A stretch of DNA of 64,000 bases, from the NCBI GenBank assembly GCA_037200525.1, contig JBBCGG010000001.1, positions 3,712,501-3,776,500 on the forward strand. The letters are read 5' to 3'. The translations under genes and the position numbers were made by a program. This stretch comes from Methylocella sp. (GTDB lineage: Bacteria; Pseudomonadota; Alphaproteobacteria; Rhizobiales; Beijerinckiaceae). The notes under the pieces are model-generated. The model was not told the DNA's origin. It ran no database searches and was given only the letters and a program-made list of their open reading frames with translations. Shown in pieces: positions 1-64,000 of this stretch (positions are counted from its first letter, which is position 1; each line of letters starts with the position of its first letter).

Positions 1-1
1 A

Positions 2-130
2 ATCGATCAATGGCGCGCCGCGATTGCCCGCGCCGCCCAAACGGCCCCAAAACTCCGCCGAGGCGCGCGCAGTGAAATCGCGCTGGGCAGAGGCGAATTC
101 AAACAAGCGCTCGAAGACCGTCGCTCATAA
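2..130 (+). CDS. C-terminal end of an unidentified protein (partial)
   Basis: The frame is open from the window edge to a TAA at 128-130 and gives about 42 residues, rich in Ala and Arg and ending in EDRRS. The composition looks coding rather than random, but nothing identifies a family. The 5' part lies outside the window, so the product cannot be named. It could also be a chance open frame in GC-rich DNA. Confidence 0.35.
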   Translation: MDQWRAAIARAAQTAPKLRRGARSEIALGRGEFKQALEDRRS

Positions 131-228
131 CGCCGCTGTGGCGCATAGGCAACAGTCTCGTGCGTCTAAAGCTTAGCGCCTCTTTCCCGCCACACTCCGC
201 TAGCAAGGTCATTGCGGGGGAGGTGCTT

Positions 229-876
229 ATGCTGCGCATTCTATCTGGCGTTATAATCGCCTCGCTAACCTATTCGGTCGCTTTCGCCGATCCCGCCGAG
301 CGGCCCAAAAACTATGACGACTTTATCGCGCATCAAGCGCAGATGCATGGCGTTCCCGAACCGCTCGTCCATCGCATCGTGAAGCGGGAAAGCCGCTATA
401 ATCCAAAGCTCGTTCATAATCGTTGTTATGGTCTGATGCAGATCAAATACGCCACCGCGCGCGCAATGGGCTATAAGGGCGCGCCGTCGGGCCTGCTCGA
501 TCCGCAAATCAATATGACCTACGCCATTCCCTATCTCTCCAACGCATACAAGGTCGCCGAGGGCGATGAAGACCGCGCCGTAGCGCTTTTCGCCGGCGGC
601 TATTATTACGTGGCAAAAAAGAAGAACATGCTGGACGCATTGCGAACAGCGTCCTCTCCGCCTCTCACGCCGGAACCCGCGGCCCTTCCGCCGTCCCCGC
701 CGCCGCCCCCCAACCCGCTTGCGGGCCTGTTGTCGTTCCTCGCCGGCCCCGCAGAAGCGGCACAGGCCCAACCATCGCAACAGGTCAGCGCGGCGATCGA
801 GCCGGCCTCCCCCGCCGCAGGCTCCGGAGACGTGATGGCGACGCAAGCGGGCCCGGCGCTCCAGGCGCAAAAATAG
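229..876 (+). CDS. Secreted lytic transglycosylase, SLT domain
   Basis: Peptidoglycan lytic transglycosylase predicted to cleave glycan strands in the periplasm. The product is 215 residues. An N-terminal signal peptide ends near the AFA-D junction. The SLT core follows, with the catalytic-Glu motif KRESRYNP and then YGLMQIKYATARAMGY, as in Slt/MltC/EmtA-like enzymes. The C-terminal 70 residues are Pro/Ala-rich and look disordered, perhaps a wall-spanning linker. I chose the ATG at 229 because a GGGGGAGG ribosome site precedes it and the signal peptide begins there. An upstream in-frame ATG at 160 would place about 23 residues before the hydrophobic stretch. The gene stands alone, ahead of the RND efflux genes. 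Confidence 0.85.
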   Translation: MLRILSGVIIASLTYSVAFADPAERPKNYDDFIAHQAQMHGVPEPLVHRIVKRESRYNPKLVHNRCYGLMQIKYATARAMGYKGAPSGLLDPQINMTYAIPYLSNAYKVAEGDEDRAVALFAGGYYYVAKKKNMLDALRTASSPPLTPEPAALPPSPPPPPNPLAGLLSFLAGPAEAAQAQPSQQVSAAIEPASPAAGSGDVMATQAGPALQAQK

Positions 877-1152
877 AGCGCCCGGCTCCCGCCCCGACTA
901 GCTGTTGAGAACCCGCGCTCCAGCGAAAAGCGGCAATCCAGCGAGATCGAATCAAAACAACAGAGTGTTGCGGTATTGCTATCGCTTTTTCTGTAAAACG
1001 TGGAAATACTCTATCGTCCTTCGGTCCGCGGTTCGACATCCTTGGTAGAGAGCTTCGTTTTGCCCCGATCAGCGCTGTCTCTTAAGGCAGGGCGTTGCGC
1101 CATCGCCCCTGCAATTCGGCAAATCCGATCGCCTGGCGGTCACGCCCTCAAT

Positions 1153-2322
1153 GTGGCGAGGCTCGCCGGCTCCGCCGCGATCGCTCTGACGGTGCTTTGG
1201 TTCGCCCCAGCCGCTTACGCGCAAACCCCGGACGGTCCGCCGTCCGTTGGCGTCGCCCGGGTCGAACTGAAACCGATCACGGAAACCAGCCAGTTCAACG
1301 GCCGCGTCCAAGCCATTAACAGAGTCGACATCGTCGCTCGGGTAACGGCGTTTCTGGATCAAGTCGATTTCCGCGACGGCGCCGAAGTCAAAAAAGGCGA
1401 TGTGCTCTATCGGCTCGAGCGCGGACCGTTCGAAGCCGACCTCCAGGCCAAGACCGCAATCGTGCAGCAATTCCAGGCGCAATTGGAAAATGCGAACATA
1501 CAACTCGACCGCGCGCAAAAGTTGGTGACGACGCAGGCCGGAGCGCAGGCGACCGCCGACACCGCCCTGGCGACTCAGCGCAGTTTTGCCGCCCAATTGC
1601 TGGGCGCGCAGGCCAACGAAGAGTTTTCCCAAATCAACCTCGATTACACGATCATCGCTTCGCCGATTGACGGAAAAATTGGGCGGACGGCGGTGACGCC
1701 CGGCAATGTCGTCACCCCGAGCAGCGGCGTTCTCGTCACTGTCGTTGGACAGGACCCGATGCATGTCCTGTTTCCCGTCGCCGTCCGCACTTTGCTCTCG
1801 CTGCGCGAGCGTTACGCCCCGCTCGGCGGCTTCGACGCGATCGTGGTCCGCCTGGGGCTGCCGGATGGCCGCATCTATAATCAAGCCGGCAAACTCGATT
1901 TCGTCGATAACACCGTCCAAATAACCACGGACACGGTTATGGTCCGGGCCGTTATCCCGAATCCGCCTCTGCCGGTGAAATCCACGTCTGGCGGAACTCT
2001 CCGCGAATTGACCGATACGGAATTTGTCAGCGTCAATCTTGAGGGCGTGCACCCTGTCGAGATTCTCGCCGTGCCGCGCGCGGCGATCCTGTCCGATCAG
2101 CAAAGCGACTATGTCTATGTGGTCGACAAGGACGGTAAGGTTCAACGGCAGAACGTCAAGCTTGGCCAATCGACGCCGACGACGGCTTCGGTGGTTAGCG
2201 GACTGAAAGTCGGAGATCTCGTCGTCGTCGAAGGATTGCAGCGCGTGCGGCCTGGATTGCTGGTTTCAGCCGGCCCCGCGACGCCGCCGCCGACTCCGCC
2301 GGAGCCCGGAATGACGAAGTAG
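1153..2322 (+). CDS. RND efflux periplasmic adaptor (membrane fusion protein)
   Basis: Periplasmic adaptor subunit of an AcrA/MexA-type tripartite efflux pump. It links the inner-membrane RND transporter to an outer-membrane channel. The product is about 389 residues. It has a signal peptide ending at AYA-Q, with no lipobox, so it is probably not lipid-anchored. Next come the first lipoyl half (NGRVQAINRVDIVARV), an alpha-hairpin, the second lipoyl half (IASPIDGKIGRTAVTPGNVV), a beta-barrel and the membrane-proximal domain. I prefer the GTG at 1153, at the start of the signal peptide. The open frame extends up to a GTG at 1000, but that extension does not look like protein. The RND transporter gene starts 27 bases downstream. 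No outer-membrane factor or local regulator is present. Confidence 0.88.
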   Translation: MARLAGSAAIALTVLWFAPAAYAQTPDGPPSVGVARVELKPITETSQFNGRVQAINRVDIVARVTAFLDQVDFRDGAEVKKGDVLYRLERGPFEADLQAKTAIVQQFQAQLENANIQLDRAQKLVTTQAGAQATADTALATQRSFAAQLLGAQANEEFSQINLDYTIIASPIDGKIGRTAVTPGNVVTPSSGVLVTVVGQDPMHVLFPVAVRTLLSLRERYAPLGGFDAIVVRLGLPDGRIYNQAGKLDFVDNTVQITTDTVMVRAVIPNPPLPVKSTSGGTLRELTDTEFVSVNLEGVHPVEILAVPRAAILSDQQSDYVYVVDKDGKVQRQNVKLGQSTPTTASVVSGLKVGDLVVVEGLQRVRPGLLVSAGPATPPPTPPEPGMTK

Positions 2323-2349
2323 CCGACGATTTATTTGTGGGGCGAACGA

Positions 2350-5300
2350 ATGATTTCTTCGGTTTTCGTCGACCGGCCGAGACTGGCGATAGTGATTGCC
2401 ATCGTCATCACCATCGCGGGCGCGCTCGCCCTGTTCCGCATTCCCCTGTCGCAGTTTCCCGATATTGTGCCGCCGCAAGTTCAAGTAACGGCGAGCTATC
2501 CAGGCGCCTCAGCGGACGTGGTTGAAACCACAGTCGCCCAGCCGCTCGAAGCCCAGATGGTCGGCGTCGACAAAGCAATTTACATGAAGTCGACCAGCGG
2601 CAACGACGGCAGCTATAATCTGACCGTCAGCTTCGATCTCGGGACCGATCCCGATATCGACACCGTCAACGTCAACAACAGGGTCCAGACGGCGCTGGCG
2701 CAATTGCCGGACACCGTCACGCATCAAGGCCTCACGGTGCAGAAACGCTCCTCGGCGATTTTGCAGTTCATGATGCTCTATAGCGACAATGGCAAACAAG
2801 ACCCCCTCTTCATCACCAATTATGCGACAATCAATGTGCTCGACGAATTGTCGCGCACGCCGGGCGTCGGGCAGGCCTCGCTGTTCGGCAACCTCAAATA
2901 TTCGATGCGCATCTGGTTCGACGTGCAGAGGCTGATCAGCCTCAATTTGGCGCCGTCGGATGTCGCGAACGCCATTCAGTCTCAGAACGTGCAAGCCCCC
3001 ATCGGCCGCATTGGCGCACGGCCGATCCCTGACGATCAACAATTCCAGATGAATCTGCAAACTCAGGGCCGCCTGACTACGTCCGATCAATTCGGCAACA
3101 TTGTCCTGCGCGCCAATCCCGACGGCTCCTTCGTGCGCATTCACGATGTCGCGCGCGTCGAGATCGGCGCTCAGAACATGGATAACGAAAGCCGTCTGTC
3201 CGGCAAGCCGGCTGTGGCGATCGGGATTTATCTCGCGCCGGGAGCCAACGCCGTTCAAACAGCGGCGGCCGTTCAGAAAACTCTCGCCAAAGTGGCGGTT
3301 CGCTTTCCCGAAGGTTTGAAGTCGAAGGTCGTCTATGATTCGACGACCTTCGTGATGGACACGATCCAGGAGGTGCTGAAGACCATCGGCGAGGCCTTCG
3401 TTCTCGTCGTCATCGTCGTGTTCTTCTTTCTTGGGACGGTGCGCGCCACCATCATTCCCGCGATCGCAGTTCCGGTCAGCCTGATCGGCGCATTCGCGGT
3501 GCTTCTTGCCGTCGGCTATTCGGCCAATACGGTTTCGCTTCTAGCCCTCGTCCTCGCCATCGGCATTGTCGTTGATGACGCTATCGTCGTCGTGGAGAAC
3601 GTTGAGCGCGTGATGGAGGAAGAGCCGGAGCTTTCTCCAGCTGCCGCAACCAAGAAGGCGATGGCGCAGATCACGGCGCCGATCATCGCGATCACGCTGG
3701 TGTTGCTGTCAGTGTTCGTGCCGATCGCATTCATCCCGGGCGTGTCCGGCCAATTGTTCCAGCAATTTGCGGTCACGATCAGCGTCGCTATGCTGATCTC
3801 GGCGTTGAATGCGCTGACCTTGTCCCCCGCGTTATGCGCCTTGGTGTTGCGTCCGGGCGGACACAGGGGAGGCATTCTTGGGCGAGTGCTTCGCGCGATC
3901 GACGCGACGCGAGACGGCTACGGGCGCGTCGTGAAGTTTCTGGTGCGCCATGCGGTTCTCGGGCTCGTCGTCGTCGTCATTTGCGCTGTGGGCATTTTCA
4001 GCCTCTCGTCGCGCACGCCGGTCGGTTTTCTGCCGGAAGAAGATCAAGGAGCTTTCTTTTTATCGATTCAGTTGCCGGATGGAGCGTCCGTCCAGCGCAC
4101 AAGCGACGCGATGAAGAAAGTCGAAAAGCTTTTGCTCGATATGCCGCAGATGCAGGACACATTTTCCATCATCGGCTATTCGCGGCTCGATGGCGTCAGC
4201 GAACCCAACGCCGGATTCATCGTGGCGAAGCTGAAACCGTTCGCCGACCGGCCGACCGTTGCGGACTCGGCGCAGGCTCTGATCGCCAAGGTCACGCGCG
4301 AGGCGGCGGAAATCCGGACCGCGTCGGTGATCGCCTTCAATCTGCCGCCGATCATCGGCCTTTCAACCACCGGCGGATTCGAATATCAGCTCGAGGGCCT
4401 TGAAGGGCAAGACCCATCCACGATCGCCAGCGTCATGCAGGGCATGATCGCGGCGGCGAACCAGGACCCCGCGCTCACCCGGGTATTTTCAACGTTCACG
4501 GCCACCAACCCATCGATCTTTCTCGATATTGATCGCGATAAGGCGCAAGCTCTCGGCATCAACATCGCCGATATATTCAACTCTCTGCAGTCGACGCTGG
4601 GCGGATCCTATATCAACGATTTCAATCTTTTCGGCCGCACCTGGCAGGTCAATATTCAGGGCGAGGCAGCCGATCGCAGCGATCTTTCATCGATCTGGCA
4701 GATTTATGTGCGCAACAAATCCGGCGGGATGGCGCCAATGGCCTCGCTCGCCTCCATGCGGACGGTGCTGGGCCCGCAAGCAATCACGCGCTATAACAAT
4801 TATCGTTCGGTCACGATCAACGGCTCGCCAGCGCCAGGCGTCTCATCGGGCGGCGCGCTTGCGGCGATGGACGCTCTCTCCCGTAAAACGCTGCCTCCGG
4901 GCTATACGTTCGAATGGACCGGCACCGCTTTCCAGGAGCACGAAGCCTCAGGCCAAACCGGAACGATTCTCACGCTCGCGCTGCTCTTCGCCTTCCTGTT
5001 TCTCGTCGCTCTTTATGAAAGCTGGATTATTCCGATCCCGGTGCTCATGTCGGTCTCGGTCGCCGTACTTGGATCATTTGTCGGCATTCTCATTTCGGGA
5101 TTGTCGCTCGATCTCTATGCGCAGATCGGTCTCGTCGTGCTGATCGCTTTGGCGGCGAAAAACGGCATTCTGATTGTTGAATTCGCCAAGGACCAGCGCG
5201 AAGGAGGCATGGATATTCGCGACGCCGCTGTCCTTGGCGCTCGGATGCGGTTTCGCGCCGTCATGATGACATCTATCGCATTCATTCTCGGCCTGCTGCC

Positions 5301-5490
5301 GCTGGTCATCGCCCATGGCGCAGCGCAGATCAGTCGACGCGGCGTCGGCACTCCGGTATTTTCTGGAATGATAGCCGCTAGCGCGATTGGCATCTTTCTG
5401 ATTCCGATGCTTTACGTCACCTTCGAGTCGCTGCGCGAATTGAAATGGAAGACGAAGCCAAAACAGCCGATCACCCATGATGCAGCGTAG
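2350..5490 (+). CDS. RND (HAE1) multidrug efflux transporter, inner-membrane subunit
   Basis: Proton-driven AcrB/MexB-family exporter of hydrophobic compounds, of 1,046 residues, the usual length. It starts with the family signature [16 protein letters not shown] at TM1. The porter domain contains [24 protein letters not shown]4 carries the proton-relay Asp pair in [16 protein letters not shown]. The second half repeats the fold, with EEDQGAFF and a C-terminal TM block containing [14 protein letters not shown]. The ATG at 2350 fits family N-termini and has GGGG upstream; a TTG five codons earlier is less likely. It follows the adaptor gene and overlaps the next gene (MltB-like) by 14 bases. 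The substrate cannot be read from the sequence. Confidence 0.95.
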
Positions 5491-6694
5491 GCAATCAGCG
5501 GCCGCGCTCGCGTGCTTTTTTATCCTGCTGGCGCTGGTTCTTTGCTGGTCCCATCCGGCCAGCGCGCTTGAGCCAGACGACGCAGGCTTCCAAAATTTCT
5601 TGCAATCCATTTGGCCGCGCGCGCAAGCGCAAGGCATTCGGCGCGAGACTTTTGATGCGGCGGTCAAGGATCTAACTCCCGATCCTGCCTCGCTCTCGGC
5701 CTCGGTCAAGCAGGCTGAATTCGACAAGCCGCTCAGCTCCTATCTAAAGGAAGCCGCGTCAGCCGCGCGCGTCAGCCGCGGCCGCGTCGCTTTCAAACAA
5801 TGGCGGGCGGAATTGGCGCAAATCAGCGAACGCTTCGGCGTTCCGGCCGAGATCGTCGTGGCGGCATGGGGTCTTGAGACCGACTTCGGAGCGGCAAAAG
5901 GCGGCAAGGACGTCATCCGCTCCTTGGCGACCTTGGCCTATCGGCGCCAGGATCGCCCCTTGTTCCTCGGCGAGTTGGTCGCCGCGCTGGTGATCCTCGA
6001 CAAGGGCTTCGTCCCCCGAGCGACATTGAAAGGGTCTTGGGCGGGAGCGATGGGCGATCCGCAGTTCATTCCCTCGGCCTATCTCAAATATGCAGTCAGC
6101 TTCGCCGGATCGGCCCCGGCCGACATTTGGGACAGGCCGCAAGATAGCCTAGCCTCGATCGCCAATTTCCTACGCCAATCCGGATGGCGTCCCGGCGCGC
6201 CCTGGGGCATGGAGGTCGTTCTCCCCGCAAAATTCGACTTCGCCTCCCTGCGTCGCAGCTTCGCGGATTTTGCCGCGCTCGGCGTCGTCAACGCGGATGG
6301 GAGCCCGTTACGCGCAACGGGCGAGGCGACCTTGTTCCTGCCTTCGGGCGCCGCGGGGCCAGCTTTTCTTCTGTCGGAAAATTACTGGGTTCTCAAAGCC
6401 TATAATAATTCGGATTCCTATGCACTCTCCCTGAGCTTGCTTGCCGATCGCATCAATGGCGCATCCGATTTGCGCGGTCATTGGCCAGCGGGAGAGACTT
6501 TTTTGAGCCGCACCGAAAAGAGCGAGATCCAGCGTCAGCTCGAAAAACGCGGGCTCTATCATGGCTCGATTGACGGCCGCTTCGGGCAGGCCTCGCGCGA
6601 CGCCATTCATGATTACGAGGTCGGCGCGAAAATCGCTCCTGCTGATGGCTATGGTTCGGCTGAGGTTTTGCGCCGGCTGACGCAAGGCCAATAA
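5477..6694 (+). CDS. Lytic murein transglycosylase, MltB-like, with C-terminal PG-binding domain
   Basis: Periplasmic lytic transglycosylase of the MltB/SltB (GH103) type, 405 residues. A signal peptide ends near SALE. The catalytic segment [13 protein letters not shown] holds the presumed catalytic Glu, and [16 protein letters not shown] is the second family signature. Residues from about 340 on form a PG_binding_1 domain ([22 protein letters not shown]). The gene overlaps the RND transporter by 14 bases, which suggests translational coupling. The link between efflux and wall cleavage is only positional. It converges on tgt with a 15-base gap. Confidence 0.92.
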
Positions 6695-6709
6695 GATGCC
6701 GCCCGGCGT

Positions 6710-7858
6710 TCAATCGCCATCCGCGCTGCTCTCGCCGCCCTCTTCGCCGTTTCGCCAAGCTGATTTCGTTTCGGCGTAAAAATCGCCGAAGCGGCCGGCG
6801 GCGATGGCGCCACGCATCCCCGCCATCAGATCCTGATAATAGGCGAGGTTGATTTCGGTCAGCAGCATCATGCCAAGGATCTCGCCCGACTTTACGAGGT
6901 GATGCAAATAGGCGCGGGAATATTTTCGCGCGGCGGAGCAAGACGACAGAAGATCCACTGGCGCGCGGTCGTCCGCATGGCGGGCATTGCGCAGATTGAG
7001 TTTTCCCGCGCGCGTGTAGGCGAGGCCGTGGCGGCCGGCGCGCGTCGGCATCACGCAATCAAACATATCGATCCCGCGCCGCACCGCCTCGATAAGATCA
7101 TCGGGGGCGCCAACGCCCATGAGATAGCGCGGCTTGGTCTCCGGCAGCTTTGGCAGCGCGCATTCGATCATGGCCAGCATGACCTCTTGCGGCTCTCCAA
7201 CGGCGAGGCCGCCAAGCGCATATCCCTCGAACTCCATGCCGGCCAGCGCCCTGGCGCTCTCAAGCCGCAGCGCCTCCGAGGCGCCGCCCTGCACGATCCC
7301 GAACAGCGCGCGACCAGGCTTGGCCGCAAAGGCGGCCCGCGAGCGCTCCGCCCAACGCAGCGACAACAGCATGGCGCGGCGCGCCTCCGCCTCCTCGCAG
7401 GGGAGTTTTACGCATTCGTCGAATTGCATCTGGATATCGGCGCCGAGCAGATCTTGAATCTGCATCGAGCGCTCCGGCGTCAGAACATGCCGCGCGCCAT
7501 CGATATGCGATTGAAAGGTCACGCCGTTTTCGTCGAGTTTTCTCAGCTTGGCGAGCGACATGACCTGAAAGCCGCCGGAATCGGTAAGGATCGGTCCTGG
7601 CCAATTCATGAATTCGTGCAGGCCGCCCAATTCGGCGATGCGCTCGGCCCCAGGGCGCAGCATCAGATGATAGGTGTTGGCCAGCACGATATCGGCGCCG
7701 AGCGCTTTGACCGCTTCGGGATGCATCGCCTTGACGGTCGCCGCCGTACCGACCGGCATGAAGGCGGGCGTGCGGATCGTTCCGCGCGGCGTTGTGATCG
7801 CCCCGGCGCGCGCCTGCCCGTCTTGGGAGGCCGCCTTGAAACTGAAAGCGTCAGTCAT
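6710..7858 (-). CDS. tgt: Queuine tRNA-ribosyltransferase (TGT)
   Basis: Exchanges G34 of GUN-anticodon tRNAs for preQ1 in queuosine synthesis. The product is 382 residues. It has the substrate-pocket motif [11 protein letters not shown] and the nucleophile segment FDCVMPTR with its catalytic Asp. The C-terminal SRAYLHHL block follows. Oddly, the segment that normally carries the zinc ligands Cys-x-Cys-x2-Cys reads [13 protein letters not shown], so only one of the three cysteines remains, although the later ENxxxY-like helix and His region are present. The gene is the second of a queA-tgt pair, and its ATG overlaps the queA stop by four bases. The fold and catalytic residues look intact, so I call it functional. 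Confidence 0.95.
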
Positions 7859-8952
7859 GCTTTATGGAGGTCCAAGGCTGGAAACAAAAGACAGGCGTCG
7901 CCATAGCTATAGAAGCGATAATGTTCCGCGATGGCGTGGCGATAGGCGGCTTGCATCGTCTCAAGGCCGGAGAAAGCCGCGACCAGCATGAATAGCGTCG
8001 ATCGCGGCAGATGGAAATTGGTCAACAGCGCATCGACCGCCTTGAACTTGTATCCGGGCGTAATGAAGATCGACGTGTCGCCGGAAAAAGCTGCTACGGC
8101 GCCGTTTGACCGCGCCGCGGATTCGAGAATCCGAAGGCTGGTGGTGCCGGCGGCGATAATGCGCCGGCCCGCTGCGCAGGCGCGGTTCAGCGCCTCGGCG
8201 GTTTCGGCGCCGACCTCGCCCCATTCAGCATGCATTTTGTGGTCGGCGGTGTCGTCGACTTTCACTGGCAGGAACGTCCCGGCCCCAACATGCAGCGTCA
8301 CCCGCTGGATGTCGACGCCCCGCGCGGAAATGGCCGCGATGAGGGGCGGCGTGAAATGAAGACTGGCCGTTGGGGCCGCCACCGCACCGGAACGCCGGGC
8401 GAACAGCGTTTGATAGTCCCGCGCGTCGCTTTCGTCGATGCGGCGCTTGCCCGAGATATAAGGCGGCAGAGGCATTTGCCCGATTCGCTCGATCGCTTGA
8501 TCAAGCAAAGCCCCAGACAGTAAAAAGCCGAGCGCGACCTCGCCATTCTCGCCTTTTTCGACGACTTCGGCCTCAAGAGATTCGTCGCGAGCCGCGCCTC
8601 CGCCGACCGCGCTGAATGAAATGATCTCGCCCAGCTTGAGTTTTTTCGCCGGCCGCACGAAAGCCCGCCAAAGGGCAGACCCTTCGCGTTTATGCAAGGT
8701 CGCCTCAATCCGTGCGCTAGCTTCTCCGCGAACGCGGCCGCCTTGCAAGCGGGCGGGGATCACGCGCGTATCATTGACGACGAGAACGTCGCCGGGCGAA
8801 AGCAAGTCCGGCAGGTCGCGGACGCCGCCATCTTCCAATGCCGGCACGCCGGAGGGACGCACGACAAGCAACCGAGCTGCATCGCGCGGTTCCGCCGGGC
8901 GCAACGCGATGCATGCGTCCGGCAGTTCAAAGTCGAAGAGATCTACACGCAT
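7855..8952 (-). CDS. queA: S-adenosylmethionine:tRNA ribosyltransferase-isomerase
   Basis: Transfers and isomerises the ribosyl group of SAM onto preQ1-tRNA to make epoxyqueuosine, one step after TGT. The product is 365 residues, slightly longer than the E. coli enzyme. It opens with [29 protein letters not shown]. Family motifs [26 protein letters not shown]-type [12 protein letters not shown] and [13 protein letters not shown] are all present. It is translationally coupled to tgt by a four-base ATGA overlap. The upstream gap to the cyclophilin gene is 82 bases, so the unit could be part of a longer minus-strand operon. Confidence 0.96.
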
Positions 8953-9034
8953 AAGACTCCGAGCCTACTTCAAAAGGCCGGCTCGTTCCTTAAGTCCTCG
9001 GCCGAGCAACTGGCCCAATGGCAGCCCAAAACGC

Positions 9035-9490
9035 CTAGCTTATTGTCGCGCTGATGATTTTGTCGGGATCGCGCACGGGCTCGCCGCGCTTGATTTTGTC
9101 GACATTCTCCATGCCCGAGGTCACTTTCCCCCACACTGTATATTGCCTGTCAAGGAAGCGGGCGTCTTTGAAGACGATGAAAAACTGCGAATTGGCGGAA
9201 TTCGGGTCCTGCGCGCGCGCCATGGAAACGACGCCGCGCACATGCGGCTCCGCATTGAACTCGGCCTTGAGATTGGGATATTTCGAGCCGCCTGTGCCGG
9301 TGCCATGCGGGCAGCCGGTCTGCGCCATAAAACCGTCAATGACGCGGTGGAAGACAATGCCGTCGTAAAACTTCTCTTCGACGAGCTTCTTGATATGGGC
9401 GACGTGGCCCGGCGCGAGATCAGGCCGCATGGCGATCACCACGGGGCCTTGCGTCGTCTCTAAAGTAAGCGTGTTACCAGCTTCCGACAT
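9035..9490 (-). CDS. Cytoplasmic cyclophilin-type peptidyl-prolyl isomerase
   Basis: Catalyses cis-trans isomerisation of prolyl bonds. The product is 151 residues without a signal peptide, so it is cytoplasmic (PpiB-like). The active-site Arg lies in FHRVIDGFMAQTG, followed by GTGTGG, SMARAQDPNSANSQFFI and the usual closing strand. The ATG at 9490 is preceded by AGGAG six bases away, which decides the start over an in-frame ATG five codons upstream. It lies beside a second, exported cyclophilin gene, suggesting an old duplication with split localisation. Confidence 0.93.
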   Translation of the reverse strand: MSEAGNTLTLETTQGPVVIAMRPDLAPGHVAHIKKLVEEKFYDGIVFHRVIDGFMAQTGCPHGTGTGGSKYPNLKAEFNAEPHVRGVVSMARAQDPNSANSQFFIVFKDARFLDRQYTVWGKVTSGMENVDKIKRGEPVRDPDKIISATIS

Positions 9491-9717
9491 GCGGAACTCC
9501 TGCATTGGAAAGGGGCGTTGCGAAGCCGATGTCGGTTCGCGGTGAGGATGCGCCGCGTCATAAACGAGACTCGACGCGCTTGCCCGAATGAGCGCACTTG
9601 CGATTTTAGTTCAGGATCAATCTGTTCGATGCAATAGCCGATGCGCGGGCCGGGGTAAACCGTCTCCGCGCCGGCTGGCGCGGCGGCAGCCTTGGCCCCG
9701 CCCGCGCCTAAGCGATC

Positions 9718-10290
9718 TTATTTCTTGCTCGGCGCGGCGGCGTCCGCGGCGATCTGCATCTTGATGATCTTGTCGGGCGCGGTGACGGTTCCGTTGTCGG
9801 TTTTCGATCCCTTCTTGATCTTGTCGACGACATCCATGCCAGAGACGACTTGGCCGACGACGGTATATTTATTGTTGAGGAAGGAAGCATCGCCAAGGCA
9901 GATGAAGAATTGCGAATTGGCGGAATCGAGGTCCTGCGAACGCGCCATTCCAATCGTGCCGCGCTTGAACGGCTCTGCGGAAAATTCGGCCTTGAGATTG
10001 GGCAGATCGGACCCGCCCATCCCGGTGCCGGTCGGATCGCCGGTCTGCGCCATGAAGCCGTCGATGACGCGATGGAAGACGATCCCGTCGTAGAAACCGC
10101 GCTTGGTCAAGGCCTCGATCTGCGCCACGTGCTTCGGCGCAAGGTCAGGCCGCAGCGCGATGGTGATCCGGCCGTCTTTGGTGTCGAGATAGATAGTATT
10201 TTTCAGGTCTTGCGCGGGAGCCGCGGCCCCGACGTTGGCGACCAAGGCGAGAGCCAAGCCAAAACCCATGATCAATCGTTGAAGCGTCAT
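9718..10290 (-). CDS. Periplasmic cyclophilin-type peptidyl-prolyl isomerase
   Basis: Prolyl isomerase of 190 residues with an N-terminal signal peptide (MTLQRLIMGFGLALALVANV) ending near AAA-PAQ, so it is probably periplasmic like PpiA. Core motifs FHRVIDGFMAQTG, GTGMGGSDLPNLKAEF and ANSQFFICLGD are intact. The start at 10290 has GGAAGG just upstream; a longer open frame begins at 10320. The C-terminus carries an Ala/Lys tail. It follows coaD by 32 bases and precedes the cytoplasmic cyclophilin gene by 227 bases on the same strand. Confidence 0.93.
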   Translation of the reverse strand: MTLQRLIMGFGLALALVANVGAAAPAQDLKNTIYLDTKDGRITIALRPDLAPKHVAQIEALTKRGFYDGIVFHRVIDGFMAQTGDPTGTGMGGSDLPNLKAEFSAEPFKRGTIGMARSQDLDSANSQFFICLGDASFLNNKYTVVGQVVSGMDVVDKIKKGSKTDNGTVTAPDKIIKMQIAADAAAPSKK

Positions 10291-10322
10291 TAGATTTCCT
10301 TCCCGAAGGATGAGCGGCAAGC

Positions 10323-10826
10323 TTATTGAATCGCCTGCCGTTTGAGAGCTAGAGCGTGGATGACCGCGTCCGGCACGAAGCTCGACACGTCGCCGCCCAT
10401 GCCGGCGATCTGCCGCACCAATGTCGCGGCAATGTGACGTACGGACGGGGAGGCGGCGAAAAACACTGTCTTGATCTCGGGCGCCATGGCTGCATTCATG
10501 CTCGCCATTTGCATTTCATAGTCAAAATCAGAGCCGTCGCGGAGGCCGCGCACCATGATTTGCGCGCCGGCTGTGCGCGCCGCCTCGATCGCGAGGCCTG
10601 AGAAAACGCGCACCGAGAGTCCGCAGGATCGCGCCGACAGCAAATCATGACAGGACTGCTTGATCAGCGCCGCGCGTTCTTCAAAGCTGAATAACGGCGT
10701 CTTGCCAGGGTGCGAGCCAATGCCGACGACAAGCTCGTCGCAGATCCGCGCCGCGCTTTCAATCACGTCGACATGACCATTGGTCAAAGGGTCGAAAGAG
10801 CCGGTATAGATCGCGACGCGCGCCAT
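10323..10826 (-). CDS. coaD: Phosphopantetheine adenylyltransferase
   Basis: Fourth step of coenzyme A synthesis: 4'-phosphopantetheine plus ATP gives dephospho-CoA. The product is 167 residues, the family length. The nucleotidyltransferase motif [11 protein letters not shown] is at residues 8-18. Other marks are [13 protein letters not shown] and the ISSxxVR-like segment [13 protein letters not shown]. The ATG at 10826 gives the standard N-terminus [11 protein letters not shown] and has GGAAAG upstream; an extension to 10874 looks spurious. Another CoA gene, coaBC, lies in this window at about 44.8 kb. CoaD and the exported cyclophilin probably share a transcript. Confidence 0.96.
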
Positions 10827-10958
10827 GCCATCTTTCCAGAGCCGCCTGAACCGAAGAACCGCAGAGTTCTCCAATCAGGACTATAGGTGACAGAGATCAG
10901 GAAGCGATATTCGGTTCAGTCTTGGCGATAATGCTCACCCGCGTGAACTGCGGAGCGG

Positions 10959-12146
<1,188 letters not shown>

Positions 12147-12196
12147 TCAATCGCCGTCGCCGCCAAACGCCGGAATTTCCGGCGTCGGAGACGGGC

Positions 12197-12517
12197 CTAG
12201 CCTTGGCGATCCGGCGTCGTGACGATCAGTCCATCAAGCTCCGCCGCGATCTTGATCTGGCAGCATAGACGCGAGTTAGGCTGCACCTTATAGGCGAAAT
12301 CCAACATGTCTTCTTCTTGATCGCTGGCCTTGCCGGTCAAGCTGACCCACGCCTCATCGACATAGACATGGCAGGTGGCGCAGGCGCAACCGCCGCCGCA
12401 TTCAGCGGCGATCTCCGGAATTGCGTTGCGAATGGCGGCCTCCATAACGGTCGCGCCGACTTCGCCATCAACTGTCCGGGCTTCGCCCGAAGAGTCTACA
12501 AAAGTAATCTTTGGCAT
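12197..12517 (-). CDS. 2Fe-2S ferredoxin, adrenodoxin type
   Basis: Small one-electron carrier of 106 residues. The cluster ligands are visible as C-x5-C-x2-C in ECGGGCACATC and a fourth Cys in SRLCCQI. The pattern fits the ISC/adrenodoxin-type vertebrate-like family, which works in Fe-S assembly or with P450s and oxygenases, rather than the plant type. It is immediately upstream of the ferredoxin-NADP reductase gene on the same strand with a 200-base gap. The start ATG at 12517 is unambiguous (MPKITFVDSSGEART). Confidence 0.95.
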   Translation of the reverse strand: MPKITFVDSSGEARTVDGEVGATVMEAAIRNAIPEIAAECGGGCACATCHVYVDEAWVSLTGKASDQEEDMLDFAYKVQPNSRLCCQIKIAAELDGLIVTTPDRQG

Positions 12518-12725
12518 GGATCTCGCTTAAACTCTATTATAGAGGGCCGCCGGGGCGAACCCAAATGATTAGCCAACCCGAGATTTGGGGGAGCCAGATG
12601 TTTTGGCCTCGAACAAGGCCTTCCAGCTTTGATGACACATGGCCGAAGTTCGGAGATCCTGCAAGTGAGTAAAATTGCGGTAAGGAATGCCCAGCGATTT
12701 TGTCGCGTTTTGGCTAGCCTCGGGT

Positions 12726-13112
12726 TTATTTGCCCAAATATTTTGTGAAAAACAAATCAATCGCGCCCGAAACATCTACAATGGAGGCCGCGAGATCGGC
12801 CAAAGCAAGATCCACCGCGTCGTTTGTATCCGCAGCGCCCATTTCGAGATTTTCCGCCGCGGCGGCGACCTGCGCGGCCCCGATCGCCAGCGCCGACCCC
12901 TTCAACAAATGCGCAAAACCGGCCGTTTTGGCGGGCGCGAGGTTCCTGGACTTTTGCAATTCCTGCAAAATCTCCTCCGCTTGCGCCCGAAATGCGGCCA
13001 AGAGCTCATATTGAAGGTCGGCGTCGCCGAAAGTCTGCCGCGTCAGATATGCGAAATCGAGCGCCAAACCTTGCGCCTCGCCGCGCTGATGAGAACTCTG
13101 CGGGCCTGTCAC
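12726..13112 (-). CDS. Orphan Hpt phosphotransfer protein
   Basis: Histidine phosphotransfer protein of 128 residues, almost entirely one four-helix Hpt domain. The phospho-accepting His lies in FAHLLKGSALAIGA, the typical AHxLKGSA context, around residue 68. There is no kinase or receiver domain in the gene or next to it, so its partners must be encoded elsewhere. It starts at a GTG (13112), with GAGG ten bases upstream. It is divergent from the giant polar-growth gene, and a CtrA-type box sits between them. A role in a cell-cycle phosphorelay is an inference from position. It is too unlike ChpT to be that protein. Confidence 0.88.
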   Translation of the reverse strand: MTGPQSSHQRGEAQGLALDFAYLTRQTFGDADLQYELLAAFRAQAEEILQELQKSRNLAPAKTAGFAHLLKGSALAIGAAQVAAAAENLEMGAADTNDAVDLALADLAASIVDVSGAIDLFFTKYLGK

Positions 13113-13279
13113 GTCGAATGCGCCTCATTAGGTTCCTCGCGCTGATGCGCGGCCATATGCATCGGACTGGATCTTTGCCCAGTAAAGCATCGCTGGCCAA
13201 AGTTAAGATTGCATGGCCGCAAAAAGACCTCCTCCTATCTCGAAACGATTAGGACCGCGCGCCATAATCTGCTCATGCA

Positions 13280-13313
13280 TTCATCTTAAAGTGAGACCGA
13301 CGTTTAAGATGAA
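13280..13313. repeat. Perfect 11-bp inverted repeat (candidate operator)
   Basis: The arms TTCATCTTAAA (13280-13290) and TTTAAGATGAA (13303-13313) are exact reverse complements separated by 12 bases. There is no U-tract and no gene end nearby, so it looks like a regulator site rather than a terminator. Confidence 0.6.
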
Positions 13314-13319
13314 ATGGCG

Positions 13320-13334
13320 TTAACGATGTTTTAA
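13320..13334 (+). promoter_or_regulatory. CtrA-type binding box TTAA-N7-TTAA
   Basis: The sequence TTAACGATGTTTTAA matches the full consensus of the alphaproteobacterial cell-cycle regulator CtrA. It lies 135 bases before the start of the polar-growth gene and 207 bases before hpt. A perfect match can occur by chance in AT-rich DNA, but the gene context supports it. Confidence 0.55.
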
Positions 13335-13469
13335 GAAGGCCTTCGCGCTTGGGTTTGAATCCGTCCCCCCAGGTTGTAAAGTAAGAATTGGTTAATAGTT
13401 CCGCCTGCGGCTGCGCCGCTGTGTATTCGCGCTGATGCGCGTTCGCGAACGATTATGAAGAGGCACCGG

Positions 13470-16400
13470 ATGGCGAGTTCCCCCAAAAATCAAGATCCCG
13501 CAGCCGCGGCGCTCTTGGCCATCGAAGAGGCGTTGAACCTCCGAAACGAAATTGCCGACGCATTCCCCGCTCCTGGCGGCAAAGGCGGCGAAAACGCAAA
13601 AGATCAGCCCTCGCCGAAGCGCGAGCCCCGGTTGCCCTCAACCAGCGAAGATCAATTATTCGGTCCGGCGCGGGCGAGCGCCGCCGATGCGCGCGACGCC
13701 GAACGCTTCGGCCTGCTGGGGCGCGGGACGCAGCCGGCCAACGACGATCGTCATTCCGCCGGCGAACTCCTGCGAGCCTTCCAAGCTCGCTCCAGCCGCG
13801 TCCCGATGATTGTGGCGGCCTTGTGTTCCGGCCTCTGGATAGCCTTCACCGTCGGCTATCTTCTGACCAACCGCGAACAACTATTCAGCGCTCCCGGCTC
13901 CGCCCTGCCGGCGGCCGCGCTGTATTTTCTGGCCATCGCCGGCCCGGTCGTTTTCTTCCTTATCACCGCGACGATGGTTCGGCGCGCGCAGGAAATGCGG
14001 CTCACCGCCCGCTCCATGTCCGAAGTCGCCATCCGCCTCGCCGAGCCCGAGACCATCGCCACCGAGCAGATGGTGACGCTGTCCCAGGCCATTCGACGCG
14101 AAGTCGCCTCAATGGGCGATGGCATCGAGCGGGCGCTGGCGCGCGCCGGCGAGCTCGAGACGCTGGTCCGATCCGAAGTCTCAAATTTAGAGCGGTCTTA
14201 TTCGGATAACGAGCGCCGCGTACGCTCACTGATCGATGAATTGGCCTCGGAGCGCGAATCCATTCTGACCAACGCCGATCGCGTGCGCGGGGCCATCTCG
14301 CTCGCTCACGACAGCGTTGCTCGCGATCTCGAAACTGCATCGTCCCGGTTCGCCGAAAATGTCGGCGAAGCCGCCGGACGCGTCACAGCTTCGCTCAACG
14401 CCAAGGGCGAGGAAATCAAATCCGCCTTGAACATCGGCCGCGACGATATCGTCGGTCAACTGTCCAGTCACGGAAGCGAACTTCTTGGCCGGCTCACCCA
14501 AACGGGACAGGAGGCGACCGCCAACATCACGCAAGCCAGCAACGGCGTTGCGCAAACGCTCGACCTACGTCTCGCCGAAATGGACGAGCGTTTCAAGAAC
14601 GCGCGTGAGGCTCTCTCCGCCGACATTGGAATGCGCAGCGACGCGCTCGCGCAGCGTCTCGACGCGACCAGCGCTTCGATCGCCGACACGATTTCCACGC
14701 GCGGAGAAACGCTCGCGAAGCGCCTCGCGGAGACGGGCGATCGGCTGCATGAGGTCGTCGCGGTTCAAGGCAATGCCTTGCATGATGGTTTGGCCGAAAT
14801 GAGCGAACGCTTCGGCAATCTGATCGAGGACCGCACCAACGCGGCGCGCGGCGTCCTAGACGATTCGAGCAAGACGATCGTCACGCTCTTCGAAGACGGC
14901 CATGCGCGAATCCAATCCCAATTCGAACGCCACGGCGGCGAGTTGCAACAGAGCTTCACCGCGACCGCCGAAGCAACGGCGGCGGCGCTCACCAGTCATA
15001 CCGAAGCCTTGCACGAGCGGGTGGCCGCAGCGCTCGATGAGACGCTCAAGGCGTTGACGCATCATTCCGACCGTTTGCACGGGCATTTGGATCTAACGGC
15101 GCAAGACACCGTCGCCGCCTTCGTCGGACAAACGGAAGCGCTCAACGGGCAGCTCTCTTCCGTCCTCGCCGGGACGCTCGCCGCGCTGAACGATCACTCT
15201 TCGCTGATGAGCGAGCGGCTCGAAGCTGCGTCGGAACATGCGGCGGTCGACTTTGCTGGCCGCTCCGAAGCGCTGCACGAGCGCTTGGCTGCGACGATCG
15301 AAGAGACGCTTGGCGCTTTGGCGAACCACTCGGAACAGATCAGCGAGCGCCTAGAAACGTCGGCGCAACATTCCGTCTCGGTTCTCGCCGACCACGCCGA
15401 CGGGCTGCAGTCGCGTCTGACGTCGACGCTGGAAGCCTTGACCAATCATTCTGCACAGATCGGCGAGCGCCTTGAGGCGACGGCGCAGCATTCCGCCGGC
15501 GCCTTCGCCACGCAAACCGAGTCGTTGCACGAGCGCCTGAACTCGACGCTCAATGAAACCCTCGGAGCCCTGGCGAGCCATTCGGAAACAATGAGCGAGC
15601 GCCTTGAGGCGACTGCACAGCATTCCGTCGACGCCTTTGCCGGCCAGACCGACGCGCTGCATCAACGCCTGAATTCGACCCTCAGCGAAACGCTCGAAGC
15701 CTTGACGCGTCATTCCGAGGAGATGAGCGCGCGCCTTGAGGCGACAGCGCGCCTATCGGCGGATTCCCTGACCAGTCCGATCGAAGGGTTGCACGAGCGC
15801 TTGACCGCGACCCTCAGCGCCCTGAGCAATCACTCAGAACAGGTCAGCGAGCGCCTTGACGCGACGGCTTATCATTCCGTGGAGGCCTTTACCGGCCAGA
15901 CGGAAGCGCTGCATCAACTCCTGAACTCGACCCTCAACGAGACGCTCGAAGCCTTGACGCGTCATTCCGAGGAGATGAGCGCGCGCCTTGAGGCGACGTC
16001 GCGCCAATCGGCCGATTCCCTCACCACTCCGATCGAGAGCTTGCAGGAGCGCTTGAGCGCGACCCTCGGCGCTCTGCGCGATCACTCCGAACAGGTCAGC
16101 GAGCGCCTTGAGGCGACCGCTTATCATTCCGTGGAGGCCTTCACCGGCCAGACGGAAGCGCTGCATCAGCGTCTGAACTCGACCCTCAACGAAACGCTCG
16201 AAGCCTTGACGCGTCATTCCGAGGAGATGAGCGCCCGCCTTGAGGCGACAACGCGCCAATCGGCCGATTCCCTCACCGCCCCGATCGAGACCTTGCACGA
16301 GCGCCTGACGGCGACTCTGCGCGAGACGCTTGATGCGCTGACCACGCATTCGAACCAGATCAGCGAACGCCTTGAGGCGACTGCCGAACACTCCGTCGGC

Positions 16401-19400
16401 GCTCTGACGAGCCAGACGGAAGGATTGCATCAGCGTCTGGATGCGACTCTGCGCGAGACGCTCGATGCGCTGACGAGTCATTCCAGCCAGATGAGCGAAC
16501 GCCTCGAGGCGACCGCCGAGCACTCCGTCGGCGCTCTGACGAGTCAGACGGAGGGGTTGCATCAGCGTCTGGACGCGACCCTGCGCGAGACGCTCGACGC
16601 GCTGACGAGTCATTCCAGCCAGATGAGCGAACGGCTCGACGCATCGGTCGGAGAAACGCTCGGCGCCTTGACCAGCCATTCGGAAACAATGAGCGAGCGC
16701 ATGGAGGCGACCGCCCAGCATTCCGTAGTCGCCCTCGCCGATCATACGGAAACGCTGCAATCCCGCTTGGCGGCCACCCTCGGCGAAACCCTTGGCGTTC
16801 TGTCCGGCTACTCCGAGCAGTTGAGCGCGCGCCTCGACTCGACGGCGCGGCAATCTCTTGCCGCCTTCACAGACCATACGGGCGGTCTGCAGGAGCGGCT
16901 GACTTTGATGCTGGGCGAGGCTTTCGGCGCATTGTCGAGCCACGCCAATGAGATGAGCGAGCAGCTTGTGACCAGGAGCCATGAGGCGGTGTTGGCTTTC
17001 GCTGGCCAGACCGAAGCGTTGCAAGAGAGCTTCGACGCCACGGCGCAACAGGCGGTCGCCGCGATCGGCTACCACGCCAATGACCTCAATGACCGGTTCA
17101 CGGAAACCGCCAGCGAGGCGATCAACGCGATCGCGACGCATAGCGACCGGATCAATGAAGCGCTCTCCGATCGCCTCTTGATGTTCGAGGAGACTTTTAT
17201 CGGACAGGGCGGCGCCGTCACGCATAGCATCAGCGACCAGACCGAACGCTTCACCGCGACCCTCGCGGACCGCATCGGCTCGATCGAACATACGCTTACC
17301 GTTCACGGCGGCGATCTCAATGAAAAGCTTGCTCTGCGGGCGGAGGAGACCGCGGCGGCTTTGGAGGCGCGGATCGACGCCTTTGAAATGCGCACGGCCG
17401 CCAAGTCGCAGGAGATCGGCCAGGCGCTCGACGCGCTCGTCAGCCGCATCGACGAGGGCCTCGACTCGCACGCAACATCGCTCAACGAGACTCTCAGCGC
17501 GCGGGCTGGCGACATCGCCAGAGTTTTGAGCGAAGGAGGCCATGACGTCATCCGCGCGCTCGACGAGAAAGCCGCGGAAATTGGCGACATTCTCACGACG
17601 CGCTCGACAACGCTCACCGAAACTCTCGCCGGCAAGGCCAGCGAGATCAACGCGGCGCTCGGCGGACAAGCAAGCGCAATCGCAAACACCTTGGACAGCC
17701 GCATCACGGAGTTCGAAGACCGCGTCGTTGGCCGTCTCGACGCAGTTTCGGGGGAGCTCGACGCGCGAGGCCGCACCGTCGCCGACAATATCGCGGCTCG
17801 GACCAGCGAAATCGATCAGACCCTCGGCCTCCATGCCGGCAATATCAACGCGGCGCTTGATCGCGAGGCGGGCCATCTCGCCGAAATCCTTTCCGGCCGC
17901 GCCGCAGACATCAAGGAAATGGTTTCGCAGGCGACGGAGGACCTCGATGCGACCTTGGCAGGACGCGCGGGCCAGATCGGCGATACGCTCGCCGAGCGGG
18001 TCAATCAGATCAGCATGACTTTGGCGGGCCGGCTCGGCGAACTGGAAAGCGCGCTCGGCGGTCCCGCACAGGAGCTGCAAATCGCGCTGACGGAACGGGC
18101 GAAGGATCTGCGCGAGCTTTTCGATACGCGCGGCCAAAACCTTATCGCAACGCTATCGGCGCGCGGCAACGAGATCGCCGAGGAAATGACCAATGTCGGC
18201 GATCTCGTCACGCAAACCATCGAGAATCGCGGGGCGGCGATCACGCAACACCTCGGCGCCAAGCAAAATGAACTCACATCGGCGATCGATCGCTCCTCGG
18301 CCCGTCTGCGCTCCTCTGTGGAGGCCGGAGCCGCCGAATCGATAAATGCGCTCGTCGACGCTAACGCCAAATTGGGCGCCGAGATGACCGACGTAATCGC
18401 ACGTCTCGTCAGCAGCAGCTCATCCTTGCAAGACGCGATCGGCTCCGCCGGCTCGAACCTCGTCGCCGTGGAGCTTGCGTTGAGCGACCGCATGGATGAT
18501 TTCCGGTCGTTGCTCGGCAATGTCACCGGGGAAGTCGATCGCCTCAATAAAACCGCCGGAGACACCCTTTCCGAAGCCGGCAACCTTGCTGAAACAATAG
18601 CCCGTCAAGGCGAAGGCCTTAGCGCTTCGGCTGGCGAGCTGGTCAGATCGCAGAGCGAACTTGACCAAACGCTGGAGGCTCGCCGCGCATCGCTCGAGAC
18701 GCTGCTGCGCAGCATCAAGGATCGCCGCGACGACTTTGAAAGCGTGATTGGCTCGTTCACCGGCTTGGTCGAGGAAGCGTTCCACAACGCTGAAGGCCGC
18801 GCCCGCGATATCGGCTCCTATTTGGCCGAAACCTCGCAATCGGCCAGCGGAACCATTGACCGGCAATTCGCGGACCTGCGCTCCAACATTGGAGAAGAAC
18901 GCGAACGTACGGCGGCGGCGGTGCGCGCAGCGTGCGAACAGGCCAACGCCGAAATCGACGGCATCTTTGGCCAAACCTCGCAACGCTTCCAATCGGCGGC
19001 CTCAGAGCTGCGTCAGATGTCGCGCGAGATTCAGAACGAACTCTCGGCGACGAGGGAGGCGCTGCGCGCGAGCGTCGCTGAATTGCCGCAGGAAACTGCG
19101 CAGCAAGCAGCCTCGATGCGCAGAATCGTCGCCGATCAGATCAAGGCGCTCGAGGAATTGAGCGAGATCGTGACCCGCTCCGGCCGCTCGTTTGACGTCT
19201 CCGCCCCGCTCGCAACGGCCACAGAACGCGCTGCGCCGCCGGTGCCTGCGCGGCGGCTGGAGCAGCCTCGCTCGGCTGAGCCGGAACGCGCCCCCTTAGG
19301 GTCAGCGGCGATCGAACCGCGCCGTCCCCGGCCGCCGACGCCTGCTCCTAGCCGTGCGAGCGCACCGACGACAGAGCGCGGCGGCTGGCTCTCCGATCTT

Positions 19401-19817
19401 CTCGCCCGCGCTTCGACCGAGGAGCCGGCCCCCGCTCGAGAGCCCGCAAAAGAAATCGAAGCGAAAACGCCGCTGGCGCCCCAGCCGCTTGACGCGATCT
19501 CCCTCGACGTCGCCCGGATGATTGATCCAAACGCCGCCGCAGAGGCCTGGGAGCGTTATCGTCGCGGCGAGCCTAACGCCTTCTCGCGGCGGATCTATAT
19601 CGGCCGCGGCCTGCAGACTTTCGACGAGGTGCGCCGCCGCTATCGGCTCGATCCCGAATTCCACGCGACGATCGACCGCTATGTGCAAGAGTTCGAACGC
19701 CTCCTCGCGGAGCTGAACCGCGACAGCCCGGACGATGCGGCGACGCGGACCTATCTCACCTCCGAGACCGGCAAGGTCTATACGATGCTCGCCCACGCCT
19801 CGGGTCGGCTGGGATAG
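13470..19817 (+). CDS. gpr: Giant coiled-coil polar growth protein, GPR/RgsE-like
   Basis: Membrane-anchored protein of 2,115 residues, close to the length and layout of the Growth Pole Ring protein of Agrobacterium (RgsE in Sinorhizobium), a TipN-related factor that forms a ring at the growing pole. Residues 1-105 look disordered. Two membrane helices lie near 111-133 and 144-169. The rest is almost continuous helix. From about residue 505 to 1180 it is built of 44- and 40-residue repeats (four 11-residue units each), with motifs like HSEQVSERLEATAxHSVEAF and LHQRLNSTLNETLEAL. A Pro-rich linker (about 1910-2000) precedes a conserved C-terminal domain (IDPNAAAEAWERYRRGE). I start at the ATG at 13470, which has GAAGAGG upstream; an ATG at 13455 is also in frame. 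The GPR assignment rests on architecture and length. Confidence 0.85.
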   Translation: MASSPKNQDPAAAALLAIEEALNLRNEIADAFPAPGGKGGENAKDQPSPKREPRLPSTSEDQLFGPARASAADARDAERFGLLGRGTQPANDDRHSAGELLRAFQARSSRVPMIVAALCSGLWIAFTVGYLLTNREQLFSAPGSALPAAALYFLAIAGPVVFFLITATMVRRAQEMRLTARSMSEVAIRLAEPETIATEQMVTLSQAIRREVASMGDGIERALARAGELETLVRSEVSNLERSYSDNERRVRSLIDELASERESILTNADRVRGAISLAHDSVARDLETASSRFAENVGEAAGRVTASLNAKGEEIKSALNIGRDDIVGQLSSHGSELLGRLTQTGQEATANITQASNGVAQTLDLRLAEMDERFKNAREALSADIGMRSDALAQRLDATSASIADTISTRGETLAKRLAETGDRLHEVVAVQGNALHDGLAEMSERFGNLIEDRTNAARGVLDDSSKTIVTLFEDGHARIQSQFERHGGELQQSFTATAEATAAALTSHTEALHERVAAALDETLKALTHHSDRLHGHLDLTAQDTVAAFVGQTEALNGQLSSVLAGTLAALNDHSSLMSERLEAASEHAAVDFAGRSEALHERLAATIEETLGALANHSEQISERLETSAQHSVSVLADHADGLQSRLTSTLEALTNHSAQIGERLEATAQHSAGAFATQTESLHERLNSTLNETLGALASHSETMSERLEATAQHSVDAFAGQTDALHQRLNSTLSETLEALTRHSEEMSARLEATARLSADSLTSPIEGLHERLTATLSALSNHSEQVSERLDATAYHSVEAFTGQTEALHQLLNSTLNETLEALTRHSEEMSARLEATSRQSADSLTTPIESLQERLSATLGALRDHSEQVSERLEATAYHSVEAFTGQTEALHQRLNSTLNETLEALTRHSEEMSARLEATTRQSADSLTAPIETLHERLTATLRETLDALTTHSNQISERLEATAEHSVGALTSQTEGLHQRLDATLRETLDALTSHSSQMSERLEATAEHSVGALTSQTEGLHQRLDATLRETLDALTSHSSQMSERLDASVGETLGALTSHSETMSERMEATAQHSVVALADHTETLQSRLAATLGETLGVLSGYSEQLSARLDSTARQSLAAFTDHTGGLQERLTLMLGEAFGALSSHANEMSEQLVTRSHEAVLAFAGQTEALQESFDATAQQAVAAIGYHANDLNDRFTETASEAINAIATHSDRINEALSDRLLMFEETFIGQGGAVTHSISDQTERFTATLADRIGSIEHTLTVHGGDLNEKLALRAEETAAALEARIDAFEMRTAAKSQEIGQALDALVSRIDEGLDSHATSLNETLSARAGDIARVLSEGGHDVIRALDEKAAEIGDILTTRSTTLTETLAGKASEINAALGGQASAIANTLDSRITEFEDRVVGRLDAVSGELDARGRTVADNIAARTSEIDQTLGLHAGNINAALDREAGHLAEILSGRAADIKEMVSQATEDLDATLAGRAGQIGDTLAERVNQISMTLAGRLGELESALGGPAQELQIALTERAKDLRELFDTRGQNLIATLSARGNEIAEEMTNVGDLVTQTIENRGAAITQHLGAKQNELTSAIDRSSARLRSSVEAGAAESINALVDANAKLGAEMTDVIARLVSSSSSLQDAIGSAGSNLVAVELALSDRMDDFRSLLGNVTGEVDRLNKTAGDTLSEAGNLAETIARQGEGLSASAGELVRSQSELDQTLEARRASLETLLRSIKDRRDDFESVIGSFTGLVEEAFHNAEGRARDIGSYLAETSQSASGTIDRQFADLRSNIGEERERTAAAVRAACEQANAEIDGIFGQTSQRFQSAASELRQMSREIQNELSATREALRASVAELPQETAQQAASMRRIVADQIKALEELSEIVTRSGRSFDVSAPLATATERAAPPVPARRLEQPRSAEPERAPLGSAAIEPRRPRPPTPAPSRASAPTTERGGWLSDLLARASTEEPAPAREPAKEIEAKTPLAPQPLDAISLDVARMIDPNAAAEAWERYRRGEPNAFSRRIYIGRGLQTFDEVRRRYRLDPEFHATIDRYVQEFERLLAELNRDSPDDAATRTYLTSETGKVYTMLAHASGRLG
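14985..16995 (+). repeat. Coding tandem repeats of 132 and 120 bp inside the giant gene
   Basis: Direct repeats in frame encode the 44- and 40-residue helical units. Copies starting at 15871 and 16123 are near-identical and lie 252 bp apart (one 44- plus one 40-residue unit). Copies at 16391 and 16523 are near-identical and lie 132 bp apart. Such similarity at DNA level suggests recent unit duplication or gene conversion. The edges of the array are approximate. Confidence 0.85.
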
Positions 19818-19831
19818 AGAAAACAATCGAG

Positions 19832-19859
19832 GAGCGCGCGATGAAATCGTCGCGCGCTC
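19832..19859 (-). terminator. Hairpin terminator between the giant gene and rnpB, possibly bidirectional
   Basis: A perfect 10-bp stem (GAGCGCGCGA at 19832-19841 pairing with 19850-19859) has an 8-base loop. Read on the minus strand, after rnpB, it is followed by a T-rich run (TTGTTTTC). It also lies 15 bases after the stop of the plus-strand gene, so it may serve both. Confidence 0.65.
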
Positions 19860-19883
19860 AAACCACCGCAGCGGTTGATGAAA

Positions 19884-20271
19884 GTTGCCAGCCGGCCTGT
19901 AAGCCGGGTTCTGTATGGCGCGCGGAAAAACCGCGCGCGTGACGGCCATTCCTCTGGGACGGCCGTTGCCGGCCGCCTCGAGCAACCAACCCGGGCGACA
20001 ATCCAGAGACGGATCTAAGGCTCAAGAACCTTGCGTCGCCCCTATTCGGTCTTGCTCCCGGTGGGGCTTGCCGTGCCGCCCATGTCGCCATGCGCGCGGT
20101 GCGCTCTTACCGCACCGTTTCACCCTTGCCTCTTGGCCTAAGCCGCAAGGCGGTTTGTTTTCTGTGGCGCTTTCCCTGGGGTCGCCCCCGCCGGACGTTA
20201 TCCGGCACCGTGTCTCTGTGGAGCCCGGACTTTCCTCCGCCGTAAGGCGGCGGCCATCCGGCCGGCTGGCC
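19884..20271 (-). ncRNA. rnpB: RNase P RNA
   Basis: Catalytic RNA of ribonuclease P, which matures tRNA 5' ends. On the minus strand the 5' P1 strand GCCAGCCGGCC pairs perfectly with GGCCGGCTGGC at the 3' end. The conserved core GAGGAAAGTCCGGGCTCC follows the 5' side, then AGAGACACGGTGCCGGATAA-type sequence, GGGTGAAACGGTGCGGTAAGAG, and near the 3' end ACAGAACCCGGCTTA. The length of about 390 is normal for alphaproteobacteria. The exact ends are estimated from P1 and from the promoter. It is convergent with the giant polar-growth gene. Confidence 0.95.
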
Positions 20272-20276
20272 TCCGC

Positions 20277-20305
20277 GACATAGGCGCGAAGCAGAAGGGC
20301 GTCAA
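20277..20305 (-). promoter_or_regulatory. Sigma-70 type promoter of rnpB
   Basis: On the minus strand, TTGACG (20305-20300) and TATGTC (20282-20277) are separated by exactly 17 bases. They lie about six bases before the predicted 5' end of RNase P RNA. Confidence 0.75.
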
Positions 20306-20505
20306 TCCTCCAAATGATCGAGGCCTTCAGGAAAGCGCCGGCGTCGCGGGGCAAATGCGCCCTGCGGCGATGGCGACTCGCATTTGTGGTGGAAAAGCCG
20401 CAGTGAAAGGAAATGCTAACTTAAAAAAACGTTGAGACTTGACCCCACGCGACGGCTAAGGTGTTTGACCCGATGGGGTATGGAGAAGCAATGCTAGGAT
20501 TAAGC

Positions 20506-20832
20506 ATGAAGAAGATTTTCTCTTTGGCGGCAGTTGTCGGCGCAGGCCTGACGCTTGCGGGATGCGGTTATACGCCTGAAGAGCGCGCTGGAAGCGGCGC
20601 TGCTATCGGCGGAGCAACAGGCGCGGCAATCGGCGCGGCCTCGGGCGGCGGCGTCGCCGGCACGCTCGTCGGCGGCGCGCTCGGCGCTGCGACTGGAGCG
20701 ATCGTCGGCGCTAATACGCGCCCGCCGCCGCCACCCCCGCCGCCAGGCTATTACCCGCCCCCGCCGCGTTGCGCGCAATTCGTCTATGACCCCTATGGCA
20801 ACCCACATTGCACAGCGTATTACGGCTATTGA
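20506..20832 (+). CDS. Glycine-zipper lipoprotein
   Basis: Small lipoprotein of 108 residues. The signal peptide MKKIFSLAAVVGAGLTLAGC ends in the lipobox LAGC, so the mature protein is lipid-modified and probably sits in the outer membrane. Gly/Ala repeats (GAAIGGATGAAIGAASGGG) form a glycine zipper as in OsmB/SlyB-like proteins. A proline run follows, with a tail containing YDPYGNPHC. I chose the ATG at 20506 because it opens the signal peptide and AGGA lies upstream. The stop overlaps the likely TTG start of the amidase gene. The function is unknown beyond envelope association. Confidence 0.85.
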   Translation: MKKIFSLAAVVGAGLTLAGCGYTPEERAGSGAAIGGATGAAIGAASGGGVAGTLVGGALGAATGAIVGANTRPPPPPPPPGYYPPPPRCAQFVYDPYGNPHCTAYYGY

Positions 20833-21578
20833 AACCTGACACCGCTTTATCCGCGACGGTTCGTCCATCGCCAAACCACGGCGAGCGCAAGGGCGGCCGG
20901 GTTCCGAACTCGCTCATCCTTCATTACACAGGCTTGACGAGCGGAGAGGCGGCCGTCCAGCTTCTCTGCGATCCGGTCGCGGAGGTCTCCTCCCATTATC
21001 TGGTGCTGGAGGATGGAAGCCTGCTTCAGCTAGTGCCGGAATCGCGGCGCGCATGGCATGCGGGCCGCGGCGTTTGGGCCGGCGAAAGCGACATGAACGA
21101 CGTCTCGATCGGGATCGAGGTCGCGCATCCCGGCCATAAGGGGGGATCGCCGCCCTACCCGTCGGCGCAGATCGCAACCGTCATCGCCCTATGTCAGGAC
21201 ATTCTTTCGCGACACGCGATCCCGCCGCAACGGGTGCTAGGACATTCGGATATTGCGCCCTACCGCAAGATCGATCCCGGCGAGTTTTTCCCCTGGTCCT
21301 ATCTCGCCAAGGCTGGCGTTGGCCATTATGTCGCCCCCTGCGCAATAGGAGACAGCCCCCGTCTTGAACAAGGCGCGCAAGGATCTGAGGTTGAGGAACT
21401 GCAAGCCGCGCTGATCAGCTATGGCTATGATCTCGACGTCACAGGCCTCTTTGACGCCAAAACCGAAACTATCGTTCGCGCCTTCCAGCGCCATTTCCGC
21501 CCGGCTCTCGTCGACGGCGTCGCCGATTTCTCGACGATCACGACATTGCGAAAGCTCATCGCCTCTTCGCCAAAATAA
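20829..21578 (+). CDS. N-acetylmuramoyl-L-alanine amidase, AmpD-like, with PG-binding domain
   Basis: Zinc amidase cutting the lactyl-Ala bond of muropeptides, of about 249 residues. The N-terminal half is Amidase_2: LILHYTGL gives the first zinc His, SSHYLV and GHSDIAPYRKIDPGE the others. A PG_binding_1 domain follows (VEELQAALISYGYDLDVTGLFD). No signal peptide is visible, so it may act on recycled muropeptides in the cytoplasm like AmpD, working with NagZ at 49 kb. The start is uncertain: a TTG at 20829 that overlaps the preceding stop (ATTGA) is most plausible, and a TTG at 20808 is the other choice. There is no good ribosome site, so translation may be coupled to the lipoprotein gene. Confidence 0.88.
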   Translation: MKPDTALSATVRPSPNHGERKGGRVPNSLILHYTGLTSGEAAVQLLCDPVAEVSSHYLVLEDGSLLQLVPESRRAWHAGRGVWAGESDMNDVSIGIEVAHPGHKGGSPPYPSAQIATVIALCQDILSRHAIPPQRVLGHSDIAPYRKIDPGEFFPWSYLAKAGVGHYVAPCAIGDSPRLEQGAQGSEVEELQAALISYGYDLDVTGLFDAKTETIVRAFQRHFRPALVDGVADFSTITTLRKLIASSPK

Positions 21579-21600
21579 AGCGCCGCCACTATGGCGGCGC
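21571..21600 (-). terminator. Intrinsic terminator after metH
   Basis: An 8-bp perfect stem GCGCCGCC/GGCGGCGC with loop ATAGT is followed on the minus strand by TTTATTTT. It lies downstream of the metH stop, and its T-run overlaps the end of the amidase gene. The plus-strand side has no T-run. Confidence 0.65.
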
Positions 21601-21662
21601 GTTGCGGAAGCGTGAGCATTCCGGCTTGAGGCAACACGCTTTCAACCGCCCGTCGCGCCTTG

Positions 21663-21704
21663 ACCCCTCTCAAGCTGCGGCGCCTCCGCAGTTTTGAGAA
21701 GGGT
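21663..21704. repeat. Long imperfect hairpin between amidase and metH ends
   Basis: ACCC, TCTCAA and CTGCGG on the left pair with CCGCAG, TTGAGA and GGGT on the right, giving about 16 pairs with a small bulge and a 5-base loop. It lies between two convergent genes and has no T-run. It may help termination or RNA stability. Confidence 0.45.
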
Positions 21705-21755
21705 TCGGCTCCCAAGCATCGTGGCCAATCCTTGCTTCGCAAAAGGACTCGGCGC

Positions 21756-24700
21756 CTACTCCGCCGCCGTCGCAGGCGCCTCAATGCTCGCCGGATCGTA
21801 GTTCAACACCGGCGCCAGCCAGCGCTCCACTTCTTCAATGTTCATGCCTTTGCGGCGAGCGTAATCCTCGACCTGATCGCGCTCGATCTTCGCCACTCCG
21901 AAATAATGCGCATCCGGATGGGCGAAATAGAGACCTGACACCGAGGCGCCGGGCCACATCGCAAAGCTCTCGGTCAATGAGACGCCGATCCGGCGCTCCG
22001 CGCCGAGCAGATCGAACAGCGTCGCCTTTTCGGTATGATCGGGCTGCGCCGGATACCCAGGCGCGGGGCGAATGCCGCGATAGGCTTCCTCCAATCTTGC
22101 TTCGTCGGTCAGAACCTCATCCGGCGCATAGGCCCAGAATTCGCGCCGGACGCGTTCATGCATCCGCTCGGCCAAAGCCTCCGCAATGCGATCGGCGAGG
22201 GCCTTCACCATGATCGAGCCGTAATCATCATTCGCCTTGGCGAAACGATCGGCGATCTTGCCTTCCTGCGCGCCCGAGGTAACCACAAAGGCGCCTATGT
22301 AATCGCCCTTGCCGATATCGGCTGGCGCGATGAAATCGGACAGCGCCAGGTTCTGACGCCCATCCCGCCGCAGCAATTGCTGCCGCAAAGTATGGAACGT
22401 CGCGAGTCTTTGCGTGCGCGATTCCCCAGTATAGAGCGCGATGTCATCGCCAATGGAGTTGGCTGGCCAAAAGCCGATCACGGCTTTCGGGTCGAACCAA
22501 TGTTCCTCGACGACGCGTTTCAGCATCGCCTGCGCGTCATCGAAGAGTTGCCGCGCCGCTTCGCCCTGTTTCGGATCATCGAGAATAGCGGGAAAGCGGC
22601 CGCGCATTTCCCAGGTCTGGAAAAACGGCGTCCAATCGATATAGGGCACAAGCTCGGCGACGCTATAAGAGCGCAGCACGCGCGTGCCTGTAAAAGTCGG
22701 ACGCGGCGGCGCGTAATTAGCCCAATCCACCTTGAATGCATTGGCGCGGGCCTTGGCCAAAGGCAGCCGCTGCTTATCGGCCTCCGATCGACGATGCGCC
22801 TCCGCTACTTTGTGATATTCGGCGCGCACCGTGTCGACGGTCGCCGCGCGGGAATGCGCGGAGAGCAAGGATTGAACGACGCCGACCGCGCGGCTCGCGT
22901 CATTGACATAGACCGCCTGCCCCCGCTTGTAATTGGGGTGAATCTTGACCGCCGTATGAACCCGGCTTGTCGTCGCGCCGCCGATCAGCAGCGGCAGATC
23001 GAAGCCTTCGCGCTCCATCTCGGCGGCGACGAAGCACATTTCATCGAGCGAAGGCGTGATGAGCCCGGAGAGCCCGATAGCATCGACTTTTTCCGCGCGG
23101 GCGGCGGCTAAAATCTTGGCGGCGGGAACCATGACGCCGAGATCGATAATCTCATAATTATTGCAGGCCAGGACAACGCCGACGATGTTCTTGCCGATAT
23201 CATGCACATCGCCCTTGACGGTCGCCATCAAGATCTTGCCAGCGGTGGAGCGCTCGCCTCCGCCGTTCTTGCGCTTTTCCTCATCCATGTATGGCATCAG
23301 ATAGGCGACGGCCTGTTTCATCACGCGCGCCGATTTGACGACTTGCGGCAGAAACATTTTACCAGCGCCAAAAAGATCGCCGACGACATTCATGCCGGCC
23401 ATCAGCGGGCCTTCGATGACGTCGAGCGGACGCACTGATGCGGCCCGCGCCTCTTCGACATCGCGATCGATATATTCGGTTATGCCGTTGACCAGCGCAT
23501 GTTCAAGCCGCTTGCCGACCGGCTCCTCGCGCCAGGCGAGATTCTTCTCCGTCTTTTCGACGCCTGCTTGGCCCCTAAAGCCCTCGGCCAGCGCCAGCAA
23601 GCGGTCGGTCGCATCCGCACGCCGGTTGAGGATGACGTCCTCGCAGGCCTCGCGCAATTCCGGTTCGATCTCGGCATAGACCGCCAGCTGGCCGGCGTTG
23701 ACGATGCCCATATCCATGCCGGCGCTGATGGCGTGGTAGAGAAACACCGAATGCATGGCCTCGCGCACCGGCTCATTGCCGCGAAACGAAAAGGACAGAT
23801 TTGAGACGCCGCCCGAAATATGCACCAGCGGGAAACGTTTGCGGATTTCCCGCGCGGCTTCGATGAAATCGACGCCGTAATTATTGTGCTCCTCGATGCC
23901 GGTCGCGATTGCGAAGACATTAGGATCGAAGATGATGTCTTCGGGCGGAAAGCCGATTTCTTCCGTCAGGATTTTATAGGCTCGCGCGCAAATCTCGACC
24001 TTGCGCTCCAACGTGTCGGCTTGCCCCTGTTCGTCGAAAGCCATCACGACGACGGCGGCACCATAGGCGCGCACGGTTCGCGCGTCGGCGATGAATTTTT
24101 CAACGCCCTCTTTCATCGAAATCGAATTGACAATGCTCTTGCCTTGAACGCACTTCAGGCCAGCTTCGATCACTGAAAACTTCGAGGAGTCGATCATCAC
24201 CGGCACGCGCGCGATATCCGGCTCAGCGGCGACGAGATTGAGGAACTCAACCATCGCCTTTTCAGAGTCGAGCAGGCCTTCATCCATATTGATGTCGATG
24301 ACCTGCGCGCCCATCGCGACCTGATCGCGCGCCACATCGAGCGCAGCGGGAAAGTCGCCCTGCTTAATCAGCTTGCGGAACTTGGCGGAGCCTGTGACAT
24401 TGGTGCGCTCGCCGATATTGACGAAAGGTATGTCCTTGGTGAGCACAAACGGTTCGAGGCCGGACAGCCGCAGCAAGGGCTCGATCTCAGGGATCGCGCG
24501 GGGCGCAACGCCCTCCACGCGTTTCGCGATCGCGTGAATATGCGCCGGAGTCGTGCCGCAACATCCGCCGATGACGTTGACGAGACCGGCGTCGGCGAAT
24601 TCGCCAACGAGATCGGCCATATATTCCGGGCCCTCATCGTAAAGGCCAAATTCATTCGGCAAACCCGCATTGGGATAAGCGCAGACGAGAGTTTGCGCGA

Positions 24701-25505
24701 TGCGCGAAATTTCGGCGAGATGGGCGCGCATCTCTCGCGCGCCAAGCGCGCAATTAAGCCCGATGGTCAAAGGGTCGGCGTGACGTAATGAATGCCAGAA
24801 GGCGGTTGGCGTCTGACCCGACAGCGTGCGGCCGGAGAGATCCGTTATCGTGCCTGAGATCATGATTGGCGCAGTGACGCCAAGAGCCTTGAAAGCGTCA
24901 TTAATGCCAGCGACCGCCGCTTTGGCGTTCAATGTATCGAAAATGGTCTCGATAATGAAAAGATCCACGCCGCCCTCGAGCAGCGCGGTCGCCGCTTCGG
25001 CGTAAGAAGCGCGCAGACCATCAAAGCTGACCGCGCGAAAACCCGGATTGTTGACGTCTGGAGAGATCGAAGCGGTGCGGCTCGTCGGCCCCAACGCGCC
25101 GGCGACGAAGCGCGCGCGTCCATCTTTTTTCGTGGCGGCCTCGGCGGCCGCGCGGCCAAGACGCGCGCCCTCAAAGTTCAAATCGCGAATGAGAGATTCC
25201 ATGCCGTAATCGGCTTGCGAAATTCGCGTCGAGTTGAATGTATTCGTCGCGATGATATCCGCGCCAGCCTCAAAATAGGCAAAATGGATAGCCTCGATCG
25301 CCTTGGGCTGCGTGAGGTTCAAGAGATCATTATTGCCGCGCAGATCGCTCGGCCAATCCTTGAAGCGCTCGCCGCGAAACTGGGCTTCCGTGAACTTGCG
25401 CTCCTGGATCATCGTTCCCATAGCGCCGTCGAGCACCAGAATTCGCTTGGATGCCGCCTCGAGAAACGCCTTCCGAGTCGCATCGCCATTAAAGCTTTGG
25501 TTCAT
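21756..25505 (-). CDS. metH: Cobalamin-dependent methionine synthase
   Basis: Transfers the methyl group of 5-methyl-THF to homocysteine via cobalamin. The product is 1,249 residues, full length. The homocysteine domain opens with [16 protein letters not shown] and ends with the zinc Cys pair [12 protein letters not shown] pterin-binding domain follows ([13 protein letters not shown]). The cobalamin module has [13 protein letters not shown] (D-x-H-x2-G, the B12 axial His). The C-terminal activation domain contains [15 protein letters not shown], which binds SAM. The start overlaps the metF stop as ATGA. It is last in the regulator-metF-metH operon. The B12 requirement fits the cbtAB genes at 50 kb. 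Confidence 0.98.
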
Positions 25506-26425
25506 TCAGCTGCAACCTTTTGCTCGAGTTTCGGCCGAAGTCCCAAAAGATGGCAAATCGCATAGACGAGATCGGCGCGATTGTTGGTGTAGAAATGAAA
25601 ATCGCGGACGCCATGATCGACGAGATCGAGCACTTGCTCCGCGGCCACCGTCGCGGCGACGAGGCTGCGAGTCTGCGGGTCATCATCGAGACCCTCAAAC
25701 CGGTCAGCCAGCCATTGCGGCACGCTGGCCCCGGCTTTTTTGGCGAACCCGGCGGTCTGCTTGAAGTTTTGCATCGGCATGATGCCAGGAACGACAGGAA
25801 TATTAATGTTCCGCGCCCTTAGTCGGTCGAGATAGCGCAGATAGATCCCATTCTCGAAAAAGAATTGCGTAATCGCCCGGCTCGCGCCCGCATCGACTTT
25901 GGCGCGCAGGAAATCGCAATCGGCGTCGAGCGAGAGGCTTTCTGGGTGCCGCTCAGGGTAGGCCGATACCGAGATTTCGAAGTCGGCGACGCGTTTGATG
26001 CCGGCGACCAGCGCGGCGGAGTTCTGGTAGCCTTCCGGATGCGGACAGAATGGCGTTCCCATTCCATTCTGAGGATCGCCGCGCAACGCGACAATGTGAC
26101 GAACGCCCGCGTCCCAATAGCCTTGCACGATCGAATCGATATCCGCCTGCGCCGCGGCAACGCAGGTGAGATGCGCCGCGGGCCTCACTACGCCCTCTTT
26201 CGCGAGCCGCGCCACCGTCGAATGGGTGCGCTCCCGCGTTGAGCCGCCGGCGCCATAAGTGACGGAGACGAAACTCGGCCCAAGCGGCGCGAGCCGGTTG
26301 ATCGAGTCCCAGAGCAACGCTTCCATCGCCACTGTCTTCGGCGGAAAAAACTCGAAAGACACTCTGATGTCGGCGCGCAACGTGCGGCTCGCGCGCGGCA
26401 ACTCGCAGGCAGGACTGTCGCTCAT
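25502..26425 (-). CDS. metF: Methylenetetrahydrofolate reductase
   Basis: Reduces 5,10-methylene-THF to 5-methyl-THF, the methyl donor for MetH. The product is 307 residues, a FAD TIM-barrel. It shows [10 protein letters not shown] at the N-terminus (the catalytic Glu region), [19 protein letters not shown] and ALRGDPQN. The ATG at 26425 overlaps the upstream regulator stop by four bases (ATGA), and the metF stop overlaps metH in the same way. The three genes are therefore tightly coupled. A longer open frame to 26488 overlaps the regulator more and is unlikely. Confidence 0.97.
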
Positions 26426-27432
26426 GCAACTTCTCGCGCAGTTATGGGAAGAGGATCGGCGATGGCGCGGCGATCGCGGCCAAGCCAAAGCGAGACGGTG
26501 AGCTTGCCGCCATCTCCGGCCTCGGGCGTCAGATCGCGGGGGATGGAAACCTCGAGCCCGGCGGCGGACATGAAGCCGGCGACTTCCTCGGCTCCGAATC
26601 CGAGGCGGCGATGCGCATGAGTCGCGCGGAGATTTTCTTCGTCATGAGGCGCGAAATCGACGATGATGAGGCGTCCGCCCGACCGCAGCGCCCGCGCCGC
26701 TTCGCGAATGGCGCGCAAAGGATCGTCGAGATAGTGCAAAACCTGATGCATGATCACGACATCATAGAAATCAGGCTCGACCGGCACGGCGTAAATACCG
26801 CCTTGGCGCAATTGCGCATTGCGCAAACCTGCCCTCTCCAATCGGGCGCGGGCGACGCTCAACATTTGCGGCGACTGGTCGACGCCGACAGCCCGCGTCG
26901 CGAGTGGGGCCAAAAGCTCAAGCATGCGACCGCCGCCCGTCCCAAGATCGAGCAAGGCGCCCAGCGGACGCGAGCCGACCGCATCGAGAATGGCGGCTTC
27001 GACCTGCTCCTCGGGAATATGCATGGCCCGCACTTCGTCCCAATTGGCCGCGTGGGCGGCGAAGTACCGCGCCGCCTGATCTGCGCGCGCTCGCCGCACC
27101 TCGTCAAGCCGGGCGCGGTCAGCCAGGAGATGCGGATCGCCCGGCGCCAGCCGCGCAATGACGTCGCGGGCGAAACCTGCGGCCGGTCCGCTTTGGCTCA
27201 TCAGAAAGAATACCCAGGCGCCTTCGCGATGGCGCTCGACAAGTCCGGCCTCAGCGAGCAGCTTCAAATGGCGCGATACGCGCGGCTGCGATTGACCAAG
27301 GATCGTGACCAGTTCCGTGACCGTCAACTCGGCTTCGGCCAAAAGCGCGAGCAAGCGCAAACGCGTGGCTTCGCCGGCGGCCGTCAAGGCGGAGAGAATG
27401 GCGTCGAAAGGCGCGTATCCAGATTGAGGCAT
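26422..27432 (-). CDS. ArsR-family regulator fused to a SAM-dependent methyltransferase domain
   Basis: The product is 336 residues. Residues 1-95 form a winged helix of ArsR type (ELTVTELVTILGQSQPRVSRHLKLLAEAGLV). No metal-binding Cys motif is visible. Residues from about 140 carry a class I methyltransferase fold, with the SAM site LLDLGTGGGRMLELL and the later VVIMHQVLHYLDDP. It leads the metF-metH operon with four-base overlaps. The ArsR-family methionine regulator SahR, which senses S-adenosylhomocysteine, controls such genes in proteobacteria, and I infer an equivalent role here. The methyltransferase fold might be the ligand sensor. The start at 27432 (MPQSGYAPFDAIL) has GGAAGG upstream. 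Confidence 0.88.
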   Translation of the reverse strand: MPQSGYAPFDAILSALTAAGEATRLRLLALLAEAELTVTELVTILGQSQPRVSRHLKLLAEAGLVERHREGAWVFFLMSQSGPAAGFARDVIARLAPGDPHLLADRARLDEVRRARADQAARYFAAHAANWDEVRAMHIPEEQVEAAILDAVGSRPLGALLDLGTGGGRMLELLAPLATRAVGVDQSPQMLSVARARLERAGLRNAQLRQGGIYAVPVEPDFYDVVIMHQVLHYLDDPLRAIREAARALRSGGRLIIVDFAPHDEENLRATHAHRRLGFGAEEVAGFMSAAGLEVSIPRDLTPEAGDGGKLTVSLWLGRDRRAIADPLPITAREVA

Positions 27433-27462
27433 GAAAGCCTTCCGTATGAGCCTGCATGCCAC

Positions 27463-27486
27463 TATATATGCAGATATATTTATATG
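27463..27486. promoter_or_regulatory. AT-rich candidate operator/promoter of the met operon
   Basis: The block TATATATGCAGATATATT followed by TATATG lies about 30 bases before the regulator start. It contains repeated ATAT(A/G) units with partial dyad symmetry in otherwise GC-rich DNA. It fits an autoregulatory site for the ArsR-type protein, but this is inference. Confidence 0.4.
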
Positions 27487-27628
27487 TAAAGATTTAAAAC
27501 GCTGCGGCAAGTTGGAGGTCCACTTTACGCCTTGGTTCGGGGCGCGCAGGCGGATAAGCTCAGCGTGCGTTTTGCTTCAAATGGGTCGCCTTAGGCCCGA
27601 GCCTTTCTCCGAATCATGGGGTGCATGA

Positions 27629-27865
27629 ATGAAATCTTCTTTTTCCTGGATCCTTGCCGGCGCTCTCCTTTTGTCTTGCGCGCAAGTGACTTACGCGCAG
27701 ACGCAGGCCCCGGCGGCCAAAACGCCGGCTGCGACCACAAAAACGGATAGCGTCTCCGACGACGCCAAGAAAGCCAAAGCCAAGGAATGCTCAAACCAAG
27801 CCGACGCCAAAGGTCTGCATGGCAAAGCGCGCAAGGAATTTCGCTCAAAATGCAAGCGCATGTGA
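27629..27865 (+). CDS. PsiF-like secreted small protein
   Basis: Protein of 78 residues with a clear signal peptide (MKSSFSWILAGALLLSCAQ, cleaved near TYA-Q). The mature part is Ala/Lys-rich and ends in CSNQADAKGLHGKARKEFRSKCKRM, the Cys-x-x-QA-x2-KGL-x-G-x2-R-x2-F pattern of the PsiF repeat. In E. coli psiF is phosphate-starvation induced; its function is unknown. Here only one repeat is present. The gene stands alone, divergent from the met regulator. Confidence 0.82.
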   Translation: MKSSFSWILAGALLLSCAQVTYAQTQAPAAKTPAATTKTDSVSDDAKKAKAKECSNQADAKGLHGKARKEFRSKCKRM

Positions 27866-28070
27866 CGCGGAGAGCCTAAACGCGATGCGCGGCGCGCCGC
27901 TGGCCGCACGCTTGCGCAAGATCTGTTACCGCGCCGGCCAGTCGATATTGCGCCGGGTCTTAGCGGCTAAGGCATGACTCCCGAAAACGCCTTGGCTTTT
28001 AGGACAAGTTCATGCATCAAAACAAAGACTTGGCGCGACTGATTCAACTTGACGATCGCGCCTTAACGCA

Positions 28071-28883
28071 ATGTCGCTTTTAAATCCAACATTCCGTGAT
28101 CAGATCCGCATGATTTTAGTTCGCTCCCTCGCCTTCAATTTCCTGTTCTACGCAAACATCACCGTGCTTTCGTTTCTGGGGTTGCCAACCCTCCTCATGA
28201 AGCGGAGCGCGGTGCAGGAGCTGGCGCGCCTGTGGTCGCGAAACTCCCTATGGCTGCTCGATAAAGTCTGCGGAACCAAAGTCGAGTTTCGCGGCCTGGA
28301 ACATCTGCCGCGCGGGGCCTGCATTATAGCGGCGAAACATCTATCCGCTCTCGAAACCTTCGCGCTCACCACTCAGATGGGCGATTTCACCTTCGTGCTT
28401 AAGCGCGAATTGATGTCGATCCCAATTTTCGGCTGGTACTTGAAGGGCGCCGGACAGATCGGCATTGAACGCGCCAAGCGCGGGCAGGCTTTGACGGATC
28501 TGACGCGCCAAGTGCGCCAGGCCGTGACCGAAGGGCGGCAGATTTTCATTTTTCCTGAAGGCACCCGCAGACCCGTCGGCGCTCCGCCGGACTATAAAAC
28601 CGGCGTTGCGCATCTTTGCGCCGCAACGCAGGCAACCTGCGTTCCCGTCGCTTTGAACTCCGGTCTTTTTTGGCCGCGGCGCGGAATTTTGCGGCGACCA
28701 GGGATCGTCGTGATCGAGTTCCTGGAGCCGATCGAGCCCGGCGTCGACAAGCACAAATTCATGAGCGTTTTGCAGAGCCGCATCGAAACGGCGACGGCGA
28801 CCCTCATCGCCGATTCGATCGCCGCCGACCCCTCGCTCAAAGCCGCTTTGCCTGACCAGCTCGACGCAGCGGCGACAAACTGA
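28071..28883 (+). CDS. plsC: 1-acyl-sn-glycerol-3-phosphate acyltransferase (PlsC family)
   Basis: Acylates lysophosphatidic acid to phosphatidic acid at the inner membrane. The product is 270 residues, with an N-terminal hydrophobic segment at about 17-42. Block I reads KHLSALET, i.e. H-x4-E instead of the common H-x4-D; this variant occurs in other bacterial members with KHQSxxET. Block II GWYLKGAGQIGIER, block III FPEGTRRP and block IV (VPVALNSG) follow. The gene is monocistronic. A broader role on other lysolipids cannot be excluded. Confidence 0.9.
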   Translation: MSLLNPTFRDQIRMILVRSLAFNFLFYANITVLSFLGLPTLLMKRSAVQELARLWSRNSLWLLDKVCGTKVEFRGLEHLPRGACIIAAKHLSALETFALTTQMGDFTFVLKRELMSIPIFGWYLKGAGQIGIERAKRGQALTDLTRQVRQAVTEGRQIFIFPEGTRRPVGAPPDYKTGVAHLCAATQATCVPVALNSGLFWPRRGILRRPGIVVIEFLEPIEPGVDKHKFMSVLQSRIETATATLIADSIAADPSLKAALPDQLDAAATN

Positions 28884-28998
28884 ATTTGACGAGCGGCTGC
28901 TCTCCGTACTCCCTCGCCAAGGCGAAAGCTAGCGGACGTTACGGGTGGCAAAAGCCATAAGGCAGAGGTTATTCTTCCCGCTTTTTTCAAAAACATGG

Positions 28999-29026
28999 TT
29001 GACAGAATTCGGTTTCGTTCTAGGTT
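28999..29026 (+). promoter_or_regulatory. Candidate sigma-70 promoter
   Basis: A perfect TTGACA (28999-29004) is followed after 16 bases by TAGGTT (29021-29026), about 25 bases before the ATG of the next gene. The -10 match is weak. Confidence 0.45.
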
Positions 29027-29050
29027 TGTTCTATTCCTTTCAATGAGGAT

Positions 29051-29530
29051 ATGAACGTTATGGGCGTTATTGTTCCCTTGCACGCTGTTGAGGTCCTGCG
29101 GAGCCGCAATTACCGGCCCACCGTAGTTAAAGCGGCCGAGTTCAAGACGGGGCGTCTCCGATCCCGAGCGGTTGACGCGCCATTGGATTGCCTCATGGGC
29201 CGCGCATTGGCCGCGCATTTTCATGCCTGGCGCGGAGCCTCGGGGAAGCGTTACGTCTGCTCGGTGTTTCCGGTAACAAGCAATGATTGGCTGGGTGGCC
29301 TACCCCAATTCGACGCAGCCGTCGCTCTTGCCGTCGGAGTCGACGGAGAGGGCCAACGGACGCGCGTCAACACGGTCGAGTTGAGCTGGAGCGAAGGCCA
29401 ATTCACGGGCGATTTGACCTGCGTGAGGGCAGCTCTGCGCGCAGGAGCCTGCGAGTGGCATATCCATCTTCTTGCCGAGAATCCGCGCGCCAGGCAGGCG
29501 ATGATCGATGATCTGGAAGGCGATGATTAG
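29051..29530 (+). CDS. Hypothetical protein, 159 residues
   Basis: I do not recognise the family. The protein has no signal peptide or membrane helix. The central segment AHFHAWRGASGKRYVCSVFPV and the C-terminal CEWHIHLLAENPRARQAMIDDLE look well structured and typical of a conserved small cytoplasmic protein. GAGGAT sits just before the ATG at 29051, and a plausible promoter lies upstream. It converges on chaC with only seven bases between stops. Confidence 0.7.
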   Translation: MNVMGVIVPLHAVEVLRSRNYRPTVVKAAEFKTGRLRSRAVDAPLDCLMGRALAAHFHAWRGASGKRYVCSVFPVTSNDWLGGLPQFDAAVALAVGVDGEGQRTRVNTVELSWSEGQFTGDLTCVRAALRAGACEWHIHLLAENPRARQAMIDDLEGDD

Positions 29531-29537
29531 CCCGCCG

Positions 29538-30062
29538 TCAAACGAACCGGCCGGCGAGCCATTCCAGGGTCTCATCGCGTATGGCGAGTTCGGCCAGATG
29601 GGCCTGCGTGTTTTTCACATAGTCGGGATTGGCTCCCGATAATCCGACGCCTTGAGCGACGAGTCTTACGAGCTCCGCGCGGTCGAGACGTCCGGCATAT
29701 TGGAAATGGCTTCGGTCGGCGACATAGCAGACCGCGATAACGAAGCGCCCGTCGAACAGCCTCGCGCGGAGAAAAACCTCCCGATAGACCGAGGTGACCT
29801 GTTCGCGCTGGCGGAGGTAGGCGAGCGTCGCCTCCGATTGCGCCGCATCAACGCGAAAAGCAATACCTTTGCAGGATCCGCCGCGATCAAGGCCCAGAAC
29901 AAGACCCGGCCGTTTGCTGGTGCCGCGATGAACATGGGAATAGATGCAGAGAGAACGGTGATAGCCGCGCACGACGGCTTCCCGGCGCTCCGCAAACGCA
30001 AAGCCCGGCCGCCACATCAGAGAGCCGTAGCCGAACACCCATAGATCATCAGCAGCATCCAT
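29538..30062 (-). CDS. chaC: Gamma-glutamylcyclotransferase, ChaC family
   Basis: Expected to degrade glutathione to 5-oxoproline and Cys-Gly in the cytoplasm. The product is 174 residues from the ATG at 30062. The substrate-binding loop is WVFGYGSLMWRPGF, and the catalytic Glu is probably in YLRQREQ. SGANPDYVKNT is the family C-terminal signature. The start at 30062 puts the YGSL loop near residue 10, as is usual, and has GGGGAG upstream. The open frame continues to an ATG at 30110, which would add 16 residues. Confidence 0.9.
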   Translation of the reverse strand: MDAADDLWVFGYGSLMWRPGFAFAERREAVVRGYHRSLCIYSHVHRGTSKRPGLVLGLDRGGSCKGIAFRVDAAQSEATLAYLRQREQVTSVYREVFLRARLFDGRFVIAVCYVADRSHFQYAGRLDRAELVRLVAQGVGLSGANPDYVKNTQAHLAELAIRDETLEWLAGRFV

Positions 30063-30218
30063 CGCGACATTTGCTCCCCGGCTGAACGCGCTATAAACGA
30101 AGCTGGTCATCGAGAAAAGTCAGCTTTCCCCTCAGCTTGGCTTAGATTGGCGCGGTCGATGGGTAAAGCTCGGCTCCACGGCTGGGGTTTGGCTCGTCCG
30201 CCGCAAGGGAGGCAAAAA

Positions 30219-31277
30219 ATGCCGTCAAAAGGCCTCGGGCCAAAGAAGCCCCAGATCGCCCGTCTCGTTGCTCTATCGCTCGCGGCCATTCTGGCGGCGG
30301 CGATCGCCGGGTGGTCATTGCTGTGGTTTGCGGCGTCGCGCAAGACCGATGCTTTGCTCACCGCTTGGATGGCGCATGAAGCGGAAGCCGGCCGCAGCTG
30401 GGATTGCCCCGAGCGACACATCGGCGGATATCCTTTCGACATCGAGATATCCTGCGCCCGTTTGCTGTTTCAGGGCGCGCTTCCGGACGCGACGTTTACT
30501 GGCTCGCTTGGTGGATTTCACGCAATCGCCACTGTTTTTCAGCCGGGTCGCGTGATCGCCCGTATGGATTCGCCTTTTGTCGGCAAGACCTCCGACGGCG
30601 CGCTCGATTTCACGCTGCGGTGGGATAATCTCAATCTCGAATTTGAGGGTAAGCCGGAAGCGCCGACGCGCCTCTCCCTGGGAGTGGAGCGCATCGCGTT
30701 GCAAGGCGTCATCGACGGGTGGGATGCGAGGGGGCACGCGGAAGGCTTGCAAGCCGCTTTGACGCCAATTCAAGGGCGCGCCGACGCGGCCATCGACTTT
30801 CAAATAAATTTGAATAACGCTTCGGCTCCCGCCATCGACAATCTGCTCGCTCTCAAAGCTCCGTTCAGCGTCGCGCTGAGCGGAATAATGACGCAGGCCA
30901 GCTTTTCCAACGCGGGCAAGCTTCAAGATCGCATCGAGCAATGGCGGCAGGCTGGCGGCCAGATCGATTTGCGAGCCGCGCGCTTAACCAGCGGCGAGGC
31001 CAAACTCGACGCCCGCGGCGCGGTCGATCTCGACTACGCGCATCGCATCCACGGCAAGCTGGACGCCGCGATCACCGGGTTCAATCCGGTTTTGAGCCGC
31101 CTCGGCGTCGATCCCCGGCTTTTGGCCGCAGGTTCGCTGCTTACCGGCCTGTTGGGAAACTCCACGAGCAACGGAGCCAAGGACTCGGGTGCGGTGCGCT
31201 TGCCATTGAAAATCGCCGACGGATGGCTGTCGGTTGGTCCGATTCGGACTCCGGTTCGCTTATCGCCGCTATATTGA
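30219..31277 (+). CDS. DUF2125 membrane-anchored protein
   Basis: Protein of 352 residues with one N-terminal membrane helix (about 13-40, ARLVALSLAAILAAAIAGWS) and a long exported beta-rich domain. The features CPERHIGGYPFDIEISC and repeated beta-strand blocks match DUF2125, a family frequent in Rhizobiales with no known function. The architecture recalls AsmA-like envelope proteins. The ATG at 30219 has AAGGGAGG six bases upstream, which decides it over an open frame from 30147. It is divergent from chaC and convergent with the glycosylphosphotransferase gene. Confidence 0.85.
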   Translation: MPSKGLGPKKPQIARLVALSLAAILAAAIAGWSLLWFAASRKTDALLTAWMAHEAEAGRSWDCPERHIGGYPFDIEISCARLLFQGALPDATFTGSLGGFHAIATVFQPGRVIARMDSPFVGKTSDGALDFTLRWDNLNLEFEGKPEAPTRLSLGVERIALQGVIDGWDARGHAEGLQAALTPIQGRADAAIDFQINLNNASAPAIDNLLALKAPFSVALSGIMTQASFSNAGKLQDRIEQWRQAGGQIDLRAARLTSGEAKLDARGAVDLDYAHRIHGKLDAAITGFNPVLSRLGVDPRLLAAGSLLTGLLGNSTSNGAKDSGAVRLPLKIADGWLSVGPIRTPVRLSPLY

Positions 31278-31397
31278 ACCCGCATAAAGATGCCTTGGGC
31301 AAGGGCGCCTCAGCTGTGAAAAGTCGCGCCTGCCGCCGAAAACCGGCAAACCTGCAACGGCTGAACTCAGAGCATCATAGCGAACGGCGCGGCTCTC

Positions 31398-32864
31398 TTA
31401 ATAGGCGCGGTCGCGCATTACTTCGAAACAAGTCCTCAGTAAAATATTGAGATCAAGACCAAACGACCAATGATTGATGTACCAAAGGTCCAATTTGATG
31501 CGCTCGGCCATTTGCTCGAGGCGCCCGGTTTCGCCCCGCAACCCATTGACTTGCGCCCAACCGGTCATTCCAGGCTTCACATGGTGACGAAACGCGTATT
31601 TGGCGATCAGAACCTTATATTCGTTGTCATGAGCCAGCGCATGAGGCCGCGGCCCAACCAAAGACATATCGCCCATTAAAACGTTGAACAGCTGCGGCAG
31701 TTCATCCATGCTTGACCGGCGCAGAAACTGACCTACTCGCGTTACGCGGCGATCGCCTTTTTGCGCCTGGGTTATGGTGGCGCCATCTTCCAGGACCGTC
31801 ATCGACCGGAACTTGAAAATCACGAATTGCTTTGTGTTGAATCCGTTCCGGCGCTGCCGGAAGATGATGGGGCCGGAGCTATCAAGTTTGATGAGCACCG
31901 CGATCAGCGCAAAAAGCGGAGACAACATCACAATCGCAGCCAAAGCGCAGGAAAAATCCAGCGCCCGTTTCAAGGCCCTTTCCGTCGCCGTCAACGGCGC
32001 GCGCTGAAGCTCCAAACTAAGGGCGGGTCCGCTGACTGACAGAGTGCGCCGCCCAAGCACCGATCTGATTGTATAATCGGGCAATAAATGAGCCGGAAGC
32101 GGAGAGGCGCGAAGCCGTTCGCGAACCGTTTCAAGCAGCTCTTTGTTGCTCCACCGGAGCGCGACCACGAACTCATCTACCCCGCGCTCCCGCGCTTCAT
32201 GCAACGCCCGGTCGAGATCCACCAGCACGTCGTCCGAAGCAGGCCCCTTAGCATGCGACAATGAGACGCGGGCAACTTCGTTCAAACCAAAGTATCGGAA
32301 TAGCACAGCCGTGCTCAATCGGAGCAATTCCGCTGGTTCTCCGATGGTCACGACCCGGCGCCCCGGCAAACTTCCCGTCGCCATCAGCGACCGCGATGTC
32401 TTCTCCGCGAACCATCGGGCGAGGAGCAAAAACACGATCTGCAGCACCGCAGACATAATCATCGCCCCAGGGGAAAACGCGCTCTCCCCCTTCAGAAAAA
32501 ACAAGAATGTCGTGACGAACAGAGCGACAATAGCCCAAGTGACAAAAATGCGAGCCAAATATCCAGAAGGCGCAAGCAAGACCGGAAGACGATATAGGCC
32601 GCGCGAACTTGCCACATGGGCATAAAGTAGGCCTTCTGAGACGCCAACCGCGAGACAGACTTCGGTTCCGACGCTGTGTCCAGACCAGATATACTGATAA
32701 ATGACGCCGCCAAATACGCTTGCAAAAGTGATAATGAATACATCTAATAAAGCGGCGATTATTTCAATATTTTTATAAGAGATATATAATCTGGGAGCTT
32801 TCCCTCTACGCGCTTCAGCTTGGACCTCTGACTCCGCAATCTGACTCAAGCGATTAAAGTACAT
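31398..32864 (-). CDS. Polyprenyl glycosylphosphotransferase for exopolysaccharide (WcaJ/PssY type)
   Basis: Adds the first sugar phosphate to undecaprenyl phosphate in exopolysaccharide synthesis. The product is 488 residues. Several membrane helices lie in residues 30-165, followed by a soluble CoA-binding-like domain. The C-terminal bac_transf domain has ALKRALDFSCALAAIVML, FRQRRNGFNTKQF, MDELPQLFNVLMGDMSLVGPRP and HHVKPGMTGWAQVNGLRGET. This is the undecaprenyl-phosphate glucose phosphotransferase class; the sugar (glucose or galactose) cannot be told. No other polysaccharide genes adjoin it. The 5' side is an AT-rich gap. Confidence 0.92.
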   Translation of the reverse strand: MYFNRLSQIAESEVQAEARRGKAPRLYISYKNIEIIAALLDVFIITFASVFGGVIYQYIWSGHSVGTEVCLAVGVSEGLLYAHVASSRGLYRLPVLLAPSGYLARIFVTWAIVALFVTTFLFFLKGESAFSPGAMIMSAVLQIVFLLLARWFAEKTSRSLMATGSLPGRRVVTIGEPAELLRLSTAVLFRYFGLNEVARVSLSHAKGPASDDVLVDLDRALHEARERGVDEFVVALRWSNKELLETVRERLRASPLPAHLLPDYTIRSVLGRRTLSVSGPALSLELQRAPLTATERALKRALDFSCALAAIVMLSPLFALIAVLIKLDSSGPIIFRQRRNGFNTKQFVIFKFRSMTVLEDGATITQAQKGDRRVTRVGQFLRRSSMDELPQLFNVLMGDMSLVGPRPHALAHDNEYKVLIAKYAFRHHVKPGMTGWAQVNGLRGETGRLEQMAERIKLDLWYINHWSFGLDLNILLRTCFEVMRDRAY

Positions 32865-33070
32865 TTATGATCTCGCAATGTTCAGCAGGTCATATAATAA
32901 CCATTTAGCTACAATAAGTCTAAAAAATCAACCTAAAACCTATCGAGCATACGCGTAAGTGCGATAGAGCACGTTGGCGTTTAATTGCGAACGAACTTCT
33001 GGTTGCGGGCGGCTTTCCTACGGTTGCACTCCGCTGTGAATATTGTTTATTGACTCTCCTTCGCGGCGAG

Positions 33071-33095
33071 GCCGCGCAGCGATGATCTGCGCGGC
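33071..33095. terminator. Hairpin after thrS
   Basis: GCCGCGCAG (33071-33079) pairs perfectly with CTGCGCGGC (33087-33095) across a 7-base loop. It lies about 60 bases beyond the thrS stop on the minus strand. There is no T-run, so intrinsic termination is uncertain. Confidence 0.4.
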
Positions 33096-33153
33096 TGGCT
33101 GAGTGTGGACAGGCGGCTGCGAGTTTTGGCGGAAAGATGCCCCCGAGACGCGG

Positions 33154-35097
33154 TTAATGACGTCCTGTGCGGCCTACGTCTGGAGGCGTAGCTTCAGCGG
33201 CAAGCGCCTCGAGCGCGACATCAAGGCTCATCGACGTCTGGTCCGGGGATCCGAGCCTCCGGATGGAGACGGCGCCTTCGGCCGCCTCCCGTTTGCCGAC
33301 CACCAGCAGAACCGGGACCTTGGCGAGGGAATGTTCGCGCACTTTGTAGGTGATCTTTTCGTTGCGAAGGTCTCCCTCAACACGCAGCCCCAATTTCCGC
33401 GCCGCCGCGATGACCTTGAGCGCATAGTCATCGCCATCCTGCGTAATCGTGGCGACGACGATCTGCAAAGGCGAAAGCCATAAAGGCAGATGCCCGGCGT
33501 AATGTTCGATGAGAATGCCGGTAAAACGCTCCAGCGAGCCGAACACGGCGCGATGAAGCATCACCGGCGTTGTTTTCTCTCCGTCGGACGCAATATAGAA
33601 AGCCCCGAAGCGGCTCGGCAGGTTGAAATCGACCTGCGTCGTTCCGCATTGCCATTCGCGGCCGATGGCGTCTCTCAAAGTATATTCGAGTTTAGGACCG
33701 TAGAAAGCGCCTTCCCCCGGATTGATGGCGGTTTTGACGCCTCGCCCCGCGAGAGCGTCGAGCACCCGCGACAAGGCCGCCTCCGCTTTATCCCACGCCT
33801 CATCTGATCCGACACGCTTTTCCGGGCGCGTCGACAATTTGATTACTATATCTTTGAAGCCAAAATCTTCATAAATGGAGAGGATGAGGTCATTGACCTT
33901 GAGGCTCTCCTCCATGATCTGATCCTCGGTGCAGAAAATATGCGCGTCGTCTTGGGTAAAGGCGCGCACTCTCAAGACGCCATGCAGCGCGCCTGATGGC
34001 TCATAGCGATGCACCATGCCGAATTCCGCGATTTTCATCGGCAGCTCGCGATATGACTTCAAGCCATTCTTGAAAATCTGCAGGTGACCCGGGCAATTCA
34101 TTGGCTTCAACGCGAAAATCCGCTCGTCCTCAGTCTGAGTGATGAACATATTTTCGCGATAGGTCTGCCAATGGCCGGACGTCTCCCAAAGCGCGCGGTC
34201 AAGCACTTGCGGCGTATTGACCTCGAGATAGCCGCTCGCTTGTTGGCGCCGCCGCATGTAAGCGATCAGCGTCTGAAACAGAGTCCAGCCTTTTGGATGC
34301 CAGAAAATCGCGCCGGGACCCTCGTCCTGAAAATGAAACAGGTCCATTTCCCGTCCAAGGCGGCGGTGATCGCGTTTTTCCGCTTCTTCGAGCTGCGTCA
34401 AATAGGCCGCCAGCTCCTCCGGCTTGGCGAAGGCCGTCGCGTAGATGCGCTGCAGCATTGGGCGCGTCGAGTCGCCGCGCCAATAGGCGCCCGCAACTTT
34501 CATCAATTTGAACGCAGCCCCGATCTTGCCGGTCGAGGTCATATGCGGGCCACGGCAAAGGTCGAGCCAGTCGCCCTGCCTGTAAATCTTCAAATCTTCG
34601 CCGCCCGGAATGGAATCGACGAGTTCGACCTTGAAGGCCTCGCCACGGGTCTCGAACCATGATCTTGCCTGATCGCGGGTCCAGACTTCTTTGGCAAACG
34701 GCCTATCCTGCGCGATGATCTGCGCCATCTTCTTCTCGATCGCCGCGAAATCCTCCGGGGTGAAAGGCTCCGCGCGGTAGAAATCATAATAGAAGCCGTT
34801 TTCGATCACTGGCCCGATAGTTACTTGCGTGCCGGGAAAGAGCGATTGCACGGCCTCCGCGAGCACATGCGCCGCGTCGTGGCGAATAAGCTCGAGCGCG
34901 CGCGGATCATCGCGTCCAAGGAATTCGATCTTCGCGTCGCTCGCGATCGGATCAGAAAGGTCGCGCAAGGTCCCATCGAGCATCATCGCGACGGTGCGCT
35001 TGGCGAGCGATGGCGAGATGCTCTTGGCTATGTCGGCCCCGCTTACGCCAGGCTCGTAAGCGCGCGATGCGCCATCCGGGAAAGTCACGCTAATCAT
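33154..35097 (-). CDS. thrS: Threonyl-tRNA synthetase
   Basis: Charges tRNA-Thr. The product is 647 residues, normal. The TGS domain is at residues 1-62 ([20 protein letters not shown]), then the editing domain with HxxxH ([11 protein letters not shown]). The class II catalytic core has the zinc Cys in [10 protein letters not shown], the Hs in [10 protein letters not shown] context and [16 protein letters not shown], and motif 2 [13 protein letters not shown]. The anticodon domain is C-terminal ([13 protein letters not shown]). AAAAGGAGATG precedes the ATG at 35097. It is monocistronic. Confidence 0.98.
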
Positions 35098-35495
35098 ATA
35101 TCATCTCCTTTTGCTCACTCGCCGAAACCAATCGGCGTAAGCTTGCTCGTCTGCGGCGGCGCGCCGCGAGCCGACGTCAATTTGTTTGCCCGTCCGGGCT
35201 TTACGGTTTTTAGGGTCTCGGCTCAAGGGCCCACGCGACAATGTCCGGACGGCGCTCGCTAACTTGTCCAATTTAAACAAAGCCAATGAGGCTTAGCTGC
35301 AAGGCGCAGCTTTAGCGTGGCCTTTCCGATTTGGCATGGGTCAATAAAGCGCCGCCCGCCTGAAAAGAACCGACATCATAAGCTGCACTTCATTATCACG
35401 GAATTGTGAACAGACGCGATAGCAAGCTGGTCTCTATCTCGCTTCTTATTCATACGCCATCACCAAGATTTGGTTTAAAATGACAAAATGTTTAC

Positions 35496-35522
35496 TCGTC
35501 ATATTGATTAACATCATGACGA
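35496..35522. repeat. 7-bp inverted repeat (candidate operator)
   Basis: TCGTCAT and ATGACGA are exact reverse complements separated by 13 bases, in AT-rich DNA about 270 bases before the LuxR-type gene. It could be a regulator site. Confidence 0.35.
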
Positions 35523-35609
35523 ATATCGTTAATTCATATTCGACTGCGCTCTGTTTTGTGCGTTAACGCACATCATCATAACTACTCTGGTGACATATAC
35601 AGTCTTTGT

Positions 35610-35711
35610 ATGGTGGGTGATGAAGAAATGAAGAATTGTATTATTTATTCCTCAGACCAGCCGGAACCGCAGATTAGATCAATTCTTAATTACAAATTTC
35701 AAGACAATTAA
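35610..35711 (+). CDS. Possible small ORF, 33 residues
   Basis: ATG at 35610 to TAA at 35709-35711. The peptide contains MKNCIIYSSDQPEPQIRS and is polar, without a signal peptide or membrane helix. A second ATG at 35628 would give 27 residues and has GATGAAGAA before it. It lies 78 bases ahead of the LuxR-type gene on the same strand. There is no family evidence, and it may be chance. Confidence 0.25.
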   Translation: MVGDEEMKNCIIYSSDQPEPQIRSILNYKFQDN

Positions 35712-35789
35712 ATAACTTTCGCCTCTCATTGGCGGCTAAATCCAAGGCGCTTTGGCTAAGCGCGTCCTATCAACCTCTTTGGCGTTGCT

Positions 35790-36482
35790 ATGACCCCTTT
35801 TGCAATGTATTTGGATGAAATTGATTTGGAATGCGAAGAGAAACGCGTCCTGTCGGCGTTCACGCGTAGGATCATCGAAATCGCGGCGCTGTCGCGCTGG
35901 GAAATTCTCGATGCGGAATCGCCCGACCCTCTCAATATGCTGTCTCAACCGGCGCTTCTGCTTGATATGGATGGCTTCGTCATCGATGTGAATAGCGCCG
36001 CAGCGGCCGTTTTCAACAATGATATCAGGGTTCGGGAGAGACGCCTCTTCGTTCGCGATCTTGAGGCGCGAAGCAAGCTGCGCATATACCTCGATCAATT
36101 CGGCCATGGGACGCAGCAAATTGCTCCGTCGCTCGAACCGATCATCATTCCGCGCCAGGATAAATTGCCGGCTCTGCTCCGCATCTGGCCGATTGAGGGT
36201 GCCGCGCGCTGGCCGTCCCGCGATGTCCGCGCATTGCTGACCTTGAATGCGTTGGGACCACGGCCCGGGCCCCCGGCGCCGATCCTGGCCAAAACATTCG
36301 GCCTGACGCCCTCAGAGGCGAAGCTCGCTTGCATCATAGCGCGCGGAGCCGGCCCCGACACCGCCGCGTTGGAGCTCAAGATTTCGCGAGAGACGGCGCG
36401 CAATCAATTGAAATCGGTATTCGCGAAAACGGCGACGCATCGCCAAAGCGAATTGGTGGCGCTGCTTTTGCAGGTTCGATGA
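35790..36482 (+). CDS. LuxR-type HTH regulator with PAS-like N-terminal region
   Basis: Transcription regulator of 230 residues. The N-terminal part contains LLDMDGFVIDVNSAAAAVF, typical of a PAS fold, and has no receiver domain. The C-terminal 65 residues form a GerE/LuxR helix-turn-helix: FGLTPSEAKLACIIARGAGPDTAALELKISRETARNQLKSVFAKT. No acyl-homoserine-lactone-binding signature is visible, so the ligand is unknown. It lies in an AT-richer stretch and converges on the DUF6197-like gene. Confidence 0.85.
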   Translation: MTPFAMYLDEIDLECEEKRVLSAFTRRIIEIAALSRWEILDAESPDPLNMLSQPALLLDMDGFVIDVNSAAAAVFNNDIRVRERRLFVRDLEARSKLRIYLDQFGHGTQQIAPSLEPIIIPRQDKLPALLRIWPIEGAARWPSRDVRALLTLNALGPRPGPPAPILAKTFGLTPSEAKLACIIARGAGPDTAALELKISRETARNQLKSVFAKTATHRQSELVALLLQVR

Positions 36483-36502
36483 AAGCGAAGCTAAAACCTG
36501 CG

Positions 36503-36544
36503 GCGCGAGTCGTCTATTGCCCTTACCAGGTCCAAGACTCGCGC
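36503..36544. repeat. 9-bp inverted repeat between convergent genes
   Basis: GCGCGAGTC (36503-36511) and GACTCGCGC (36536-36544) are exact reverse complements with a 24-base loop. It lies between the stops of the LuxR-type and DUF6197-like genes, so it may act as a terminator for both. Confidence 0.4.
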
Positions 36545-36590
36545 TTAGCTCGTAGATGACTGCGAGAAGCAGGCTGAGAACTGAGCGCCG

Positions 36591-37022
36591 CTATTCATGC
36601 GGCTCTTCTTGTCTTTCGATGCCGTAGACCTCGCGATTAATAGGCATCTCAACACGGGCGTCGCCGTCATCAGCTAAAAGCGATGCAATCACAGTCTGGA
36701 TTAATTTGACGGCGTCTTCCCCTGATGTCGCGACATCATCATTCCATCGCGTATAAGTGTTGTTGTAATCATATTTGTCGCGCAAAATCTGAGAGAATTT
36801 CTTTTCAAAAAATTTAAAATAAAAACCCTCATTATGCGGATCAATCGTCCGCCATGCTTCCACGAGAGCGCCGGAGAGACAGTAACTGGAGGCCAGATCG
36901 CTGTCTATGCCGCAGATCTTTCCGCCAGCGTCGCAACTCATTAAATATTTGTTCCAGCCTTTTTGCTGAAGAAGTTGCGTTGCCTCCGTAAGAACTTTAA
37001 TAATTTCACTATTCCTTACCAT
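36591..37022 (-). CDS. DUF6197-like hypothetical protein
   Basis: Protein of 143 residues. The layout (QQKGWNKYLMSCDAGGKICG, ASSYCLSGALVEAWRTID, YTRWNDDVATSGEDAVKLIQTVI) fits the DUF6197 pattern of a W-K/C-x segment, a Cys-L-x-GAL helix and a WND segment before a final helix. Its function is unknown. Codon use is AT-richer than that of the neighbours, which hints at horizontal gain. The ATG at 37022 has GAGAGGG five bases upstream. Confidence 0.65.
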   Translation of the reverse strand: MVRNSEIIKVLTEATQLLQQKGWNKYLMSCDAGGKICGIDSDLASSYCLSGALVEAWRTIDPHNEGFYFKFFEKKFSQILRDKYDYNNTYTRWNDDVATSGEDAVKLIQTVIASLLADDGDARVEMPINREVYGIERQEEPHE

Positions 37023-37034
37023 AATCCCTCTCAA

Positions 37035-37345
37035 CGGCTAACGCCGCGCTCGCAATTCTACACAGCTAGAACTGCGATGGTCTTATGCATGGATTCAACA
37101 TCATACGCTCAATAGAAGAAACAATATAATTAAAGTCGTGATGACTTGAGCGCTACCAATGGATGCGCGCCCTGCGCCTTGCCTCAGTATAACGGCCAAC
37201 GTAGACTGCGCTGCCCCCAATTGCGTCATCAAGCAACCACTGCGCGAAACGTTTTGAGCGAAACGAGACGGGATGCCCAGATTGGGCGTATCTTTAATTG
37301 ATGCGATGCGGCGATGCGCAACGCCGCGAGTGACGATAGAGACCG
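37035..37345. other. Intergenic region with no gene
   Basis: This 311-base gap lies between two divergent genes. I see two small palindromes, AAGTC-gtgat-GACTT at 37133-37147 and GCCCA-gat-TGGGC near 37275, and no gene, RNA or strong promoter. Confidence 0.5.
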
Positions 37346-38860
37346 ATGACGTCAGAAACTGAACTCAAATTCCTAATGTCCTTTGAAGATCTGCCGAAAG
37401 TGAAGCTCCTTCCAATGTTGCAGAGCGGCTTTTTGACGGGAAAAGCGAGACATAGCGAAACATGCTACTTTGACACGCCGGAGCGAGATCTTTGGAAATC
37501 TGGATTTAGCCTTCGAGTCCGCAAAATTGACCGTGATTTTATACAGACAGTCAAGCTAGAGACGTCTTCCAGCATCAAGCGAGGCGAGTGGGAGAGCAAA
37601 ATCGATCGAGCCGCTCCCGAGCTGGCAATTATCGACCATACGCCGCTTGCTGACGTCCTGAATGCGCGCATTCGCCAGAACCTGAAGCGGGCCTTCCAAG
37701 TCGACGTCGAGCGAACATCCTTCCTGCTGGACGCTCGCGACGCTGAAATTGAGGTCGCCTTGGATCAAGGTCAAATTCGAACCGATCCTCCTGGCGTCGC
37801 CGCGGCCAAAAGCGAAGCGCTCAACGTCTGCGAACTCGAACTTGAGTTGAAACGCGGCGACGCGGCCGCCGCATTCGCCCTCGCCCGGGTGCTGGCGACG
37901 CAAGCGCCGCTGCGTTTGAGCGTCATCAGCAAAGCGGAGCGCGGCCACCTTCTCGCCGAAGGCGCTTTCGGTCGCCCCGCGAAAGCTTCAAAGCCGCGCA
38001 TCAGCGCGGACATGACGGGCCCGCAGGCATTTAAGGCGATCTGCCGCGCCTGTCTGCACGATTTCATGCTGAACGAAGCCGGCTTGGAGACGCCCGACGC
38101 CGCCGAAGCCGTTCATCAGGGGCGCATCGCCGTGCGCCGGCTGCGCGCCTGCCTCTCGCTTTTCAAGCCGATAATTCGCGATGACGCCTATCCCAAAATT
38201 CGCGCCGATCTGAATTGGATTTCGCGCATTTTCGGCCTCGCCCGCGATCTCGATGTCATGCGGCCCGCGCCGAAGGCGGCCTCACAGCCTGAGATCGCGA
38301 CCCTGAGCGAATTTTCCGGCTGGATCGAAGCCGGGCGTCTTGCGGCCCACCAAACGGTTCGAGACGCCGTGGGCTCGCTCCGCTGGCGCATTTTCATGAT
38401 CGATCTTACGCAATGGATAGAGAATCGCGAAGGGCGGCCGCATGAACGCCTGGACGCAATGCCTTCGTTCGTCCGGACGCGCTTAAAAAAGCGACTTGAT
38501 TCTCTTGTGCGAAAAGGGCGTCGTCTTGAGAAGCTCGACTCGGAGTCGCGGCACAAGGTTCGAATAGAAGCTAAGAATCTAAAATATATGACTGAGTTTT
38601 TTCTCGATGTGCCGAGCGTCGCCGCCAGCAAGCCGCGCGGGAACCTCATTTTCTGGCTCGATGGGCTGCAGTCCGCCCTCGGCAAAGTGCGAGACGAAGA
38701 GGCCAGGGCCGCAGCGGTCGATGCGGCGATGCGATCATGGCGCAGCGGGTCCGAGAGCCTCGATCGGACCGCAATCCCGATCGCAAAAGAGTGGACCATG
38801 CCGCAGTGCGATGTCCGCAAACAAATGCGGAAGGCCGTTCAGAGTTATTCAAAATTGTAG
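37346..38860 (+). CDS. CYTH and CHAD domain protein
   Basis: Protein of 504 residues. The N-terminal CYTH domain (1-200) has the ExExK signature as ETELK, plus FDTPERDLWKSGFSLRVRK and CELELELKRGD. It is predicted to be a triphosphate-tunnel metalloenzyme, possibly an inorganic triphosphatase. The C-terminal CHAD domain (about 225-500) is helical with conserved His/Arg/Lys (VHQGRIAVRRLRACLSLF, HKVRIEAKNLKYMTEFF); CHAD domains bind polyphosphate. It lies upstream of a PPP-type phosphoesterase gene. Confidence 0.92.
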   Translation: MTSETELKFLMSFEDLPKVKLLPMLQSGFLTGKARHSETCYFDTPERDLWKSGFSLRVRKIDRDFIQTVKLETSSSIKRGEWESKIDRAAPELAIIDHTPLADVLNARIRQNLKRAFQVDVERTSFLLDARDAEIEVALDQGQIRTDPPGVAAAKSEALNVCELELELKRGDAAAAFALARVLATQAPLRLSVISKAERGHLLAEGAFGRPAKASKPRISADMTGPQAFKAICRACLHDFMLNEAGLETPDAAEAVHQGRIAVRRLRACLSLFKPIIRDDAYPKIRADLNWISRIFGLARDLDVMRPAPKAASQPEIATLSEFSGWIEAGRLAAHQTVRDAVGSLRWRIFMIDLTQWIENREGRPHERLDAMPSFVRTRLKKRLDSLVRKGRRLEKLDSESRHKVRIEAKNLKYMTEFFLDVPSVAASKPRGNLIFWLDGLQSALGKVRDEEARAAAVDAAMRSWRSGSESLDRTAIPIAKEWTMPQCDVRKQMRKAVQSYSKL

Positions 38861-39021
38861 AGGATCAAACCGTTCTGACTTTCCCTGCGCCAGAAAATGC
38901 TCTAACAGGCGGATACGGGCCGATGCCGCCGCTTGGTGCATTTCTGGCGAAGCCTTGGCCCTAAATCACCGGTGAACCCTTTGACAGACGCCTTTCAGTG
39001 CGGAAAAAGAGCGTTGCTCTG

Positions 39022-39765
39022 ATGTGGAAATCGCGTCGGTTCGGCGCCGCGCCCGCAGTTCCCACCCTCGTCCCCGATGGGCTCAGGATTTATGCGATCG
39101 GCGACATACATGGCCGCGCCGATTTGCTAGAAGAACTCCTCCTGCGGATCGACGCCGATCTCGAGCAGAATAGCGTCGCTGACTCCATTCAAATTTTTCT
39201 TGGCGATTATATCGATCGCGGGCCGAAATCTGCCGGCGTTCTGGAGCAGTTGATCCGCCGGGGGAAGACCCATCGCACCCTTTGCCTAAAGGGCAATCAC
39301 GAGGCCTATCTTTTGGATTTTCTGCATGATCCCGCCACGCTCAGGCCTTGGGGCCAATATGGAGGGTTGACCACGCTTTTATCCTATGGCCTCAAGCCAA
39401 GCCTCAACTCTAGCGAAGAAGAACAGGCCAATCTGGCCGCAGAGCTTGCGCAAGCCATGCCGCCAAGCCATCGCCAATTTATCGAAGCGCTGCCTCTGTC
39501 CTTCACTTCCGGCGATTTCTTTTTTGTTCACGCCGGCGTCCGCCCAGGCACGCCGCTATCGCGCCAGCGCGAAGATGATTTGCTTTGGATCCGAGACGAG
39601 TTTCTATGTCACGAAGAACCCTTCGAAAAGGTCGTGATTCACGGCCACACGCCGGTGCGCGAACCTGAGGTCCGGGAAAACCGCATCAATATAGATACGG
39701 GAGCCTATGCGACCGGCCGTCTGACCTGTTTGCGACTGGAGCGCGATGAAATTAGTTTCATTTAG
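39022..39765 (+). CDS. PPP-family metallophosphoesterase
   Basis: Calcineurin-like phosphoesterase of about 247 residues, resembling bacterial Ser/Thr phosphatases and ApaH-like enzymes. All metal motifs are present: GDIHGRADLLEELL, GDYIDRGPKS, KGNHEAYLLDF and the later FVHAGVRPG and HGHTPVREPEV. There is no signal peptide. The substrate (phosphoprotein or dinucleotide) is not readable. The ATG at 39022 is my choice; a GTG at 38998 is in frame. It lies 70 bases before a membrane protein gene on the same strand. Confidence 0.9.
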   Translation: MWKSRRFGAAPAVPTLVPDGLRIYAIGDIHGRADLLEELLLRIDADLEQNSVADSIQIFLGDYIDRGPKSAGVLEQLIRRGKTHRTLCLKGNHEAYLLDFLHDPATLRPWGQYGGLTTLLSYGLKPSLNSSEEEQANLAAELAQAMPPSHRQFIEALPLSFTSGDFFFVHAGVRPGTPLSRQREDDLLWIRDEFLCHEEPFEKVVIHGHTPVREPEVRENRINIDTGAYATGRLTCLRLERDEISFI

Positions 39766-39835
39766 ATTCTTCAAATTCGGTCTATTCTAATGCGGGCGCG
39801 CGACCAACGCCCTGGCTAAAGCGCAGGAACAAACG

Positions 39836-40588
39836 ATGAGTTTGGAAACGCCCCCCTCCGATTTCAGATTCATGCAGCAAGAGGCAAATCCACTGTTTCT
39901 GGCGGAGCCCTTAAATCTGCGGCTGAGTTTGCTGGCGTTTGGCAGCTTTCTCGCCTTATGCGGAATTTGGCTTCTGGCTCCTGCGCTAATTCTGCACAAG
40001 ACGATCGCTCTTCCTTCCGACCGAAATAGCGCCATTGCGGCCGAAGCCTATCGGCCGGCCGCGGTCCTTGCTGCGGAGATCGGCGGCGTCAGGGGAGATC
40101 TGTGGGCGCAAGCCGCCTTCACTGACGGCAGGCTCATATGGCCCGATCGCGCGACGGGCCCCGATCGCGCCAATCTCGCGCGGCTCGAGAGCGCCAAATC
40201 CAATGCCGAGGCTGGGCTGGCGCTGGCTCCGGTCAACGGCGCAGCTTGGCTTTTTCTGGCGCAGCTTCCAGTCGCGAAGCCAAACGCCGGGGACGCACGC
40301 ACGGCAACGCTTCTGGAGATGTCTTATTTCACCGCTCCGAACGATCTGGCGCTGGCTCCGATGCGCCTCCAACGCGCAATCACCTCCGGCGCGCTTTTGG
40401 ACAAGGATATCCAGGAGTTCGTCAAAAGCGATCTGCGCCTGATTTTGGCGTACCGGCCGCAACAGCAGCCCGCCATCGTCGCCGCCTATCGGTCCGCCTC
40501 GCCGCAGAATCAATCCGTTTTCGAAGGCCTCGCCGCCGAAGTAGATCCAGCTTTCGGACAATCCCTGCATGCGGGACCGCCGAAATGA
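39836..40588 (+). CDS. Hypothetical single-pass membrane protein
   Basis: Protein of 250 residues with one strong membrane helix at about 27-55 ([28 protein letters not shown]). A helical, Ala-rich periplasmic region follows, with [32 protein letters not shown], reminiscent of TPR-like helices. I do not recognise the family with confidence; similar proteins accompany exopolysaccharide genes in Rhizobiales. It ends 91 bases before icd. Confidence 0.72.
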
Positions 40589-40679
40589 GGCGTTTCTCAC
40601 ATCTTTGAAGTCCTCTCATCCTCGTGGACCGGAGAGCCTGAGCTCCCAGATCCTCACCCCAGTCGAAAAGGTCGAAATA

Positions 40680-41891
40680 ATGAGCAAGATCAAGGTCGCC
40701 AATCCCGTTGTGGAACTCGACGGCGATGAAATGACCCGGATCATTTGGCGTTACATTCGCGAAAAACTCATTCTCGCCCACCTCGATATCGACCTCGACT
40801 ATTACGACCTCTCCATCGAAAACCGCGACGCCACCAGCGATCAGGTCACGGTCGACGCCGCCAATGCGATCAAGAAACAGGGCGTCGGCGTCAAATGCGC
40901 GACGATCACGCCTGACGAAGGTCGCGTCAAAGAGTTCAAACTGAAGCAGATGTGGCGATCGCCGAACGGGACGATCCGTAATATTCTCGGCGGCGTCATC
41001 TTTCGCGAGCCGATCATCTGCCAGAACGTGCCCCGGCTCGTACCGGGTTGGACGCATCCGATCGTTATCGGCAGGCATGCTTTTGGCGACCAATATGCAG
41101 CCACAGACTTCACGGTCCCCGGCAAAGGCCGCCTGACCATCAAATTCGAAGGCGATGATGGAACTGTCATTGAAAAGGAAGTCTATAAATATCCGGGGGC
41201 TGGCGTTTCCCTCTCGATGTATAATCTCGACGATTCCATTCGCGATTTTGCAAGAGCTTCCTTGAATTACGGGCTCGCCTCGAAATACGCAGTATTCTTG
41301 TCGACCAAGAATACTATTCTGAAAGCCTATGACGGCCGCTTCAAGGATATTTTCCAGGAAGTATTCGAAACCGAATTCGCTGAAAAATTCGCCGCCGCAA
41401 AGATTACTTATGAGCATCGCCTCATTGACGATATGGTCGCATCCGCGCTCAAATGGTCCGGCGGCTACGTATGGGCGTGCAAAAACTATGACGGCGACGT
41501 CCAGTCCGACACCGTCGCGCAGGGTTTTGGTTCGCTTGGCCTGATGACGTCGGTGCTGCTCAGCCCGGACGGTCAGACTGTCGAGGCCGAGGCCGCCCAC
41601 GGCACGGTCACGCGTCACTACCGCGAACACCAGAAAGGCAACGAGACATCGACAAATTCGATCGCCTCGATTTTCGCCTGGACGCGCGGGCTTTCACATC
41701 GGGCCAAGCTCGATGGCAATGCCGAACTCGCCAAATTCGCTCAGACTCTGGAAAAAGTCAGCGTCGCGACGGTCGAAGCCGGCTATATGACAAAGGACCT
41801 CGCTCTCCTTGTCGGCGCCCATCAGAAGTGGCTTTCGACTACCGGCTTTCTCGACAAAATCGACGAAAATCTGCGCAAAGCGATGGCTTGA
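40680..41891 (+). CDS. icd: NADP-dependent isocitrate dehydrogenase
   Basis: Oxidises isocitrate to 2-oxoglutarate in the TCA cycle, making NADPH. The product is 403 residues of the eukaryote-like homodimeric subfamily. It shows [14 protein letters not shown] at the N-terminus, [15 protein letters not shown], the substrate segment [14 protein letters not shown] and the metal/NADP region [23 protein letters not shown]. The ATG at 40680 gives the canonical [11 protein letters not shown] start; the open frame back to 40569 overlaps the preceding gene. No promoter is obvious. Confidence 0.97.
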
Positions 41892-42228
41892 CGCCGGATT
41901 AAGCGGAATGGCTTCAGTTAGGCGGCCATGCTTTGGCGCGCGATTCCTATAGAGGAAGCGCCTAGCTCCAGCTGGCGCTCCGCCGGACAGCAGCAAGAGA
42001 CATAAAGCGTCAAGTAAATCATTTGCGCTTAAGCCGCCTTCCCCGACTTTCGCCTCGTCCGCGTAATCTTAGCTGTGCGTCGGCGCTCCCACGCAGACAT
42101 CCACAATGGGGGGAATGTGATTCGCCAAATTACCAAGTGACTAACTCAAGAAGGCGGCTTCACTAATGATTGTATATTGGTCAAGCAATCGCTATAAGGC
42201 TGCCACTTGGGTTTGGGGAGACTTCATA
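41892..42228. other. Intergenic region between icd and dksA
   Basis: This 337-base gap contains a hairpin at 41957-41979 (AGCGCC-TAGCT/AGCT-GGCGCT with one bulged base), which may end the icd transcript but has no T-run. Otherwise I see no gene or RNA. The dksA leader may start here. Confidence 0.45.
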
Positions 42229-42648
42229 GTGCCTGCCGAACTGGTCGAAGACGACTACAAGCCGTCTGAAGAAGAACCCTTTATGAACGATCGCCAGCGC
42301 GATTATTTCCGTCGCAAATTGATTGCATGGAAAGAAGATATTCTTCGCGAAAGCCGCGAGACCCTCGTGGTATTGCAAAGCGAGAATGAAAACCATCCAG
42401 ACGTCGCCGATCGCGCCTCCTCCGAAACCGATCGCGCGATCGAGCTGCGAGCGCGAGACCGCCAGCGCAAACTGATCTCCAAAATCGATGCGGCGCTCGG
42501 CCGAATCGACGACGGCAGCTACGGCTTTTGTGAGGAAACCGGCGAACCGATCTCGCTCAAGCGCCTCGACGCCCGGCCTATCGCAACCCTGTCTGTTGAA
42601 GCGCAGGAACGGCACGAAAAACGTGAGCGCGTATATCGCGATACCTAA
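42229..42648 (+). CDS. dksA: DksA-type RNA polymerase-binding regulator
   Basis: Secondary-channel regulator of RNA polymerase acting with ppGpp in the stringent response. The product is 139 residues from a GTG at 42229, which is preceded by GGGGAGA; an ATG-led extension from 42166 has no family support. A coiled coil runs through PFMNDRQRDYFRRKL to RKLISKIDAALGRID. The zinc-finger end reads GFCEETGEPISLKRLDARPIATL, keeping only the first Cys of the four in E. coli DksA; this form is usual in Rhizobiales. It stands just ahead of the tRNA-Val gene. Confidence 0.93.
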   Translation: MPAELVEDDYKPSEEEPFMNDRQRDYFRRKLIAWKEDILRESRETLVVLQSENENHPDVADRASSETDRAIELRARDRQRKLISKIDAALGRIDDGSYGFCEETGEPISLKRLDARPIATLSVEAQERHEKRERVYRDT

Positions 42649-42922
42649 ACGTTTGAGCCCGACCCTGACGAGCTGGAATCAGTTGGAGCCGACATCGGCT
42701 TCCGCGTAGGCCTGCACGATACGGTCAGCCTATCTGGCATGTCGCTCGCCCGCGCAAAGATTTGGAGCCGGGAACGCCGCTGACGAAGAGAGCTGCGGCA
42801 TCTCGAAGCTCGACGCTCGAATCCAGCTTGACTTCGGTACTCAGGCTTTCATAAAGGAGCGACTTCGCCAAGAGGGCTTCCCTCTCGGAAATATTGAAGT
42901 CTTGTGGTTCGATTGACCACTT

Positions 42923-42997
42923 GGGCGGTTAGCTCAGCGGGAGAGCATTCGCTTCACACGCGAAGGGTCACTGGTTCAATCCCAGTACCGCCCACCA
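42923..42997 (+). tRNA. tRNA-Val, anticodon CAC
   Basis: A 75-base cloverleaf. The acceptor stem GGGCGGT pairs with ACCGCCC, the discriminator is A and CCA is encoded. The anticodon stem TTCGC/GCGAA holds the loop TTCACAC, whose middle three bases are CAC (valine). The T arm has GGTTCAATCC. Confidence 0.97.
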
Positions 42998-43269
42998 AAA
43001 AGCGCAAAGATGCTGGTCTGCGAGACCCTTCCGTCGCCGTCTCTGAGGCAATTTTGTCCGCCACACGCCTTTCGGCGCTCTTTTGCGCCGCCCTCGCCAT
43101 TGCAACCGTCAAGCTCGGCGATTATACCGCAACGCAATAAATTTTTGGTGAGACGGCATGGATTGACTGGCCGCACGGTGGCTGCGCGCCTAGACTTTAT
43201 GGTGCCGTACAATGGTCATCCGGTCGAAAAACTCGCCGGATTAGCGCCACGCCGAAGGTCAAAGCCAGT

Positions 43270-44508
43270 ATGTCAACCGATTTGCTTGAGCAAAACTCTT
43301 CCGCAGCAAGGCGCCAGACGGCGCTTGTCGAATTGGCGCTGGCGGTCGGCGGCTTTGGCATCGGGGCTGGCGAGTTCGCGATCATGGGGCTTCTGCCCAA
43401 TGTGGCGGATGATCTCCACATATCGACGCCAACCGCCGGCCATGTCATCAGCGCCTATGCGCTCGGCGTCGTTATCGGCGCGCCGGTCATTACCGTCCTC
43501 TTCGCGCGGCTGTCGCGCCGGACGCTCCTCCTCGCTTTGATGGCCGTCTTCGCGCTCGGCAATGTCGCGAGCGCCATGGCCCCCGGTTACGCCTCGCTGG
43601 CATTTCTTCGATTTCTCACCGCCTTCCCACATGGCGCCTATTTCGGGGTCGCCGCGCTTGTCGCCGCTGGAATGGCCGGCCCCGGCAAACGCGCCCGCGC
43701 CGTCGGCCGCGTGATGCTCGGCCTCACCGTCGCGACCCTGTTCGGCGCGCCGCTCGCCACATCGATTGGACAGGCGCTCGGCTGGCGGGCCGCCTTCATC
43801 TTTGTCGGAGGCATCGGCGCCCTCACTGTCGGCCTCATCGCCGCCTTTGTCCCCCGCGATCGCCAAGACGCGGCGGCGACGCCTCTGCGCGAGCTTGGCG
43901 CTTTCCGCCGACCGCAAGTCTGGCTTACTCTCGGCATAGGAGCGATCGGCTCCGGCGGCATGTTCGCCACATTCAGCTATATCACTCCGACGCTTACGGA
44001 AGTCGCCGGAATCCCACAACATATCGTGCCATTTGTTCTATGCGTCTTCGGGGCCGGGATGATTGTCGGCAACATTGTCGGCTCGCGCCTTGCCGACCGC
44101 GCGCTAATGCCGACGATCGGCGGCGTGCTCCTCTGGAACGCGGCTATGCTCGGCTTGTTCTATGTCACGGCGCCGCACGCCATTCTCGCCGTCGTCAATG
44201 TTTTTCTGATCGGTACCGCCTTCGCGGTCGTTCCCGGCGTGCAGACGCGGCTGATGGATGTCGCGGGCGATGCGCAGACCCTCGCTGCCGCGCTCAACCA
44301 TTCGGCCTTCAATATCGCCAACGCTCTCGGCGCCTGGGCTGGCGGGATCACCATAGCCGCAGGTTTCGGATGGCGTTCGACGAGCTGGGTCGGCGTCTGT
44401 TTCGCGCTCGGCGGCTTCGCTGTCTTCTGCGCTTCAATCGCCGCCGACGCCGCCCGGACGGCGACCGTTCGTCCACGCCTTCAGGCGCGGAGTGAGCAAA
44501 CGCCCTGA
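43270..44508 (+). CDS. MFS exporter, AraJ/DHA1-like
   Basis: Twelve-helix major facilitator of 412 residues. It is probably a proton-coupled exporter of drugs or sugars. Helix 1 lies in ALVELALAVGGFGIGAGEFAIMGLLPNVA, which has the GxxEF-type signature of the AraJ/YdhP group. The loop 2-3 motif appears as ARLSRRTLLLALM. The helix 5 antiporter motif region is GRVMLGLTVATLFGAPLATSIGQALGWRAAF. The substrate is unknown. It follows the tRNA gene and is not obviously in an operon. Confidence 0.9.
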   Translation: MSTDLLEQNSSAARRQTALVELALAVGGFGIGAGEFAIMGLLPNVADDLHISTPTAGHVISAYALGVVIGAPVITVLFARLSRRTLLLALMAVFALGNVASAMAPGYASLAFLRFLTAFPHGAYFGVAALVAAGMAGPGKRARAVGRVMLGLTVATLFGAPLATSIGQALGWRAAFIFVGGIGALTVGLIAAFVPRDRQDAAATPLRELGAFRRPQVWLTLGIGAIGSGGMFATFSYITPTLTEVAGIPQHIVPFVLCVFGAGMIVGNIVGSRLADRALMPTIGGVLLWNAAMLGLFYVTAPHAILAVVNVFLIGTAFAVVPGVQTRLMDVAGDAQTLAAALNHSAFNIANALGAWAGGITIAAGFGWRSTSWVGVCFALGGFAVFCASIAADAARTATVRPRLQARSEQTP

Positions 44509-44795
44509 TAGCAGCGGGGGCGATCGCCATAGCCTAAGCCTGCGGGCGGTTGGTTGTTGGGTGAGGCGCGACCCAAACCGCTTCGCCGCAAGCCGGCGAT
44601 ATCGGAAGCGTCAGCATTATCTGAAAAGTTGCAGATTTCTTCGCATGAGCTAAAAAGCATAGTTAATTCAGTGTGGAGCAATCGGGCGCTGCGCGGTCAG
44701 CTGGCCGCGCTTATAATCCACAGGCGCTAGCAGTCCATTGCCGTTTGGTTATCCGCCAGATGGGCCGGCTCCATAACGCGGGAAACTCCAAAAAT

Positions 44796-46058
44796 ATGCA
44801 TGAGGGGTCGGGAAAGCGCATCCTTCTCATTATCGGCGGCGGCATCGCTGCCTATAAAACGCTGGATCTCATCCGCCGTCTGCGCAAGCGGAACCTTTTG
44901 GTGCGCGTGGTGATGACTTCGGCTGCGCATCATTTCGTCACGCCGCTTTCGGCAGCGAGCCTCAGCGGCGACAAGGTCTTCGCCGACCTTTTTTCCCTTA
45001 CGGACGAAGCGGCGATGGGGCATATCGAACTCTCTCGCGACGCCGATCTCGTTGTCGTCGCTCCCGCGACGGCCGACCTTCTGGCCAAGATGGCGCACGG
45101 CCTCGCCGATGATCTCGCCTCGACGCTGCTGCTCGCCACCGATAAGAAAATTCTCGTCGCCCCGGCGATGAATCTGCGCATGTGGCTCGCCAAGGCGACG
45201 CTGCGCAATGTCGCGGTGTTGCGCGGGGATGGCGTGATCTTCGTTGGCCCGGAAGATGGCGAAATGGCCTGCAGGGAATATGGTCCTGGCCGGATGAGCG
45301 AGCCGCTGGCGATCGCCGCCGCGATCGAGGCGGCGCTGGCGCAAGACACGATTTTGCCTTTGCCCCCCAATGTCTCGCGCCGGAAAACTCCGGCTGGCGC
45401 GCTTGCGGGCCGGCGCGTGCTGGTGACATCAGGGCCAACGCATGAAGCGATCGATCCGGTGCGCTATATCGCGAATCGCTCGTCCGGCAAACAGGGCCAT
45501 GCAATCGCCGCGGCGGCGTTCGAGGCCGGGGCCGATGTGACGCTCATCTCGGGTCCCGTCGCGCTGCCGGACCCCATCGGAGTCAAAACGCTCCACGTCG
45601 AATCCGCGCGGGATATGCTGCAGGCGGTGGAGGCGGCGCTGCCCGCCGCCATTTTCATCGCTGTCGCGGCGGTCGCAGATTGGCGGCCAGCCGAGCCGGC
45701 TTCCGAGAAAATCAAAAAAGTCGCCAAAACGCCGCGAAGTTTAGACCTTGTGCAAAATCCTGACATTCTTGCGACAATAGGCAAGCGCAAAGTCGGCCGG
45801 CCGGCTCTCGTCATCGGCTTCGCCGCCGAGACCGAAAAGCTGATCGACCAGGCGAGCGCCAAGCGCGCAAGCAAAGGCTGCGACATGATCATTGCCAACG
45901 ATGTCGGCGCAGGTTCGAATGTTTTCGGCGGCGAGCGCAATAAAGTGACGCTCATCACAAGCGCCGGCATGGAGTCATGGCCGCCTCTCGGCAAAACAGA
46001 GGTCGCGTCCCGCCTGATGACGACGCTCGCGAGGATGCTTGAGGAGGCTCCCCGTTGA
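44796..46058 (+). CDS. coaBC: Bifunctional phosphopantothenoylcysteine decarboxylase/phosphopantothenate-cysteine ligase
   Basis: Two steps of CoA synthesis in one protein of 420 residues. The N-terminal CoaC flavoprotein has [12 protein letters not shown], the catalytic His in [19 protein letters not shown] and the active Cys segment [11 protein letters not shown]. The C-terminal CoaB has [26 protein letters not shown] and KIKK. The ATG at 44796 gives a normal N-terminus; the open frame continues to 44673 without support. The stop overlaps the dut TTG start by four bases, and dut overlaps the Rrf2 gene, so the three form an operon. Confidence 0.96.
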
Positions 46059-46537
46059 GCGGCTCCCTCGCCATAGCGGTCAAGGTTCTTCCACATGGAG
46101 CGGGCCTGCCGCTACCCACCTATGAGAGCGCTGGGGCCGCCGGATTGGATCTCTTCGCCGCCTTGCCGCCTGGGGCCAAGATCGTCCTCAGCCCTGGCGG
46201 CAGGCAGCTCATCCCGACCGGCATCGCTTTCGCCATCCCGCCGAATTATGAAGCGCAGATCAGGCCTCGATCCGGACTTGCGCTGAAGGCGGGCGTCACG
46301 GTCCTCAACTCGCCGGGCACGATCGATTCCGATTATCGCGGCGAGATTTGCGTGATCCTGATCAACCTTGGCGAGGCGCCATTCGAGATTGTCAGAGGAG
46401 CGCGCATCGCTCAGCTCGTCGTCGCGCCGGTGATCCAGGCGACGGTCTTCACAACAGAGAATTTGGACGAGACGGCGCGGGGCGCAAACGGGTTTGGATC
46501 GACGGGACCAATGATGAAAGGGGAGATCACGCGATGA
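46055..46537 (+). CDS. dut: dUTP diphosphatase
   Basis: Hydrolyses dUTP to dUMP, protecting DNA from uracil. The product is 160 residues with all five motifs: [42 protein letters not shown] and [10 protein letters not shown]. It starts at a TTG overlapping the coaBC stop (TTGA) with GAGGAGG about seven bases upstream, and it ends with ATGA shared with the next gene. Pairing of coaBC and dut is common in proteobacteria. Confidence 0.96.
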
Positions 46538-46983
46538 TTCTGCTTTCGCGCCGCGCCCTCCTCGCTCTGGCCGCGGTCGCCGACATCGCCATCCATTCGC
46601 GCCCCTCCCCCGTCGCAGCAAAGGCGCTCGCCGCGCGTCTGGAATTGCCGCCTCGCCATCTCGAGACCTTGCTGCAAGCGCTGGTCCGCGCAAATATACT
46701 GAAGGGGCTTCGCGGTCCACGCGGGGGCTATGAATTGGCGCGCGAACGCCGCAGAATCACGGCGGCGGCGGTGTTGCGCGCGGTCTTGAACGAGACCGGC
46801 GGCGACAGCGGCGAGGGTGTTGACTGCAAACTCGTCGCCAATGTTGTCGCCCCCATGGTCGAAGTGGCGGGCGCCGCCTTTCTCAACGAACTCGAGACCA
46901 TCACGATCGACGATATCTGCCGCCGCGCCGAAGAGCAGAATCTCTATGAAGGCGCAGCATTCCGAAACGATTTCACGATTTAA
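46534..46983 (+). CDS. Rrf2-family transcription regulator
   Basis: Small winged-helix regulator of 149 residues. The HTH is in [43 protein letters not shown], the Rrf2 hallmark ending in the GPRGGY wing. Only two cysteines (in VDCKLV and DICRRA) follow, not the three-Cys IscR pattern, so an Fe-S cofactor is uncertain. The ATG overlaps the dut stop (ATGA) and GGGGAG lies upstream. Its target genes are unknown. Confidence 0.9.
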
Positions 46984-47066
46984 GGCCTGCCCGCGCGGCG
47001 AGGCTTCCTGATCTCGGCCGTAGCTGAGGGGGCCGAGTCCAACCAACCCCCTTCGACAAACCCGCT

Positions 47067-47666
47067 TCAGCTTGAAGGAAATTCGCCCTCGAAGACGAAG
47101 GCGGTTTGCGGGTTGCGGTCGTTTGGCGCTTCTCGCTCGCGCATAGGCTCGGGAAGGATGGATTTGTCTCCAACGCGGCCGATGGCTATCGCCGCTTCCA
47201 CTCGATAATCGTCCGGCACGTTCAACTCTATCGCCGTACGGGGAATATCAAACCCGGTCATGCCATGCGCCGCATAACCCGAGCGCGAGGCCTGCAGCGC
47301 CAAATAGCCCCAGGCCGCGCCGGCGTCGAACGAATGGCTGTGCATCGAGACGGCGTCGGTCTTGCCCGGCGCCGTGAACGTCTTTTTCGACAGAGCTATG
47401 ACCAGCGCGGAGGCGTTCTTTGCCCAGGATTGGTTGAACTCGATAAGAAGGCCCAAAAATTTCGCGAAGGCGGGCGTGCCGCGCTTTGCGTAGAGGAAAC
47501 GCCAGGGCTGCGAATTAAACGAGGACGGCGCCCAGCGCGCCGCCTCGAAAATGGTGCGAAGATCGGCGTCGGAAATGGCTTCGCCCGTAAAGGCGCGCGG
47601 CGACCAGCGTTCAAGAAAAAACGCTTCGATCGGGTGATGCGCGCTGCGTGAATTGGCCTTGGTCAT
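47067..47666 (-). CDS. Nitroreductase family protein
   Basis: FMN-dependent NAD(P)H oxidoreductase of 199 residues. The FMN-binding signature is RWSPRAFTGEAIS near the N-terminus and FEAARWAPSSFNSQPWRF. The middle part has AGAAWGYLALQASRSGYAAHGM. The substrate is unknown. A short palindromic element lies about 30 bases upstream of the start. It converges on the Rrf2 gene. Confidence 0.9.
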   Translation of the reverse strand: MTKANSRSAHHPIEAFFLERWSPRAFTGEAISDADLRTIFEAARWAPSSFNSQPWRFLYAKRGTPAFAKFLGLLIEFNQSWAKNASALVIALSKKTFTAPGKTDAVSMHSHSFDAGAAWGYLALQASRSGYAAHGMTGFDIPRTAIELNVPDDYRVEAAIAIGRVGDKSILPEPMREREAPNDRNPQTAFVFEGEFPSS

Positions 47667-47689
47667 GTCGAAAGGACTCCTGGAGCGTC

Positions 47690-47775
47690 ATCTCGAAAAG
47701 TCGCTGACTTTTCAGAGCGGACATGCATGGAAACGCAAAGATAGAGCAAGATCGATTCTGGATGAATCGATCCTA
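47690..47775. repeat. Double-palindrome intergenic element
   Basis: Two close palindromes: GAAAAGTC-gct-GACTTTTC at 47695-47713 and GATCGATTC-tggat-GAATCGATC at 47750-47772. The composite layout resembles the short dispersed repeats (REP-like) common between genes in Rhizobiales. No second copy was found in this window. Confidence 0.5.
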
Positions 47776-47866
47776 CTCGCGCGCGCCCGCAAGCTATAGC
47801 GGGAGCCTGATTTGGCCGATCATTAAGGGAAATATCGACCCTCTGCGCATGTTCTCGCGAGAAAGC

Positions 47867-48670
47867 TCAATCGCTGGCCAAAATAACATGGCTACTTTGG
47901 AAGATGGCCCAGACTTTGACGCCGGCGGCGACCCCACCAGCGTCTGCGCTGTCCACCGTCATGATCGATGTCAGGGTTTTACCCTGGCCAAGCTCCACCG
48001 TGACCTCGGCGTCGGCGCCGCCATCGAATCGTTCAACCACAAGTCCGCCGATCTTATTGCGCGCGGAAATGCGAGGCGTTTCGTTGCATGGCGCGAGCAA
48101 GACCGAGCTGGCGTTGACCACCGCCACAACGCATCGCGTCGGCGCAAGACCGAGTTCGGCAATGCTGGCGTTCGTTACTATCGAGGAGATTTCGACGCCC
48201 GGGGAGACCTCCAGCCTCACCTCGACATTGACTGGGGCCGCGGCAACTTCGAGGACAGTGCAGTGGAAGGCGTTGCGGGTGCTGAGTTTTAAGCCAACGC
48301 CCCAGAACAATAAGTCCCGTTCATGCTCCAACCCCTCCTCGACGATGCTTTGGGAAATGCGGCCAAGTTTTTCTTCGAGGTGGCGGAAGGCTGTCAACAA
48401 TCGACGTCCTTCGGCCGTGACTTCGGCTCCGCCTCCGCGCGGTCCACCTGTATGGGTTATGAATGCCGGTCGCGGCAGGAGATTATTGATTGCGTTCACC
48501 GCATCCCAGGCGGTTTTGTAACTGAAACCAGCGACTTCCGCCGCTTTGGTGATGCTGCCGTGCTCAATCACCGCTTCAAGAAGAGTCACCCGCTCCCGAC
48601 CGACCAAAAGCCTGCCATCGGCTCGCAATGCAAGCAATGTATCGATCTTTCCCGGCAGGACTCGGGGCAA
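47867..48670 (-). CDS. modE: ModE-type molybdate-responsive regulator
   Basis: Molybdenum-sensing regulator of 267 residues. The N-terminal winged helix has RVTLLEAVIEHGSITKAAEVAGFSYKTAWDAVNAINNL, then GGPRGGGAEVTAEGRRLL, typical of ModE. Two TOBE (molybindin) domains follow, with LSTRNAFHCTVLEV and ISARNKIGGLVVERF. It probably represses molybdate uptake and controls Mo-enzyme genes. No modABC genes are within the window, so its targets are elsewhere. Confidence 0.94.
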   Translation of the reverse strand: MPRVLPGKIDTLLALRADGRLLVGRERVTLLEAVIEHGSITKAAEVAGFSYKTAWDAVNAINNLLPRPAFITHTGGPRGGGAEVTAEGRRLLTAFRHLEEKLGRISQSIVEEGLEHERDLLFWGVGLKLSTRNAFHCTVLEVAAAPVNVEVRLEVSPGVEISSIVTNASIAELGLAPTRCVVAVVNASSVLLAPCNETPRISARNKIGGLVVERFDGGADAEVTVELGQGKTLTSIMTVDSADAGGVAAGVKVWAIFQSSHVILASD

Positions 48671-48726
48671 CGGTTTTTCTCCTCTTGCGTGTAAAATGAC
48701 CGAAAATGCTGCCTTTCACAACTAAA

Positions 48727-48751
48727 ATAAGATAAATTAACGCCGTCTTAT
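48727..48751. promoter_or_regulatory. Short inverted repeat upstream of modE
   Basis: ATAAGA (48727-48732) and TCTTAT (48746-48751) flank 13 AT-rich bases, about 60-80 bases ahead of modE. It could be an autoregulatory site, but it does not match the published ModE consensus well. Confidence 0.3.
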
Positions 48752-48856
48752 ATAGCGCTTTAGCTAACGAGCGCGCTCTTAGGGTCTCGCCTAAGGCGGC
48801 TCAGCAAAGGACGTCTTCTGCGCGTTTGGCGCTTTAAGGGAGGGAGGCCGAAGGCC

Positions 48857-49954
48857 TCAAACGACTTCGACGGTCGAAGCCGAAAAAAGCGTCCCGGCGG
48901 CGCTATGGGCGCGCAAAACAGGCTCCGGCAGCCGCACGACTTCGTTCGTCCGCGCGTTTTCGAGCAGAGCCGCGATCCGCGCGCGTGAGCGCGCCAGCAT
49001 GGCGGAGTCGAGGCGCCCTTCATCGACAGCCGTGACGATCGCCTCGGCAAAACCCCGCGCCCGATTGGAGTCAGTGAAATGGGCGCAAACCATCAGCATA
49101 TCGCAGCCGGCGGCGAGGAAACGCGCGGCGGCGTCCGGCGCATCGAAGAAGCCTTTCATCGCGCCCATGCCGATGTCATCGGAAACCGAGACCCCGCCAA
49201 AGCCCAGTTCATCGCGCAGAATCTCCGTCGCAAATCGGCGCGACAAAGTAACGGGTGCGTCGGGATCGATGTTGGGAAACAATATATGAGAGGTCATGAT
49301 CATGGAGATGCCCGCCTCGATCGCCGCGACGAAAGGCTTTAGCTCGCGCGCACGCAATTGATCGAGGTTCGAGTCTTGCGAGGGCAGCCCAAAATGCGAA
49401 TCGACGCTGGTGTCGCCATGACCTGGGAAATGCTTGCCGCAGGCGATGACCCCTTCCGCCTGCATCGCGCGCATGAAGGGCAGCGCCGCTTTCGTCACAG
49501 CCTCCGCCGTAGATCCAAAGGCGCGCTCCCCGATGACCGGATTTTGCGGATTGGTGTGGATATCGAGCACGGGCGCAAAGTTCAGATTGACGCCAAGGCT
49601 GGCGAGTTCGCGTCCCATCGCGCGCCCGACTTCGGCGGCTTCATCGGCCCATCGCGCGGCGTAGGAAAAGCGCGTGATCGGCGGCGGCGTGCGGCAAACG
49701 CGGCCGCCCTCATGGTCGATGGCGATGAACATTTTGGTCCGGCCTGTGGCGGCCCGGATCTCTTCAATCAGCCGCGCATGGCTTTCAAGCCATGCTTCAT
49801 AAGGGAGATCGTGGCGGAAATTGCTTTTGTAGAGCAGGACGCCAGCGGGCTTCAGATCGCCGAGCAAAGCGCGGTCGAGTTCATGCAGCTCAGGCGTTGG
49901 CCGCAGTCCGACCAGAAAATGGTCGCCGACGGATTCGATTGATGTTCGGCCCAT
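48857..49954 (-). CDS. nagZ: Beta-N-acetylhexosaminidase, GH3
   Basis: Removes GlcNAc from muropeptides in wall recycling. The product is 365 residues. NagZ marks include IDHEGGRVCR, the flexible loop KHFPGHGDTSVDSH with the catalytic His, and the nucleophile Asp in SVSDDIGMGAMKGF. There is no signal peptide, so it is cytoplasmic. It pairs functionally with the AmpD-like amidase at about 21 kb. It lies just upstream of modE on the same strand, with a 186-base gap. Confidence 0.95.
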   Translation of the reverse strand: MGRTSIESVGDHFLVGLRPTPELHELDRALLGDLKPAGVLLYKSNFRHDLPYEAWLESHARLIEEIRAATGRTKMFIAIDHEGGRVCRTPPPITRFSYAARWADEAAEVGRAMGRELASLGVNLNFAPVLDIHTNPQNPVIGERAFGSTAEAVTKAALPFMRAMQAEGVIACGKHFPGHGDTSVDSHFGLPSQDSNLDQLRARELKPFVAAIEAGISMIMTSHILFPNIDPDAPVTLSRRFATEILRDELGFGGVSVSDDIGMGAMKGFFDAPDAAARFLAAGCDMLMVCAHFTDSNRARGFAEAIVTAVDEGRLDSAMLARSRARIAALLENARTNEVVRLPEPVLRAHSAAGTLFSASTVEVV

Positions 49955-50020
49955 CGCCTTGCCCCTCGCCTTAAATCAACGCCGCGGAATTTTAGCGCGA
50001 AAGACCGCGCGAGGGAAAAT

Positions 50021-50764
50021 TCAGCGCGTGGAAACTCTAGCGGCGCCGGCCCCAAAACCAAGCTCGCGCCGCGATTGCGTCAGAGCGCCGAAAGCCAGCC
50101 CCAGCACGCTCCATAATACGGCTTGAGCGCCGAGAGAGGCTAGCCGAAAGTTCCACAACAGATCAGCGGGGAAGCGCTCAGGAACCTCGTCGACGGACGG
50201 CAATAGAGCGGCGATGACGACCACGGCGATGAGATAGCAGGCGCCGCCTACAAGGCCTGCGTTCCAGAGGCCAAGCCTCTCAACGAGAGCGCCTCGCAGC
50301 ATTGAGGCCAAAATCATCGCCAGCACGGAGCCAAACAGCATGATGAAGAATAGCGCGGTGCGCGCGCCGATGGTTTCCGGCTGGCCGATCGAGGGCGGGT
50401 TGGCGGGGTATTTCAGCGCGGGAACCAGCGCGACGGCGATGAACGCCGCCAAGGCCAGAAGCGCGGCGACAGCGCGGGGCTGGAGAGCTCCGACGCGGCC
50501 ATTGGCGATGGCGAAAGCCAGGGCGAATAGGCCGCCAAGCGCCGCGCCATAGACAACGCTTGCAGTCAGCAATCCTGCGCTGCGCTGAATCTCGCGGCTG
50601 ACGATCTCTGGCTCTTCCGGCTCGCCCGCAGCCTGCGCGGCGGCGCTTTCGAACGCAATCGCGCGATCGACCGAAGACTCCCCTGCGATAAACGCGAAGC
50701 CAGCGGCAAGAAGACCCGCGAGGACGCCGACGAGCATCCCTCGCAACAGGAGCTGCCCGACCAT
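50021..50764 (-). CDS. cbtA: Cobalt transporter subunit CbtA
   Basis: Predicted cobalt uptake protein of 247 residues, with about five membrane helices (for example LLLRGMLVGVLAGLLAAGFAFI, LLTASVVYGAALGGLFALAFAI). The conserved GESSVDRAIAFE loop after helix 1 is typical. It lies 10 bases after cbtB. The ATG at 50764 has GAGGAGG upstream; an open frame to 50824 overlaps cbtB. Cobalt supply would support MetH. Confidence 0.92.
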   Translation of the reverse strand: MVGQLLLRGMLVGVLAGLLAAGFAFIAGESSVDRAIAFESAAAQAAGEPEEPEIVSREIQRSAGLLTASVVYGAALGGLFALAFAIANGRVGALQPRAVAALLALAAFIAVALVPALKYPANPPSIGQPETIGARTALFFIMLFGSVLAMILASMLRGALVERLGLWNAGLVGGACYLIAVVVIAALLPSVDEVPERFPADLLWNFRLASLGAQAVLWSVLGLAFGALTQSRRELGFGAGAARVSTR

Positions 50765-50774
50765 CAAAGCCTCC

Positions 50775-50987
50775 TCAATGACAGGGAAAGCCCAAAAGAT
50801 GGCGACCGTCGTGCACATATTCATGGATGTAATGGCCGGAGACCAGCGACGTCGCCCCCTGCTCGGCGCCGACGAAATAAATCATCAGCAGGCCCAAGAC
50901 GCCGCCGAAAACGAGCCAAGGCAGAATTTCGCGCATCGGGATTGGGATCGGCCGAGCGGCTGGGAGAGTAATTGCTGCGTCGCTCAT
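50775..50987 (-). CDS. cbtB: Cobalt transporter subunit CbtB
   Basis: Small partner of CbtA, 70 residues with a single membrane helix (ILPWLVFGGVLGLLMIYFVG). The C-terminal His-rich tail HYIHEYVHDGRHLLGFPCH is the metal-binding signature of the family. The ATG at 50987 (MSDAAITL) has a TAGGAG upstream. CbtAB are often under a B12 riboswitch, but I see none in the 155 bases before it. Confidence 0.92.
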   Translation of the reverse strand: MSDAAITLPAARPIPIPMREILPWLVFGGVLGLLMIYFVGAEQGATSLVSGHYIHEYVHDGRHLLGFPCH

Positions 50988-51142
50988 TTCAAAACTCCTA
51001 GAATTCGGGCGGGAGCCTACGGCCCGGTCCAAAGCGTGTCAACGCAGCGCAAAGCTGGCCTTGCCGGAAAAGCGCCGGCGTCGCATGATCGTCGGCAGGC
51101 TGAAAAGGATGCCTCAGCGAATCGCTCAAAGAGGAAAAATCC

Positions 51143-52159
51143 ATGTCGCTTCAGGGCGGTCTCTTAAAGCTAAGCGCTTTCATCCTGCTTGCATCGCTCG
51201 CGAGCTTTGCCCCGGTTTTCGCCCTGGCCGAAGACGCCGATCCGCTGCCGTCCTGGAATGACGGAGCGGCCAAACAATCGATCATCAAATTCGTCGAGGA
51301 CGTGACCCGCGAAGGATCGCCCAATTTCGCGCCTGTCGAGAAGCGCATCGCGACCTTCGACAATGACGGCACGCTGTGGATCGAACAGCCGATGTATGTC
51401 CAGATGGTTTTCGCGCTCGACCGTCTGCGTGAACTTTTGCCGCTGCATCCCGAGTGGCGCGAACAACAGCCTTTCAAGGCCGCGCTCGAACGCGATTTCA
51501 AAACTCTCCTGAAAGATGGCGCGCGCAATGTCGAGACGATCATTGGCGTGACCCACGCGGGGATGACCCCGGAGAAGTTCGATCAGATCGTCAAGAAATG
51601 GCTCGCAACGGCCGAGCATCCGCGTTTCCATCGCCCTTACACTGAGCTGGTCTATCAGCCGATGCTTGAGGTCTTGGCCTATTTCCGCGCCAAGGGATTC
51701 AAGACGTTTATCGTCACCGGCGGCGGCATCGAGTTCGTCCGCGCGTTTGCCGAGAAGATATATGGCGTGCCGCCCGAGCAGGTCATCGGCTCCAGCATCG
51801 TAACGAAATTCGAGCGACGCAATGGCCAGCCTTGGCTGTTCCGTTACCCACAGGTGAGTTTTGTCGACGACGGCCCCGGCAAACCCGTCGGCATCGAGTC
51901 GCATATCGGCCGCCGCCCTATCGCCGCCTTCGGCAATTCCGACGGCGACCTCGAGATGCTGCAATGGGCGACGGGAGCGGGTCGGCGCGGCCTTGGGCTC
52001 CTCGTGCACCACACCGACCCTGTGCGCGAATACGCCTACGACAAGGATTCGATCGTCGGCCATCTGGACGTCGCCCTGGAAGCCGCAAAGCTCGATGACT
52101 GGACGGTGGCGGACATGAAGAAGGATTGGAAGGTTATTTTTCCATTCGAGATGAAGTGA
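51143..52159 (+). CDS. Periplasmic HAD-superfamily phosphatase
   Basis: Protein of 338 residues with a signal peptide (about 1-28, ending FALA-ED). HAD motif I reads ATFDNDGTLW, motif II FIVTGGG, and motif III/IV SFVDDGPGKP and AFGNSDGDLEML. The fold is like phosphoserine phosphatase, acting in the periplasm. The substrate is unknown. GAGGAAA precedes the ATG at 51143. It is divergent from cbtB and converges on the drug pump gene. Confidence 0.9.
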   Translation: MSLQGGLLKLSAFILLASLASFAPVFALAEDADPLPSWNDGAAKQSIIKFVEDVTREGSPNFAPVEKRIATFDNDGTLWIEQPMYVQMVFALDRLRELLPLHPEWREQQPFKAALERDFKTLLKDGARNVETIIGVTHAGMTPEKFDQIVKKWLATAEHPRFHRPYTELVYQPMLEVLAYFRAKGFKTFIVTGGGIEFVRAFAEKIYGVPPEQVIGSSIVTKFERRNGQPWLFRYPQVSFVDDGPGKPVGIESHIGRRPIAAFGNSDGDLEMLQWATGAGRRGLGLLVHHTDPVREYAYDKDSIVGHLDVALEAAKLDDWTVADMKKDWKVIFPFEMK

Positions 52160-52238
52160 GGCGAATGGCCAGTTCGCGCCTTGCGGAGAGTCGCCCGCCG
52201 TAAAGCGGGTTCCTCGATTTCAAAACCAATCGCCAGAG

Positions 52239-53729
52239 CTATGCGGCCTGACGGACCTTCATATCGCCGGGCGCTTTGTCGCCGGGTCGGCTCGCAACGG
52301 GAATGAGCCAAATGGCGATGAAGGTAAGGACTGCGACTATGACGACGCACAAAAAGCTCCAGTGAAGCGCTTGGTCGAAGATAGATCGGGCGATCGGATT
52401 GGCGGCGAGTTCGGCCAGCCCCGCCGGATGATTCAGCCCTTCGTGCAAGCTCGCGGCGAGCGTTCCGCCGCCGAAATGCGCGTTGCCGATGTTGAGCACG
52501 GCGCCGAGCGCGGTCGCCCCAAGCGTGTTGCCAAGGCCGCGCGCGAATAGGATCGAAGCGGTCGCGCTGCCGCGCATCGACCACTCGACGCTGTCCTGCA
52601 CCAAGGCGATGGTGGTGAGGCTGATGAGGCCCATGCCAAATCCCATTAAAAAGGAGCCGACGCCGGCCACCGCCACATGGCTTTGTGGCGTCAAAAACAA
52701 CAGAAACGATGCGCCAATCGGGAACATCATGCTGCCGACCCGCAATGTGCGCCGAATCCCGAAAGCTCGATAGAAGCGGCCCGATAGCATCACCGCTAAC
52801 GGCCAGCCGACGACGAGCATCGTCAAGGTAAAGCCGGCGACGATTGGCGAGCCGCCGAGCACTCCCTGCACATACATCGGCAGGATGGTCGTCAAACCGA
52901 TCAACGCCATTCCGGCTAACAGGGTAGCGGCGTTGCTGGTCGCAATGAGACGGCGTCCCCAGAGTTCAATCGATATAATCGGCTCCGACGCGCGCCGCTC
53001 CTGAAGCAGAAAAAGGCCGCCAGCAATGAGGAATAAAAGCGCCAACGGGCCGAGCGTCCAGACGCCGGCTTCGGTCTCGGTCAGGATCGTCAGCAGCGAG
53101 ACGATCGCAATCGAGAAAAGCGCTGCGCCCAGATAGTCGATCTTTGCTTTGCGCGGCTCGACCGCTTCTTGCAGAAAGAGCAGGAAACCGATGATCGTCA
53201 AAATTCCGATAGGGATGTTGATCCAGAAGATCCAAGCCCAGGAAATATTGTCGACGATGACGCCGCCAGCGAGTGGGCCGATCACCGCCGAGCTGGCCCA
53301 AACGCTGGCCATTATGCCCTGCACCCGGCCGCGTTCCTCGATTTTGTAAAGGTCGCCGATCACCGTCATCGTCACGGGCATAATGGCGCCGGCGCCAAGG
53401 CCTTGCAGGAGCCGGAACACAATCAGAGACATCATCGACCAAGCAAGTCCGCACAGCAGCGAGCCGATCAGGAAAAGCACGATGCCGCCGATCAAGACGG
53501 GCTTGCGGCCGAGGATATCGGCGAGCTTGCCGTAGATGACCGTCGTCGTAGACTGCGCCAGCAGGAACGCCGAGAATACCCAGCTGTAATAGGTGAAGCC
53601 GCCGAGCTGTCCGACGATGCGGGGCATAGCGGTCGCAACGATGGTGGCCTCGATCGCGACCATAAAGGTCGCCAGCATGATTGAGACGATGACGAAGACG
53701 CGCTTCGAAACATTGACGGCGTTTGACAT
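52239..53729 (-). CDS. DHA2-family MFS multidrug exporter
   Basis: Fourteen-helix drug:proton antiporter of the EmrB/QacA group, 496 residues. It starts with FVIVSIMLATFMVAIEATIVATAMPRIV, where TIVATAMP is the family D1-like motif. YGKLADILGRKPVLIGG is the loop 2-3 motif. GWRxxF-like WAWIFWINIPIG follows helix 6. The ATG at 53729 has AAAGGAA upstream. No periplasmic adaptor (EmrA) adjoins, so it probably works alone. A palindrome lies 176 bases upstream. Confidence 0.92.
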   Translation of the reverse strand: MSNAVNVSKRVFVIVSIMLATFMVAIEATIVATAMPRIVGQLGGFTYYSWVFSAFLLAQSTTTVIYGKLADILGRKPVLIGGIVLFLIGSLLCGLAWSMMSLIVFRLLQGLGAGAIMPVTMTVIGDLYKIEERGRVQGIMASVWASSAVIGPLAGGVIVDNISWAWIFWINIPIGILTIIGFLLFLQEAVEPRKAKIDYLGAALFSIAIVSLLTILTETEAGVWTLGPLALLFLIAGGLFLLQERRASEPIISIELWGRRLIATSNAATLLAGMALIGLTTILPMYVQGVLGGSPIVAGFTLTMLVVGWPLAVMLSGRFYRAFGIRRTLRVGSMMFPIGASFLLFLTPQSHVAVAGVGSFLMGFGMGLISLTTIALVQDSVEWSMRGSATASILFARGLGNTLGATALGAVLNIGNAHFGGGTLAASLHEGLNHPAGLAELAANPIARSIFDQALHWSFLCVVIVAVLTFIAIWLIPVASRPGDKAPGDMKVRQAA

Positions 53730-53904
53730 GACGTTCCTTTTAAAGGCGCCCATATCGCCGATTGCGCCGCAGCATGCCCTCAGCATTCGGCGTCAGTTTG
53801 TGGGACAAACCCATTTGCCGGAAAGAAGCGCTCAATTGGCGCGCAGGATCTGATTTGGCGGCGTTCGGTTTGGCGACAGCGTCGATGGCGAGTCGCCAGA
53901 TTCT

Positions 53905-53918
53905 ATGACATTTGTCAT
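53905..53918. promoter_or_regulatory. Perfect palindrome ATGACA-TT-TGTCAT (candidate operator)
   Basis: Six-base arms with a 2-base spacer form a compact dyad typical of TetR or MarR operators. It lies 176 bases ahead of the DHA2 pump gene. No regulator gene is adjacent. Confidence 0.4.
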
Positions 53919-54209
53919 TTTGAAACCAGAAAATAGACTGGGCGCGGCTCAGGCGCTCGTCAAAGGCCTGTGATCTTCTCTTCCTGCCGTGTGGGGCGCC
54001 AAAACGATAGTGCAAACCGCCGGGCTGACAGGACGGCGGTCGTTTTGTAGAAGTCTTAATCATTTATGCCTATTATTTAAGCAATTTTTCGCGCCCACGA
54101 AGCCGCCTGGACGTTTCAACCAAGAGCTGGCATTCTATTTTCGTTTTTTATCAATCTGTAACGCCCTTTTACCGGTTCGGAACAGACGACTGATTAAGAG
54201 CCAGGCAAA

Positions 54210-54638
<429 letters not shown>

Positions 54639-54675
54639 GCCAAGATCCGGATCTTTAGGTGGGAGGAGCTAGACG

Positions 54676-56073
54676 ATGATATCCTTCAGAACCGCACATA
54701 CGACGTTCAAGTTTCTCGCCTTCGGCCTCTTCATCGCAATATTTGCGTCGCTGATTTTCCTCGATCAATCCTCGGCGCAAGACGCCGCCGCCGCGGCGCC
54801 GCCCGCCTGCGACGCCAAGACCTTGACGGCGTGCACGCCCAATTCCGGCGACACGGCCTGGATGCTCACATCGGTGGCGCTGGTCCTGATGATGACCATT
54901 CCGGGCCTTGGACTGTTTTATGGCGGGATGGTCCGCAAGAAGAACGTCGGCGACACGGTGGTGACGAGCTTCGCCATTACCTGTCTCATAACTGTGCTGT
55001 TTACGGTTTTGACCTACAGCTTGGCCTTTCGCGCCGGATCGCCGTTCATCGGCGGCCTCGATCGCGCCTTCCTGCAAGGCATTTTGAGCGATATCTCCAA
55101 AGGCGTCGGCAATCCCAATCCGCTCGCGCCGACCATCCCCGAAACCGTCTACATATGTTTCCAAATGACCTTCGCGATCATCACGCCGGCGCTGATCGCG
55201 GGGGCGTTCGCCGAGCGCATGAAGTTCTCGGCGATGCTGTGGTTCATCGGACTCTGGGCGATCTTCGTGTACGCGCCGATCGCGCATTGGGTTTGGGGCC
55301 CCGACGGATTCCTGAACAGCACTAACGATGCGGCGCGCGTCAAAGTGCTCGACTTCGCCGGCGGCACGGTGGTTCACATCAACTCGGGCGTCGCGGGCTT
55401 GATGTGCGCCTTGATGCTCGGCCGGCGGAGGGATGCCGGGCCAGCGCATAATGTGGTGCTCACCTTCATTGGCGCCTCGCTGCTGTGGGTTGGCTGGTTT
55501 GGCTTCAACGCCGGCTCGGCCGTGACGGCAGGAATGCAGGCGGGCATGGCGATGCTGGTCACGCAAATCGCCACCGCCGTCGCGGCGCTGACCTGGATGT
55601 TTGTCGAATGGTCCTATCGCGGCAAGCCGACCGTCGTCGGCATCTGTTCGGGCGCCGTGGCCGGTCTCGTCGCCATTACGCCGGCCTCGGGTTTCGTCGG
55701 CCCGGGGGGAGCGATAGCAATCGGCGTCGCAGCGGGCATTTTGTGCTATCTCGGAGTGACGGGACTGAAATCCGCGTTAGGCTATGACGATGCGCTCGAT
55801 GCCTTCGGAGTGCACGCGGTCGGCGGCGCGACCGGCGCCATCCTGACCGGAGTCTTCGCCATCCAGGAATATGGCGGCACATCGGGACTCATCGAAGGCA
55901 ATGGGGCGCAAGTCGTCAATCAGCTCATTGGCGTCGGCATCGTGATCGCCTATGACGTCGTCGTTTCACTCGTTATTTTGAAGATCCTCGATCTGTTCAT
56001 CGGATTGAGAGTGAGCCCCGACGTGGAGCTCGAAGGACTCGATCTGACGCTGCATGGAGAGGTCGTCCAGTAA
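54676..56073 (+). CDS. amtB: Ammonium transporter
   Basis: Ammonium channel of 465 residues in the inner membrane. A cleaved N-terminal signal (FLAFGLFIAIFASLIFL, to SSAQ) precedes eleven helices. Signature regions include MLTSVALVLMMTIPGLGLFYGGMVRKKN, AHWVWGPDGFL, DFAGGTVVHINSGVAGL (first pore His) and FGVHAVGGATGAILTG (second pore His). GGGAGGAG precedes the ATG. It is cotranscribed with glnK. Confidence 0.97.
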   Translation: MISFRTAHTTFKFLAFGLFIAIFASLIFLDQSSAQDAAAAAPPACDAKTLTACTPNSGDTAWMLTSVALVLMMTIPGLGLFYGGMVRKKNVGDTVVTSFAITCLITVLFTVLTYSLAFRAGSPFIGGLDRAFLQGILSDISKGVGNPNPLAPTIPETVYICFQMTFAIITPALIAGAFAERMKFSAMLWFIGLWAIFVYAPIAHWVWGPDGFLNSTNDAARVKVLDFAGGTVVHINSGVAGLMCALMLGRRRDAGPAHNVVLTFIGASLLWVGWFGFNAGSAVTAGMQAGMAMLVTQIATAVAALTWMFVEWSYRGKPTVVGICSGAVAGLVAITPASGFVGPGGAIAIGVAAGILCYLGVTGLKSALGYDDALDAFGVHAVGGATGAILTGVFAIQEYGGTSGLIEGNGAQVVNQLIGVGIVIAYDVVVSLVILKILDLFIGLRVSPDVELEGLDLTLHGEVVQ

Positions 56074-56096
56074 GGCCGAGAACAGCGGAAAAGCGA

Positions 56097-56276
56097 TTAT
56101 TCCTGGTGGCTGCGCGGCCGCCAGGATAAATCCTCGGACCATACATAGATCGCAATCGCCGCCAGAAACATAGCCGCGCCAACCCAGAACAGCGGCGAAT
56201 GGTGAATGCGCCTCCAGTCGGGGCGGCGTCGATCCGGCTCCGCGCCGTGGTGGCGATCATGTCTGTTCTCGTTCAT
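56097..56276 (-). CDS. Small single-pass membrane protein, 59 residues
   Basis: Start ATG at 56274-56276 and stop TAA at 56097-56099. The N-terminal half is highly charged and His/Arg-rich (MNENRHDRHHGAEPDRRRPDW). A membrane helix follows (SPLFWVGAAMFLAAIAIYVW), ending in SEDLSWRPRSHQE. Small proteins of this layout are common in Rhizobiales; the function is unknown. GGTGGAAAA precedes the ATG. It converges on amtB. Confidence 0.72.
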   Translation of the reverse strand: MNENRHDRHHGAEPDRRRPDWRRIHHSPLFWVGAAMFLAAIAIYVWSEDLSWRPRSHQE

Positions 56277-56480
56277 TTTTCCACCCGCATGTTCTTAAAA
56301 GAGCCGCCAGGACGCGCACCGCCCGAAGCTCTTGACCGTTGTGCATGATTCTCAACTTTTGCGACAGCGCCCGTCCCCTTCGCGTTCTCCCCCTTATTCG
56401 AGTTTTTCGTCCCTCTTGCTTTGCGAACCCCGCAGGGTGAGGCTGCAGCTTTCGCCTCGAACCAAAACTCGGGAAACGCG

Positions 56481-57036
56481 ATGGCTTGCGACAAAATCAT
56501 GCTGATCCGCCATTCCGAGCGGCCAGACCCCGAGAGGAAAATCCGGGGCGTTGCGCTGGACGGCAAAAAAGGACAAGGAATCCCTCTCAGTGCGCGGCTG
56601 GCAGCGGGCTGGGGCCCTCGTGCGGTTGTTTGCCCCTAATGACGCCCGGTTCGCCCATCCTGCTTTGGCGAGACCGCAGATTTTATTCGCCTGCAAAGCA
56701 GCGGCGACGGACCCGAGCTTGCGGCCGCAGCATACGCTATTGCCGCTCGCGGATCTCCTTCAGGTCGAATTCAACCGCGATTTTTTCGAAAGCGAGGAGC
56801 GCGCCCTGGTGCGAACGGTGCTGGAAGCGCCGGGACCAGCGCTGATCGCCTGGAAACACGTCACCATGCACGTCATAGCCAACGAGATCCTGGGCAATAA
56901 AACGACGGCGCCGCAACATTGGCCCTATTCCTGTTACGATATCGTCTGGGTGTTCGACCGGCGGGACGGCGTCTGGACATTTTCCCAGATTCCCCAGCTC
57001 CTTCTGCCCGGCGACAGCGCGGACATAATCATTTAA
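56481..57036 (+). pseudogene. Histidine phosphatase-like gene with a frameshift at an A6 run
   Basis: The reading frame from the ATG at 56481 opens with MACDKIMLIRHSERPDPERK, the RHxE-type phosphatase start. After the A6 run at 56565-56570 this frame gives non-family sequence and stops near 56639. The remainder of the protein (DKESLSVRGWQRAGALVRLF to the C-terminus at 57036) is in the +1 frame. Removing one A would restore a single protein of about 184 residues, with LIAWKHVTMHVIANEI near the C-terminus. It could be a true pseudogene, a sequencing error, or slippage on the A6GG run. Confidence 0.75.
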
Positions 57037-57108
57037 AAGCGCCCTCCCCGCTTTACGGAGGGGACCGCTTGCGGCTATGTCAACGCTTTGCCGCCGGAGC
57101 GAAAGACC

Positions 57109-57903
57109 ATGGCCGCAGACAAAGGCGCAGAATGCTGCCGCTTCTCGCGCATCGCATTTCTATCCTCGGGAACGCCGGAGGCCAGCGCCGCGCACGCCGC
57201 GTTCGTCTCGCGTTATGGCAACGTCGATCCAGATGAAGCCGATGTCGTCGTAGCGCTCGGCGGCGACGGTCTGATGCTGCAAACGCTGCACCGATTCATG
57301 GGAACGAGCAAGCCAATCTACGGCATGAATCGCGGCTCCGTCGGCTTTCTCATGAACGAATTTTCCGGCGCGGGCCTCGAACGGCGCCTTGAGGCGGCTG
57401 AAGCCTCGATCGTGCATCCGCTGTTGATGGAGGCGACCGACCAGCAAGGCGCCGCCGTCAGCGCGCGCGCAATCAATGAAGTTTCGCTGTTGCGGCAATC
57501 CTACCAAGCCGCGAAGATGAAAATCTCCATCGACGGCAAGGAGCGGCTCGGCGAACTCATCGCCGACGGCGTCCTCATCGCGACGCCTGTTGGTTCGACT
57601 GCCTATAACCTTTCGGCGCACGGCCCCATTCTTCCGCTCGACGCCACGATGATGGCATTGACCCCGATCTCGGCATTCCGGCCGCGGGGCTGGCGCGGCG
57701 CCCTGCTGCCCGATCGGGCGCGCGTCACAATCGATATTCTCGAGGCCGATAAGCGCCCCGTCGCCGCTGTCGCCGATCATTTCGAGATTAGAAACATCAT
57801 TAAGGTCACGGTCGCGATGGATCACGCGACTGGCCTCGTGCTGCTCCACGATCCCGGACATTCGCTGAATGAGCGAATCCTGCGCGAACAATTCGGATAT
57901 TGA
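57109..57903 (+). CDS. nadK: NAD kinase
   Basis: Phosphorylates NAD to NADP. The product is 264 residues. The catalytic GGDG is in [15 protein letters not shown], followed by [23 protein letters not shown] and the NAD-binding [21 protein letters not shown]. The ATG at 57109 is preferred; a TTG at 57088 is in frame. It leads a tight operon: the NUDIX gene starts three bases after its stop. Confidence 0.96.
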
Positions 57904-57906
57904 GTC

Positions 57907-58509
57907 ATGACGGACCGCGTTCGCATCCTCGCCAAGCAGATTCTGTCTCGCGGACACGGGGTTTTGCAAAAGCTCACCCTTGAGCGGAGGCGATTTGACG
58001 GCCGATTGCAGACTCAAATTCGCGAGGTCTATGATACGGGCGACGGCGCGGCGATCCTGCTCTATGACCCCGCTCGCTCGAAGGTGGTTCTGGTGCGCCA
58101 GTTCCGTGCGCCGGCCTATCTCAATGGCGGCCATGAAAGCCTGATTGAGGTCTGCGCCGGACGGCTCGAAGGCGTCGACGCGCAAACGCGGATCATGCGC
58201 GAGGCCGAGGAGGAAACCGGGTTTACCGTGCGCCATCCGCGCCGCCTGTTCGAGGCCTATATGAGCCCTGGGAGCTTTTGCGAAAGAATCACGTTTTTTG
58301 TCGCGGAATATACGCCCGCCGATCGAACGGGCGATGGCGGCGGCCTTGAACATGAAGGCGAGGACATCGAAATTTTGGAGCCGACACTTGACGACGCGCT
58401 GGCCATGATCGAGCGCGGCGAAATCATCGACGCCAAGACGATTTTGCTGCTTCACTACGCCAAACTCGTGGGGCTGATGCAATCGCCTCCATCGCCGGAT
58501 AAAGGCTAG
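57907..58509 (+). CDS. NUDIX hydrolase, GDP-mannose/ADP-ribose pyrophosphatase-like
   Basis: Protein of 200 residues. The Nudix box GRLEGVDAQTRIMREAEEETGF is present with the catalytic REAEEE; Asp replaces the usual Glu at box position 7. The N-terminal part (VLQKLTLERRRFDGRLQTQIREVYDTGDG) resembles NudK/NudF proteins that hydrolyse sugar nucleotides. It sits three bases after nadK and two before the MaoC gene, so it is cotranscribed with both. The substrate is unproven. Confidence 0.9.
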   Translation: MTDRVRILAKQILSRGHGVLQKLTLERRRFDGRLQTQIREVYDTGDGAAILLYDPARSKVVLVRQFRAPAYLNGGHESLIEVCAGRLEGVDAQTRIMREAEEETGFTVRHPRRLFEAYMSPGSFCERITFFVAEYTPADRTGDGGGLEHEGEDIEILEPTLDDALAMIERGEIIDAKTILLLHYAKLVGLMQSPPSPDKG

Positions 58510-58511
58510 CC

Positions 58512-59009
58512 ATGAGCGAAACGCCGCAGCGCGAGGCTCCCCGCCGCCACCCCCGCGGCGGGCTTTATTTCGAGGACTTCGTCATCGGCGATACGGTCGA
58601 ACATGGGCTCAGGCGGACCGTGACGCAAATGGACAATATGCTGTTCTCCAATATGACGCTCAATCCGCAGCCGCTGCACATTGACGCTCATTTTTGCGCT
58701 ACCGAAACCGAATGGGGACGGCCGCTGATGAACTCGCTCTTCACTCTTGGCCTGATGATCGGCATTTCCGTCAATGACCTTTCGGTTGGCACGACGATCG
58801 CAAATCTCGGCATGACCGACGTGAAATTTCCAGCGCCTCTGTTCGAGGGCGACACCGTGCATGTGGTGACGGAAATAGCGGCCAAACGCTTGTCGAAGTC
58901 GAGGCCGGACGCCGGCGTCGTCGAGTTCATCCATCGCGCCTATCAGCAGGAAGGCAAGCTCGTCGCCGAGTGCCGCCGCCAGGCCTTGATCAAGATCCGG
59001 CCGCTATGA
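58512..59009 (+). CDS. MaoC-like dehydratase/hydratase
   Basis: Hot-dog fold protein of 165 residues. The region GLYFEDFVIGDTVEHGLRRTVTQMDNMLFSNMTLNPQPLHIDAHF carries the catalytic Asp/His of enoyl-CoA hydratase 2-type proteins (NPxPxHxD). It probably hydrates a branched or dicarboxylic enoyl-CoA. Its stop overlaps the MFS start (ATGA). Together with the downstream CitE-like lyase it suggests a CoA-ester pathway such as C4/C5 dicarboxyl-CoA metabolism. Confidence 0.88.
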   Translation: MSETPQREAPRRHPRGGLYFEDFVIGDTVEHGLRRTVTQMDNMLFSNMTLNPQPLHIDAHFCATETEWGRPLMNSLFTLGLMIGISVNDLSVGTTIANLGMTDVKFPAPLFEGDTVHVVTEIAAKRLSKSRPDAGVVEFIHRAYQQEGKLVAECRRQALIKIRPL

Positions 59010-60337
59010 GCGGACCGATCGGCAAGACCTTCGCGGCGACATCGGATGGATATGACGCCGCCGATATCCGCAAACGGACCAAGGCAGTCCTGATCGGTTC
59101 GATCGGCAATCTCATCGAGTGGTATGATATTTACGCCTATTCGGCGTTTGCGCTTTATTTCGCCGGCGCTTTTTTCCCGCAAGCGGACCCGGTCGCCCAG
59201 CAATTGGCGGCGGCCTCGCTATTCGCGGCGGCCTTTCTGGTGCGCCCGCTCGGCAGCGCCCTGTTTGGCTATTTCGCCGATCGGCATGGGCGGCGCAATG
59301 CATTGACCGGCTCCGTGCTCCTGATGTGTCTTGGCTCTTTGCTGATCGCTGCGACGCCGGCTTACGCCACCATCGGGGTCGCGGCCCCCGTGGTTTTGGC
59401 CGTAGCGCGGCTGATGCAGAGCCTCAGCCAGGGCGGCGAATATGGCTCGGGGGCGACCTATCTCAGCGAAGTCTCGCATCCGAACCGGCGCGGATTTTAC
59501 TCCGGCGTCTGGTATATGACGCTGATCGGCGGCCAGCTTCTGGCGATTCTCGTTTTGCTCGCCCTGCAAAGGCTGTTTCTGACGCCGGAAGAGCTTAAAG
59601 CCTGGGGCTGGCGCATCCCTTTCGCAATCGGCGCGCTTCTCTCGATCGCCGCCTTCTATGTCCGCCGCGACATGCCCGAAACGGATCTCTTCCTTGCGGC
59701 CGAGGCCGCCGCCAAACGGGAGAATCCTTGGGCGATTCTTGCTCGCAATTGGAATGCGATGGCGCTCGTCGTCGGCATTACGATCGGCGGCACCTCGGCC
59801 TTTTACACCTACACGACCTATATGCAGAAATTTTTGAAGCTATCGGTTGGGTTGAATGATTCGCAGACGACGCTGATCACCGCAGGCTCGCTTCTCTTCG
59901 CCATTATCCTGCAGCCGCTTTATGGCGCGCTTTCCGACAAGATCGGGCGCAAACCGCTGCTGATCGGCTTCGGCGTTCTTGGAACCGTCGGAACGCTGCC
60001 CTTATTGACGACCTTGCAACATACGCAAAGTCCGCTCATCGCATTTTTGTTGATCTGCGCCGCCTGGGCGATCGTCAGCGGCTACACTTCGATCGCCGCC
60101 ATCGTAAAGGCCGAGCTTTTCCCAACCGCGATCCGCGCCATGGGCGTCGGCATTCCCTATGCGCTAACCGTCGCGATCTTTGGCGGCTCCATCGATTGGG
60201 TCGCTTTGGCGTTCAAGAACGGCGGCTGGGAGACAGGATTCTATTGGTACGCGACGGCCTGCATTTTCATCTCGCTGATCTGCTACATTTTCATGCGCGA
60301 GACGAAGGCGAATTCGAAAATGAAGCAGGCGCTATAA
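59006..60337 (+). CDS. MFS transporter, metabolite:proton symporter type (KgtP/ProP-like)
   Basis: Twelve-helix MHS-family transporter of 443 residues, likely importing an organic acid. The family marks are GSIGNLIEWYDIYAYSAFALYF at helix 1 and GYFADRHGRRNALTGSVLLMCLG between helices 2 and 3, plus YLSEVSHPNRRGFYSGV. The ATG at 59006 overlaps the MaoC stop by four bases; a longer frame to 58970 is unlikely. The gene order suggests its substrate feeds the MaoC and CitE-like enzymes. Confidence 0.9.
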   Translation: MSGPIGKTFAATSDGYDAADIRKRTKAVLIGSIGNLIEWYDIYAYSAFALYFAGAFFPQADPVAQQLAAASLFAAAFLVRPLGSALFGYFADRHGRRNALTGSVLLMCLGSLLIAATPAYATIGVAAPVVLAVARLMQSLSQGGEYGSGATYLSEVSHPNRRGFYSGVWYMTLIGGQLLAILVLLALQRLFLTPEELKAWGWRIPFAIGALLSIAAFYVRRDMPETDLFLAAEAAAKRENPWAILARNWNAMALVVGITIGGTSAFYTYTTYMQKFLKLSVGLNDSQTTLITAGSLLFAIILQPLYGALSDKIGRKPLLIGFGVLGTVGTLPLLTTLQHTQSPLIAFLLICAAWAIVSGYTSIAAIVKAELFPTAIRAMGVGIPYALTVAIFGGSIDWVALAFKNGGWETGFYWYATACIFISLICYIFMRETKANSKMKQAL

Positions 60338-60358
60338 TGCCGAAGTGGTTCTGATCCG

Positions 60359-61261
60359 ATGCGGTCAATGCTGTTCATTCCCGCCGACAGCGAGAAGAAG
60401 CTCGCAAAGGGTTTTGGCTCCGGGGCGGATTGTCTGTTTCTCGATCTTGAGGACTCGATCGCGCCAAAAACCAAGCCGAAGGCGCGCGAGATGGCCTTGG
60501 CCTATCTCTTGGCCGCGAAAGGGCGGCAGGCAAAACCTGAGCTTTATGTGCGCGTCAACGCCCTGGAGAGCGGCCTCATCGATGATGATCTCGACGCCGT
60601 CATGCAAGGCGCTCCGGACGGAATCGTCTTACCCAAATGCGTCAATGGCGCGGCGCTTCAGCACCTCGGCGCCAAGCTTGCCGTTAAGGAAGCTGAATGC
60701 GACCTGCCCGATGGCTCGACGCGGATCATCGCCATCGTCACCGAGACGGCGGCCTCGATCTTCAGCATGGGAACTTACGCCGGGGCGAGCACGCGCCTCG
60801 CGGGCCTGACCTGGGGCGCTGAGGACCTCTCCGCATGTCTTGGCGCTGAGACCGCCCGCGGCTCCGATCGCGCCTATACGGCGCCCTATGCTTTCGCCCG
60901 CAGCCTGACTTTGTTTGCGGCGCGGGCGGCGGAAGCGCTGGCGATCGATGCGATTTACCCGAATTTCCGCGATTCCGCCGGCTGCCGGGAGGAATGCGAG
61001 GCCGCGCGGCGCGACGGCTTTGACGGCAAGATGGCGATCCATGCCGATCAGGTCGGAGTGATCAATGCGGCGTTCACGCCTTCAGACAACGCCATCGCGA
61101 GAGCGCGGGCCATCGTCGAGGCGTTCGCCACAGACCCGCAGGCCGGGGTTATCAGCTTTGAGGGCGAAATGCTGGATCAACCCCATCTGATGCGGGCGCG
61201 GCGGCTGCTTCAGCGCCTTACCAGTTCAGGGGCGAAATCCTCATCCGAGGGAGGCGCATAG
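60359..61261 (+). CDS. HpcH/HpaI or CitE-like CoA-ester lyase
   Basis: TIM-barrel enzyme of 300 residues related to citrate lyase beta (CitE), malyl-CoA and methylmalyl-CoA lyases. It opens with MRSMLFIPADSEKKLAKGF, then CLFLDLEDSIAPKTKPKAR (metal and CoA site), IIAIVTETAASIF with the metal-binding Glu and GLTWGAEDLSACLGAE. No CitF or CitD genes adjoin, so it is not citrate lyase itself. It lies 21 bases after the MFS gene, as last gene of the nadK operon. Confidence 0.9.
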   Translation: MRSMLFIPADSEKKLAKGFGSGADCLFLDLEDSIAPKTKPKAREMALAYLLAAKGRQAKPELYVRVNALESGLIDDDLDAVMQGAPDGIVLPKCVNGAALQHLGAKLAVKEAECDLPDGSTRIIAIVTETAASIFSMGTYAGASTRLAGLTWGAEDLSACLGAETARGSDRAYTAPYAFARSLTLFAARAAEALAIDAIYPNFRDSAGCREECEAARRDGFDGKMAIHADQVGVINAAFTPSDNAIARARAIVEAFATDPQAGVISFEGEMLDQPHLMRARRLLQRLTSSGAKSSSEGGA

Positions 61262-61295
61262 CGCCTCAAAGGACGGTTTTCACCGTAAACGTGGA

Positions 61296-61667
61296 TCAGT
61301 TGGTCTTTTCGAGCTGCGCAGGAGCGATCGAAACCGATTCGCCGCAGCCGCATGACCCCGTCTGATTCGGATTGTGGAACGTGAAGCTCGACGAAAACTT
61401 GTTCGTCTCAAAATCCAGCTTCGTTCCGAGCAGAAACATAAAATCTTTTGGCGCGATCAGGACTTTTACCCCCTGATCCTCGACGATGTGATCGCCGGCC
61501 TGAATCTCTTCCGCGAGGTCTACAGTATAGGTCATGCCCGCGCAACCGCCGTTCTTGGTCCCGACCTTCAGTCCCGCAATCGGCCGGCCGGCGGACGCAA
61601 TAAGGTCGCGAGCGCGGGCGGCTCCTGCTTCGGTCAGTGAGATGACTGCAAATTGTGGGTTGGGCAT
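61296..61667 (-). CDS. A-type Fe-S carrier protein (ErpA/SufA/IscA family)
   Basis: Holds and hands over Fe-S clusters. The product is 123 residues. The three conserved cysteines are visible in KNGGCAGMTY and GSCGCGES. The ATG at 61667 (MPNPQFAVISL) has GGGAGAA upstream; a longer frame is unlikely. Whether it is ErpA, IscA or SufA cannot be told without relatives. It converges on the CitE-like gene and lies upstream (3' side) of mfd. Confidence 0.92.
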   Translation of the reverse strand: MPNPQFAVISLTEAGAARARDLIASAGRPIAGLKVGTKNGGCAGMTYTVDLAEEIQAGDHIVEDQGVKVLIAPKDFMFLLGTKLDFETNKFSSSFTFHNPNQTGSCGCGESVSIAPAQLEKTN

Positions 61668-61770
61668 TAATTTCTCCCAAGCGCTCGATCGTCGCTTAAA
61701 GCTCAAGGCCCCTATATAGCGCACTCCGCCGCCAATGTTTAGGGGCGCCCGCCATCCACAACGGCCAAGC

Positions 61771-64000
61771 TCACGCCGCTTTCTTCATGGCGATGGCGGC
61801 GAGCGTCCGCATGATCTGCCGGGTTCCCTCGAGCCGCGCCGCCACTCCGTCGAAATCGCGGATGAACACGATCTTCATATCGGGCCGAACCTTGGCGTCG
61901 TGGCCTTGCTCGGTCACATAGCGGACGAGCCCTTGCGGATTGGCGAAGGAATTGTCGCGGAACGAAATGATGACGCCCTTTGGACCGGCGTCGACCTTCT
62001 CGACATGCGCCTGGCGGCACAGGACCTTGATCGACACCAGTTTCATCAGCTGCTCGACTTCGCCCGGCAAAGGCCCGAAGCGATCGATCATCTCGGCCGC
62101 GAAGGTCTCGATTTCCGCATCCGTTTCGAGGCTCGCGAGACGTCGGTAGAGACCGAGCCGCAATTGCAGATCAGCGACATATTCCTCGGGAATGGTGACC
62201 GGCGTCCCCAGCGTGATCGAGGGCGACCAGGTCTCCTCAGCCGGCTCCTCGACGCCGGACTTCAAGGCCTCGATCGCCTCCTGCAGCATCTGCTGATAAA
62301 GTTCGTAGCCGACTTCCTTGATGTGGCCGGACTGATCATCGCCGAGCAGATTGCCGGCGCCGCGAATGTCGAGGTCGTGGCTGGCGAGCTGGAACCCGGC
62401 CCCGAGCGTATCGAGCGAATGCAGTACCTTGAGCCGCCGCTCGGCTTGCGGCGTCATGGCGCGATCCGCCGGAACGGTGAACATGGCATAGGCGCGAACT
62501 TTTGAGCGGCCGACCCTGCCGCGCAATTGATAGAGCTGGGCGAGGCCAAACATATCGGCGCGATGCACGATAAGCGTATTGGCGGTCGGAATATCGAGCC
62601 CGGATTCGACAATCGCGGTCGAAAGCAAGACATCATATTGGCCGTCATAGAAGGCCGCCATTTTGTCTTCGAGTTCAGTCGCGGCCAGCTGACCGTGGGC
62701 GATGACGAATTTTACTTCTGGAACGTGCTGGCGCAAAAAGGCGGCGGCTTCCTCGATGTCGTCGATGCGCGGACAGACATAAAAACTTTGGCCGCCGCGA
62801 TAGCGCTCGCGCAGCAGCGCCTCGCGCACAAGAAGCGGGTCGAACGGCGAAATGAACGTGCGCACTGCGAGACGGTCGACCGGCGGCGTCGCGATGATCG
62901 AAAGTTCGCGTACGCCGGTCAAGGCAAGCTGCAAGGTGCGCGGGATCGGCGTCGCGGACAAAGTCAGGACATGCACTTCCGCGCGCAATTCCTTCAGCCG
63001 CTCTTTGTGCTTAACGCCAAAATGCTGCTCCTCGTCAATCACGACGAGGCCAAGGTCCTTGTAGTCGACTGTCTTGCCGAGCGCCGCGTGGGTGCCGACG
63101 ATAATGTCGACTTCACCCGAGGCTGCGCCCGCCTTGGCGGCCTTGAGATCGGCCGCGCTTACCATGCGCGACATTTGCGCGACCTTGATCGGCAAATGAG
63201 CGAAGCGCGCCGCGAAATTCTTAAAATGCTGGCGCGCCAGCAGCGTCGTCGGCACGATCACCGCAACCTGCTTGCCCTCGATCGCCGCGGCGAAAGCGGC
63301 GCGTAGGGCGACCTCGGTCTTGCCGAAACCGACGTCGCCGCAGACGAGGCGATCCATCGGGCGGCCGGACGCCATGTCCTCCAGAACCGCCTCGATCGTC
63401 GAGAGCTGGTCTTCCGTCTCGTCATAGGGAAAACCGGCGGAGAATTCCGCATAAAGCCCTTCGGGGGGAGAGAGTTTTGGCGCCGCTTTGGTCTCTCGCG
63501 CGGCGGCGATCTTGATGAGGCCGGCGGCCATTTCGAGAATGCGCTTGCGCATCTTCGCTTTGCGCTTCTGCCAGCCGCCGCCGCCGAGGCGATCGAGTTG
63601 AACCTCGGTGTCTTCCGAGCCATAGCGCGACAAAAGCTCAAGGTTTTCGACGGGCAGAAATAATTTTGCGCCGTCGGCGTAGTGCAGTTCGAGACAATCA
63701 TGCGGCGCGCCGCCCGCCTCGATGGCCTGCAGGCCGATAAATCGTCCGATGCCATGATCGACGTGGACGACGATATCGCCGGCCGTCAGCGAGCCGACCT
63801 CGCTCAAAAAGTCCTGCGCGCGCCGAGGCTTTTTGCGGCTGCGCAACAGGCGGTCGCCCAAAATATCCTGCTCGCCGACGATGACGAGATCGCCGGCCTC
63901 GAAACCGGCCTCAAGGCCGATGACCGCCATGGCCACGCTTGATTGCGGCAGCCCCAAGGCCTGCTCCAGCGAGGAAACCGGCGCGGCGTTGGCGAGGCCA
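61771..64000 (-). CDS. mfd: Transcription-repair coupling factor (3' part, partial)
   Basis: Large helicase-like protein that removes stalled RNA polymerase and recruits UvrA. About 743 C-terminal residues are present; the frame stays open to the window edge, so the N-terminal UvrB-like part lies outside. Visible: the RNAP-interaction domain (GDIVVHVDHGIGRFIGLQ), Walker A CGDVGFGKTEVALRAAF, DEEQHFGV (DEEQ box), TLSATPIPRTL, and the C-terminal domain with VEELQL-type tail EEYVADLQLRLGLYRRL. It ends with stop at 61771-61773. Confidence 0.97.
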   Translation of the reverse strand, partial: GLANAAPVSSLEQALGLPQSSVAMAVIGLEAGFEAGDLVIVGEQDILGDRLLRSRKKPRRAQDFLSEVGSLTAGDIVVHVDHGIGRFIGLQAIEAGGAPHDCLELHYADGAKLFLPVENLELLSRYGSEDTEVQLDRLGGGGWQKRKAKMRKRILEMAAGLIKIAAARETKAAPKLSPPEGLYAEFSAGFPYDETEDQLSTIEAVLEDMASGRPMDRLVCGDVGFGKTEVALRAAFAAAIEGKQVAVIVPTTLLARQHFKNFAARFAHLPIKVAQMSRMVSAADLKAAKAGAASGEVDIIVGTHAALGKTVDYKDLGLVVIDEEQHFGVKHKERLKELRAEVHVLTLSATPIPRTLQLALTGVRELSIIATPPVDRLAVRTFISPFDPLLVREALLRERYRGGQSFYVCPRIDDIEEAAAFLRQHVPEVKFVIAHGQLAATELEDKMAAFYDGQYDVLLSTAIVESGLDIPTANTLIVHRADMFGLAQLYQLRGRVGRSKVRAYAMFTVPADRAMTPQAERRLKVLHSLDTLGAGFQLASHDLDIRGAGNLLGDDQSGHIKEVGYELYQQMLQEAIEALKSGVEEPAEETWSPSITLGTPVTIPEEYVADLQLRLGLYRRLASLETDAEIETFAAEMIDRFGPLPGEVEQLMKLVSIKVLCRQAHVEKVDAGPKGVIISFRDNSFANPQGLVRYVTEQGHDAKVRPDMKIVFIRDFDGVAARLEGTRQIMRTLAAIAMKKAA

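Follow-up and report, generated by a model that had tools for sequence, protein, structure and literature searches.

The window, that is, the whole 64,000-nucleotide stretch of DNA analysed here, belongs to a Beijerinckiaceae methanotroph whose GTDB genus includes Methylocella and Methylocapsa, and it raises the question of what the very long, repetitive protein encoded at 13470..19817 (+) is and how its repeats came about. GPR/RgsE is central to the one-pole growth of some rod-shaped bacteria lacking MreB, and TipN of Caulobacter is a polar membrane coiled-coil protein. The initial annotation placed the window protein in the GPR/RgsE family and described its repeats as unusually regular and freshly copied. 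The account given here, which is considered highly probable as a whole, is that the gene is a GPR/RgsE ortholog whose product, an anchored hendecad rod, would act as a pole scaffold in a cell without MreB, the inner rod changing by phase-keeping copying of its repeats. The gene is present once in the one-contig 5.24-Mb assembly and encodes 2,115 aa according to the ORF call and homology; in the reading of the ORF, an alternative in-frame ATG at 13455 would give a product of 2,120 aa.

First of all, since the rod is repetitive, the homology is carried by the end domains only. The reference was the 2,089-aa protein of S. meliloti Ak57 (a record from another strain, deposited as a plasmid), and 2,089 aa is also the published length of RgsE (PMC7327166). 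Against this reference, the window protein aligns with 39% identity in its N-terminal 260 aa (280 columns, E 1e-47) and with 45% identity in its C-terminal 240 aa (257 columns, E 2e-62); that is to say, both ends are homologous. Both proteins have two membrane segments in the N-terminal region, a very long rod with PF01442 matches and a C-terminal domain in common. The neighbourhood is shared as well: in the window as beside RgsE (SMc00190) of S. meliloti, an Hpt phosphotransfer gene (12726..13112, −; profile match, HLLKG motif) and a 2Fe-2S ferredoxin gene (12197..12517, −; profile match, synteny) lie divergently upstream. RgsE likewise contains a recent internal copy (offset 87 bp, 92%), but its best repeat unit is 29 residues, compared with 44 or 84 in the window protein. 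Across a wider sample, the C-terminal domain was found in 39 of 40 relatives and in 291 of 297 Rhizobiales genomes, and in 122 of 125 loci the two end domains share a single frame. Membership of the GPR/RgsE family, as first proposed, is thus supported by end-domain homology and synteny.

The initial annotation had also likened the protein to GPR (Atu1348) of Agrobacterium tumefaciens in length and layout. As far as the published description goes, the layout agrees: GPR has two membrane helices, a long helical rod matching PF01442 and a proline-rich region ahead of the C-terminus (PMC8262873). The exactly shared length of 2,115 aa looks coincidental, because frames of at least 700 aa in the order are spread over 708–2,940 aa, some of them perhaps cut at contig ends. 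The ring of six foci is a feature of the Agrobacterium protein.

The anatomy of the protein is as originally described. Two hydrophobic segments, residues 114–132 and 148–166 (13809..13967, +), are predicted from hydrophobicity to form a membrane anchor, and these two helices would hold the protein in the membrane. They are followed by a hendecad coiled-coil rod of about 1,600 residues (261–1880; 14250..19109, +), probably cytoplasmic, which contains 5 prolines and has a hydrophobic period of 3.66 residues; its periodicity peaks at 98.3–98.4 degrees per residue, corresponding to 11/3 residues and confirming the suspected 11-residue period. A single-sequence structure model gives an almost unbroken helix for residues 700–1075 with low confidence (pLDDT 67), and it may be taken to indicate helix only. 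After a proline-rich linker read from the translation (about residues 1885–2000; 19122..19469, +), the rod would end in a small, conserved, all-helical C-terminal domain (residues 2001–2115; 19470..19814, +) defined by profile searches and a structure model. This domain reached the cut-off of no NCBIfam or Pfam family, and the PDB gave no convincing match to it (Foldseek best E 1.2 with a model of mean pLDDT 77; profile search best E 0.07).

The rod has been read in other ways. The match to PF01442 would make it an apolipoprotein-like lipid binder, and GPR has already been classified in this way in the published description (PMC8262873). The window protein scores 355 bits with PF01442, and phmmer against the PDB returns apolipoproteins A-IV and E (best E 4e-8). 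However, when residues 509–948 are reversed, they still score 104 bits, above the Pfam cut-off of 90 and 21 bits below the 125 bits of the forward segment, and a full shuffle abolishes the match; therefore, the PF01442 match mostly reflects the 11/22-residue amphipathic period, and no similarity to apolipoproteins beyond this periodic pattern was found that would indicate common descent. The nonpolar stripe is also narrow (positions 6, 10, 12, 14, 18, 20 and 21 of 22), and the lysine content of residues 501–1200 is 0.1%, both of which count against lipid binding. This function is accordingly considered improbable, and the apolipoprotein label owes largely to helix periodicity. The tail of a ZorA-like anti-phage motor, suggested by a match to NCBIfam ZorA_1 at 8e-14, is refuted and can be given practically no weight: the score of 50.8 bits falls short of the cut-off (190), the best stretch lies within the coiled coil, RgsE matches the same family (69.8 bits), and the end domains are those of GPR/RgsE.

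As for the repeats, about 15 units of 44 or 40 residues had been proposed, and a register walk counted by hand gives 16 at residues 509–1200 (14994..17069, +), 13 of 44 aa and 3 of 40 aa, the 40-aa units having one 22-mer shortened to 18. At the DNA level, the gene contains tandem arrays with periods of 132 and 252 bp and a 10-copy repeat family with spacings of 252, 132 and 66. The top internal 120-nt match is 95% identical at offset 252, and offset 132 shows 8 differences per 120 nt, in agreement with the near-identical copies reported at these spacings; internal repeats of such length and identity far exceed chance. The tandem arrays and their divergence at 4-fold sites separate two age classes. 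The 252-bp copies (84 aa = 44 + 40; residues 725–936; 15642..16277, +) differ by only 0.08–0.16, compared with 0.42–0.55 from the nearest relative and 0.38–0.55 over all relatives compared, so the description "freshly copied" was apt; the 132-bp copies (44 aa; residues 937–1068; 16278..16673, +) differ by 0.26–0.30 and are somewhat older. The recent copies postdate the split from every sampled species or have been homogenised since. The 8 interior units (725 to 1068) are nearest to one another (0.81–0.95), against at most 0.71 to units of other species, while 8 of the remaining 9 scored units are nearest to units of other species, at up to 0.83; the exception, unit 637, is out of register and nearest within its own gene. 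The outer repeats for the most part, like the two end domains, have remained orthologous between species. Tandem repeats can be mis-assembled, but the genome is a single contig, the frame is intact, the compared copies differ by 5–19% and similar arrays are present in other assemblies, so that an assembly artefact is very improbable.

Is this copying peculiar to the window gene? Little on the evolution of GPR repeats was found in a limited search of the literature. In a survey of 102 ortholog genes (4 of them cut frames), the window gene ranks first for sequence covered by internal repeats of at least 90% identity (1,010 nt), which bears out its unusual regularity only in part, as such repeats occur in 18 of the 102 and copying as such is not unique to it. 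No internal repeat of at least 75% was found in 54 of the 102. Within the genus, 12 intact genes encode 1,733–2,332 aa, and 13 genes, one of them broken (L032), have 8–25 scored 44-aa units each, some overlapping. Repeat copying has taken place separately in several related species, with separate expansions of the inner rod in the window gene, M. aurea (L032), M. palsarum (L035) and one further ortholog (L112).

Internal repeats of at least 75% occur in 48 genes; in every one of these, the best internal offset is in frame, and its length in residues modulo 11 is 0 (37 genes), 7 (10) or 3 (1); therefore, the coil phase is kept. Unequal exchange or replication slippage between near-identical repeats, each time in frame, would make the inner rod longer or shorter in steps of 11n, 11n+7 or 11n+14 residues, which would leave the hydrophobic stripe in phase. 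Because an ancestral 11-residue repeat partly yields such offsets by itself, they are on their own no proof of selection. Two views of the repeat number can be weighed here. It may drift neutrally, the rod needing only to remain a phased coiled coil beyond some length. The separate expansions and the scatter of repeat-rich and repeat-free orthologs favour this view, which is compatible with the preferred account and moderately probable; since selection on phase is likely, slippage would not be wholly neutral. Alternatively, the number may be an adaptive ruler: each additional 44-residue unit (about 6.6 nm at the 0.15 nm per residue rise of a straight helix) would affect the size of the ring, the geometry of the pole or the width of the cell, and the length would be fixed by selection. 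The variation within the genus and the constancy of phase would suit a ruler, and the published description reports that rod-segment deletions in Agrobacterium GPR change cell shape and ring foci, although GPR(ΔA-IV-4) cells are still rod-shaped with paired foci, a partial complementation (PMC8262873). Patchy copies among close relatives are moreover what merely tolerated slippage would give, and a ruler seems rather unlikely. The natural length variants of near relatives are ready-made test constructs.

In the preferred account of an anchored, phase-kept rod, the protein may, by homology with GPR/RgsE, act at the growing pole as a scaffold for the growth of wall and membrane. The genome contains no true MreB: its best match scores 55 bits, compared with 368–485 bits in the 33 MreB-bearing genomes of the order. 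GPR-type proteins and MreB are not mutually exclusive, as a GPR-type protein coexists with MreB in 33 of 33 MreB-bearing Rhizobiales. These GPR-like proteins are short (815–1,498 aa in the 29 kept frames); all 16 of their loci examined encode both end domains and have an Hpt gene in divergent orientation. A Sphingomonas locus (L143) likewise encodes the C-terminal domain next to a divergent Hpt gene, but its N-terminal match is weak (BLAST 2e-7; none by profile) and its Hpt is without the H..KG motif.

The idea that rods lengthened after the loss of MreB looked strong inside the order, failed outside it and was rejected as a general rule. After 18 frames below 700 aa (4 from MreB-bearing genomes) had been dropped beforehand, frames of at least 1,500 aa were found in 0 of 29 MreB-bearing and 192 of 244 MreB-less genomes of the order (Mann-Whitney p 2e-12 by genome and 0.002 by family median, uncorrected for kinship). 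Just 4 independent contrasts fall on branches of the tree that have support; one of them goes in the expected direction, and the other 3 show no difference. Short frames also occur in MreB-less members of two families (f2 and f31), and 13 of 37 MreB-less families have a median below 1,500 aa. Of the 73 domain-bearing genomes that lie outside the order, 10 reach frame lengths of at least 1,500 aa, and all 10 have MreB.

Upstream of the gene, a putative full CtrA-type site (TTAA-N7-TTAA; 13320..13334, +) lies 150 nt before the start codon and is the sole exact copy of the motif in the 64 kb. A second putative site read from the sequence, a 7/8 near-match (13381..13395, +), sits about where several near relatives carry theirs (−91 to −97). 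SMc00190 is absent from the main text of the S. meliloti CtrA ChIP paper (PMC4433202). Only 2 of the 13 loci in the genus, and one of those titled Microvirga (L092), have the Hpt neighbour, and many other orthologs have no Hpt nearby; therefore, this neighbour is not required. Even so, the enriched CtrA-type site and the recurrent Hpt neighbour suggest cell-cycle control, which is a lead worth having. A broader reading, tentative and on balance doubtful, is that GPR is an enlarged version of an ancient pole organiser of the Alphaproteobacteria (anchor, phased rod, unnamed C-terminal domain and often a divergent Hpt gene and CtrA-type site) that already coexisted with MreB, its rod length evolving by repeat copying in coil-phase quanta of 11n and 11n+7, and its supply being tied to the cell cycle by the CtrA site and Hpt.

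The gene under study, gpr, is a frame of 2,115 codons for amino acids at 13470-19817 (+), and its source genome is a single 5.24-Mb contig. The initial annotation likened the product to the Growth Pole Ring protein (GPR) of Agrobacterium and to RgsE, and this assignment holds: the N-terminal and C-terminal domains are 39% and 45% identical, respectively, to a 2,089-aa protein of S. meliloti Ak57 (CP090106.1), which carries the annotation "kinesin" and has the length given for RgsE in PMC7327166. Hpt and 2Fe-2S genes are common to the two loci. The Ak57 gene sits in a 3.7-Mb record labelled pSymB; since folate and cytochrome bc1 genes adjoin it, the record is probably the S. meliloti chromosome under a wrong label. 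In short, a known and important protein is represented here by an ordinary ortholog whose young repeats are well dated, and the points of interest are its evolutionary mode, that is, a rod copied with its phase kept, and several regulatory leads.

The conserved helical C-terminal domain (19470-19814; alignments A1 and A2) has five invariant columns among 16 diverse rows. It is present in 39/40 relatives, in 291/297 genomes of the Rhizobiales and in 76/192 genomes of the alphaproteobacterial sample, 73 of the latter lying outside the order. It has no significant match in Pfam, NCBIfam or PDB. MreB-model matches in the source genome are weak (at most 55 bits), and their sizes suggest that they are DnaK and FtsA. 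Within the order, MreB occurs in 33/297 genomes, all 33 of which also carry the GPR C-terminal domain, and outside it MreB occurs in 70 of the 73 domain-bearing genomes. PMC7327166 describes Rgs and MreB homologs as mutually exclusive, RgsE homologs having been picked with a ±50% size filter; for the GPR/RgsE protein, this exclusion is not upheld in the sampled genomes. A link between rod length and MreB was also considered, and it fails at class level.

Across residues 261-1880 hydrophobicity recurs with a period of 3.66 residues (11/3), and the rod is therefore a hendecad coiled coil. Residues 509-1200 are consecutive 22-residue blocks paired into 16 repeat units (13 × 44 + 3 × 40), the 40-residue units having one 22-mer cut down to 18. 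The 44/40-residue rod first noticed in the sequence is thus borne out, and its copies spaced 252 and 132 bp were recovered at the DNA level by three methods. Antisense to the repeats lies a 767-residue open frame (15834-18137, −), most likely a side effect of the repetitive, GC-rich codon content.

The eight units at 725-1068 share 0.81-0.95 identity with one another and at most 0.71 with any unit of 13 relatives. Among the nine other scored units, eight (509, 553, 597, 681, 1069, 1113, 1157 and 1201) are closer to other species (up to 0.83), and unit 637, which is out of register, is closer within the gene (0.62 vs. 0.59). At 4-fold sites, the copies of the 252-bp block differ at 2/25 and 7/43. 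The nearest relative differs at 102/187 in the N-terminal part and at 25/59 in the C-terminal domain, and the other compared relatives at 18/47 or more. Therefore, these copies postdate the separation from all sampled species, either in origin or through homogenisation, which agrees with the earlier impression of fresh copying; the 132-bp copies (6/20 and 6/23) are somewhat older.

Separate inner expansions are found in Methylocapsa aurea, M. palsarum and another relative (L112). When 102 orthologs, four of them cut frames, were scored by their best 120-nt internal match, 18 reached at least 90% and 48 at least 75%. Each of these 48 genes has an in-frame best offset, which modulo 11 residues is 0 in 37 genes, 7 in 10 and 3 in one. 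Since 11 − 4 = 7, every odd step swaps a hendecad for a heptad, and the coil thereby stays in phase. Recombination among old 11-mers alone would give only multiples of 11; heptad steps are seen among the offsets, so the phase-keeping shortening was copied too.

The whole protein matches the apolipoprotein model PF01442 with 355 bits, and matches under the cut-off occur in 7/14 control genomes. For a 440-residue rod segment (14994-16313), the score is 125 bits in the forward direction and 104 bits after reversal, both over the cut-off of 90, while its shuffled version has no match to this model, so the match largely reflects the amphipathic period. It gives little independent support to the reasoning in PMC8262873 that GPR is an apolipoprotein; lipid binding is possible.

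Upstream and divergent from gpr is an Hpt phosphotransfer gene with an HLLKG motif (12726-13112, −). Such a divergent gene lies within 2.5 kb of gpr in 62 of the 116 loci with enough upstream sequence and in 16/16 loci of MreB-bearing Rhizobiales with short GPR, and it likewise adjoins the Sphingomonas homolog. Within the genus of the window it occurs in only 2/13 loci, and among Microvirga-titled loci at L092 only. The H..KG motif is present in 51/63 of the adjoining Hpt proteins and missing from that of Sphingomonas. Since the pairing reaches MreB-bearing Rhizobiales and Sphingomonas, though lost in many relatives, an old functional link between Hpt and gpr is suggested.

Between the two genes, at 13320-13334, is TTAA-N7-TTAA, a full CtrA site according to PMC6180460 and the single exact copy in the 64-kb window (0.11 expected). 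The exact form lies upstream of gpr in 9/114 loci, and a match of at least 7 of 8 within 350 nt upstream in 90/114 (10.1 expected by first-order resampling). Many of these rows are closely related to one another; such a match is present in 21 of the 40 genome-handle loci, the window included. The sites predict CtrA control of gpr but do not prove it.

Directly 3′ of gpr, on the opposite strand, is the RNase P class A RNA gene (19884-20269, −), which makes any open frames called in that stretch probably spurious. Shortly 3′ lies a peptidoglycan amidase gene (Amidase_2 + PG_binding_1; 20808-21578, +), preceded by a glycine-zipper protein gene, and these two neighbours are possibly wall-related.
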